A DNA stretch of 64,000 nucleotides, from NCBI GenBank assembly GCA_030272585.1, contig BSYQ01000001.1:124001-188000 (forward strand), in the 5' to 3' direction. Shown in pieces: positions 1-64,000 of the stretch. Source of the stretch: Bryopsis sp. KO-2023. Taxonomy: Eukaryota; Chlorophyta; Ulvophyceae; Bryopsidales; Bryopsidaceae. Every line of letters begins with the position of its first letter. Position 1 is the first letter of the stretch. The translations under genes were made by a program, and so were the position numbers. The notes beneath the pieces were generated by a model. That model had not been told where the DNA came from, did not search any database, and worked only from the letters and a program-made list of their open reading frames with translations.

Positions 1-421
1 TCTCACCACTTACTACCTCATAGCTAATCATATATATAATCCTTACTGCATGTCTGACACTACCCTCATGTCACATCACAACCTACAAACCTAACCAGAC
101 TGACTCCTGGACTTGATGGAGTTTTGATTTCTGGGCTGATCAGACATCGCAATGTTTTGAGCCTTTTGAGATGTCATTTTTTGATTTGCAATGTAATTTA
201 TATTTGTTTTTAAAAAAATCAAAAAATATTAGCAGGTGTTTCTGCACGTCAACTACAATCTATGCCTCACAGAAAGGAAAAAAAAAACAAAAAGAAAGCC
301 AAACCAATGATTACCATTTTGTTTTGATGAATGCCAACCTCATTAAGAAAGAAAAAGAGAAAAATTCTTGAAAAGAAAAAAAGGGGATGGAATCCGAAAC
401 AGAAAAAGGTAACCAAAATAG

Positions 422-3400
422 CTAGCAATTTTCTTCAACTTCTTGCTCACTGATCAATGGGATTTTTTCATCTTTGGAGATTTTGTTTTGTTTTGATTTT
501 CCCCGTCTGATGCAAGGCAACAATAAAATATATGTAATGAAACCAAAGTAACTTGCGGCTGCACACACTCCAAAGAAACATCCAACGAATCCAGGAGAGC
601 ACACCTGCAAAATTAACATGCAAAAATATGAGGAAAATTGTGGAAAAAATATCGACAAGACAGCCACACTCGCAATCAAGTGCGAAACATGTGTCGTGTT
701 GTCTGGAAAAATTAATCCAAAAGAAAATAAAATCCGGAACTTTTTTGGATTTTTTTTTGATATTTTTCAATCTGGAAAGTGAATACAATAAAGACTAACT
801 CGATTCTATCACCCCCTGAGTTACTAGCAAAGCATTCAAAACCGACACTATTTTCAGACACTTACGTCAACAAGCGATTCAAATATCCAGGCCACAGTGA
901 ACGCAAACACTGAAGCTCCAATAATCCATGCTGCGATGCTGGTTATTAGACTGTTAGTCATATCTTCCATCAACCGCACAGTGGAAGTAAATACCAAAAG
1001 CTGAAAAGAACAAAAGCCAAAAAAAAAAGCTGACTAAAGGCGAAAAGGGAAAAATACAACACTTCCAAGTGTCAAACCAATCAGTGTCAGTATCGAAAAA
1101 GAAATACAAGATATTTTGGAATCCTATCAATACAGATCCTTGAATTACCAATTGGCTTGATTATGTTTAGGACCATCATTATAGAAAAAAAATTAAATCA
1201 TTTAATGCTTATTTCCAAAAAAGAAACAATTCTACATGGGTAACTGTGACATGATTCTAAAGCACATCCACAATACATTCTAAAACATACATACAAAACC
1301 AAAAACACACACTCACAAAAGTTTTGAACAAATTTCTTTCCTTCGTTCTTTTGTTTGTTTCTCTTTGCTTGGACCACTTACTGGGATCAGACCAAACGGC
1401 AGGATCCAGCTTTGGAACATATTCAAAACTTCGTTCATAACATCCAATTCATGGCTTTCATGGTATAAAAACACCACCACCAGGGTAGGAATAATAGCAA
1501 CGGATCGACTGAACAGCAGTCTCTGCACGAGAAAATCAACACAAGATATCAAGAGAAAAATAATCGCATTCAGAAATAGGCAGAACACAGGGATTCATTC
1601 AAAAATATGTATTCTACATATTTTGTATGAAACACATTGTCAAGAACATAAAATGTGGCTGGAGAGGGTGTCTTTATGCACTGAAGAAATAAAGGAGGAA
1701 AAAACGTCCAAATTTATCCGAAAAAGTATGCTCCAGGTACAATTGTATTGAAAAACAGCATTTTGAAATAAAAGTGGCTTTTCGCAATATTGCTTGGAAT
1801 GGACACCAGCCAGCTATCGAATCAACAGTGAAATTTCTCCACATGTATGTATCAACACCCATTTAAAGCCATATCAAGCAACAGCTGTACATTTCCAGAA
1901 CTCACATGAAATTTTGAAACTCTGAGGTCCAGGAAACCCAACATAACATGTTGCCCCGCCAATCCTCCAGCCATTACTGCTGCTTGCCCAGAAGCCACTA
2001 AACCGATCGCCCACACATACCTCATCTGGACACCGAATATCAATTATGTAATTCCTCGAAAACCAGAATGATTGGAAAAAATATCCATTAAGTAATTCCT
2101 CAAAAAGCAGAATGATTGGAAAAAACTTGTGCCGATGGATGTTCGTTTCTGAGACAGATGGGTTACCTCTGGTCCGAATCGATCCGCCAGCAGGTCAGCG
2201 GCCTTCAGCAAGCCGACGTCTTCCATGTCTTGGCCGAAAAACCCAGCAGCAAAAACGCATACTATGCTGCTGTTAATCATCAAAGTCATCTATGCACAAA
2301 ACACGATCAAGGTGATCGACAGCGATAAAAACCAGATATTACAAGTTTTGGTTACTTACGCCTCATAGTTGGACGAGATAAGTTTTTTTTAAATTCATGA
2401 TTGTTGTTTTGATTTTTTCCCAATGTTTCGACCCTTTTTTTCAAATTTTGACCTAAACATGCTCACCCCAATTGGCAATAATACATGGTAGATACTATGT
2501 TAATTTGATTCAGGTTCTCCTGGTAAATATTATGATAATTTGATTCAGGTTCTCTTGAAATGTGTGTAGATGTCCCAATCCAACACAGTGAGGTACACCC
2601 CCACTTTATCAATATAGATTCAACTACTCAGATTTCCATTAAATGTGATTTTATCGTTCTGTTTAAAAAACTGGCAATCTCACCAGAAGGACCAAGAAAG
2701 ACTCCAAACCGAAATATCCAACGGCTTCCTTTTTTTTTTCAATACTGCCTCGGTCCACTGAGCGTGTTAACACCAATGCAGAATGGAGGTACAAATTGAA
2801 TGGCATGATAAGAGAGCCCACCATACCCGTCACCTGAAAACACAAAAGGCATCCATTAGCATTACGACAGTGCTGTTGCCCAATGAATGAACGCAGGTAC
2901 CAATGAAAAAGACTGCCGCCACACAAGAAAAAAAATCGGAAAAGGGGCCATTTCTGGGAAAAGTACAACAGATTTCAGCACATCGACAAGCCGGTTTTGT
3001 CATTTTTTTTGTCTAACCTCCCCTGTGCGAATCCTTTCATAACACACACCAGATTGATCTGGCTCATCTCCATCCTTGGAATTACGAACCCCTTCAAAAC
3101 TTCGGTCACTGGAATGCTGGCCCTTAAATACATGTACTGCAGTGTCGGAAACGAAACAGCAAAAGAAAATGTCAAATTCAAATTCCTTCAACCAACGAAC
3201 AAATATTTTGAACAAACTAACAACAAGAAAAGAAACCATCTTATCATTGGAAACTACACTGTATCGATTTGTCATTCATTGTCATTGTCATTTGGTTCCC
3301 CATTTTCCACATGGATTACCAGAAAGGACAGTCCCATGACCGAGATGAGCACTCCAAAAACTGCTTCCAGCATCCTGGGCCCAAAATTGTCGACGAACAG

Positions 3401-4608
3401 CAGCCCAAAAGAAGTCGCAACAGCGATTACCGTTCCAGCCCAAAGCGGAATATATCCTGATGATAGGATTGACAAAGCAATCGCAGAGCCTGTAACTTCC
3501 TTTGGAAAAACCAAGAAAACAGTTGGATCAACAAGCAATGTTGAAAGAATGATACGATGGACAAAGTGGACAAACTTTGACCTATCAGTTGATATGCCCT
3601 CCGGGATAATAATTGATGTAAAAAACTTGGATAAAAAAAAAATAAAAAAATGGTGCATGCATAGCCCTGTAAAACAACAAGCGAAAAAAACATGTAGAAT
3701 TCGATGCGATGTCCAGTTAAATGCTTTGATAACGCTTTCAGATGACAGACGAATGTCATGCCAGGTTCACTGTTTTTGAATCTTCATCTTCTGTTACCCA
3801 TCGCAGAATTCAGCACAGCAAGGTCAAGAACTCACACCTGGACATCTGCCCCTATGATTGCCAATTCAATCATAATCCACACGGTGTACCGAACAAAAGG
3901 GGGGTATTCCGACCTGACAAAAAACAAACACAATTGAAATTATTATCGTGTGAAATATTTTCAGACGTGTTCCAGATGGTATGACCAGTAATCTTGATCC
4001 TTTCAAGAAATTGAGAAATCCTCAAACTCCGAAGATAGAAAAGGCAAATGGTGAGTTTTGCCCTTTCCCTCTTCTGAATCCACATAATGGGAAAAAATGG
4101 TGGTCGGGGGCAGTACAAAATGCAATTCATCCTCCATAAGCCGATGAATCACATTGTATTCCTGATTTTCAATGAAATTCAAAACCACTAAAATAATAAC
4201 GATATACAATGACCCATGCATGCTGCAGGGACTAATAAGTTCTATCATGAAAACAGCATCAAATCCGGAAAATCATATGAATTGATGCCAAATTGCTGAG
4301 GGCTGCCTGAGCCTCCCCTACCGGCAAATCTCAGCTAGACCCTTCCCGGTGACCACACCCAGTTTGGCCGCCAGATATTGGACGATAAAACCCTGTGTAC
4401 ACGCATAATCGAACGAACTCTCAAGAACGGCGCGATTCGCATGTCGCCACTTTTTCGATGACAGCTTTCCAGAGAAAATCGACCGACGTCAGCGCATGAC
4501 GATAATCTAGACTGTACTCACCAACAATGTGGCCACGGCGACCACCCACAGCAGAGTGTAACCAGTTTTCGCCCCCATCTGCAAGTCGCCCTCCAAGTTC
4601 CCAGGGTC
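422..4608 (-). CDS. NRAMP/SLC11-type divalent metal transporter, 5' end unresolved
   Basis: Proton-coupled importer of Mn2+/Fe2+-type metals, acting in plasma or endolysosomal membrane (family knowledge). Coding exons on the minus strand: 4522-4608, 4322-4392, 3838-3913, 3320-3499, 3050-3136, 2684-2833, 2167-2289, 1906-2025, 1382-1522, 866-1000, 422-604; all phases fit, giving 451 residues. Hallmarks seen are DPGN of TM1, the AAKLGVVTGKGLAEICR stretch, MIELAIIGADVQ before TM3, MPFNLYLHSALV of TM6 (the family MPH motif reads MPF here), and WAIGLVASGQAAVMAGGLAGQ around TM8. The acceptor at 4608/4609 opens directly on DPGN, so the first half of TM1 (usual GPGFL-type motif) must lie upstream and I cannot find it. 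A very short first exon (ATG at 4674, donor after 4666) is possible but would give a protein starting MGR-DPGN. Family members are usually 480-550 residues. Confidence 0.88.
2047..2127. repeat. 45-bp tandem duplication in NRAMP intron
   Basis: Two copies begin with GTAATTCCTC at 2047 and 2092. The second copy carries a few substitutions and stops after the GATTGGAAAAAA segment. It lies within the intron between the exons at 1906-2025 and 2167-2289 and has no visible coding role. Confidence 0.75.
2486..2555. repeat. 35-bp tandem duplication in NRAMP intron
   Basis: Two adjacent 35-bp copies starting TGGTAGATAC and TGGTAAATAT, each ending in TTTGATTCAGGTTCTC plus one base. They differ at only a few positions. 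The pair lies in the intron between exons 2167-2289 and 2684-2833. Confidence 0.8.
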
Positions 4609-4696
4609 CTGCGCCGAAACACAGCTGGCAGTTTTGACAGGTCCTTAAGTCTTCTGTTAGCACACTCTCCCCATTCGTATCGTATCTATCGACGAA

Positions 4697-4770
4697 GGGA
4701 AAGGCCCCAACAGCGGTTGTTTTGCGGGGAGCGGGGAAAGGCCCCAACAGTCGTTGATTTGCGGGGAGCG
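4697..4770. repeat. 37-bp GC-rich tandem duplication between divergent genes
   Basis: Copies at 4697-4733 and 4734-4770 each begin GGGAAAGGCCCCAACAG and end TTTGCGGGGAGCG, with about three mismatches. The second copy ends about ten bases before the ATG of the plus-strand gene at 4780 and the pair lies just upstream of the first recognisable NRAMP exon. It is therefore positioned where a shared promoter or 5' UTR element would be; that role is inferred from position only. Confidence 0.8.
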
Positions 4771-4779
4771 GAACGCACC

Positions 4780-5822
4780 ATGAAAGCCGCAGACATCAAT
4801 AGACTGGGACCCGCATATTTTACGAACTTTCTGAACGAAAAGTCGGGACAGCAATATCCCATCTTGGATAGAGAACTCAGCGACGGTGCGTGCTGTGGTA
4901 AAACTTATCAGTAACGGCCGAAAGACCACGATATCACTGTGGCGTTGCTGGAACACTCGTGCAAGGGGGGCAGCCGTGTGCGCGTGGACGACAATGCGCC
5001 GCGCGCCCGCCACGCGCAGGTGATTTGACTTTGCGTAAGAATGACTTGTCTCTAATGCGGGGTTGACGGAAGCTATGCTCGAGTGTTGGAAACGTGCGCG
5101 CAGCGGGCGCAAGATACGATCTGAGTCAAGAAGTAAGTCAAGGAGAAACTAAGATAATTACTGAAGGCAACCCCACCACCCACGCCCGCCAGGAGCACTC
5201 CTCTACCCAAAGATTCACAGATTCCCAGATTCCACACCCCAAGTGAGACGAGCACGATCCCAGAAAAAGGATTGTAGTGGAAAGATCAGATTGTTTGAAC
5301 AGTTGTAATTTAAGTTTGTGTGCATCTGGATTGAATCTTACAAAGAGTGTAACAAGCTGCACAGGCTGGAGAAACCACCTGTAACAGAACCTGGATGTTG
5401 AATGTATGATTTTTCCCAAGTTGTGGCGGGTGCTATGATCGAAGCAAAATGTGGAAGAAAAGCTGAACCTTCATGCAGGGGCGATTTACACACATTGCCC
5501 GTCAAAGAATCGTTGTCTTTCTCACCTGTAGGATGAAATCGAAAATGAAAGAAATACTGGAGGAGCTGATGTTGTTTTCACAGCATGCTGTGCTCCTATG
5601 AGGGATTTTCTCCTGCGGTTGGACTTGGACTTTGTGGATTGGAAGCAAACTACTCTTGATAACATTTGGATGATGTTGAAAAAAAATTCTGAATGGCCAG
5701 TAATTGAGATGGAAAAACTTGTGTGTGACAGTGAATCAAGTACCAGCCAACATTGGGGTTTCCAAAATGCTTCACAGAAATCCAGCCTTTTTCTCACAAT
5801 TGGAAAAACTGCCCTGGCCTGA
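4780..5822 (+). CDS. small protein of unknown function
   Basis: Three exons with matching phases: 4780-4885, 4925-5019 and 5532-5822, giving 163 residues. It starts MKAADINRLGPAYFTNFLNE, has a polar middle with several Asp/Glu, and ends in GKTALA. There is no signal peptide or membrane segment. I do not recognise the family. The ATG follows the GC-rich duplicated element and the gene diverges from the NRAMP gene. The first intron would be only 39 bp, far shorter than the others here, so the exon 1/exon 2 junction is the least certain part; reading exon 2 in another phase would also stay open for a while. Exon 3 has a good CTCACCTGTAG acceptor and a long open frame to a TGA. Confidence 0.55.
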
Positions 5823-6262
5823 GATCAGCATGCTGCCTTTTGCCATTGCACTTTTGAGGTTGTTCATCACATGCGTGTTTCTGGTTGCAGCACCCACCGA
5901 GTGCTGAGTTGGTGGTTTGGGTGTTCACCTGCCCCTTTTTTTTTTCTTTTCAGGAAGAAATAGGGAGAGAACTCTGAGTCACCCCCACCTACAGCAACTC
6001 TGAAAGAAATGCCATCGTCAACTCAACTCATTCCTCATTTGTGAGGTCTCTTCCAATATGAGATGTATCTATGAAAGGGAAATTCAGTTTTCTGCCTGTT
6101 TGTTAGGGGAATGTCACTTCCTCATGTAGCTTTAAGAAAATTTCGGGAACAAGGAGAATGCATCAAGCATTGAAAACGTCTAGAGAGTACGAGCGACCTC
6201 CATTGCTGAACAACTGGTGCTGGCTTCTTCGCTGATTCGATTCGACAGTGATTCCCCTCAAC
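5823..6262. other. intergenic, nothing recognised
   Basis: This 440-bp gap separates the stop of the small unknown gene from the ATG of the VOC-family gene. It contains a run of T at 5935-5950 and no convincing open frame; it probably holds the 3' UTR of one gene and the promoter of the next. Confidence 0.5.
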
Positions 6263-7307
6263 ATGAGCAACGGGGGCTCAGATTCAGCCAGTAACCTTCC
6301 TCCATTTCATCTGGCTTTTCCAGTGCGTGACGTTCAAGAAGCGCGAACGTTTTACACACAGTGCGTGGATCGCACCAGCGAAACCCCGGTCCAAGTCCGG
6401 CCTACCATTGCAGAGAGCAATCTTTCATATGGCTCGTTTCTTGTTTTTCTGGTGGATCACATTGCGGCTGAAAACCTCATCTCGCCTGCCTCCTGCGATG
6501 ATTTGCAAATGGTTGATTTCGGACCCAAACCTCATCATTCATGATTCATATAGCAATAATATGTCAGGAAGGGAGGTCAAGAAAAGGATTATTTGTTGAA
6601 TGGTCTTGCAGAGTGCTGGGGTGCTCTGAAGGGCGTTCATCGAAAACCTGGGTAGATTTCGATCTGTTTGGACATCAGATTGTGGCTCATTTGGTGAAAT
6701 GTTACAATGCCAACGCCACCGCCAACGTGGTAGATGGTGATGCTGTTCCAGTCCCACATTTTGGGTTGGTGTTGAATGAGAGTCAGTTCCATGGCTTGGC
6801 AAAAAAAGTGAAAGATTCTGGGACCAAATTTGAGATCGAGCCACATGTGAGGTTTCAAGGCCAGCCAGGGGAACAGGTGCCACACTACCAGTTCCAGACC
6901 AAATGCTTTTTGCTCTTAGAATTTGCTTTTTTCTGATACTTTTTTCCGCATCAAGAGTGGTGTCTACTTTTTTAGGAGAACAGTGGTCCTTGTATCGTCC
7001 CAAATAGTTTGCACATGTGTCTGTATACTTATTCATTTTTATTTGTTTTTTGTGAATGTATTCCTGTTCAGACTTTGCAGTTGCTGTATTAGATGAGCGG
7101 CTTCAGCCCAATGCCTGGGAGGGACAATGTCGAAATAATACACAAGAAATTCTGTGCGGAATTTTCTTCTTTTTTTTTAATGAAAGTTGTTCTATTTTGT
7201 GGTATATACAGTGGACAATGTTCTTCCGAGACCCCAGCGGAAACCCCCTGGAGTTCAAATCAATGACTAATCCAAGCAATCTGTTTGCTAAATATGTCGT
7301 TGACTAA
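6263..7307 (+). CDS. VOC superfamily (glyoxalase/dioxygenase fold) protein
   Basis: Exons 6263-6360, 6612-6876 and 7212-7307 join in phase to 152 residues. The pattern is that of a single-domain vicinal-oxygen-chelate protein: an N-terminal strand FHLAFPVRDVQEARTFYTQV with the conserved RTFYT helix start, a central FDLFGHQIVAHLV strand, VPHFGLVL at the start of the second half, and the closing signature FFRDPSGNPLEFK. Both beta-alpha-beta modules are present, so it is full length for this family. Candidate metal ligands are the His of FHLAF, the His of VPHFGL and the Glu of LEFK. Substrate cannot be told from sequence; relatives in bacteria and algae are mostly uncharacterised. The ATG at 6263 is chosen over the in-frame GTG at 6248. 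Confidence 0.85.
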
Positions 7308-7613
7308 AGTTTGTCTCTACATGTCATAGCACTGCATGTCTGACACATCCAGAGAAATTTACACTCTCTTTCAAATGACTGTTGTGAAATGCCCTCCTTG
7401 TAACAAGAGTTTATTTATCGCCATGGAAGACATATTGTGATATGTGTTTCGAACGAAACTCGACCCCCGTTCAATTCTGGTGGCCATCCCAGTCCATCTT
7501 TATGCGACGGCATAATTGGTTAAATTGAATGTTTGAACAGCCAACGACACCAAACTTTGTCAAAATCCCAGACAGCAAATCCCCCACTTTCCCCTTGGAA
7601 AAACTGTGGTCTA
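7308..7613. other. convergent 3' gap, nothing recognised
   Basis: About 300 bp between the converging stops of the VOC gene and the EF-hand gene. No open frame of note; presumably the two 3' untranslated regions. Confidence 0.5.
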
Positions 7614-8716
7614 TCACTCGTTTTGATAATCAGAAACCCACCTGGATAGACCGTACACAAATTCTGCATAGGATATATTCCCTGCAGAGGACAAACACAA
7701 CAATCAGCTTCGACTTAACGATTTTTGTGTCTGTGTTTGTCTATGTTTGTCTTTCAAGTTGCAATGTGTGCTTGTTCTATGTTGAATGTAATCTGTCACC
7801 ATTTTTGTCCCAGTCTAGTTCATTGAATCTCTGTTGTGCCATGGAAAGCATTTCGCCCCCATCCGATTTCAATATGGCGGCTCTGACTTCTTCCTACGTT
7901 AACACCATGAAACCAACTAAGAATCCTTCTGGAAGGCATGGTAATTTTTCCTCAGCACGTTTTACTGACATCGCAATCCCGTTGAAATAAAGAAAGCCAT
8001 GTGGCGGAGCTCTGTTTGGTCACCTTCTCGATGTAGCCATCCCTGGAAGAATCGAAATAGCAAAAGGTGTCCTCCGCCTAAACCAAAGTTCCACACCGAG
8101 TCATGGCCAACAGAGCAATAGAAATGCATTCTGTTTTCATTGAGAAAAGGAAGGAAATCCTCACCACTTGAAACGTTGTTCGGACGTCTTTGTTCAGGTT
8201 GAAATCTGGATCAGAGCCCTAGCACAACCAGGAACACAAAATCAGGCCACGGGGGAATTCAAAGATGAGAGTGGGGCGTTGGAAACTCATTCCCACCTTC
8301 AGCAAGTGAAAAATAGCAAGCAAAATGATGAATTCCTTTTCATCGATCCGCTTGCTGTTGTCGATATCGGCCGCAGTGAAAATGTTTAAGAGGATATCGT
8401 GGTCGGATTCCTCGATACCAATGTGGGCAAGATTCTTTACCAGCCCGCCAATATCAATAACTCCATTCTTTTTTTCATCCACACTGGAGAAGAGCTCTCG
8501 ACATTTGTTGAAACCGACGCCAAGAACGGGGAATTTGAGCAAGAGCTGGTTGAATGATTTTATTCCTCCTTTCGAGGTGGCCGCCTTTTTCTTCAATCAC
8601 AGAACATGGGCAATTGAAATGTCAACCAGCTTCGAATTTTGGGGAAAACCTCGCTCGAAAAGCTCGCTAGATAAGCGTGGAGAAGTCTGCTGAATATCAT
8701 CCAAGCACAATTTCAT
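7614..8716 (-). CDS. EF-hand calcium-binding protein, plant CML21/22-like
   Basis: Exons on the minus strand 8297-about 8590, 8165-8218, 8024-8077, 7800-7893 and 7614-7681 join in phase. Seen in order: FNQLLLKFPVLGVGF, an EF-hand with loop region DEKKNGVIDIGGL, a second with DIDNSKRIDEKEF followed by the hydrophobic IILLAIFHLLK, a third with DSSRDGYIEK, and a fourth with DWDKNGNISYAEF, ending FVYGLSRWVSDYQNE. The order, the LKFP motif before the first EF-hand and the RFNELDWDKNG motif before the last match plant and algal calmodulin-like proteins of the CML21/22 kind, likely calcium sensors. The 5' end is uncertain: an ATG at 8716 opens a 30-codon frame that would need a 36-bp intron to join in phase; otherwise the first exon lies further upstream. 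Confidence 0.78.
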
Positions 8717-10349
8717 GTAAAAGGAACGCTTGTTCCGCACACCAATATGCTGACCCACGCGGTTGCGCTAAATCTGTCAGGTCACTTTCGAGCACGCAAT
8801 TAGCGACAGTTCCAGTCGTTGGTCTGGACAGGATTAGCTTTCAAATTGATACACAGACAAACTGTGGGACTGGAGTGTATGCTGGATGGAGAAGAATGTT
8901 GAAAGTCAACAGGTGGAGCACCCGCCGCCGCCATTTTTGGATCACTTGGCGTTGATGGGCCACGATCCAACTCAATGACCCACCGTAATGGCTTCCACCA
9001 TCGTTTTCTCAAATTCTTTGCGCCCATTCCCGCTACTGCCGGAGCACACATTCCCCATTTAGGTTGGATATTGATTTTTACGCGCCGTCAGGCTATCGCT
9101 TGCATGCAAGAGAATCTATATAACCCATGCTCTCGAAGCCTTTGAATTTGACTCCTTGTTGACCAGGGCACCAGGGAACCGACGCTGAGAAAGGAAGAAA
9201 TTGTGAAACGAGAGTTGGTGTGTAACTGCTTGGGGGTTTAGTCGTAAGGCACCGCAAGAAAGGGTGTAATCATTGAGTTGTAACGCAAACCAATAATCGA
9301 AGTGGAACTACGAGCAGGTGCAGCAAGGATTAAGCATCTAACATTAAGAAACAGGCAGGATCCAACCCCACCCCCTTCAGGGCATTTCCACAGCAATTCT
9401 CCTGGTGCTTGTGGAGGGCATTCAGGAGGCTATTGTGTTTTTGTTTTCTCAAATCAAATCATGGTGGTTGGGGAATGGGTCTCCACCCGAGAGTGTCTGA
9501 TCAGCCATACTGTGACTTTTAAAGAGGCGTAGCTTGTTGGTCTTCGGCCTATGAAACTGAGTGTTGAAGCATTTTGGACAGGTTCAGTTTTTCTTCACGA
9601 CATGTCACAAAATTTTATGTGGCATTTTATAAGTTTTTTTATGTGTTTGCTATAAATGACAATATAGGAGGCATCTCGCCTTTAAAAAGTTGGAAAAATC
9701 TAACATGTTCTCTGTATTCGCTTTGTGGAATATTATTTTATATGAACTGGGAAAGGTGTGTAAGAGTGCATGCCAAGCTCCCAAAACAAACATTTGCACC
9801 CAAACTTGATACAGTCAACAATCCAGAGAATGATGCTTGCAGAGGAAGTCGAGGAAATTTCTCCCCAACCTCATAAATTTTCTATAAAATCTCAAAAGAT
9901 ATAATTTTGAACAATAGTAATTTTGGCACTGTTTTTGTACGATTTCTCCTCTATTGAACTTGCAACTTATTGATTACAGTCAGAATTAAAAAAATGCTGC
10001 TGTAGTGATATCACTAAATGGACTTGACTGATCGATCAGTCAAGTGGATTTACCATCTAGTGCATTTCGCATTGTAATGAGGCACTCAAAAAGATGAGCC
10101 AGAATAAGCAGACTTCTCGCTTCGGGACAACAAAGGAATTGATTTTGAAAGTCGTTTAAATTGTTGACATACAAACAATTCTCCATAAGTCAAAACAAAA
10201 TTATTCAGTATACTGGTTCTTTTATTCACCCGATCGGGAAGCTGCACTCTGCAAGGAGGCAGCTCTTTTATTCATTGTTTCTCAAAAAGTCATTCTCCCT
10301 TGTATCCATATCCGTTCTAACCAATTCGAAGTAAATTGATGCCTCCACT
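8717..10349. other. intergenic, no supported gene
   Basis: No open frame here shows family resemblance or plausible exon borders. The part nearest 8717 is GC-rich and probably holds the EF-hand promoter. From about 9540 to 10250 the sequence is AT-rich and contains no structure that I can name. Confidence 0.5.
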
Positions 10350-11705
10350 CTAGGGGTCCAAAGTGCTGGCGCTGAAAGCGTTAAATGTGGCAGATCCGGC
10401 GTCGCCACTGGCAGTTGTGGAACTTCCAACTTCTCCAACAGCCACGGTGGGACCGACAGCACCCTTAAGGGTGTTCTGGGTATTAGCACTTGCACCGTTA
10501 CCGTTCACAAGGAAGCCTGATCTGCTATCACCCTGGAAGGCACTCACGCCACCATTCCCTGTAGACCAGTGCATCACGTCAGCAACACTCGACATACATA
10601 ATTGGGTGAACCAGCTCCAAAGCAACGAAGAATGAGCCTTCAACTACCTGGGAAGAGAGTGGCTGCTCCATTAAGCCCAGTCTGTCCTGCTCCGGGGCCA
10701 GCACCGTTGACGAAAGCGTTCTGCGTTCCTTGGGTGGCGGCCGCACCGCCATCCAGCTTGGTTGAGAATGTGGATCCCGAACCTTGAGAGCCAGTCGACC
10801 CAGAAGCAATCTGAGTGACGGCATTACCACCGATGTTGGCGAAAGAAAGAGGGCCCTGACCAGCTGGGGGGACAACACAGAATCGTCACAACTCGAACGA
10901 AACATAATCAGCAGGTCACTAGTTGGGAAGTCATGGATATTTCACAGTGTTTTCACCAGATTTGTTCTTACACAATCGTGACGCCAATGGGTATAGATTT
11001 AGTCAGGAATGGTAGTGGTATGACTGACCTGGTACTCCAACAACTGGGGTTCCAGTGATAACCGGGGGGGTCACGACAGGGGTCACAGGGGTGACGACTG
11101 GGGTAACAACCGGGGTAACAACCGGGGTCACAACTGGGGTCGCAACTGGGGTCACAACTGGGGTCGCAACTGGGGTCACAACAGGAGCGGGCCTCTTGCA
11201 TCTGTTAAAAAAAACAGTCAGGGTTCACAACAAACAAACACCACGAGACTTTTGCTCACATCCGCTTCAGTGCCCAAACTTACGTTCCATCGGAGCAGTT
11301 CAAGCCGTCCTCGCAAATGTTCGCCAAGGCTCTGTTTGAGCAACAGCTCTTGCCCTCAGCACCGCAGTTTGGCTTGAAGCAGCTGCGCAAGGAAAGCAAG
11401 AAAAAAGTTATATCTGATGTGCAACCAATGGGTCTCATTCTTGCGGTAGCTACCAGCCTTCCTCACCCTCCAGGACTGTTCGCACTTGTCCCCAGGCACC
11501 TCAGGCCGGAATTGCAAGCGGTTTTTCGGTTCGTGCAGCACACCCAGTTGGGATCGCCACACTCTGCATCGAAAATACTGGCACTTAGATCAGGAGGCGG
11601 GACGTCAGCGTAGAGATCTGTTCACCCGCGGATCCTTGACTCACTTGCTGAGACGCAAGACACCCCAAGGGCCAGAAGAGCAACGACGGCGACAACCTTC
11701 ATCAT
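10350..11705 (-). CDS. secreted Cys-rich protein with VTP linker and Gly/Ser/Asn-rich tail (gene A)
   Basis: Six exons join in phase to 284 residues: 11645-11705, 11467-11563, 11284-11382, 11029-11201, 10648-10863 and 10350-10558. Residues 1-20 (MMKVVAVVALLALGVSCVSA) are a signal peptide filling exon 1. Exons 2 and 3 each encode one Cys-rich module of the form CG-x4/5-CC-x-NR-...-C-x2-GL-x-C, like a small disulfide knot. Exon 4 encodes about a dozen VVTP/VATP units. Exons 5 and 6 encode a Gly, Ser, Ala, Thr and Asn-rich region with GSGSTFSTKLDGG and NAFVNG, ending FNAFSASTLDP. The last two exons match those of the collagen-like gene at 57033-58216 in sequence, length and phase. No known enzyme domain. 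Probably extracellular matrix, wall or mucilage, the VTP linker being a likely O-glycosylation site (inference). Confidence 0.82.
11055..11190. repeat. 12-bp tandem repeats encoding VTP units
   Basis: Repeated GGGGT(C/A)(A/G)CAAC units on the plus strand, read on the minus strand as Val-(Val/Ala)-Thr-Pro codons in exon 4 of gene A. About eleven units are visible with small interruptions, so copy number may vary between alleles. Confidence 0.85.
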
Positions 11706-13431
11706 TTTTGAGTTCTTGTTGAGGACAGTCAATTGACGGATCGAAGAGGCAGAGTCGCTGATGGATTTTGGGATGAATGGGCTGCAGGAAGCAGAGTTTT
11801 TATACACGACTGCACGCAGGCAGTGCAAGGAGATACAGGTGTGCAGTACGGATGCGTGTGTGCCAGCCGCTGGCGTTCAATCGTCTATCCGCGGCAGGCT
11901 CAGCCGACTACCGCTGGTACTCCGTTGCGCACGATGGCGTTATCTCTCATCCGCGGTACTGTAGCAGATTTCGTTTTTATTTTCTGAGGACTTCACGACG
12001 TTTTTCATACGTTGTACAGCTACAAAACGAGAATATCTCTACGCATTTGCGCGTTCTCCTTCGCGGACGTCTGCATTCCGCTTTCCCAGGCAATACGCAA
12101 TTGTTGTTATCGTTATTGCTATCGCCCTCTTTCTTACGTGTGTGTGTCAGAGCCCAGGAAAATCACGAAGGCGTGGGAGCATTGGTTCATAGAAAATCTG
12201 TGAAATCTGCGGATTTAGTGCCGTTTGCCGTCACGATGACCAGGCACAATTCACTTCAACAGTTGAGTTTCCCCCAACACCCCAAGCATCTTACTGCCAC
12301 CCTATTCTAGTGTTGCCTATGGGTATTCTGAATCGACAGCCTTTCCTCAGCCAAAACAGCTCAAATGGCCTAAGAATGTGACTCAACAATGATGAAAAAC
12401 ACTTCAAGACCACCTCCCTACACTTCCCAAGTGTTGGCCGAGGTGATCCGATCCATAAATGCAAATAGGATTCTGCTGTGGGATCTGTGGTGTTTTGGGT
12501 GCTGCTCTGTTGAGAACAACATGTTCTCCACAAATGAAATGCAATGTGTGGTGCGAATTGTGGTGTGGGCTGCTTAGTCATGAGTTATATCAAGCATATA
12601 TGGTGGGGGTGATGTGGATGAACTTGTAAACATGCAGTTCTATTGCTGTTGCTGTTAATACATTCAAGCTGCAGTCGGTGTGTTGATCGACTCTGAATGC
12701 ACTTCAACATTGGACAAGTTATACATTGGACTAGATGGTTGAATAGCAGTTCAACCAAACAGTCTTTAAACAACTCACAAGACCCGAACACTTAACCGAG
12801 CTGTTAAGTTACATATGGAGACCATAACGGCATAAAGTAAGTTTCAAGTGGATAGAATCGATACGCTTCCACTGAGGCTCCGTGTCTTCCAGCTGAGCAT
12901 CAAGTCCAAACCAAATGAAGTAGCTCAAAACAAAATCCTCCATTTCACTGAAATTTCAGCCTGTGGGAACAGTTGTGAGTTTTGCAGAAACAGCATCTAC
13001 GAAGACAGAAAATCAAGTCGCCATCCACGTCCGTACTTTTGCTCCAGTCCGTCGAATGCACCTTGTCTACATGTACTTCGTATTTCTGCTATGTTGGCAA
13101 ATACAACATACATGCTGTAGCAGTCTCGAGTCGATAGATACGGAGTTTCTTCAGTGCAAAGCAAAACAAGAGCTCCTTCCCCCTGACACATTAATCCCCA
13201 GATTACATACCTCGCATCTTTCTGCTGAATTAGTCATGGCGCCTGAGTGGTCACGTCCAAGTCAACTTTGCAAAGTTGGGCATTGACGTCCTTGCTGTGC
13301 GCATCTCTCAGAATACGATTTTCTCAGCGACGAGAAAGGCTGTAGCTAGATTTTTCGAAAAAAGAAAAGAAAGCAAGGGGTTTTGTATTTTACTGGGTTG
13401 AGGCTCTGGGGACGTGCGACGTCGAGTCGTC
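11706..13431. other. divergent intergenic region, no supported gene
   Basis: Separates gene A (minus) from CFAP58 (plus). It contains scattered open frames of up to about 170 codons without family resemblance, codon pattern or splice logic. The promoters of both genes must lie here; I cannot point to a specific element. Confidence 0.5.
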
Positions 13432-16400
13432 ATGGCGAGCGAAATGGACGAGAAAAAAGAAAGCTCGTTCGGATATGAATCCAAAGCGTACGAAGCGTTG
13501 GAGAGGGATTTCCAAGAGGTGCAGGAAAAGACGCGCGTAGCTTCTTATGTGCAGTTTTCTGAAAAGAGTTTTATGGTGGTGCAAACACATTTTTTTTCCA
13601 GTCACGTGCAGTCCTTTCACAGAAACAACTTGTGTAAATAAGAGTGTGTAAATATTTGGATATTGTTTTAAAAAATTATTTGTTTTTGTCGGGTCAAGGT
13701 GTTGCAAGAATTGCTTGGAGACAAGAGCTTGGAGCGGTTCCGGGTTGAATATGAAAAAATCCACAGAGCTTTGAAAAAGTCACATGGTGTGGAAATTTGC
13801 ATGGTGCATCGGTTTTCTCTTACTCTTTTCTCACAGTTTTAGAAAATAACAGCTATCAACCCCTTCTTTTCTTTTTCCCCGACACCCTCAATCATTGGAG
13901 TTCACAGCCAATCTATAGCCTGATTGTGATTACCAATTCTTGAAAAATCATCTTTTCTTGTTCTTTACAAAAAAGATAATAGCAATGGAGAGTATGGCCG
14001 GCGATGATAAATATTTAAACAGCTTGTGTGAAAGGTGAAAGCTTGCTGATAAGTGTTTTTTCTATCTCCCTAATTTGAAAAACAGACAATGAGAAGAGGC
14101 TGATCAAAAAGTGCCGTGAACTCAATGCGGAAATCGTGGCAAATGCTGCCAAAGTGCAAACTGCACTCAAGCTCAGCGAAGAAGATCAGAATACCATCGG
14201 ATCACTTAAAAAAGAAATCGAGAAAGCATGGAAAATGGTGGATGCCAGTCACGAAAAGGTATGACTAATTGAGACGATATATCAAAGAAAAAGAAACAGG
14301 AGCGTATTCGTGCAAATTATTCGCAAGGATTCCGTAGACACTCAAAACCATCTTTTCACAGCAGCGATTGCTCAATGAATTATAATTGGAAAATAAATCT
14401 AAAAAGAGAATTTTAATGAAAGCCTCATGACTACCGCTGTGTAGGAAGTATGTGAATATACCAAGCTCTCACTAGCTGGACACAATTCATCGCGTTTCGC
14501 CCTTTGATTCAATTTTTTTTTCCACTATTTAAAAAAAAAAGAGCTTATTCGCATGATGCTCAGTGTCACGCAATTCTTCTGCTAAAAAAATAGATGCATT
14601 TTCCCCAAGTGTGACATGAAGTCCATGTGGGTGATATGGGTCTTACAAGTATTGCATTTAAAAAGTTTTTTTTCATTTTTTTCCCAGGAAGCCAGAGCGA
14701 AGGAAACCATTCAGCAATTGAAGATGGAGATTTCGAATTTGACTCGGTTGGTGGAGCAAGGGGCTGGTCTGACTTTGGGCGAAGAGAGCACAGTGAATGA
14801 GCTTTTGAGGCAAAAAGAGGAATTGATGAAAGAAAGAGACATGCAAGTCGATCAAATCGTATCTCTACGCAATAATGTGAGCAACCCGTGTAGAAAGAAA
14901 TATCAAATGTGCTCTAGTCGCTTGGGATTTAATTGTGGTGGAAAAGAAAATGAGGTTTTTGTTAGGTGTTGCTAAGGGGGGAGGGGGGGTTCAAGGAATC
15001 TTCTTCCCTGCATCAAAGAGTGTTGTTCGACTCCTATATAAAAAAACCTCATTTTCTTTCTCTTTTTCTTTTTGGTAACATTTTCCATGAAATTCTTCAG
15101 GCTCTGGAATTGCAAGATAAATTGAGAGCTGCCGAACTCGATAAGCTCCAAATGGAGACCGAGGTTTCTCAGACGAAAGATCAAATTAGTGCAAAGAAAG
15201 CGGAGGCCGAAAGGGAAGCCAGAAAGAAAGAAAGAATGGAAAAAGAAATGAAGGAGTTGAAGCAATCGTTGGAAACAAGACAATTCGAACTGAAACAGAA
15301 GCAGGCTCAGGTTGGTGGAGCCCAGCAGAGACGCAGGATGATGATCTGAAGGAATTGAGACTGTTTCTCTACTTTCGAGTTTGGCAGTGAGGATATGTGT
15401 TGCGGAGTAATAATAATTTCTATTAGTAAAAGAACTTAAATAAGTATACAGATGCGGTTTTGGAACTTTGAAATCGTTTTCTTTTTTTTCCTTAATAGGT
15501 GGTGCAATGTGAGGAAACAGCTGCCCGATTGGAGCAAATGCTGCGAGATTCTCGTCAAGGGACTGACAAGCTCCAGAAAGAATACAACCAACTCAACGAA
15601 AAAGTTCAAAAATTGCACCATGATTTGGAGGAACAAATCCACACCAACACTCAGTTGCTGGCGGAAAATTCCCAAAAGCAAGTGGAGCTGAAGTCGAAGG
15701 AAGATGAGATAGGTCAGATCAAAAACGAAGCCTCAAGGATGACTAAGCTCAGGGAGCAGAGCACTAAAAAGCTGAAATCCTTGGAGGAGCAGAAATTCGA
15801 CGTCGAAAAGCAGAGGGATGATATGAGGTGAAAACATATTTGTCATGAAATTGTGACAATTCGATAGAGGGTGTGGAAAAATGCAATTCTTCCAGACCAC
15901 TCCTTTTTTTCCTCAAGTTTGGATCAGTATGGAGCGTGATTTCCAGTGAACATCCAGTTTCAATTCAATTTTTCGTTTTTTTTCATGCAGGTCAGAAATT
16001 GCTGCTATGGAAAGAGAGATTGAATTGTCCAAAAAGCAACTGGAATCCGAGCGGAAAAAGCAGGAAGAAATGATGAGGGAAAGGGACATTTTGAACAAAC
16101 TGAAAACGCAAGCCGAAAACTCAACCCAACAGCAAATCAACATCATCAAGATCAACGAAAACACGAAACGAAATTTGGAACAAGAAATCCAAGGCTACAA
16201 AGTGGAGGCTCAGAAGCAAATGAAATTGATTTATCAATTGGAAAAGGAAAGAGAGAAATATGGATCAGAAGCCAGCGATGCGACCAGCAAATATTTACAG
16301 GTGATGAAAACCACCATACTTGTGCTTCCCTGTTTTTCTAATTAACTTTTTTTTAAATCCAAAAAAAAGGCATTTTTAGATGGCTTTTTAAAATTGGGTT

Positions 16401-18781
16401 TTGCTGTGATCCAGGCGCTGGAAGAGGTCAAAATCCGTGAAATGACGATCGTCGATTTGCAAAAGAAAATCTCCGAAGGGGAAGCCAAACTGAAACAACA
16501 GCAAAACTTGTACGAGGCTGTCCGAGCGGATAGAAACCTGTACAGCAAAAACTTGATCGAGGCTCAGGACGAAATCCAAGAAATGAAAAGAAAATTCAAA
16601 ATCATGAGCCACCAGATCGAACAACTGAAGGAGGAAATCAGTGCGAAAGATCTGGCCCTGGTGAAAGAGCATTTCGACCACATGAAGGTGGAAAAGGAAA
16701 AAGAATCGCTCAGGTTGGAACTGAACAAGGCTAAACAGCAAATTGCCGAGGCTGAAACAGCAATCGCATCCCAGAAGGCCGAAATCGAGAAATTGAATCA
16801 CATCATCAATGAAGCCGATCAGGTGTGGAAAAATAAGGAAAAAAAAAGGCTGAACTATCGATCAAAATTTGTTAATTTCGAAAATATATAAACATTTTCA
16901 CCAACATCCTTGTTTTGTTTGAACCAGCCCATTTTCCGGATTGATCTCCTTTTTTGTGTGCTGGTTTTTTTAAAGAATTTTCAGATTTATTCTACGAATT
17001 GACCATTTTTGTGCTGTGTGAAGTCCAGGAACGAATTCGGCAAAAGAAAGAATACGACATTGTGGTCAATGAAAGGGACATTTTGGGGACCCAGCTCATT
17101 CGCCGAAACGACGAATTGGCTCTGCTCTACGAAAAGATCAAAATCCAGCAGAGCACCTTGGCCAAGGGCCAGATTCAGTACAGGGATCGACTGAACGAAA
17201 TCCGAGTCCTGAAAATCAAACTGAACGATCTCAAACGAGAGCTCCACATTCTGAAATGCAGCGTGGCCAATATCGACGTTCTCAAGAGAGAGGTTCGACA
17301 AACTACATCTGTGTTTTTTTTGTTTTTTTTTTTCTTTCGATGCTTTTTTTGAAATGGATTGGAAAGAAAAACGATGTGCTGACCTGCATGGTGTATTTTC
17401 TTATTTTTTTTGGTAGGTTCATCACTTGAGCAGAGAGCTTTTGCAAGAACGGACGAAAGTGAAAGCTTTGAGTGAGGAGCTGGAAAATCCACTGAACGTT
17501 CACAGATGGCGAAAGCTGGAGGGCAGCGATCCCAGCACTTACGAAATGATTCAAAAAATCCAAACGCTCCAAAAAAGGCTCATTTCGAAAACGGAAGAGG
17601 TCGTCGAAAAAGACTTGCTCATCCAGGTGTGAACCGCTGAGAAACCGATTGGGGTCGACAATACAGTCCCCCAAAGAAACAACTCACAGAAACAAATAGG
17701 CAAAAAACAACTGATGAGCAGTATTAAGCTGAATCGTGAACAGAAGAAGAAAAACTCAGGGATAGAATCAAAGCGAACAAAGAAGGGAACTGACCGAAAC
17801 AAACATGAATATCGAGCCTCAGCAAAGCCAACAATTCTTCCACTCTATCTACAGATAATTTGAGAATTCTAACCAAAAAATCATGTTGATTGATTTGGAA
17901 CGGGCACTGCAAAAACATCAGAAGATGCACATAAGATAAAAAATTCAACACCGCCACCAACAGTACATTGATTGGTGATGGGCAGCATTTCTTGCACAAG
18001 GAATGCTGTGGCTTGATTTTACCCGTTCCATTCTGAACGCCTGCCTGTTCTCTCCTGTCAGGAAAAAGAGAAACTCTACACTGAGTTGAAAAACATTCTG
18101 GCAAGACAACCAGGGCCAGAAGTTGCAGAGCAATTGAGCTTGTACAAGGTGACACCTCCCAACACGAATTCAATTAAGAAACATTCAATTCAATTAAAAT
18201 GAATGCTGTTCTTCTTCTTCGAACATCAATTTTTTTTTTCAGAACTTGGTCTCGTCACAATGTGATAAGATATTTTTGATGTTGAAACAATGAATTGAAG
18301 ATCCTGCTGAGTCGGATGGAAAAAAGTAAAAAGTAATGTACGCTCCACAGTTTTGTTTTAATTTTTATTCGGTAACTCTTTCAAGGGTTAGCACTTCTTG
18401 CCTCTGTTCCAGTTTTTAAATCTTTCAGTGCTTTCTTATTTTTCAACATAAAGGGAAGAAATCATATTGAAAAAAATTGTTTGGATTGTCTTAATGATTA
18501 TGGTAATTTCTGTCCTGCAGGCAACATTGAGACAAAAAACCAAGCAAATGAAAGCTATGGCCTCCGAGCTGAACATGTATGAGGCCCAAGTGAACGAATA
18601 CAAATACGAAATCAGCCGATTGATGAGGGAAATGAACGACCTCAAGAAACGCTATTTCGAGCAAAAACGAAAAGAACAGCTGGACAAAGAGCTGAAAGTC
18701 GATTCCATCAGGGCGGTTCCCCAAGACAGCCCCCAACCAAAATTCACAGGGGGTGGCTTCTCCTTAGCCACTCATGGATGA
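13432..18781 (+). CDS. CFAP58: cilia- and flagella-associated protein 58 (CCDC147)
   Basis: Twelve exons join in phase to 871 residues, about the length of the animal protein: 13432-13518, 13699-13786, 14086-14258, 14688-14876, 15101-15310, 15499-15827, 15991-16300, 16415-16822, 17029-17292, 17417-17626, 18062-18148, 18521-18781. The product is almost all coiled coil. Family-defining stretches are NEKRLIKKCRELNAEIV, KKEIEKAWKMVD, KQQQNLYEAVRADRNLYSKN, RRNDELALLYEKIKIQQS, NPLNVHRWRKLEGSDP, LQKRLISKTEEVVEKDLL and ILARQPGPEVAEQLSLY; the C-terminus keeps FTGGGF. CFAP58 is an axonemal/intraflagellar protein needed for sperm and motile flagella, so the organism makes motile cilia. The ATG is the first in frame and gives the expected acidic N-terminus. 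It converges with the kinesin gene. Confidence 0.96.
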
Positions 18782-20545
18782 CGAGGCGGCCAAAGATTTT
18801 CCTTTTTGACTATTTTTTTCCGTTTCGTTTCTTCTGGTTTGGTGGTGTCAGTCAGACATCCAGCCCATTTTTTTCCAGCCCTAATTTTGACATGTAAAGT
18901 AGGGAAGTCTGAATCAATATCTGTGTTGGGATTTGCATGCACACATTCGGCTCTCATGACTGTCTCATTCTCTCGACCGTTCTTACCCTGCTTTTTTTGA
19001 AAAGAGAAAATATCTTGTCCCCCCTTTTTTTGAAAAGAGAAAAAAAAAACTCCACACACTCAAAATTTGATTTATCACTCACATTCTCTATTCTGTTTCA
19101 ATATTTCATTTTTTTTTGGTCGATTTTAGAATGGATTCCTGCAATTGCTAAGCAGTGCAGCCAGACCCATCAAAATGTAAACACCGAATTACATGTAGTT
19201 ACACATCACACCCTTTTTTTTCGTGTCACACCAAACATCGATCATTTTACAGCAAAGAGTTATAGTAATGAGTCCAAAAAGGGAAGTCAAAAAATCCATT
19301 TTTTTCCCCACAATTCCAAACTTCATGCCGACAAATCACGTTTTTTTTTTTTTGCTGTTCATTATTGCCCACAACTACAATTATCATGCCATCTAGAGCC
19401 TTTTTTTTTGTCTCAAATCTCCACATTTTCTGGTCTTTTGAGAAAGGGGTCAAAAGCGACCAATCCTTTCTCGTTTCTTTTTTGTTGTTTTTTTTTCGAA
19501 TGTTGTTCCTTCGTCACAATTATGGTCTAGTTTAATCATCAAAACACTTTAATCGGTTCACTCGATAATCCGAAATTAAGAAAAAAAATTGATCATACAC
19601 CACTTTTAGGATTGAGCCGAAAAAAAAATCCTAAAATTTAGGAAATTCCTAAACGACTCTAAAGGATAGTTAAGCATGTTTCAAATGTTATGCAGTGAAA
19701 TACAAGGTGAAGGGGGAAAAAAGGGAAGAAAAAAAAAAGCACCAAAAAAACAAAAAAAATGAGAAGGGCATATGTACACATACTAAACGAAACAAAAATA
19801 AAAGAAACGAAGGGGAAAAAAAAAGATCGAATTGAAACCCCAAATTGCAATGATTTGCAAGATAGGCACAAATGCTTTGCACTTTATCTAGATTATGTTT
19901 GGACAAAATGTTTGTCGGGAGGGGCCCTTCAATCTTTCTTTCTTTTTTCTTTCTTAGTTTTTTTTTTGTTTTTTCTTCTTCATCAATTGCTAAGTTCTTG
20001 TCAATTCTTCCTCAAACAATGCCAACTTTTCGGCTCTCCCCACAAATTTTTTCGAATGCTGTTTTTTGTTTTATCTCTTTTTTTTTTTTTTTTTAGTACC
20101 GTATTCTCCAGCTTTTCTTTTTTTTTTTGGGTAATCTGTGCGTGTTTTTATCTCAAAAACAAAAAGGGCCAATGCACCAATACGAACCACCCCTGTAAAT
20201 GTCAAATCCATACATACACGCAAAATCATCACAATTGTGAAGTAAATATGTTTTGTTTTTTTTTCTTTTGTTCTATCTTTCTTTTTCCCTTTTTTTTTTT
20301 TGTTCTTCTTCTTCTCAGTTCTTGATCTCTCTTTTTTTTTATAAGTGAAAGTATTCTGTTTCTTTTCTTTCTTTTTTCTTCGAGCATTTGTTCTTTTTTT
20401 TTTTCTTTGTTTTCCTTCCCATTTTTTCCCCCATTTATTTTTTTTTGCTGGATTCGGGTATGTTTTCTGTTTTTTACCGCCCAATCATATCCGTAACCTC
20501 TTTTTTTTTTTTTTTTTTTCATTTTCAACCCCTTGAATTTCTAGT
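18782..20545. other. convergent intergenic region, poly-T rich
   Basis: Lies between the stops of CFAP58 and the kinesin. The plus strand is packed with T runs of 8-18 bases (for example 20081-20094 and 20502-20519). Frames here are low-complexity Phe/Lys translations of these runs and are not genes. Contains both 3' UTRs. Confidence 0.6.
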
Positions 20546-23500
20546 TCATTTTCTCAACTTCCCTAAATCCAATCGTGGGACCATCAAACTGCGTTTTTTA
20601 CCCAGTTTTGTAGATGTCGGAGACCTAAGTGTCGCTGAGGGTAGATATACAGATGATAAGTCAGCATCCGATTCTTCGGACACACTGTCCATCCTAGGTC
20701 CTAAATAATAAACATCGAAAACCTCACATTCAATCTGCAGAAATGACTCACCAAATATCCACCTCAAAACACGAAATAAAACCCAACACCAAAGACAAAA
20801 TTATCCGAAAGAGAATTAATAATCTCATCATTCTAAAAATCAATTAGAAAATAATGGAACTGGTTCAGTGGAAGCTTCTATTTGTTTCAGGAAAAAAAAC
20901 AAAAATGATGTTTCTTTTGGGTCAATTTTGTTTTAAAAAAAAATCAAAATTTCAGTGGGAAAAGGGGGATCTACTCACTGCTATCATGTCTAAACCCTCG
21001 ATGTGAATTCAGTAAAGCGGCCACTTGACAGTGGCTCAATGAGTTTAGAATCACAAAGTCAGTGGCTTCCTGCATGGGTTTCCTTTTCTTTTTAAACACT
21101 CTCTTCAGCACATCCACTCCAGCATTCATCCCAGACGAAAGCCATTTTTTGGTGGATGACACTGTCGGTTTCTTTTTCCCCCCACCACCCATGCTGCACA
21201 GTCGCAAAATTAAAAAAAAAGAATTAAAAAACTATTCCGGAGTCATTTTCAAACAGCTCGAATTTCGCTACGAAATCTTTTTTTTTTTCTTCTCAGATGA
21301 CAAATCACTGATATGTATGTATACTTGGGGCAAACAAAATCAACATGATTTGAAAGCACTTGTTCCAGGGTTTTTTTTTTCTACCTGGAAAAGGATTCAT
21401 CCAGTTGGCATGCCCTCTTTCAAAAGAAAAAACAACCTGCATTTTGAGGTTGAACATTGTTTTATTCAAAGAAGTTGGTCAGTTTGTACCGACTGCAAAG
21501 ATTCATGGCCTACCAGGAATTCGAAGGCGGTGGGGGACCTTTTCCACATCGAACCCCTAGACATCCCCTCGGACTTGGCGAGATCTGCGTCGTTGCGATA
21601 TTCTGATTATCCTCCTGACAAACCACACCACAACTCCGTCTGCAATTTTCCCCCCACTCTTTCAATGCCTTTTTTAAAACGAACAGATCCACATTTCAAA
21701 CATTTCCCTACCTCTTCTGTCTCTCTAAAGGATGGCGGCTCCTCCCAAACAGTCTCAGAAATTTTGCTCCGTTTGTCTGACTCCAGAGTTCTGGAAAAAG
21801 ATCCCGATGCCTTTTTGGCCCTGTCTCCATATTTTTGCATCACTAATCCATTTGCCCTTTTCTGTTTGTCCCTTTCCCTTTCCCTGTCTCGGTACTCTGC
21901 TGAGCTCAAAAGCTGCCCCCCAAAAAATAGCAGCGGAAAAAGTAAACACAAGAATGTTTTCAGATTGGCAAAGAGACAAGCAAAACCACAACAAAAACAT
22001 GGAAATGGAAATCAAAAATGAAATATTCCCTTTACATCATGACATCCAAAGCCCCCCCCCCTAAAAAATAAAAAAAATGGACAGGCGCATCCCCGATTTC
22101 TGATCTGAGCTCAAAACAATCAAACAACAGTAAGAAACAGGAGCTCTTAATTATTTTCAATGCATTTTAATTATTATCATCCAAAATTGACAGTAACTGC
22201 CTCCCATTTTTGTCCAAATTTCTGTTTCACATAAAAAATTTGGGAGTTGAGAAGTGAATCTTTTACCTCCTTCTTTTCCAGTTCCAGTCGTTTCACTTTG
22301 AGCCTGAGCATTTTGAGTTCTTTCAATTGGGATGGCGGCAGGTTGTCTGCCGCACGTTGGTCGGTTTCTGAATCTTGCTCATGGGAGGATTTAGGTTTGG
22401 AGCTAGACTGTAAGGTCTGACCGCAAAAAAAAAAAAAAGATAAGCAAAAACAAACAAAGCTATTGATAGAAGGTCCATTACTGCCACGATTCCTTTCTTT
22501 TCCAGTCTTTTCTTTTTCCTCTTTAAAATACATCGGATTGGTAATGGAAAGAGTGGTGGCGAAACATAGTTCCGTTTTTTACACATTATTTCCTTTTTTT
22601 TTTAATTCTATTTTCATCTCTCAGATAAAATGCAAGAAGTTTTGTTGGAGATTTTTGAACTGGCTAAAAAAAATATTACTTTCGTGCCATCCTCTGACAA
22701 ATTCTGAAATGAAACGAAACATGCAAAAAATAGAAAGAAAAAGTACATATGAAGAGAAAAAAAGTGGGAAGATAGTTGGCATCGTTTGACTATACTCACT
22801 TTTTGAAATTTTGCCATTTCGAGGGCCACTCTCCGCTCCGTCATGGTTTCAATATACTTAAGGATGATCGGGTCCATTTTGAACAAATTGCCATGTATAG
22901 ATTCCATGGAGCTGGCAGCATTTTTGGTTGGAGAGCATTTTATCTGCAGAACGTCCAGAAATACATCATTTATTCCTCGCCATAACATTATACTTAAGAA
23001 AAATGGCCTACATGTTCCAGAATAATAATAACTGAAAAATATCTGTGCGGATTTGAATAGCATTTCATAATTTGCAATTATCTATCGCCCATACAACAGT
23101 AAAAACCAGTTGAAAACCACAGATATGTTCTGAAAAAAAAAGCACCTGTTGAATATCGTCTGAAAATCTGCATGTCGAAATGGTTTCGGACAAGTGTTCC
23201 TTGTCCGGCCAAATACATGCCAGCATCACTGTCCGGCAATTGCCCCCCAGCGAATCTTTCAGCAAATGGGTGAGCTTAGAATTTCGATAGCTCACGTGCA
23301 CGGACATCCTGTTCATCTCCTTCACAATCTGCAGCGAAAAAAAAAAAATAACACTTTAAAATATGCGAAAACGATGAAGTTATTGGGCATCTTACGAAGC
23401 ATTCTTCCGGTCAAATTTTTTTTTAACGTGTGTTTTCGTCTGCTGTGTGCTACAAAAAACATAAAACGTTTTTATACCCAATATTTTTATTCTCAAACCT

Positions 23501-26019
23501 TCAATGACCATGTCTATGGAAAAGGAGAAAAAAAACAACAATGAAAAGACAAAGAAGGGGAGTCACAATTCCTACCAATGACAATGAACTCAGAGATCGA
23601 TTAATGTAGTTCGATTCAAGAGCCATCTGTCTCGCCACCAGTGTTTTCTTGCCTCTTTCCGATCCCGCCAAATCCACAAGGTTCAATTTCGCTGAGGTTC
23701 GTGTTCCATCTACAAAAAAGCAAATCCCAGCAATTTTTTCAAGAAACACCCCGTCGACCCAGCCCCAACCACCCCAACCAAACACCCTGTTTTCTTTCTT
23801 TTGCTTTGTCAAGCAAATGAAATTGTGAGGGGAAAAAAGCAATTGACCGCCTTGGAAGAGTAATTCACCAAGAAACAGGGGTTCGTTCAAACCAAGAAGA
23901 AAACAACACTAATTGAAAAAAAACTCACCAAGATTTGCCCTCTCTATGTGTAGAGTCAAAACACAATGAGATCTTGAAGACATGTCATTCATCATATGGC
24001 CAGCCACCCGTCGATTCCTGGAGCCCTGTCACAAGAATAAGAATTCTATTACTAAATCATAGAGGGAAGCTCAATAGCGGACTCTGTTTAGTATCATTCT
24101 TGGAGAATTGAACCAATATATCACCGGGCTTCTTTTACCCTCCATGGAATCAGAATTTGAAAGTTGTGAACCAAGTTCGCATCGCCATACATTGAGTGAC
24201 TTGAGAAAAAAATTTACATTGGGTTGTGTTATTTTTCAAGTCCTTATTTGGCCCTACTATCGCAACACAGTGCAGAGCTCCTTCCGGGGACATGACTTCC
24301 ACAGGTCTCACATTCCTCAACCCCATTTCCCCCCTGCCATCAAAATCCAAGCGTCTTGAATTTCCAATAAGAATTCACTTGTCAATGTTCCTACGAGGTT
24401 GGATTGAACGAACTCAACAGAAAATGAAAATGCACCTGTTCTTTCCGATAGGAAAACAAAAAAAGGTCAAAAAAAACTCACCTCTCATCCTCCACAATGG
24501 AAATCGAATATTGGCCCGGGTTCAAAAGATCCCGAAAAGTTTCATTATAGATTTCGACAAATGTCACTCTCACTGTCCACATGGACTCGCATGCTAGCTC
24601 TGAGAAGACCTGCCGAGGCAAAACACAGAAAAAAAAACTTTTCAAAAAGTGGAGGGCGAATTGCAATGGCATTTCCTGGAGAGCTAGATTCCTTGATGCC
24701 CTAAGTCTTTTTTGGCTTTTTTTCTTGCTTTTTCCTGCCAACTACAGACCTGTCGGATAGCTCTGGGCATAATGCCACTTGATGGGGTTACTTCAGGACA
24801 CCCCACGTCACCTGCAGGAAAACCAGAATGAAGAAAAAAAGTTCTTCAGCGGTTTGCATAACAGTGCTCGAGAGATTGTAAGCAGACAACATGAACTTGT
24901 CTACTACACCAAGTGAAAAAAATAAAAATAAAAATAAATAAAGGAATATGGAATCTTTTTTTTTACACTTGAGTAGGTCGCTATGGCTGTACACCTGGGG
25001 CAAAAGGGAAAGGAGATATTTTGTTTCAGGCGCAATCTGAAAATCCGCTTTTGTGAAAACTAAATTCTCAAACTAGAATCCTGCCCAGTTCTCTTGTGCT
25101 ATTAGCAAGATTCAATTCAGGGGTTAAATTTGAAACGAACTTACCAAACATGGTGTAAGTTTTCCCTGCTCCTGTCTGGCCATATGCAAGAATCGTGCCA
25201 TTGTATCCTTCCAAAGCATCCGATACAATTGACTGGGCACATTCCTTTTAAAAAGAGGGAAAAAAATTGCTGCATTGAGTCCACCAACTAAAAAAATTTC
25301 AAAAAGTGCCACAAAGAGCCACAGTGGCTTCTAAAGAAAATTTTGTTATCCAGTGCAATCCAAAAATATTCCAAGAAATTGCAGAAATTCAAATTTTGTG
25401 AATTCTGAGAAAAAGATTTCTTTACTTTTTTTTGGACTTTTTATTTTTAGAAAAAAGAATTAATCGGGCTTTTTTGCAGCCAGCATTTGAAACATTCCAT
25501 TTGTAGCTAACAATATTATAGACACTGACCTCATACACATCCTGCTGCTGGCAATCCTCCAAAACTCTCCAGAAATTATACTGCACAAATTGAGCCAAAT
25601 TATCAGCCTCAAAAAAAAAAAGTTTTTATGGAGTGCAAGTAAAAACACACGACGTCTTGTTTTGCTGACACCCCCCTCCTTTTTCGTTTGTCGCTTCTAA
25701 AAATAGCCTTGTACGTCACGTGACTCTGCAGTTTGGTTGCGTAATATCCTTGCACGTCGCGTGCAAGAGCTCCAAGCTTGCGTTCTCACCTGAAAAACTT
25801 CTCCTGTACTTTCTCCTTTGTTCACGATCAAGACATGCTCCTGAAACAGGAAAAACAGCGAGATCCACGTCAGTGGGTGGCTCAGTTTATCTCGAGTGAG
25901 GCGGCGGGACGCGCTGAACCCACCTCCTCGCTTTGCAAGGCAGTCAGGGCACGCGACGTGCCTCTTCTATCGGAGGGCTTTATTCGGACGGCCACCCGAA
26001 CTGCTGGTCCGTCCATCAT
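20546..26019 (-). CDS. N-terminal motor kinesin, kinesin-9 (KIF6/KIF9)-like
   Basis: Sixteen exons on the minus strand, all phases matching: 25924-26019, 25790-25840, 25530-25580, 25145-25244, 24750-24811, 24482-24609, 24258-24333, 23929-24025, 23576-23709, 23146-23328, 22800-22943, 22267-22416, 21712-21912, 21514-21614, 20979-21193, 20546-20700. The motor starts [17 protein letters not shown] and has the P-loop [13 protein letters not shown], switch I NDMSSRSH, switch [10 protein letters not shown], and [17 protein letters not shown]. The spacing [13 protein letters not shown] and [14 protein letters not shown] resemble KIF9, a ciliary central-pair kinesin; the subfamily call is tentative. 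The neck is followed by a short coiled coil ([21 protein letters not shown]), then a basic, Ser-rich tail ending LGKLRK. If the donor at 22266 were skipped, translation would stop near 22178 and the tail would be lost, so an alternative short form is possible. Confidence 0.85.
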
Positions 26020-26959
26020 CACCTTCGACCTCCTCGACTTCACCCCTGGCGAAACAACGCTCTCCCTTCCTTGGAGCCGGTGACCATCCCCAGGCGAGGA
26101 GGACGAGGTTTGCGGAGATGGGGTGCACACCTCGGCAAAAGATTGTGGGAATGACAAAGGAAGACATCGTGACGATTTACGAGTGAAAATTCAGGCCTGA
26201 GTGGTGGGAAGAGCGGATCCACAGAATGTGTCACTCCCTATCCCTGCCGCAGCCCAGAAGCGTTGCTGTGACAGAATGCGGCGGGATGGATCAGGGCAAA
26301 GGATGTCCGCGGCATTGTTCAAAGACTTTTGCTTGTGGAGGAGTCGGAAATTTGAGACGTTACAAGATGTTTCGATAACAAAACCACTGGTCGACAAGAG
26401 AGCAAGCTAAACTTGGTCGAAAGGCCAGCTCTTTCACAAGCCAAGACACTGTCTTGATCAAGGAACGTCGTCTGTGAAAACTGGGTTGGCGGTGATTTGG
26501 GGGGTCGTTGCGCCTGTGCTGGGTGCAGCATCATGCAGAACCTCGATTTCCGATGCTCCCACTGGCGCCCCCATCTGCCAAACCATAAACCGTGTCAACC
26601 ACAGTATCAAATTCCACAGTTTTGAGCAGAGATCTGCCCTAGGAGATTTTTCTTTCAAAATTCAGATTTGGCAGGTTTCCGAAGACTGTGGAGTCCAAGG
26701 GGTGCACAGTTTTTTGGCGGGGGGGGGGGGGTTGCTTTGCGCACAGTTGCAATGCTGAATCACACGATGCTGGAGAGCCGCGCGCGCAGTCAGAAGAAAA
26801 AGTTAAAGCATGTTGAATGCAAGGCCTCCGATGGAGTCACCTTTATGTGCCTGACGAAGCTCTTACGGCTAAGTTGGGAGTACCTCAGACGTGTCGGTGC
26901 TACGTTTTGGATGAACTTGGTTCTTGCCAATTACCTACAGGTATCCACGATCTTCTATG
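26020..26959. other. intergenic, kinesin promoter side
   Basis: Between the kinesin ATG and the stop of the Kelch/beta-helix gene. It includes a run of about twelve G at 26709-26720. No supported gene. The start of the kinesin at 26019 is an ATG doublet; an upstream in-frame TTG-led extension to 26157 is not taken as coding. Confidence 0.5.
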
Positions 26960-29900
26960 TTATTGTTTTGCGGTTTCAGAATGAGCAGTGCATTTATTCG
27001 TTTCAGTAGGAACAATTGGGAGGCATTCAATCGCGTATTGAAAGTATTGCGCTGGCCAAGGTCTCAGGTGTTTCAGAAGTCCAGTGTTTGAAGGTCGCGA
27101 CACACGGTTTGGGCGGTATGTTTCAGAACAGAAAAGAAGGAACCCATGCGGTTGGAATTCAGTAGACCCAGGTTGTGTTGCCCCAGCAGCTGAACGAATG
27201 AACAAGATCCTGCCACAGACCTTTTGCGCGTAAGCCTCTTCTAGCTTCCGGTTTCGCTCAGCAGGCGACAAGTACTCATCTGCCTCGCTGTCCGTCCCGT
27301 GCACCTGCGTGTGTGTGAGTCGTCGTCAATCAACGTTCCCAGCGTTGTTGCTGAGTAGCTCGAAAGAGCAAGTGATACCTCTGCTTGCAGCCGCTGTTTA
27401 CCTTTTGTCTCAGGTCTCTCACCGTCTCCACAAACTTAAGCAAACGTGTACCCGTTTTGCCCAGCTTTTGCTCAATCAGCTGCCTTTTCTGGAAATCGAT
27501 CTTACTTACTGTGCCGAAAATGAACTCGCGGAAAATGTTCACCAGGAAATAAGCGAGAACAGCCACATTCGCAAAGAGGAGAACCAGACTCAATAATATT
27601 TTTACGGTGTAGGAGATGTTGTTGATCATATAAAACATGGCGATGTAGAGAGTAAAAGCCGTCGCATACAGGGACAGCCTCTCCAGAATGTCCATCTGCC
27701 AAAGCTCGTAGGGATTGTAGATCACCTGCACGAACATGCCAAGAGGTGTGTTTGTCGGCAACCGCAAAAACCTGTTCAAATCCACGTTCCCCTCCCTTCC
27801 ATCCCTGCAGTCTAATTTGTCCAAAAGTGGAAGATTCGAGGAGCCCGTGAGAATATCGACTGCTTACCTGCAACACCATTGCTAGAATGACAACACCAAG
27901 AGCAGCCAGGAGTTGCAGCTCGAGCCCAATCGAGGACAGGAACACGAGGACTGTGACTACGAGGAATTTTCGAAGCATGATGAAGCTCTCCCAGTAATAA
28001 AATTCGTCTTCATATTCCTCGTACAAGAAACCGTATGAACCCAAGAACGCCTCATCGTGCAGCTTTTCCTTGTGTCGTCGGAGAAAGAGGGCTGACCAGA
28101 GAGGGACTCCGAGCGAGAAAAGCACTATCCCTGATCATTCATTCCGACTTCAAAAGCTGAACAATTTCAACAACCAGGTAGGTACAATCGTCAAGCGAGT
28201 GAGAGAATAATTCGCTCAAAGGCACCCAAACTCTGTTAAAAATACCTGGCAAACCGATGGCCAGCACGAGAAACAAATGGGATCCCTCGTAGCACTTCAT
28301 ATCATAATCCTCCGACCAGAATCTGCCTGAAGATCTGGTATTTGCGAAGTAGGGGTTTGCAACCCGTCCGTCGTCAAGTTGAGGGCAAGAGAAGAAAGAT
28401 AGAAGTATGTCTGTGATACCGGGGTAGGTGAAGAAAATAATTGAGATTACTGTCACAATGAAACGGGACTTGAACCACTCTCCCAGACGAGCTGATTTGT
28501 CTTTCCGTCGGCCGTAAAGAAAGAAGGCAAACCACCAAAATATTGCGGCTGCGGCCGTCAGGTACACTGCTCACAAATGAAACACCCATTAGAATCAACG
28601 CAATATAGTAAACGCACCGATTATTTGAGAGAGTAGAGGTGCGCACCGGGCATGAAAACGAAGATCAATGTTCTTTGGATAGAGATCGGGAAATTGCCCT
28701 TGGACAAAGAGCAGTCTATTGACACCATCTGGCCCAATGCCGCACTGGCTTGCGAAGAGGCGGAGAAGTATTTCGCAAGGAAACCAGGCCAATTCAAATC
28801 AACTTCCTTGACCAGCGAAACAACCTGCAGATCCAATATCAATATGAAGTGTTTTGTTGTTGAAACTCAGATGCACGCCTTTTTTGAAAGCCAGAAAGGT
28901 TTTCTAGCCTTGTTTCCGCACCTGAAGGTAAGAAACCATTATCTTGATCACGGTGGAATGGTTGCCCTTGTTTTTCCGGACCTTCTTTGTTCCTGTGGAA
29001 GTGAAGGATGGGTCACTTGGGTTTACCATGTCTTCCGCGTCCTCCTGAGCATCTGATGGTGATCCTGCTTGTGACTTCAATTGACTCCGCACTGTGACCG
29101 CAATCTATTCGCAAACAGGACCACTTGATTCTGACATGCATTTTCTTTTCAGTTTAGGTAGTCTGATATGTATCTTGTGTGTGAGCTGCAGCAAAACGAC
29201 GAAAATATTCAGAGTGTTCAACAGCATCTATTCTGTGTGGTGGTGGTCTCACCAAGACGACATTGATCAAAGATTGCAAGACGTAGTACAGGTTGTTCAG
29301 AATCTTGTTTGGGCATTGTGCACACTCAGAATCCCCTTGGGATCCATAGCCGTCCATACAGACGGCGCACAAGTTGCCAGTGTATCCATCCGCGCATAGG
29401 GTACCCCTGTATTCTTCCAGACTCCAATCATTCGCCAGCCGTACATGTCCCTGGAATATTTGAAGCTGGGCAGTGCGATTGTCTGTAGTACAAGCTTTTG
29501 AATTTGGGCACTCATGTACCTGGAACAATGTAACATATCAGTCGCTGCTCAAGAAAATACCAACAATAGATAAAATCAACACAATTGATGTATAGGTTTC
29601 AATTCATTCATATCCCTTGTTCACAGCGCCGAAAAAAAGCACTGTCGGACTATACTTTATATTAGACCTGCCTGAGGGTTGTTTGGGTGCGAATGCCAGT
29701 ATCCATCTCCTGGAATCAAGAAACTACCGATTGCTTCAAAACTGCAGTTTGCATTTGTTGGGCAAACGTCGCAGGATGTGTTTGCAGGGTTGAAACTGAA
29801 CGTGTCTCCCAGGCAACTCGTGCAGCGATTTCCATCGGCATTAGTTACTTCTCCCAGTAGGCAAGGACGCACATCCACGATAACATTGGCGGAATCAAGG

Positions 29901-32900
29901 GAGTCCAAACCCTCAGGGATGAACTCCAGGTTGTACGTGCCACTTCTAGCCGAGACCTGTGATGCCGTTCAAATCTTATGAGCTTCGAGGCAGGTCTTCA
30001 CAGAATGAGGTCCGCCTGTGAGCAGTGCGCTGATTCTTTATATTCACCTTCAAAGTGTCGAAAGATGCGTCCCCGAGGATGGTAGACACGCTGGTTTGAC
30101 CCTGGGCGACATTGTCCGGGCTGTTTATCGAAATAATTGTTTGGGCTTCTGGTAAACCTCCAGTGATGGTCTGGTTGTACGCGTCTTGAATCGACAGGTC
30201 TACGTTAATAATATCTCCGCTGTTGTACCCTTCAATGTGGTCTCCAGTGTGCAAGGCCAGATACGTCCCCCCTGTAGCAACCTGAGGCCCGTAGCCATTA
30301 TTTATCGCGCGGTTGTCAATCCATGCGTCGCATGGCATCACGTGCAGCAAAGCTGCTCTTTGGAGGTGGGTGAAATCGAGAACGTGGGCATCACAGAGAA
30401 ACAGAAGTCCCTCTTCTTCTTTGAAATGGACCGCCCCGCCGCCGCCACCATTCGCAACATTGTTTCCGATAGTCGAGTTGTCAACTCTCACAACACCGCA
30501 AGTCGCTGCTTCCTCACCACTAAACTCGCAGGTGTGCTCCACGAAGAGTCCCCCTATCGTCAAGTCAAAGAGATATGTTGTGGAGAATGACGGCTCTGCA
30601 TACCAGAAACGTATCAGTTCTCGTCAATTCAGCTTACCTCCATTCTTGGCAGTGTTATCCAAAATTTGATTGGATACGATGTTCACATCGCTATCGATTT
30701 GAGCGCATATCGCTCCTCCACCTTCGTAGCTACACTCCACGGACCTCATAAGGCGTGTTTGTTTCGAAGCTATCCAATTCGAATCCAGCAATGCCACATT
30801 GCCAGACAAGACGGAGTCACCGATATGTGTCAACCCATAAGCTTTCATCAAGGATATGGCACCACCAGAGAGGGCAATGTTGTCGATAAAGCGGGTGTTT
30901 GTCACATTGGAAGCGTCGCAAGTTTCGCATTGCCAGCCGCCACCATCGACGGCTTTGTTCTGACTTATTCTACTGTTAAAAATATTCGTTATCAAATCTT
31001 GACCAGAGAAAATGGCCCCTCCCGCTGTAGCCGTGTTTTTGGCCAGTGTGGAGCCGTAGATGTTGAGTGTGCCGCTCTTGTCATACGAAATCCCACCTCC
31101 CTGTTTTGCGAACAAATTACAAACAACAATGATCAGCAAACCAAGCAGGTCGACAAAGAGACGTGATTCTTTCACAAAAAGGTTGGCATTTTCGTGAATT
31201 CCACAGTTCAAGAGAATTCTCACCTTTGTAGCAGCAACATTTCTCCTGATTTGCATGTCATGGAGATCAACTTGGTCCCCCTCTAGTACTTTTATTCCAC
31301 CCCCGACACGCGAAAGAGCTTCGTTCCCAACGATAGAGCTCGACCGCAGTGTGACTGGCAAGTAAAACTCCACAAGAGATATTCCCCCTCCTTCAGAAGC
31401 CTTGTTGCCCTCCACTGTGCAATTAGTCATCTAAGAACAAAACAGAAGTGATTTCAAGTAAACCTCGGGCGAGCTTTTAACTTTGAACCAACTATCTTAG
31501 CCTTATCGAACTGGTAATGCGAGCAAGCATGTGGATTCAATGGCTGAGTTGTTTTTTCACAGAAGAAGTACTGTATCTGATCGCTCTATGAGCTCCATCG
31601 CGAGATTTGCTTACAAGCAACGAAAACCCTCTCAGGTTATCAATAGCGAACCCTCCACCAGATTCCGAGGCGCTGTTGTTTGCAAAGACTGCTTCATTCA
31701 ACTCCACAGAGCAAGAGGGGGTTTTGATGTACATTCCTCCACCATCAATGCTAGCTGCGTTCTCCAGGAAAGTCGAATCTGTGATGCGATTCAGGCATCC
31801 CCCTTCATCAACGACCAGCGCGCTGGATGAGGGCCCCGATGTTACAGGAGCGTGACTGCACAACAAACCAATTCCAGATCAATTCCACTGAGCTACTGAA
31901 AAAAGAGAGGAAAGCTAACATGAACAAAACAATTCATCAATTCTTACTTGCTGCTGTTGTTATTATTTTGGAAGAGGGAGTCTTTGACCTCGTAGAGCAG
32001 GCCACCTGGTGCAACATAGACGGCCGATCCAACCGATGCAGTGTTGCTGTCGAAAGTTATGTTGGAAAGGGTCACATTGGCTTGAGATTGGATGTATATG
32101 GCGGCACCATACTCCGCATCATTGTCAGAAAATGTCATCCTGGACAGAGTGACCCCCTCCCCCTCTGTCACAACGTTTGGGGTGTCGATGAGGATTGCTG
32201 AGTTCGTACAACCTTTGACATCGAATCCTTCCAGCCTAACCCCTGTGCTCCTGAGTTCACACAAAATAAATTGGATGAACAGTCAAACAAAGCTCAAAAT
32301 AATCAAATGTGTTTCCTGTAAATCAACATCATGAAAACAAGAGAAAAAGACACTTACTTCACGATAACTGCATGATTATCACCCGAGCATCCGATTGTGC
32401 CCATGGGGTCCGACTTCAGAGTTCGACCGACAGCTCTAGTATTTGCTGAAGCGGAGAAAGCCCTCATTGTAACGCCAATTGAGAGTTCTATGGGGGCATC
32501 AAGAAGTAGATCTCCATGGTCCACATCGATTGCCAGAATGTCCCCATCATACATGTCTGATAAGAGCCGGCGGAGTTCTGGCACTTGCTGAGGGTCTATC
32601 ACAGTGGGCGGCGCAACGGGAACGATCAACAAGTCCTATCATGAATCCAGAATTTCAACATCAGCGATAGCATCAGGAGAAGTTTGTCAAGGCTTGTGAG
32701 CAAGTATCGGAACTACCTGTTGGTGCAAAACGGCTATCCTCCCAGCATCAAGAGGAACCATTCCACCTCCTGTCGGGAATTGCTCTTTTGATCTGTAAAT
32801 TTCACCTTGGCCAGAACCGGAAGCGGGTCTCCATTCGAGGATATCCATCCCGAGATGTAAAGAAAACATATCACCTCCTTGTACCCACTCACTGGTTGCA

Positions 32901-35900
32901 GAATCGTATGTTTCGCCTCCAAAGACGAACACCTGTTGCGACCAGTGACGGGTCAGTTAGATACCTAAATTGAGAGCACAGTAACGGAAGATCATTAAGA
33001 TACCTGTACGTATATGCGGATAGACATTGTTAACTCGCCTGCGGTCCGATGGCTGCCATGAGATGCCCTTGGCGTGGCGCTGGCGGATCGTTTATGGAAA
33101 GGTTATCGAGAGACATCCAAGTTCTTCTTTCGATGTCGAATGTCCATAGGTCCTCACGAAGGAGGAGTTTGTGATCGCTTAATGTAGGGTCTGTTGAGCC
33201 ACCAAACATGGTGAGAATGCCCTCAGTGAAGCCCAGGTCGCTGGTGCTGGCGTCGGGGGCGATGAAAGCCATCGAGTGCCTGCAATTGTAGTGTGATCAA
33301 TGTTAAAATAACAGGTAGTGAGAATACGTTTTGCACGAACAGAAAAAAACTTTTTCCCTCTCTATCTCACCCTCGTCGGGGCGAGGGGACCATATCGCTC
33401 TCTGGGAGGATGACTTTTGCTGAGTAGGTGCAGACATTTGGGTCGTCGTCGATCCATGTAACGTTGAACATTTCGTTGGAAAGGCCATCCTCTGCACACA
33501 TTGATTGTCAACAACTAGCAGTTGGCCTAGAAAATTAGAGAAATATGCGCTGGGGAAAAGAAATGGCCTCGTACTTAATAAGTACCTCTTGCTCCGCCAA
33601 ACAAAATGGCAGACTTGTCGCCGATCGCAACCATCCCAGCACCAGAGAGAGGACCGATATAATCCGACTCTGTAGCCAGGGTGCATTCTTGCCAGGCAAA
33701 GGAATCCGACTGCTCCCCGATATTTCCAGGATTGTAACGAAGAACCCAAGCATCGTCCATGAAGATTTCCACAACCGGAGTTACAGTTGGTGCACCTGCT
33801 CCTGCTGGCTCACTCCCAGGAGCAACACCAATTTCCTCAGAACCTCCTGGAGGCAGCGCTTGATCCCCAGTGGCCTGAAGAACCCGATTGTGATTTCTAG
33901 GCGGAGGTCCTGGCTGGTTATCATCAGGAAATATACTTTCGACGAATTCTGAAGCTCTCTTCCTGCATGCGACCTGGCACACACGCAGCAAACTTGAGTG
34001 CTAGCGCAGAGTGGAATGAGAAAATTCGGATGGAGGACCCCGTCCTTACATCTGTATTTCCACATTTTCGCATCATATCAATTGCTGTATTTAACGTGTC
34101 CAGATAGCTGCCTCCCAACTCTGAAAGCAAGCGACGACGGGCCGGACTTTCCTCAGGGGAGGGAGTCGATTCCTCAGATGTTGTATCAGCAGTATAGTCA
34201 TACTCGTCGACATACCTGCCCACAAGAACGACATGTTGACAACACCATACCACATTTTGTATGTGAACATGGAGCACTGAAGGACGCACCATGTTGAGAC
34301 GTATCCCAAATCAACAAGCATATTCTCCAGGCAAGCGGACAAATAGTCCTGCTCAGTTGTGGAGAGGTCCCCGCCTCCAGAGTTGGCCTCGAGCAGGCAT
34401 TGATCAAACAGATCGCCAAAAACCGACTTGTATTGGGTGCCTTGAATAAAATCTAATGCCGCCGCACCACCCTCGGTATATTGGCCTCCATACATGAAGA
34501 TGGCCCGGTCCTTGAAGCCCACCGAAGAGTACTTTATCCGTTTGTCTGGAAAGTAGCCACTCATAGATGCCAAATTGCAGTTGGCCCCCTCTTTGCAGTT
34601 CTGTGAAGCTGTCATATAGAATGGGTTGGCACAATTGACCTGATCGAATGCAGGTTCCGAACCTGCAAAAAACCACACAACCCAACATGAGTTTCATATT
34701 GGCAAGCGAAGATAGAGAACAAGAACTTGGGAATGGTTTTCTAACCGCTGAATTTTCCTCCTGTGCCAAACATCACTAGGCAGCTGGAGCTCCTCCAAGC
34801 CGCTGGATCATCAGGATCGATTGATTCCGTTGCCATGATCATACTGGAAAGGTATACATCAGATGAGGACGAAACAGTAGATGGTTTCATAGAAATATCA
34901 AGAAGGGTCATGATCGCTTCATCCGCCAGATCCACGTAGTAAGTATGGCTGCTTGCCTGAAATGCAGGAATCATGTTACACCACACTTCTGGTACTCGTG
35001 AGAGTAGGATGGAGAAGATATGGCCAAAGCAGTACCTTCACTTTTGAACTCCCCTGCTCAGCTTGCATACCGCCAACCATCAGCGTGATGCTTTCTTTCT
35101 GCACAATTTGAGTGCTTCTGACAAACTCAGGCTTCGCTGTTGAGATGTAGGGTTCCCTTCTGTCCCCCAAGACCGTAGAAAACGAGGATCCATCACAGTT
35201 GACGTGTGAAGGGTCCCCCGACATGGCGTAGAAGGACCCAATAGTAAAGGTTGCTTCAACTTCACTGGCTCCCGACCTTGCCTGAGCCATTACCTCAGTA
35301 AAGCTGCTAAAGCCGTAGTGAATCATCCATTGTCTCCATTTCGTTTCATCTTGTTCACTGAAGCTGGGATCTCTGTTGGCAGCAGAACAATGATAATTAA
35401 GCACGACATTAAGTGGGATTCCCAATCACTTCGTCTGGCTATTATCCTTCAACCATGAGCTCTCTCACCTGGAGCCGCCAGCCACCGTCAGGACCAGAGT
35501 GGGCGTTGTCTCCCCCTCTTCTCCAGTTGGGACTTCAACGTAATCTATAGCGCTATCCCATCCTTTGGGGAGCAAAAGCTCCCAATCTGGCTCATTTGTC
35601 TGGATATCAGGCTCTGGGACAAATGAGACTGTGATCCACTTCGGAGTATCGTCCTCTTTTGGCCACAATAGGATGTGCATATCGTTCATCAATCGACCCG
35701 CAGCATCTGCGTTGAAAAAAAAGTGCCGTAAACACCAAACCAACAGCGTTTGAGAAACAACACAACTCATCCAGACGAACTGCACCAGTTCCTCACCCCC
35801 GTCCCTTCCACCATACATGATCACAGTATCGTCTTCGAGTGGGTACATAGATGATGCGTAACGGCTGGAGGGCGCCGTTCCCTGTTGTCCAGAGCAAACG

Positions 35901-37199
35901 GAATGGACTGAGAACACAATTATGCCACAAGCACTTCGACAAATGACTTGAGAAGGCACGAATTCCTTGTGGTATAAATCGAAGCAGCGATACCCACCGA
36001 AGGAGTCACAGGTCCGGTCCATTTGAGGGTCTGAGTGTCGAAGTAGAACAAATCATCAAGAATTCTGGTCGCCCACAACAACTGCCGTTTCAGTATTTAA
36101 AGACTGTATCCTTGTGAGAGGGAATCTAGATATTACAATCTGTACGTTCAATTATGTGGAAATGAAATCCTCACGTTCCAGAAGAGTTCTTTCCTCCCCA
36201 TATGACCATCCTGTTCCCCAGCAGCGCTGCTCCATGGTGGGATCTTGCTTCAGGAGCAGTTCCTACACCAACAAAACAAGGGTTCCCCCTCTCAGCTCCA
36301 GCAAGCGCTTGAAGTATGAAACTATCAACACGAGACGGTACCATCTCCAGGATCACTGAACAGCTGAGTCCACGACTTCGTCTCCAAGTTGAGGAGATGA
36401 ACATCGTTGAGTCCGGTGGTCTTCGTTCCCTCAGTGGCCAGACCACCAAAGACAATGAGCTCGATAACACCCTGGCCGTTTTCTCTCAATACTACAGAGT
36501 GCCCCGACCTAGGTTCGGGAGTGCCTGTAGTCGACAGAGTGCTGGCAATCCTTGTCTCAAGATTTATCTCCTCCACGAACGTAGCACGTTGGACCAGTCC
36601 CGATTGCAAGGCCCCACCTACAACATACGCCTGGAAAACCAAACAAAGCAGTATTCACGGCTTCTGCCTCCTCCTTTTCACAACTGCTTTGCAACTCAGC
36701 TCAATATCATAAAGTAGGAGCTCCTTTCCCTTCGCATTTGCTCATTTTCTTTCCTCCACTAAGAATGAAATCCTAAGCAGTGTTTTGTGAACTGGAAAAA
36801 GGTCGATTCAAGGTTTCACTCATATGGTACCTTGAGTGTCCCGATTGCCGAATCGTGCAGAACAGCCATGGCATGGTCATATTTCGCGAGTGCGCTCGAG
36901 GAGCGGCAAATCCCCACCCCACCAACGCACCAAGGCCTTGAACGGCCTGAGAGAGCAACCTTCGCAACATAATGAAGTACTACTCAAAAGTTGTCGGGTA
37001 TCTGCCTCTGTTGCAAGCTCTTGTAGTGGAATTGAGACTTTATTTGGTTCAAATTTTACATTCCCCCCCCTTCGTTTTCCTGTGCTTCTGTTTCTCAAGG
37101 TGAGCTGAAAGTGGCATTAAGGCACATTCAAGTCCTCACCTGAACCCAGCCAATCAACAACAATAAGACAACCCGACTCAAACTCGTGAAAATTTCCAT
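26960..37199 (-). CDS. giant Kelch / beta-helix / Cys-rich / multi-pass membrane protein
   Basis: Twenty-nine exons with consistent phases give about 2,390 residues. Exon 1 (37140-37199) encodes a signal peptide, MEIFTSLSRVVLLLLIGWVQ. Exons at 36831-36959 to 32717-32932 encode Kelch-type repeats with paired-Gly strands (ELIVFGGLAT, TVIMYGGRDG, AIFMYGGQYT, SAILFGGARG, GILTMFGG). From 32635 to 30048 follow parallel beta-helix repeats with GG[AG][IF] and NN/DN turns (ASIDGGGMY, TATAGGAIFSG), as in chlamydial Pmp-like repeats. 29956-29253 encode Cys-rich segments (CTSCLGDTF, CDVCPTNANC, TGNLCAVCMDGYGS). 29104-27402 encode six to eight membrane helices, then a charged tail SEADEYLSPAERNRKLEEAY. 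A large surface protein with an adhesive or sensing ectodomain is inferred; such fusions are known from protist genomes without assigned function. Two introns use GC donors. The final 60-80 residues after AYAQK may instead be intron or UTR. Confidence 0.8.
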
Positions 37200-38471
37200 G
37201 GCGAACGTGACCCAGTTATCTCTTCGTTCGGCAGTGTATATTTCCTTCTGAACGTGCACCCCATTAACTTGGGGGGATAGCTACTTAGTTGGCCAACTGC
37301 ATGTGTTGGTTGTGACCCATGGAACACGCCCACTAGGAAAAGCTGCAGTATGAATAAACAAGAGCGCCAACCACTTTTTTTGGTCGGAGTGCATACACGA
37401 TCTTAAACTCCAGCAACACGAAACGTAACAACAGACACATTCTCAAGAATCGACATTGACACAGGGCGATGCATTCGCTGTCATAGAATCCCTATCCCAT
37501 CAAACAAGAGGGGATAGGGACCCCCTTACAGTCCCCCGCTGATGCCAGACAAAGTAAGGGGATAGCGAAAATAGTGCAGTCAGAAGCATATATGTTGACC
37601 CGCCGCCTTGACTGGTCAAATGACTATTTGCAAGTGCTTCATAAGACTCAAACACAGTAATGCCAAGATTTTGCCAAGGTCCAAGCCACAGAGGCCTTGT
37701 CCCCCCCAAAAGCGTACTGGCCCTATGTGGCAAGTTCCAGTGAAAATCAAACAGTTTTGGCTGTACAAGCTTGAACACTCAAGTATCAACACCACACCTA
37801 CACCCTAAGACAATCCCTTGTTGGGGAAAAAACAAACACACCAAAAACCAAAAACCTATCCGCACCCAACCAGGTCTGGCAACACTCTGCCCCCAATTTG
37901 GGGGGTTTGATTGGATGCTTTGTTGGGAGTGAGGTTGGGGGATTTGAAGTGGAAAAACAGATGTCCCCCTTTCTTCTGAACAGTTTTACAGTTACTGTAG
38001 TTACTGTTAGTTACTGTTTTCCTGTTAGTGACTGTTTTATCGTTTTTACTGTTACTGAAACATCGTATATCAACGGTGGTTGACCGATCCAGAATTAACC
38101 CCGAATCGATTGGATCGAATCTGGTGCAGACTGCCCAATTTGTATACACAAATTACAAATAGGAGTTTTACATTCAACATTTGCTCGATAACTGTCCCCT
38201 GGAAGATCCAACCATCTCACACCATCCACCTCACTTCACGATCTCTTTCCACATTGGGGCATTTTTTTCTCTTTTTTTTGCTTTTCTTTTCGAACCCCCA
38301 AAGAAAACAAACAACAAAATTTTTTTTTATCAACTTCCAACCCACAAATCAGACATTTAGCTAATGTGTCGAACCCTTTTTCACATTCTCGACATTTCCC
38401 TTGCCCCCCCCTCCCCCTCAGACTGACTCCATTTGTTTTTCCAAAAATATGGTGTTGAAAAGATCGATCAA
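37200..38471. other. intergenic, no supported gene
   Basis: Between the start of the Kelch/beta-helix gene and the stop of Rab2. No credible frame. It holds a short GTTACTGT-rich simple repeat and pyrimidine-rich sequence near 38240-38420. Confidence 0.5.
37986..38060. repeat. degenerate (A/G)TTACTGT simple repeat
   Basis: TTACTGT-type units recur about six times (acagttactgtagttactg and onward) with one- or two-base interruptions. Non-coding. Confidence 0.6.
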
Positions 38472-41373
<2,902 letters not shown>

Positions 41374-41804
41374 CTTTCTTGTTTTCCCGCTTCCTTGGGT
41401 AGGGAGCGTCCGACGGGTTGGTTACAGAAAAAAAAACCCAAACGCGGTCGTTTCGCTTGTTCTTTCAGCGAACGACGTGCCGTATGACAGCTGGGATCAA
41501 AAGGCGCGAGCAAACTGAAAAGTGCTGCAAGCGTGCAGACAGTCGAAACGTGACCTCCACCCCCAAATAAAACGCTGGAGAAGGATTTGTTCCGAGACAA
41601 AGCCCTCCTTGCCAACAAACCCAATCTCGGACAATATAGGGAATTACGTAATAGTACGGAACAGAAAACGGATGACACGTGGAACGCCTTTGGGTTCTTT
41701 TTTTGGCCGTGTGAGAAGAAAATCGCGACTGCTATTTAAACGAGACGTCCCTAAAGTGGGGTGCCCATGCGAAACGAAACTTCAGGCTAGTGGTTCTTTA
41801 TCAG
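41374..41804. promoter_or_regulatory. 431-bp divergent intergenic region between Rab2 and HRD1
   Basis: Separates the two start codons on opposite strands, so both promoters and 5' UTRs must fit here. It is GC-richer than the flanking introns. I see no TATA box at a fixed spacing and name no factor site. A bidirectional promoter for two early-secretory-pathway genes is inferred from position. Confidence 0.5.
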
Positions 41805-44800
41805 ATGATTGGTTTGCGCAAATACGTTGCGCTCAGCTCGCTAGCAGCGGGGGCGGTCGTGTACCATGCCTTCTACACTCGAGAACAGTAAGTTCGTTTT
41901 CCTTTTTCTCTCTTCCCCACCAGAACCGGCGTTTTGGAGTGTTGTATTTGGCCACAGCTCAATTTTTCAGTATTGATTTGTGTGAGGGCCGTCTTGATAT
42001 GTTTTGTAGGTATTTTCCCGCGGTGGTTTATTTGACGACATCGAAATTTTCAGTGGCAGTAGTGGGGAATTTTACGTTCGCTTTGGCGCTGTGCGGGTAC
42101 CACGTTTTGACGAAGGTATGGCGATTTTTTCCAACGATAAATCCATTCTTCTCAGGTGTCGAATCTCTATCGACCCTAAACACAACTGCTTTGCCCCAAA
42201 TTGTAGTTTTCCTCCGTACAGATATACAAAAAACTGTATGAAAAACCTTGAGAGAGGAGGAAGGGCTTTGTGGTTTTGTGCTTTTGCATTGTTGCACACC
42301 AGTTTCTTTTTTTCGTTTGGTCGACAGTTGTTTCTCGGAGCGTTGCGGGATGCCGAAGTCGAGCGACTCAACGAGCGCATCAGTTCGGCAATTATGGAAA
42401 CGTGTCTGGCTATGACGATTTTTCGGGAGGAGTTCAACGTGTCATTCGTGGCGATGTTTGCCATACTCACCTTCGTTAAGATATTCCACTGGCTGGTGCA
42501 AGACCGAGTGGATTATGTGGAGACCACTCCAAACGTGACGAGACGTCAGCACTTGAGGCTGATGACTTTCATGGGAGTGCTACTGGTAAGGGTTCTTTTG
42601 TTTTAACAAAATAACAAAAAAAAAATCTTTTTTTTTGTTTGTTTGGGAAGAAGTCTTGGGGTGTCGAATAAATTGTCATTGTTTCTAAAATGAATATTCT
42701 ATCTAGGCTTAGTTTGGGTGTTCTTTTCTCTTGTTCCTTCTTTTTGTTAATTTGAAAATTGCTCAATAAATTCCAGTCATTGTATGTGTATGTGTATGAT
42801 GGAATCATGGAACAGGTTTAATGCCGACAAGGACATGAATTTATCTTTTTGAATTCATTGTGTGTATTTTGAGATCCTTTTTTATTTGAGAAACTGTTGC
42901 AAAATCATGGGCATGTTAGTTTTGTTGCCTGAGGACAGTGTTTATCTTGATTGTCAAACTGGATGGGGTGCTGTTCATTGTGTGGTTTAAACTTCAAGTG
43001 AGTTCAGCAAAGATTGCTGCATGGGGTTCGTCAGTTTTGTCTCAATTCACTCGTGCTTTTTTGGGGGTGTGGCTGGGGGTTTGACAGGCAACCGATCTAC
43101 TTTTCTTGAGATTCTCAGTCTCCAGAGTTTTGAAGATGGGTGGCCACACCGTGATGCTTCTCTTTGCTTTCGAGTATATTATTCAGGTGTGTATTTTTAT
43201 TTGATACATTCAGTGTGGATACACTTTCCCCCCCCCAAAAAAAAAATTGGAAATGAAAGGAAGCCAATGTTAAAAAATGTGAAGAAAACATAGCGGTCTG
43301 AATGATAGAAAAAGAGTATTTTGTTATTTACATTGATTTGAGGTATTGTGTTCTACTCTGATTGCCTGGAAAAGAAAAACTGTTCATAAAGAAAAACTGA
43401 AGGGACCCTCCCGATTTTCACATTGACTCATCTATTTATCCGAAAGCCAGGAAGAAAAATTCCATTGCGTTGGATTCTGAATTTTCTTGTTGTGTTGCTC
43501 CTCCAGGTTTCTGCTCTGTGTAGCACCTGTATGAAATACTTATTTGCGAGGTTGGATGGGGCTCTGGAGGGGCGCTGGGAATGGAAGGGAGTGTGTGTAT
43601 TCTATTTGGAGCTCATCACAGACCTCGTTCATTTGTGTGTGTACGTTGTCTTTTTCTGTATCGTTTTCATGCAATATGGACTCCCCATTCACTTGGTGAG
43701 TTCAACCGAATGAACCCCAAATTTTCCCCAAATAGAATTACAAAAAATTCTACAAAAAAAAATAATTATGTTGTGCTAATATTTTGACTCGTTTTAAACA
43801 TTGCAAAAAAGGAAAACAAACACTTGAAGAAAAAGTATGGTGTATGATTCATTTCCGAACGCTATGATCTAATACCAATTGTTAAAAAATAAAAAATAAT
43901 AGAGTTTATTTATATATTTTTTTTTTCTTTATGAGCAATGTTTTTCGATTGTGTAGATTCGAGACTTGTACTGGACGATAAGGAATTTCAGAAATCGCGT
44001 CGGTGATTTCTTGAGATACAGAAGGGTGACTGCCAGGATGGACCTTTTTCCGGATGCCACAGAGGAAGACCTAAGTCGATGCGACAGGATTTGCATCATT
44101 TGCCGAGAGGAAATGACCACAGCTGGGATCAACAAGAAACTCCCCTGCAACCATGTCTTTCACATCCATTGTCTCAGGTGAGTCTGTTTTTTTATGGGTT
44201 CTTTTGTTTGGGGGGGGGTAGTGGAGAGACTTGAAAACATGTTGATAAGAAAATACAATGTCTTGTGAAAGAGTTGGTCATTTGAATTTTTTTTTTGGGA
44301 ATAATCTATCTCCTGGTTTCCCCTCTGATTTTGAAAAGATAAACATAGTAAGGTGAAGGTGGTTATGGAAAACTCAGCATCTCACCAATTTTTTTGGATG
44401 GTGGCTAGGTCATGGTTGGAACGACAGCAAAGCTGCCCTATTTGTAGAAGCCCAGTATTCCCTCCTCCAACTCTGGAGGAAGCTGCAAGGAATCCACGCA
44501 ATATTGTGAACAGAGAGGAGCCTGCTGCAGAAAACCAGGTCAGTGGTAAAAAGCAACAATGGGGGGGTCATTTGATATGAACTAGTGTAAGCTAAGGTGT
44601 GTCCCCAGTCGGCCATGCATTTAAAAAATAAAAAAAACCTAAATGGCCTAAGGAGAGCCAAAAACCACCATAACTCCGACGCCAAATATAATCCCCCCAA
44701 GAAAAAAAGAAGGAACTAAATACATCCTTAGTGGGAAGAGACATAAAGAGTGGGTTGTAAAGTCCTTCTGGTGTTAATGCAACATCAGAGATCTATACAG

Positions 44801-46823
44801 ATAGATAGGCGCCATGTTGCTGAGGGATGTTTCTTTGAAGGGTGGGGCTGTGGCTCCTGCTGGAGATCCAGCAATTGGCGAAGCTGCAGGGGGCCAGGCT
44901 GGTCCTGGCCCTGGCCCCGGCGCTGGAGGTCCTGGGTTGAATGTTGGTGGTGATCAAGATCACAATGCCATACCAGTACCCCCCCCTGCTCCAGAAAATG
45001 CACAAGGGGGTGGGGAAGGTCAAGGCATCGGTGGAAATTTGCCAAATCAAGGTTCTGGAAGTGGAGGGGATAACCAACAGGCAGGACCGTCAGATGGCCA
45101 TCAAATTCCGGGCTATGCTGGACAAGGTAGAAATCGGTTGTGTGCAGCTGGTTGGCAAGAAGTAAACGCAACAACAAGGTTAAAAGATGGGGGACTGAAA
45201 TTTGCACATGATTGGCCTGACAATGCTTCTGGAAGTGCTGCTGATGGCTGGCTTTGGTGTTTTTTCTCTGCCAGCACCCTTGCAGCTCCCTCAACTTCCC
45301 CAATGGGGTGGCGCCCCAATGGGTTATGTTTGGAACGTACCGCAGCTCTACCCAACCACCTCCATGGCAGCCTTCGTGGATGGCAGTCAAATGCAGTACG
45401 CAGGCCAGCACTACCCAGACAATGTCATGCAAACCAACCCTATTGGTTCCGGAGGAATGGTGCCTGTCATGCCGGTCGTTTCAGCTCTGTCGACACCATT
45501 CACATTGTTAGCCCCATCTTTGCAGCCACCTGGAGCTGGTGCTGGTACGGGTGGAGCCCAGCCTGACCCACAGCAGAGCTCACAAGCTGCAGCTGCGGCG
45601 GCAGCGGCGGCTGCTGCAGCTGCAATGTACAACCCTTATGCAGGCCTGGTGCTGATGCCACCAGCAACATTTATTCCTCCCCCAGGTGGGCAAATTGATG
45701 CTGTACGATGAAGGCGACAACGGTGGCAATTTGTAATAGGCTGCTGTTTTTTTCTGGGGAACTCTGAAATCTCTGGACACAGCATGGCTCTGTGGTGACT
45801 TGTCTAGTATTAAGTACAGTGCATTTTGGAATGGAAGGTGCACCTGCTCCGGCCCCAGCAGCAGCACCAACAGCAGCGGGAGGAAGCCAGCAGCAGCCTG
45901 CCCCTGCAGGTCAAGCAGCAGCTGCTGCGAGAGCAGCGACTGCAGCTGCCGCTGCTGTTATGGGGACTCAGCCAACTCAGGAAGCTGTTCAAGCAACAAT
46001 GGAGGCGACATACCAAGCTCTGCAGAACCAATTGGAAGCTCTTCAAGTACACACACTCCTCCCTACATCGCGGCACATATTTCTCTCAACTCTTTTTTGA
46101 GGCATTTAACGTATTTTATGTCAGATTCCTAGATGAATAGATAGATCCTGAGTTTGTTTTTCTGTGGACAGTCGCAGATGAATATGGGGGATAGGCCTCC
46201 ACCTCCTCCTGAAACGACCGATGCTGCAGACGAAGCACTTGATTCTTGTTCTCCTGAACCAGAATCACCCCAACCTTCAGTTCCAGAGCCATCCTCACAT
46301 TCACAACCGCCTCTAACTCCTATCCCTGAAGTGGAAATTCCACAGGTAGGTCTGTGTGGGTTTTTTTGGTCCTTTTTGGAAGATGGATCTCAACAATTTG
46401 CTTTCGATTGGAATGGCCATTGCAATAACAACTACAACAAGAGAAGGTTTTGCTATTTGCTTGCTTTTGGCAAAAAACTGGGGTCTTTTTCTAATTGAAA
46501 ATAGGATTCCAATTGAAAACAATGGGATGAGAAATTCGACATCTTTTATGTATTTTTGCCATCCCCAAAGGGAAACCTTTAATGCACCAAGAGAAACAGA
46601 ACACATTGAAGCAGAATTGGACTGTTGAGATGCTACAGAGGCTTGTCAGCTTTCATGTACTACATTTCAAACTGAATTTTCCAGAATTTTCCTTTCATTT
46701 TTCAGCATGGGCGACATTTTTTCTTTGGACACATGTTTTTTTCAGGCTGATGGAGATTTATCTTCCCAGGCTGCTGAACTTAGGAGGCGGCGTGTTCAAG
46801 GAAATGGCGAACAGCAGGAGTAG
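41805..46823 (+). CDS. HRD1: HRD1/synoviolin ER-associated RING E3 ubiquitin ligase
   Basis: Twelve exons join in phase: 41805-41887, 42010-42115, 42328-42585, 43088-43186, 43507-43695, 43957-44177, 44409-44538, 44841-45126, 45275-45685, 45838-46046, 46172-46345, 46746-46823. The N-terminal multi-pass membrane domain carries the family segments YYP-like QYFPAVVYLTTSKFSVAVV, LFLGALRDAEVERLNER and DRVDYVETTP. The RING-H2 domain reads CIICREEM, then LPCNHVFHIHCLRSWL and QQSCPIC. HRD1 builds the ERAD retrotranslocation channel and ubiquitinates misfolded ER proteins. The cytosolic tail is low complexity: Gly/Pro-rich (exon 8), Pro/Met-rich with a run of about 14 Ala after QSSQ (exon 9), Ala/Gln-rich (exon 10), Pro/Glu-rich (exon 11), ending with the conserved-looking AAELRRRRVQ. 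The exon 8 acceptor is weak. Confidence 0.95.
43228..43246. repeat. C9-A10 tract in HRD1 intron
   Basis: C run followed by A run about 40 bp into the HRD1 intron 43187-43506, with the same plus-strand C-then-A order as the tracts in the Rab2 introns although the gene is on the other strand. Confidence 0.85.
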
Positions 46824-48402
46824 CACCCTGAGTAGCACCCTGAGGAGAGACGGTGTTAGTTAAAATTTTGTTGGGATTTTGAATGGGGGACGGGGTCATA
46901 TTAAAGGGGATTTGTTGTAGGGGTGTCGTGTGGCGTAGCAACATTGACTAAAAAAGAAGACAAAAAAACAAAACAAAGAAAAACACAACAGAAATGAAGG
47001 GAAATGAGATGTGGGTAGCAATTGTAAACAAGCTCTTGGTGAGGGCAGGAAAATAATGATTGGGGTTGGGACATGGTTTCTGTCTGCAAAAGTCTGGTAA
47101 TTAGTGTTTCTGTAGGCTTTTTTCTGATGGAACCCAGCAACTCATATATATCTGTTTTTGTTGGAAGGGGGGAATATCAGTTATGTTATGGACTCACATG
47201 CAGGGTTGTCAATTTATTATTTTTGATCTTACCCAGTCAAAGCAGTATTCTTGAACCCGATTCTTTTCATGTGGGATTGATTTTGGTGGAGTTGCTGTTG
47301 GTGGAAAGGGGCGGACTGGTTTGCAACTCTTTGCTTTATTAAATCCTGGCCCACTACGTTCCTCGAGTTGGAACTTTTCCCCAATGCCAATTTTCTTTTT
47401 CATCTTCTCTTCACAAAGATGCAATTTACTCTTCTGACCATTAAACAAACCACACTGATTGCCCCACCCCTGCCAGCCAATTGGTAGCTGCCTGCACAAA
47501 AGCCTTGACAATTGGCTGTGTAATCATTATTTCACCGAAAAAGCCTACAGTACATTGGAGTGATGGATGGATTATTTTTGGACACTGCTGCTGGATTTAT
47601 CTGGGGTGGGCAGGCAAATGGGTAGAATTCCTGTAAATTTACCTGGAACTTGATGGACCTTATCGATGATAAATGTTCAGAGCAAAATACAGTGTTATTT
47701 ACTGAGTAAAGTGTGCCCCAGTCACGAACTCCTCAAAATCCTTTTTTTTTCTCACACAATCGTTTTCAAGGGTTTTCCCTGACCTGGCTGCTCATGAGAA
47801 CACGATAATCCCATTCTTGGTTTATTTCATTACAACAAAACCTCTTGCTCTCGGATGTTGATATCCAGGCACTACCTTTTGCACAAAACACTCCAGAAAA
47901 CCTAAGTCATCATCACACCAATGATAATCAATCAAATCCCACCCCTCCCCTCTTCCAACAGCAGCCATTCGTTTTTTCCCTTTGGAATTTGTTTCGAATG
48001 CCAATGGACAAAAACAGTATTCCCTATATTGTTGACTGGAACAAAAAATAGAGTCTCAACACCCTCGAAAGCTCCAAACCCCAAATTTTTTGGCAAAAAC
48101 ACAGAAAAAAGTAACATCCCCTTTCCCTCCTCTTTTTCTCCATGCAACCTTATGCTCCTTTTTGCTTTGTTTCCCTCTTTACTCATACATCTTGGGTCAA
48201 TTCCCCCCAAAAAAGCAATACCATCGTCCCGAAAGAAAAAAATCAGTGCTCCCCTCTCTCACTTTTTTCCCACGCTAACTCAGCGACAGGAAAACAAACA
48301 CCAACACCGCCGACCACCACCTCAATTGCTAGCATTCACACGCCACCAGTTGGAATCAACCAGCAAAAGAAACAAAACCAAAAATAGAAGCAAGCGAATC
48401 GC
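46824..48402. other. convergent intergenic region, no supported gene
   Basis: Between the stops of HRD1 (plus) and the ANKRD13-like gene (minus). No frame here has exon borders or family resemblance. Contains both 3' UTRs. Confidence 0.5.
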
Positions 48403-51400
48403 TTAAAAGTCTATGACCTCTTCCTCTTTCATTTCAAAGGGCGATGCTTCCTGGTCTTCCTCAATAGGACTGGGATTTTTGCGTTTCGATTTGGAATTGG
48501 TCGACATCAGTTCATCCAAGCTCACTTTCTTGTAGCCCTCCGGAACTTCGAACGATGTTTTGTCGTCGGGTTCAGTGAATTTGAACTTTTTGAAGCTCAC
48601 CAACAGATACACTGTCAAAAGCAGCGGTATCTGCTCATTCACAAACAGGTCCAAAATTAGCTTGCACTAATAATAATAATCTTCGATGCACGTCCCAGTT
48701 CAAAAAGTGGTATCCCTTGTTCAAAGGGTGTTTAATGATTGGTTTCATCGAAAGGGGGACAGGGATTCCCTCGGAATCCACAGCCCTATGTGGCCTGAGG
48801 AATGCTTTGATGTCAGACTGACATAGCCAACGGAGAAAGAGGTTGTAAAACCCACAGCATTGTTGAGACTTTATCTAGGCAAATCGTAGAGAACCCCACA
48901 GTCATGCTGTGCAGGTTGGGTTGACTCAACCAATAGATTTGGTGGAAACCTGATCGTGTATCCACACACCTGAATTTTGACTGGGAACATGTTCATGTCG
49001 CCATATTTCCGCATGAATTTTGCCACTTTCCCCAAATGCTTGTTTGCATGCCCCACCACATCCAGCAAGGGCAAGAGCTGTTGAAGAGACATTGGAAAAT
49101 CCTCCGCCATCCAACATCGGCCCGTCAGTTTCCGGGCCTTACCTTTCTTGTTCTTGTCAGCATCTGAGCCTGCAGTCTGAGGAAACAAAAAAGAAACAGT
49201 CGGTGGAGGAGGTGAAACAAAAATAGACCTGCACATTTTCAAAACAAAACTGTTTACATTTGTGCGTATCTGCCCCAGGTGACTGTAATCTATACTCCTG
49301 CTGCTTGTGCAGAAATTTGTTATCTTCAATTTGCAAATATCATTTCCTTCAAAACAGTTGAGCTCGTCCCAATTCAATTGTATTCAGTACTGTACCTCTC
49401 CATCGCCCCGGTTTTTTCCACCCATATTGTTCAAATTCACCGGCATTTCCACGACGACATCCTCCGAAATGACCATCTGCAAATAATCCTCGAACGTAGC
49501 ATCAGCTGGCAAATGCCAATCCGACTTCAAATGCGTGACTGCCACCATTTTTCCAGAGGCCTCGTACACCTTGGTATTCCACCCTTCGATTTTCTCAGTG
49601 GTTTCCCCACCCAGCCATCCCTTCACAGGCTTGAATCTTAACAAAAGAAAACACACAAAAAACACACACACAAGCACACATTAGAAATGCAACCCCATCT
49701 GGCAACTCTCTGCTGCTCCCCAGAAAGAACCTACAACTTCAATGACCACTTCACCAGAAATGGAACGGAATCCTGAAAACTCTCACCGCCGAGATTCGAA
49801 CCCAGGTCACCAACTGAATGCCTAAACTCCCTTTTTTTCTGGAAAAAACCCCCAAAAAACCAAGAGCCACCCCTGGGATATTGATGTTAAAATGCCATAC
49901 CTGAAGTCCACGGCTCTAAGCTTAGTCCTTCCAGCACCATCGGCAATGATTACATCAGCATCGAGTTCGAATTGGCCAGCCTTTTTCCGACTTGCTTTCT
50001 CCTCGGTGATGTCCAGGTAGCTGCCTTTCTCATGGAACACCAGGAAAACCTGACAACACCAGAAGTGTTTTCCCCAGTGCTTAACGATGTTCGTTCACGG
50101 TCCCAGCCTATGTTCATATCAGCAGCTTGCTTTCAGGTTGGGATGAACCAACTCTGTAATGCTTTGATATCTACATATCCCCAAAAAAGGTTCTCTTTCC
50201 CATGAAATGAACAACGGAGCTTTGCAAGTGGGATTTCTATTTTTTGATCGAAGGTAGAGTAACTGTGGAGAAAAGTTGGGAGCATTCTTGATGTGTACAT
50301 TCACAAGGGCTACACTTGGGTTAATTTTGACCTAAATAGAGCTGTGCAAGCTTATGTCTGACGTATTTCGATAATCAGTGATTAATTGAAAGCATATGAC
50401 TGCTGATGTACTGAGAAACATGTTGGTTCCTTGTTCATTTTTCCCTTTTCCCGACCCATTACTAAAATACACAGCTAAAAAAACAATAAAAATGAATTCG
50501 CTATCGTATGGAACCTGGGCTGGTGTTTTGCTTCCATCAAAGAGCAAGCTGAATTTGCCTCTCTTCCATTCGGGTATGAGTCCGCTGGTGTTTTTCTCAA
50601 TGCCCATCAGGGTTCCATCCACTCGGATCTTGGCTCCTTTTTTGTTGATCTTGTAAGTGTCATGGGGAGCAAACTTCCTCAACATCATCCCAAAAACTGC
50701 ACTCCCCAGCTGCCAATTTAGCTGTGAAATTGGCAAACACAGAAAATCTTGAAGAAAATGAAGGATAAAGAGGAAAAACTGCGATGAATGAGTACAACAA
50801 GGTCCAGGAAGCTACCAGATACAGATCACTAATAAATGTACAGAGAAAAAAACAAAGAAACTGCTGGTGCAGACACTCCAGGAGATGTTCCATTTTTGGA
50901 ATCCATATCAAAAACAGCTGAATGGTGGAAACAAAATCGACATTACCTCCAGGGAATAATCTGGCAGCTCTCCTAGAGTTCTGAGGAGCTGATTTTTTGC
51001 TTGTTTCAGTTCTGTCTTCAGTTCCTTGACTCCATGAGAATGGAGCATAGAAACCAATTCTCGGCTTCTAGCTGAAATTGCTTCATCCAAAGCACTCCAC
51101 CCTTTGCTATTTCGAATCTAAGTGTTTTGCAAAAAAGTAAAAACTCAAATTTAAAATGCGAACTTGACCGAGGTGACAAAAAATTTCAAATTCTTCTGTT
51201 GCAATTCTCTTAATTGTCGAGAATGTGTTTTTAAAATGACACTTCCACAAAACTCACCTTAGATGGACAGCCACTGTCAAGGATTTCTTTCACTGCTGAA
51301 ACATTCTCTCGCAACACTGCTAAGTGTAGAACCTAAGATATTAAAAAGAAAAGCAATCACACAAAACACATTTAAAAAAATGAATGCATGATAAGTTCCA

Positions 51401-52518
51401 CAAAAAAACTTATCAAGCACCTGATATCATCTCTTCCTAAAACACAATTCTCTATTGCACGCAGAGAAAACCACTTATTTTTTCTTCTACAAGAATCGAC
51501 ATTAATCATATCTGTGCAGTTTGAAAATTCGTCTCGAGACAAAAGCAAATTGAAGTGGTCAAATAGTGACACAAATTTTCTTGCCCCCACCATAAACACT
51601 GACTGACCGTGTTTCCATGACAATCAAGCTGGGCTTTTTGTCCACGATTTGAAGCCTTGAGAAGAGCCCTCAATCTAGGAATATCTCCATCAAAAGCAGC
51701 CCTACAGAACAGAAAAACTTAAGCAGTTATATATATAGTAACCGACTCTTTCATTGATTCATCCTCATCCAAAGTAATTTCAACTCAACCCATGTTCACA
51801 ACTACGTCCAAACATCAGGAAAAAAAACCCAAACGTCTGTGTGAATTTTCCTGTAGAAGGTGGAATGAAGAGGGCTTACATGTGGAGAGGATAATTTTGT
51901 GGGTCGCATTTCGACCATTCAGAGCCTTCACTGTTTATGGAGAATCCGGCTTGACCATTTGTATTTGCATACGAGGTGCTAGGACCTAGGTCCTCTGTCG
52001 ATGCAGAAGCTGAAACACACAAAATAAAAACATCTCATAAAATTAAGATAGAAAGGAAGAAAGGGAATCAGGCACTAACTTTTGTGGAATTTTAATTAGT
52101 TTCGTTGGAAAAATGGGCAGCTATTCTCATTAAGAGATGTGGGCCTCATTTGCAACGGTGACAGAATAATACAGACAGCAAATTGAACATCTATGCAAAA
52201 AAACACCCACACAACGAGTAACTCATTAAACTCCACATGTTTCTATTTTCTTTAGGCACCCCCAGTCAAATACATATTGACTGTTAGCTTCTTCTTCTTT
52301 TGGGGGTGGGGGGCAAAGATTTTTCCCATGTCTGGGCATATGTACGTGAGAAGGAACACTCGAAACGTAAAGAATAAACGAAACATCCAGTCTACCCCCA
52401 CTTTGAATCGAGACCAACGGATCCTACCCCAAACGTCAACAAACTCGTCATCATCCATACTGGACCCAAAGTCCTCTTCGGCGTCAAAGAAAACATCGTC
52501 CTCCATCGAATGGCTCAT
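48403..52518 (-). CDS. ANKRD13-family ankyrin / GPCR-chaperone domain protein
   Basis: Ten exons on the minus strand join in phase: 52428-52518, 51880-52009, 51608-51701, 51258-51332, 50947-51117, 50515-50721, 49901-50049, 49396-49636, 48970-49176, 48403-48630. An acidic start (MSHSMEDDVFFDAEEDFGS) is followed by ankyrin repeats (NYPLHMAAFDGDIPRL, NTVLHLAVLRENVSAV, GWSALDEAISARSRELV). The GPCR-chaperone domain follows, with LRTLGELPDYSLELNWQ, IRVDGTLMGIE, GWNTKVYEASGKM, and the late block PLLDVVGHANKHLGKVAKFM then MFPVKIQIPLL. Animal ANKRD13 proteins bind Lys63 ubiquitin chains on endocytosed receptors through C-terminal UIM motifs; here only an acidic 50-residue tail without a clear UIM follows. 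Probable role in endosomal or ER cargo handling. Confidence 0.9.
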
Positions 52519-52758
52519 CGCAACAGACCGTCTTCCGACGTGCGAGAACTCAAGCACCAGCTATATCTAAGTGGAAAACACGAACTTTTTCTTCTGCGAG
52601 GGGCCCTAACGCACGGCAACACGGTACCGCTGGTTCCCTGTGGTTTCCGCTGTTGTTGAAATCCTGTGCTTAAGGATGTGTGAGAGATCGGCCGCTCGTT
52701 GGTGCAGACCGGTCGCGCGCAGAAAATCGGGCTGAAAATCGATAATTGGAGCGTTTTC
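52519..52758. promoter_or_regulatory. 240-bp divergent intergenic region
   Basis: Lies between the ATG of the ANKRD13-like gene and the putative ATG of the plus-strand gene at 52759. If the latter is real this is a compact bidirectional promoter. No specific site is named. Confidence 0.35.
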
Positions 52759-53487
52759 ATGGAGACGACCGATTCAGGCGAATTTGAACGTCATGAAGAG
52801 AATCGCCCGTTGATTGAACGCTCGCCGCTTGTCCTCGATCGGTATTTGTTTTTTGACATATCTCTTGTTCACCTTTGTACATGTGCAACATAAGCCAACA
52901 TCTCTGCTGCAACAATATTCTAACTACTTCGTCTCACCCCACCAATCACAACATCAGCATATTTACATTCTTTTCAATGCCTTTTCGCTTCTGGTCCTCA
53001 CATTCATCCTCATCCTCATCCTCATCCTCATCCTCATCCTCATCCTCATCCATCCAACACTCAAAATATTCACTTATAAGAAATGAAAATAATCCAGCTG
53101 CTCGCTGATACATCCATGTTTCGTCCTTGTTTACACAGAACGATTTTTCTGACCTTCTGTCAGCTGAAGCGGATGGGTTCGCCCTCCGCCCAGTGGAAAT
53201 CACACTGAAATATGGTCCGACCAGCGTTGGCAGCAGATATACAATTACCGCCGCCGTCAACGCAGGTGAGAGACGACTGTGTTCTGCGAATAGTTGTGTC
53301 CTCGTCAGTTATGTGTAGCGTTTCACGTAGTGGAAGGGGTTGATAGTGTTCTTGGCGTTTCTGTGATTTCGATCGTGAAGACAACAGCATCAGTATGAAT
53401 CAGACAACCCACTGTCTGCGCTGCATGTGGTGCATTAACGAGTGGAGTGTGCTTTCGCTTGCCCAACCCACTCTTCAGGAACTGTAA
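52759..53487 (+). CDS. putative small protein, exon structure uncertain
   Basis: Pieces that look coding: a frame from ATG 52759 (METTDSGEFERHEENRPLIE, then RSPLVLD) in an early exon; a frame at about 53141-53266 (SAEADGFALRPVEITLKYG then RYTITAAVNA) ending at a good AG|GTGAGA donor; and 53381-53487, which joins in phase and ends QPTLQEL then TAA, with three Cys spaced CLRCMWC. The link between the first two pieces does not work in phase with the obvious donor at 52842. The ENRPLIERSPL motif is like the dileucine start of some endolysosomal membrane proteins, but no membrane segment is seen. Family not recognised. It would converge with the glucuronokinase gene. Confidence 0.35.
53005..53058. 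repeat. (ATCCTC)n microsatellite
   Basis: About eight perfect ATCCTC hexamers. They fall between the first and second coding pieces of the plus-strand gene at 52759, therefore probably in an intron. Confidence 0.9.
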
Positions 53488-53657
53488 GGCTGACATTTTA
53501 TCAGTGACACAACACCGCCTGTTCTGTCTTACAAAAGAATTAGCAAAATCGCTCTTTCCTTTTCAAAAGAAATTCTGAAAAGGGAACAAAGCTTCTACTG
53601 TAGTTCGCTGGGGAAAAGTATTCAACACTTTTTCTGTAAGTTTGTTGCAATACGGAC

Positions 53658-56104
53658 TCAGTCAGATACTGAATAGATCTTTGGCCCGATTTCAATTGCA
53701 ACAAACCGGAACCCTTCCTTCCGACATAAATCTGCAAGGAAACCAGCAATCATTCATTGATTCAGAATTCACCAGCAATTATTCTTGAAACTGAAAGGTT
53801 TGAATTAGGCCGACCTTTTCTCGTCTTCACTTTTATCACTCTTTTAATTTTTCGAACATGAAAGTGCAACTGGATGTTTTGAAACCAAAATAGCCCGGCT
53901 GACCTGTGAGGCTCAGGATTTGCAAATCTCCTCCACTGCATAAAACCACAACCGCCCCTCCACTCCCAGCATTGTTTGCATGTGCACCTACTGACTTTGC
54001 CATTTCAACCATTTTCACAGTCATTTCACCAACAACGGCGTCCCCATACAAACGCCTGTCCACACACAAAAGTCGATTTCAACTACTCGTTTTCCCTCGG
54101 ACGATAAGCTGCCAAAATGCGAACACACAATCAGAAGCTCTCTTTATTTCCAACCTTCTCAAGTAGAAATTCTCATCCATCAGGCGACCAACGGCTTCGA
54201 AATCTTTTTTCTCGAGAGCCTCGCTGCAGCCAAAACAATTCCACCAGAGTGAAAATCAAATAAACTGCATCGTTTCGCAAAAAAAATAAAGGAAAAATAG
54301 CTGGATGCTCTCAAGGAAAATGGTCATTTGACAGCTTATGTGAATCTACGAAGAATATCTGAGAGAACTGTACAGAAAAAAAGGTAGGTTTTTGAAAATA
54401 AAAAATCCTGGAAAGTATCAGGTTGATACATCGTTTCAATCTTGATTTAGCACACACAAATGCTCATGCAAAAAAGACAAAGCGTCCCCACCGGCCTTTC
54501 TCTGCAAGTTCTGCGATTTGTTGCATTCCCTCTATTATCCTGCTATCTCCTGCAAGCCACTTTTCTTTCGTGCCTTTGTGAATTTCCCCCGAGTCTTTGG
54601 ATTCTCTTGACAACATCAGCCAAAGGGAGGGAAGTCCATCCACAGCCAGACTAGTGTATCTGCCTCGTCCCAAAGATTCCATGTGATCTTTGGAAAAGTC
54701 CATGAAAACACACCCACCATACACCTGACCAACAGCAACACAAAGCAGTAATTTTGAAAAATTCAACTGCTCTGCGTTAGGAGATTCGAGGGGGATTGGG
54801 GAATCCAATGTTTGTTTTTGCTCACAGCTTTTTCACACTTTCCTTCAGCCAGTCATTTGCTGAAGCGTTTATCCTTTTATTCATTCAGTGTTACACTGTT
54901 TTCTTGTCACTGAAAATCTCACTCTTTTTCTGAAATGTCCAAACACAGGCATTCCACAGCACCAATGTTTTTATATCAACAAAATGCAATTTTACTATGT
55001 TTTTATCTCTAGACAGTTCTCACTTGGATGACTCTATCCTGCAGTCCAGCCGTTATTCCCAAGTCAGACTCAGCAGATAATATGAGTCCAGGCCTTGCAG
55101 AAAAGGGAATCGTAGTCTTAACGCTATAAAACTGAAGAAGGCAATTGAGACCTTGACCAAAGGATAAACACAGAAAAAACAAAAAAACCCTGTGAAAGTC
55201 TGATTGCAAGCTGTCTGTTCTATAAAAAAAAAAGCAAAAAACCAGGGGAAAATCCCTTTTCTTTAGCTTTTTTTGGCAGCTGCTTGGTTCCAGTATTTTA
55301 TTCACCTGCAGTTATTATGGCCGATGAACCTCCAAGCCCCAGCTGTCTAGGAATGTTCGTTTCGTATGACATGGTAAAGTTTTTCCTTTCCAATCGAATA
55401 TTTCCGCTTGAACAATACTCGAGAAACTTTTTGCAGATGGCCTACATTGACACCAAAAAAAATGACAAAAACAAAAGGAAGGGGGGGGGGGGGGGTCTTG
55501 TCTACTGCAGAAAAAATGAATAAAACTGATTTCATCCGTTGACCTTGTACCTTCAGCAATCGCACGCCTCCATAATATCCCAATTGCTGAATTTCTGAAC
55601 CCAATGCTTCCATGCTGTCAAACTCGACTCGGTCATGAATTGGATGAGACAAAAAACACAGCTTTTCTGATGGGATTACTTTCACCTGCACAGAAAAAAT
55701 AGATTTTAGTGTAACAACAATCATAACTGTAATTATCGATGCACATATCACTCCTGTGCACAGGCCATAGACGCTTCCACCCATGATGTATTTTTGTTTT
55801 GTTTTTTTTGCTGATACAACACAGCTTGACACTGTCAATCTATTCATTGGCTTTGAGTCTGGATAGTTTAGTCTCCATAATAGAGAAGAGTTTGTTTTTT
55901 GCAGCGAGGTCAGGGTGACGCTTTTGGAAAAATAGCGACGTCTGAACAAGTGTTGAGCGAGAATCGTTCATATCCATCCTCCGACACCACCTCAGCATAA
56001 AAATTTCCGACGCCAATGGAAATGGTTTTTCCCTCATATTGATCCGATGGATTGCCGAGCAGCCCAGAACGCGCATGCGCCCGACACACTATCTCAGACG
56101 ACAT
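53658..56104 (-). CDS. glucuronokinase (GHMP kinase family)
   Basis: Eight exons on the minus strand join in phase to 346 residues: 55991-56104, 55551-55685, 55306-55441, 55024-55151, 54492-54724, 54155-54223, 53904-54055, 53658-53731. It catalyses D-glucuronate + ATP to glucuronate 1-phosphate (EC 2.7.1.43), feeding UDP-glucuronate for wall and matrix polysaccharides, in the cytosol. Seen: RAHARSGLLGNPSDQYEGKT at the start; GYYGGVRLLKAICKKF; NFTMSYETNIPRQ followed by the GHMP ATP motif LGLGGSSAI; LSAESDLGITAGLQDRVIQV; GGCVFMDFSKDHM; DSGEIHKGTKEKWLAGD; and the C-terminal GSGGAVVVL motif before CRKEGFRFVAIEIGP. Length and order match plant glucuronokinases (about 360 residues). An intron holds a run of about 14 G near 55484. 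Confidence 0.93.
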
Positions 56105-57032
56105 GTTAACTACTGGCAGCAGAGCGGAAAAGAAACACTGTATCACAGCATTCGCTTCAGCAAACAAACAAACAAACGCGTGTTTGAATGAAACTGGATT
56201 ATTGAAGTCGACCTGTGTGCGCTCATTTCGATGCAGGGATTAAATCGAATGGAGATCTTCTGTTCTGCTGAAAGAACGCGTGCAAAACTGTGTGGCTCAC
56301 CTATTCCAAGTTTTTTCTGAAGGGCATTTTGGATTCAGTGGTGGATAAAGGTCTTGATACGGGTTGTTGAGGTTGGAATTCGCCTGTTTGTTTATCTGTT
56401 ATTGCACCACCCAAGTGGATTCTTGCAGAGACGAATAGAGAGCCTGGTAATGGCTTCTGGGGAACCGCTTCAGGGTTTCACAGCTGAGACTGAACCTCAG
56501 CTGTCAGAATATCAAAAATTTTACTGCTGGAGATTGTTGGTTTGGCATATCATCTCTTTTGGCGTGGAACACTGGGATGTAAAATGTGTTGGAAGGTTTC
56601 ACATACCAAAACATAAACGTGAACATAAACATAAACGTGGACGTTTTGTGGTCCTGTTGGCTTATGCGAATCTCTATGACAAACTCAGTCCAGATTGTTA
56701 AAGAAAAGGATCCAACAACGCAATAAACCTCTTCGTCCCCGCATTCACTCTTATTCTTTAAGATCGTATCTCTTATTATTCTTCGATCAGTCTAAATCAC
56801 ATATCCACCCTCTAAAACAGCATTTTGAAGGTGAAGAAAATCGCACATTATTATCCAGGGTGAAGGATCGCTTACCACACAAAAAAACCCGAACCAGACC
56901 TTTCCCAGCCTCCGAAAATCTGTCTCGGTTTCCAAGTTGGAAAGTTCCATAGTAAAGTCAAAATAAAGGCATACAAAAAAAACAAGCTCAAAACTCAAAA
57001 CAGTAACTTGTGTGTGTGTATTTGGTGCGATT
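56105..57032. other. intergenic, no supported gene
   Basis: Upstream of glucuronokinase and downstream of the collagen-like gene. A plus-strand frame at about 56450-56700 (starting MASGEPLQGF) is open but has no family resemblance and runs into a Lys/His-rich simple repeat, so it is not called. Confidence 0.45.
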
Positions 57033-58216
57033 CTACGGATCAATGGCAGAAGAATAGGCGTTGAAGCTGGACTGTCCAGATCCACCCTGCACTGCGACAC
57101 CGGCACCTCCTTTCACGGAGTTTTGCGCGAAATTGCCACCCGCAACACTCGTATCCTGACTGTGGACAGAGCCCTTAACGACACCTCCTGTTCCCGAAAA
57201 TCCTCCATTGGAGGCCCCGCTCGCAGCACTGAAGCCTCCTGCGAGACAAAACATTTGCTGAATACGGGTGCCTGCAGAAGTGGGTGATGTGTGTCCATCT
57301 GGCAACTGTAACTCTGGCACTGCCATGCCAAAATCACAAACCTGGGCTTGTCACTGAGGCTTTGGTTTGCGTGCCAAAACCACCAGCAGCACCTCCATTC
57401 ACGGCGAAAGCGTTGGTGCCACCGGCGACGTTGGCTGTGGAGAGGCCTCCATTGATCTTTGTTCCGAACGTCGATGCTGTGCCGAACGTCGATCCAGACC
57501 CGGAGCCGAAAACATTGTTGAAGCCGCCACCTGCTCCAGTTGCGTGTGTAATAACACCAACACCTAGCGAACAAGGCCGAACTTCAAAGTCTCAAAAGGA
57601 ACTGCAACAATGCAGCACAAAGCATTGCCTTCTCACAAAATTGAGATGACCACAGTTGGAAAAATTACCTCCGTGTGTTTTCCCACCAGGAATTCCTGTG
57701 CCAGGGGGCCCGGGAGGTCCAGGAGGACCACCGGGAGTCCCAGGGGGTCCAGGAGGTCCTGGTTGCCCGACACCAGGAGGTCCCTTTGGTCCTGTTGGCC
57801 CTTTCGGCCCTCTCGGCCCTTTTGGTCCTTTTGGCCCAGGTTTCCCCCGATTCCCCTTCGGTCCAGGTTTGCCACGCGGTCCAGGAGAGGAAGACTTCTT
57901 TTTCTTTTTAACAGTGTGGACTGCAACACGGACAAATCATAAATTTCAAACAAAGAAGCTCCTCGGGATGCATGAGCTGATCGCAATTGGTATAAGCCAA
58001 AAACAACGGACGAGAACGAACGACGTGCGTCGGTGGGAATCCTCAGCAAGAGGTTGTGACTGCATGTTGAGCTTAGGCTTGCAATTGCAACTAGCATGGA
58101 TCAAAAACAGACTATGTAAAAAGTGACACACGGGCGCCACACTCACGATAGCGGGCGTCGATCACAGTCGCCGCCAGAAGCAGCAGCAAAAGGGCAAAAC
58201 TTATTCTGCGAGACAT
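57033..58216 (-). CDS. secreted collagen-like protein with Gly/Ser/Asn-rich tail (gene B)
   Basis: Four exons join in phase to 249 residues: 58147-58216, 57669-57920, 57342-57563, 57033-57238. Exon 1 encodes a signal peptide ([21 protein letters not shown]). Exon 2 starts with a basic KKKKKSSS segment and then runs for more than twenty Gly-X-Y triplets rich in Pro and Lys ([36 protein letters not shown]), a collagen triple-helix segment, with one break near GVGQ. Exons 3 and 4 encode a Gly, Ala, Ser, Thr, Asn-rich domain with [14 protein letters not shown] and NAFAVNGG, ending [10 protein letters not shown]. This tail is homologous to that of gene A at 10350-11705. There are no fibrillar-collagen propeptides or Cys-rich NC1 domain. 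A secreted structural or matrix component is inferred. Confidence 0.88.
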
Positions 58217-58788
58217 TTTCAAGAGACTGGTTCTATTTCCAAACTTGAATGTCGACTCCACAAGCAACCACGCTCCAGATCAAATAAACTCCTCGTCGTT
58301 TGGGGCACTACATATTGATGGGAACAGCTTCGACAAAAACTGAAGTAATAATCATCAGCCCTCAGTATCAGACGTGACACGAAAGGAAGCAGTGAATTCA
58401 AGTTGCCTCAATCCACTCAAAGTCTGTTCGTCTTGTGACGATCCGAAAACGCATTCGGCGCAACTACTAACTCCTCATTCGCGCCGCGACTGAAGATAGA
58501 GTCGCACTGAATTACTGCAGAGTCTGTCTACAGCAACTGAGTCGGACTACGCCGGCTTTGAATGTCATATCAAAAATTCGCTATCTAAACTACGACGCAC
58601 TGAAACTATCGTCACCCAAGAAGTCGGCTAAGACCAGTCGCACTAACAATCATCACCATCCGAGAGTCACAGTCTCGAATCCCCCTAACAACGAAAGGCC
58701 TAAGACCAGGCACCTGAACGCAATACGAGTCAAAGTCGACGGAGACACCCGCTAAGAGGGCCTTGCTCCCGAGACTGAGACAGAAAGT

Positions 58789-58838
58789 GGAGTCCCCTGG
58801 AGGGTGGTCGCTAAGAGACCATGGCCTAAGGGGACTCC
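58789..58838. repeat. 10-bp inverted repeat
   Basis: GGAGTCCCCT at 58789-58798 and its exact reverse complement AGGGGACTCC at 58829-58838, about 30 bp apart. Confidence 0.8.
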
Positions 58839-58904
58839 GGAAACTGAGCTGGAGAAGGGAGAAACATAAAAACACAAACACCAAAACACAAACACTAAAG
58901 GGGA

Positions 58905-58936
58905 CACTCAGAGGAGGGGAAAGACTCCTCTGAGTG
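58905..58936. repeat. perfect 12-bp hairpin
   Basis: CACTCAGAGGAG (58905-58916), an 8-base purine loop, then the exact reverse complement CTCCTCTGAGTG (58925-58936). A stable stem in DNA or RNA. No T-run follows directly on either strand, so it is not called a terminator. Confidence 0.85.
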
Positions 58937-60060
58937 GAAAACTCCTAAGGGAAGGGCAGCACCTTTCCCTTTTATTCTTACTATCACCCAGAACCCCTTC
59001 TCCTAACTCTATAAATCTATTTCACTATCAGAAAACCTTTCTATTTTGCATACAAACACTCAGAGGCACAAAGATAATAACAGGAGAATATTTTTACAGA
59101 AAGAAAGGGGATGGTGTATCCCAATGTCAAAAGTGATCCACTTAATCCTTGGGTAATCATATCCCTGGCCAGAAGTACCTCGTTCGATCAGGATTCCCGT
59201 TTAAGGTAAGTCGCGAAGCTCCCTTAAGTCCGTCACGAATAGAAAGCGCTCCTAAGATAGATATCCGAGGTAGTAGTCCACGAGGTGATAACTGGGTTCC
59301 GAGTTATTCCTAGCGGAATCCGGTCTGTTTTTATACTCGCGGTAGGTTCTAGCGCTAGCGCAGATGGGCTGGCCACGAGTTCGGCGTCGCAGCAAGGGTC
59401 GACTAGCGACCCGACTTACAGCTGCATAGATCGCCTTATGGATCTTGTTTCGTAGGGGGTTGTTTTCGTTGCGTTGGTTCCCATCGTGTTTTCGTTGGCC
59501 CCTAGTTTTCCCAGCCGCACTTTTCGTAGAAGTCATACCTCGGATATCACAGAGTGACAGGGCCGCTAGTAAGACTTCCAGTACTCTGCGCTAGCCATGG
59601 GTTGGCATGCCAACTATTCAATATCTTCCAACGCATCGATATACAACTTTACTACGTCATCGACCTCGTCGGGAGTTGAACCCAACGTGCGAACCACCAG
59701 GTCTCACTTAGAGGCAGTCTGTATCACAGCTGTTTATCAATGTGAGTTGGTGATTCCATTCATCCGAATCATTATCGGAATATATGTTACATTTCGTGGC
59801 AGTACTTTTGCCAAGTTCTTTCTAGCCCCGTCACACGTCTTATCTCGACAAACGCGGCGTTGGTGGTATCACATCGATGTAGCTTGGGACAAAAAGACGC
59901 TGGGTCTGTCCTCCTTTCTGCTGCCACCCAGAACAGCCAATCTCCTCATACCTCGAACCATCCAGCTCATCAATCCTTTTACATCGGACGTCTTGGATGC
60001 CAATCAATCAACAATTTTATGACCTGGCCGGATCCACGTGATGACGGCGGGCTGATCTGA

Positions 60061-60695
60061 AGTCTAAATGAAAGTCGAGATGAAAAGCTTGTCCATGAAG
60101 TCCTCCCATCTATTGTGGCACAAGACCACAAAAAGAGGGGATCCTCCCAAAAACAAAATACACCAGGGACAATGCTCTCTGTTTTTCCTGAGGTGTGTCC
60201 AGCTGTGCAACTCTTTAAAATTTGGATCTTCACATGAATGGAGTTTTATCTCCAACAGTTTGCGTCTGCACATGGTAATAGCAGCTGGGACAATCTGAGA
60301 GAGACAGGCCCACATCTGCACAGTGGACGGGCTACATGGGGCGATTGCCTTGATGTAACAAAATTTGTAGAATCTGCAGAGACAGCATATGATAGTTCCA
60401 CAGTAAAACTTCTCGGCTGTTAACAGCAATAAAACAAAAAAGGCAACCAATATCACCAAATCAATATCCCTGTACAACCCTGCCCCCCCTCCTCCTTCCC
60501 CCCCAAATCTCAAATCCTGTTTTTTGAAATCTCTGAACTACTATCCAAAAGTTATTGATAGAAATTTGAAATCTGCACAAAATAAAAGAGAAAGAATATA
60601 CATGGTACACAATACATTGAGAACAACATTCAGCATCCTGCGCCTGTCACTAGTCTTTTTTTTTCTTCAATAACTCGAACTGGACCAATCAATGG
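60061..60695. other. lipin 3' flank, no supported gene
   Basis: Downstream of the lipin stop. Open frames on both strands here lack family resemblance. Probably includes the lipin 3' UTR. Confidence 0.45.
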
Positions 60696-63600
60696 TTAGC
60701 TATTCAGGAGGCTCTGTGCCAAATGCCCTGGAGTGTGCAATTCTTTTGCGTGCTCCTCCCCTTCAGGATGAGAGCACATATCACCAAGTTCTGGGTCATC
60801 CAGTCCAAAATGTGGAATCGAAACTTTCCAATGGCAGAAATCGTTGAACTCTTCCCGGAGAGGTGGGCCTTGTCTGTTGGATTTCACAGGAGGAAAGACT
60901 TCATCCACCAATTCGTTGATACCTACAGACAGACACATTATGTGAATTGGCATGATCAAAGAGAAAAACACAATATTTTTGTCAGGATGGCGCACAGGGT
61001 CCTTTGGCTTGACATGCTAGCAGAACACGAAATAAGATATAATCCCATGTAATAATATTCATGACGATGTCGTGAAACTTTTCCGCTGGTTACCTTGGAG
61101 GGACGACCATGTGGATGTTTGAATTGAGCTCAGGGATCCCCTGATAATTTGCCCCTTGGAATTGATGGTGAAAATCCGGCTGGGAGGCACACCAGCCTTC
61201 TCATAACTTAAAACATCTGTGCCCCTGTTCCCAAAGCCCGCATAAAACGGATTCCAGTCGTCAGGAAACAATATCCTGATATCCTGCAAAATCAAAACTC
61301 CCAACTAAAATTTGAAGCCGATGCTTTTCTATTTCTGTGCCAAATTCGGATATCGTCAGCAAAGGATAAATAACAGGGTGGCTCTCACTCGAAAATGAAT
61401 GTACAAAAAGAGGTGTGTCTCAACAGCATCCTTTTTTTTATCATGTCCAGGAACATGTCCACTTTAGATTAAAAAAAATACTTGATGGATTAAAAATTAT
61501 GTATAAAAGTCTCTTCACTCGGTTTCAGCCAATGGTGGACAATCCCTGATGTCTGACCTGTAGACATCCGATTTTGAAATCGTGTGGCCTCCTGAGAATC
61601 ATTTCTCTGTAGAGTGAGGGCAACAGGCCATGCGGGGAAATTATTACTGGTCCTAATGGCATCTTGTGTTCTCCTTGCTCCAAGCTATGGAGGAAATCCC
61701 TCGTGACGTTTGCTTGTGCAATAGCCCTCGAACTCAAGAACATTATCTGAAAAGAAAAAAAAACAAACATCGCTCCATTTCTGAGATTGGGGGAGGAGGA
61801 GGGTCAAACTTACCACCTGATAACCAGTCCGGATGACTTATTTGCAAAGAGAAACTCTGCACAGATGAACACTGTAGAATCAATGGCCAGTATCTGCATA
61901 TCCACCCCCCAAAAAAACAGAAACAGACCTCGTATCCATTTGCAGTGATGTCTGAGAAAAGGTGGGCTACTCCAGAATGAGTCCAATCCACTCCAATTGG
62001 TGGCAGCAGATGGCCGAGCAGATCTGACCTAGTCACAGTCCCATCGATGTCCGAAATAACCAGCCGTGACATCCAGTTGATCATATAAATATACGCTTGG
62101 ATCCTGATATTACTCCCGATGTGGAATTCTATAACATTCCGGCCATTCTTGAGATTCAAGACCCCCAACTGGTCCGATGTGGGGTTCAATGTTTTCTTGG
62201 TCACCACCCGATGTTTCTTTCGGCTTGATTTGTATCGCAGGTTGGATGGTGGGTGAGTCATGAAGGGGTCATTCGGCTCTGGGGCGTTTCCAAACCTATC
62301 TGGGTCGGTTGGCGAAGGGGGGATTTCTGTGTCGATTGGGGACAAGTCCCCTGACTTATTAACTGGCCGGCCTCGCCATGAGCCAAAAGGCCAGAGCCTC
62401 CATCCACCCGACACCTGAAATTCGCAACCAACGAACCATGAAAATCATTCACCAACTCATTATGGAGAGGAGCTGCAAGAAAGGGGGCCTTGAGAGGCAA
62501 AAGCTATAGATATTTTCAAAAACTTTCTCTGGGACAGTGCACAGCCTCCATTTGATATTGTGGCAAAAATTAGAAGGGACAAAAAAAGAAACAAATATGG
62601 ATAGATGGGATGCAGAGAAAGAGGGCCAGGGGGCTTTTTTCAGTCACAGGAAACAAGAAAATGGGGTTGTATTTCTATTTTCTTGGTCCCGTCGGGGGTG
62701 ACTGGATGTTTTTGCTTCCTTTTTTTCGATTGGAGTACAAAACACCATAGCCATGACTGGAATGCCTCACCTTCCGGGCTAGTGGGCTGCCCTTGCTGAT
62801 AGGGCTACCTCCGACTGAATATCTGGACCCATCTTGAATCAGACTATCCCAATTCCCCCCAAATGCAAGCATGCCAAGCACCATCGGAGCAGCTGCATTC
62901 CAAGGATACAACGTCCCGCCAATTCGACACACTAGGTCCGGAGATTTGCAAAGAGTCAGTCCACACAGAGCAAATTGATCCTGCGCAGACCGGAAAGGAC
63001 AAAATCAAGCTGCACTCCCAGTAGCTCTATCAAAAAAACAATCGATAATATGAGTTTCCCTTTCTTTTTGCTCCCCTTGAGGCATTCGGAGATGGTTTTG
63101 CATATTCTTTTCAAAACTACTTTACGCGAAAATTTTCTGGCAAGATGCAGGAAATTGACAGGAAATCTCTCTATATATAAATTTGAGACAGACAGGCAAT
63201 GGAAGCAAGAGAGTATTTTTTTGGTGCAACAAAAAAGGCACAAAAGAAAAACAATACGGCCGAACCAAGTGTCTTTTTACTTTGTGTATCATGTTCTCTT
63301 CAAAGGCAGCCTGAGCTTCAGCGGGCAGCATATCCCGCCTCAGCAAATGTCCACATAGAGACAACTGAAATTCCCTTAAACCCTCCAACCCCTCCATCCT
63401 CTGCTCCGCTGCTGAAGTGGGGGATGCAAACCCAGTCGTGGGTTGATCGCTATCCCCCAAATATCCATCACTTGGAGCAGCATCCACTTCTCCCGGCAAT
63501 TTCAATGCCAGCCGTCTTTTTGTGCTGCTATCTCCGTCCTCTGTCCCTATGTCTACTGGGGCAGAATGGGTCCTGGAAACATGATGATTAGGCTCACATT

Positions 63601-64000
63601 CTATCTGACTGGAGGTGCTTCTCGCCACATTCACTACGAACTGTTCGGACTGCGAGGTTTCCAGCACCTCCATGCTGCTCCCCAGAAATTGGGTATTATC
63701 ATCAAACACGGCTTCCTCTGGAATTTCCAGATCTGCCTGCGAATCCTTCGAAGGACCGAAATCGTTGATTGATGAACCTCGTGCATCCAAATAAGGAAAT
63801 TCAATGGAGGTGGATGATGTTGCTAATCTCAACATTCTCGTGTCCTCTTCACGAACAGCAGTCAAGCAGGTTTCCTCAAATGCCTCCCCAGCTGACACCA
63901 GATCCAAAGCCGAGCACTCCCCTTTCATTAGAGTTGAAGAAATTCTGATTTCCTCCACCTCGACATCAAATCTAGTGGACAGCCCCTCCTCCAGACACTC
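60696..64000 (-). CDS. lipin / Mg2+-dependent phosphatidate phosphatase, C-terminal part
   Basis: In-window exons on the minus strand: 63281 to the window edge, 62771-62980, 61929-62414, 61558-61746, 61094-61283, 60696-60922, all in phase (673 residues, N-terminus beyond 64000). It converts phosphatidate to diacylglycerol at ER/nuclear membranes, controlling triacylglycerol and phospholipid synthesis. Seen: a long acidic Ser-rich linker, [10 protein letters not shown], a short [16 protein letters not shown] block, then the HAD catalytic LNS2/C-LIP domain: VISDIDGT with the DxDxT nucleophile motif, [74 protein letters not shown] and [12 protein letters not shown]. The catalytic Asp pair is intact, so an active enzyme is expected. 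The terminal 40 residues are acidic and His-rich. Confidence 0.95.

Follow-up and report, generated by a model that had tools for sequence, protein, structure and literature searches.

One conserved C-terminal tail on proline-rich and collagen-like rods in an apparently secreted protein family of the green alga Bryopsis

The stretch of DNA analysed here (the window) comprises 64,000 nucleotides of contig BSYQ01000001.1 of Bryopsis sp. KO-2023 (assembly GCA_030272585.1, positions 124,001 to 188,000 of the forward strand). It carries two genes, designated A and B, with a proline-rich middle in A and a collagen-like middle in B, and the last two exons of these genes resemble each other. An earlier note on the window had proposed that these exons represent a mobile C-terminal module, attached by exon shuffling to different secreted N-terminal parts. 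The locus therefore raises the question of whether the likeness of the two tails is genuine, what kind of genes carry such a tail, and which part of these genes, if any, is exchangeable. To address this, both genes were modelled (Table 1). The exon borders of modelled genes were placed according to splice-site letters, uninterrupted reading frames and consistency among paralogues. In both A and B, GT/AG is found at every internal border and the spliced frame contains a single stop, which is terminal. The spliced models bear out the lengths that had been given for the penultimate and last exons of the two genes, the entry of all four exons in phase 1, the shared motifs and the C-termini. The two N-terminal halves had also been described as completely different. 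This holds for the middles of the proteins but not for the first exon, which in both genes is signal-like and ends in phase 1.

Table 1. Positions in the window of genes A and B and of their exons.
Feature	Position	Strand	Description
Gene A (proline-rich member)	10350-11705	-	6 exons of 61, 97, 99, 173, 216 and 209 nt; 285 codons including stop
Gene A exon 1	11645..11705	-	signal-peptide-like stretch; phase-1 end
Gene A exon 2	11467..11563	-	cysteine-rich unit 1 (CG..CC...C...LxC); phases 1 to 2
Gene A exon 3	11284..11382	-	cysteine-rich unit 2; phases 2 to 2
Gene A exon 4	11029..11201	-	proline-rich rod (PVVTPVAT repeats); phases 2 to 1
Gene A exon 5	10648..10863	-	216 nt; shared tail, first half; symmetric 1-1
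Gene A exon 6	10350..10558	-	209 nt; shared tail, second half; ends FNAFSASTLDP-stop
Gene B (collagen-like member)	57033-58216	-	4 exons of 70, 252, 222 and 206 nt; 250 codons including stop
Gene B exon 1	58147..58216	-	70 nt; start codon and signal-peptide-like stretch; phase-1 end; donor GTGAGT
Gene B exon 2	57669..57920	-	252 nt; lysine-rich head (KKKKK) and collagen-like rod; symmetric 1-1
Gene B exon 3	57342..57563	-	222 nt; shared tail, first half (GSGSTF..FGTK..GG..NAF.VNG..SPG); symmetric 1-1
Gene B exon 4	57033..57238	-	206 nt; shared tail, second half; ends [14 protein letters not shown]

The tail was searched for in the genome of the same alga (91,088,769 bases in 28 contigs) using eight member exons, among them exons of A, B, L014, L018, L041 and L043, together with one profile consensus. 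At least 21 genes, apparently secreted, were found to carry it, namely A, B, L010, L011, L012, L013–L015, L016, L017, L018, L034–L037, L038–L040, L041, L043 and L077 (L057 and L064 are duplicate labels of L041, and L076 of L043). Nineteen of these encode proline-rich rods and two, B and L041 (contig C10), collagen rods. As had been predicted from A and B, the search thus yielded more proteins, secreted as judged by pattern, that differ in their N-termini and have DP at the end of the tail. The consensus search alone detected 20 of the 21 genes, L077 having come from another search, and also matched two weak places outside the 21, at C10:904572 (E = 0.30) and at C15:1450043 (E = 1.9, with a stop). 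The count is a lower bound, as only the best candidates were scored and as these two weak places lie beyond it. Another candidate, L075 (C1:5.50 Mb, E = 0.125), was rejected as a member; it sits inside a long transporter-like open frame. Two pairs of close copies were observed among the carriers. L010 (C1:242 kb) and L011 (C14:1.647 Mb) show 91% identity over 1.9 kb including introns, which points to a recent duplication, and L036 and L037 show 98% identity over 2.0 kb in opposite orientation.

To assess the likeness of the tails, they were compared against shuffled sequences. Compared over the whole tail, A and B scored 151; the 2000 shuffles averaged 83.4 (s.d. 9.8), and none of them scored as high. 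Taken singly, the two tail exons gave weaker, marginal results (1 of 2000 shuffles each), and a single-comparison BLASTP of the two tails returned E = 0.001. Eighteen tests used profiles from which the clade under test had been left out. In 17 of them the real score was not reached by any of 2000 composition-matched shuffles, and in the remaining one, that of the last exon of L043, it was reached by one of 2000. Margins were wide outside the clade of L043 and L077; within it, the real scores were 16.8 and 14.7, and the best shuffles reached 14.5 and 14.8, respectively. Within gene B, the last exon was matched by that of L018 at E = 4e-5 and gave 33.0 bits when itself left out of the profile (best shuffle 8.4). 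The first tail exon of B is weakly conserved, and as a lone genome query it matched only itself. The family consensus search matched it at E = 0.019, and its score against the first tail exon of L041 was reached by 2 of 2000 shuffles. With 15.6 bits when left out, it is the weakest of the first tail exons, yet it passes (best shuffle 6.3). The leave-clade-out scores and the A–B shuffle results together indicate that the tail is not generic Gly/Ser low complexity, an objection that the earlier note had itself anticipated.

The position and phase of the introns were then compared between the genes. The border between rod and tail is a phase-1 acceptor in 19 of the 21 genes (read by eye in L013–L017); L043 and L077 lack an intron at this border and carry the rod and the first part of the tail in one frame. 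The rod-side donor matching the tail acceptor was read in six genes (A, B, L012, L017, L018 and L041). A phase-1 intron also separates the two tail exons in 20 of the 21, the tail exons of L012 being fused into one (C4:770.6-771.0 kb). The other end of the gene was read by eye in eight cases (A, B, L012, L014, L034, L035, L036 and L041), and in each of them the signal exon is followed by a phase-1 donor. A signal-like start was present in each of the 18 genes with the 5' end in the fetched stretch, while L040, L043 and L077 start outside it. The signal pattern is loose, also fitting 105 of the 2186 ATGs in the window, and weight was therefore placed on position and on the phase-1 donor behind the signal stretch. 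With phase 1 at the end of the signal exon and again at the start of the tail, the whole middle forms a symmetric block which is exchangeable in frame. In gene A this 1-1 block is made up of two cysteine units (1-2 and 2-2) and a proline rod (2-1), in gene B of one 1-1 exon, and in L041 of two exons, one for the lysine stretch (1-0) and one for the collagen rod (0-1). All 21 tail carriers look like one gene lineage, with A and B looking like divergent members of a single multigene family composed of signal exon, middle and tail.

The middle is the variable part of these genes. A pattern scan detected a cysteine unit, CG..CC...C...C, in 14 of the 20 genes with the middle in view, those without it being B, L041, L013–L015 and L017; on inspection by eye, off-frame matches to the pattern were discarded in L013–L015, L018, L038, L039 and L057. 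The join between the cysteine unit and the rod is in phase 2 in all eight genes in which it was read (A, L012, L018, L034, L035, L036, L038 and L077). The proline rods of the 19 genes are of several types, with (TP)n in L034–L037, SPPTP in L038–L040, SPPPM in L018, PAPV in L013–L015, and PVVT, PVPAT, PPATPT, SPTPG and similar repeats also being found. The rod of L016 is short, and that of L017 is accompanied by a lysine-rich stretch. Rods were found to vary fast even between close paralogues.

The tail itself comprises approximately 140 residues, is rich in Gly, Ser, Thr and Ala and is usually encoded by two exons. Across 31 representative tail exons (2169 residues) it contains 20% Gly, 14.5% Ser, 14.2% Thr and 12.3% Ala, with no Cys, Trp or Met. 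A lysine motif, [FIL][TSG][TSQ]K, is present in all 15 representative first tail exons (the near-copies L011, L013, L015, L035, L037 and L039 were left out). The best conserved positions of the second tail exon are its last two residues and one invariant Gly, and the C-terminus is DP in 19 of the 21 genes, EP in L037 and NH in L017. An alignment with MAFFT had placed last exons on first exons, hinting that the two tail exons are internal duplicates; this was rejected, with an hhalign probability of 2.1%.

Database searches detected no Pfam family in spliced A, spliced B or two representative tails and no NCBIfam family among three tails scanned. No PDB profile match to the tail was significant, the best (E = 0.18 and 0.06) being to unrelated proteins. 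Phage and IMG/VR searches with the tail detected no relatives, and the best match in a search of PHROGs had an E value of 0.32. The earlier note had put forward a candidate undescribed family of matrix proteins; the tail does prove to be a conserved module, with no Pfam or NCBIfam family and no significant PDB match in these scans. No description of the tail family, or of a tail found on both proline-rich and collagen rods, was found among the top-ranked results of the literature searches; the Bryopsis genome paper (doi 10.1111/tpj.16764) may mention it.

The two collagen members were given particular attention. The rod in exon 2 of gene B has 13 unbroken Gly-X-Y triplets, the last being GVG, and beyond these more triplets with breaks. 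Spliced gene B had no match in Pfam, including to collagen PF01391, and its exon is absent from the PF01391 matches listed (the best 150 of 216 candidates scored); an animal collagen C-terminal domain was also not detected in it by Pfam. The collagen exon of L041 (C10:172342-172521) is full of GTPGTPG repeats and, together with its neighbours, lies above the PF01391 cut-off. B and L041 have a common head, with a signal, an A-D-x-R end, a phase-1 border and a lysine run. The two heads gave a score of 71 against a shuffle mean of 21.3 and a maximum of 41 in 2000 shuffles, a contrast which is inflated by the loss of the hydrophobic-then-lysine block order on shuffling, and BLASTP of head and rod together gave E = 0.007. 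With a collagen paralogue that has a similar head, B does not stand alone as a chimera. The tail tree neither grouped nor separated B and L041 (AU p = 0.40 for forced grouping) and, being neutral on this point, is compatible with one or two collagen events.

The surroundings of other collagen-like sequences in the genome were inspected for the tail. The PF01391 matches form at least 32 region groups; among the 20 regions fetched from these, 19 were without it, and the exception, L057, is the family member L041. Large collagen-like frames on contigs C13, C7, C3, C11, C8 and C6 had no tail within the stretches fetched. The proposal of a tail made mobile by exon shuffling can thus be retained in part. 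The exon phases are those expected of a shuffled module and suit exchange, but the 21 carriers look like one lineage and the tail was found on no unrelated gene in the 20 collagen-match regions. With L041 as the only carrier there, a transfer of the tail to foreign genes is not in evidence. The ends of these genes (signal exon and tail) are fixed, and it is the middle that varies and could be exchanged, as opposed to a tail spreading over unrelated genes. Two further collagen-like loci were observed. L058 (C3:3425500-3430500) has a collagen exon closely like that of L041 (GRNxxPGRDGxPGPVGPEGPPGS.GTPG) with no tail within 5 kb; it was left uncounted and is perhaps a decayed copy. In L047 (C4:5512500-5518500), an open frame of 607 residues contains long runs of GSV/GST triplets; it scores as collagen, although there is hardly any proline in the printed parts.

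The account that is considered probable as a whole is one of at least 21 apparently secreted rod proteins of a siphonous green alga, acting as structural glycoproteins of the wall or matrix, in which a middle of cysteine units and proline rod was replaced, once or more, by a lysine and collagen middle. In the general plan, a signal-like exon is followed by a middle, mostly of one or two cysteine-rich exons and a proline-rich rod, and then by the cysteine-free tail, with B and L041 as a variant in which the middle consists of a lysine-rich head and a collagen-like rod. The rod would serve as a stiff, extended spacer, probably hydroxylated and glycosylated, and the tail as a common assembly or anchoring domain which could allow different rods to join the same material. 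The genes would have arisen by duplication, and the symmetric 1-1 middle could have been swapped without a break of frame. A more elaborate form of this account appears rather improbable. It supposes a cassette system with two fixed phase-1 sockets, the signal exon and the tail, between which rods are swapped, the tail being an assembly domain, perhaps trimerising, for both proline-helix rods and true collagen triple-helix rods in one wall material.

It is also possible, if doubtful, that no exon exchange took place, the 21 genes having diverged by duplication and the collagen of B having grown in place from Gly/Pro-rich rod repeats with loss of the cysteine exons. Such growth is consistent with the rapid divergence of rods between close paralogues, with the rod of L043, which already has Pro-Gly every few residues, and with the abundance of GTPGTPG repeats in the L041 collagen. 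L017, with its lysine-rich stretch and proline rod, could be an intermediate, and the tail tree demands no import. However, the lysine-rich head of B and L041 stands where the cysteine exons would be, and the phase-2 intron at the join of cysteine unit and rod, as read in eight genes, is absent in both; each of these is easier to understand as the replacement of a block. Replacement of the middle through exon exchange is the explanation that fits best.

The composition and architecture of the family proteins suggest their placement in the wall or outer matrix. The same features could instead belong to a secreted glue, that is, to adhesins of a wound plug, holdfast or mucilage and not to a permanent wall structure, with the tail as the sticky part. 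This is regarded as unlikely, as the rods are extensin-like and arabinogalactan-like and such rods are typical of walls. The cysteine-free, Gly/Ser/Thr-rich tail with its constant lysine motif would nevertheless agree with it, and long rods with small cysteine-rich heads would suit adhesives. Wound recovery, for which Bryopsis is known, would also be in keeping with a glue. A work cited in PMC12509668 has the words "highly regenerative" in its title.

A still less likely function for the tail would be that of a sorting or processing signal, with its conserved end (often SFSxDP-stop) serving as the recognition site of a receptor or protease, after which the tail would be removed. The conservation of the last two residues and of the invariant Gly in the second tail exon, along with the prevalence of DP, is what such a signal would predict. 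However, conservation extends over some 140 residues and the lysine motif lies far from the end, whereas a signal needs much less, and the ends of L017 and L037 deviate. That A and B are alike by chance, through Gly/Ser-rich low complexity, has a negligible probability, for although the composition of the tail and the single-exon scores, each matched by one shuffle, would allow it, the whole-tail comparison, the leave-clade-out tests and the nearly identical exon plan of 21 genes all argue against it.

As a kind, the family resembles what is already known from the hydroxyproline-rich glycoprotein (HRGP) walls and pherophorins of volvocine algae and from the collagen genes of Ulva; the tail and its sharing across rod types are the features not found described in the literature searched. 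Pherophorins are HRGPs of the Volvox extracellular matrix, according to an excerpt of PMC10762512. Like the pherophorins and other volvocine hydroxyproline-rich glycoproteins, the present genes are a multigene family of a green alga with an inferred matrix role, and a proline-rich rod is flanked by non-repetitive parts, an arrangement (cysteine unit, rod, tail) found in 14 of the 20 genes with the middle in view, with secretion judged by pattern. They differ from pherophorins in that the tail is free of cysteine. As no Pfam family was detected in spliced A, spliced B and two tails, these are without the pherophorin domain, which we take to be Pfam PF12499, and four queries with the cysteine unit remained below every cut-off. 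The signal-like start (by pattern) and the repeats of the SP, TP, AP or SPPP type, B and L041 excepted, are features in common with extensins and arabinogalactan proteins, from which the family is set apart by its conserved 140-residue tail and mostly also by a cysteine-rich head.

For the collagen members, a comparison can be made with animal collagens and exon-shuffled matrix proteins, in which exons of symmetric 1-1 phase occur and the collagen rod adjoins a C-terminal part that is not collagen. Gene B, with its collagen-like rod, shows a comparable arrangement but differs in that Pfam detected no collagen C-terminal domain in it and in that its tail is without a significant PDB match. Collagen-like genes are likewise present in the genomes of related green seaweeds of the Ulvophyceae, with four in U. 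compressa and 28 reported for U. mutabilis (PMC9266709, in excerpt). In B and L041 the collagen rod is joined to a tail otherwise found on proline-rich rods, which may set them apart from the Ulva collagens. A single conserved tail thus carries both proline-rich and collagen rods in a giant-celled green alga. To our knowledge, the proline-rich-rod wall proteins and the collagens of algae are usually discussed apart, and no description of Bryopsis wall proteins was found in the literature searched. If the tail is an assembly domain, it would provide a single handle by which this material could be isolated or labelled and the way in which collagen-like rods came into use outside animals could be studied.

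Some other genes were noticed during the analysis. The genome gave 107 chlorophyll-binding matches. One light-harvesting exon was closest to 6igz_7, Lhca-h (E = 9e-112), with 160 of 165 residues identical as counted on the alignment; 6IGZ_7 is the Lhca-h of Bryopsis corticulans, as given in an excerpt of PMC9931709. For one LHCII exon, the first single-domain matches were 9k7v Lhcb1 and the siphonaxanthin chain Bry-Lhcb1. These two exons point to antenna proteins like those of Bryopsis. Within the window, a eukaryotic gene with polymorphic membrane protein repeats of the Chlamydia type (Chlam_PMP, E = 5e-8) is located at 30624-31430 (-), and a flagellar gene with the central coiled coil of CFAP58 (E = 3e-48) at 16346-16891 (+). 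An exon encoding a Lipin LNS2 domain (E = 7e-31) lies at 61743-62444 (-).
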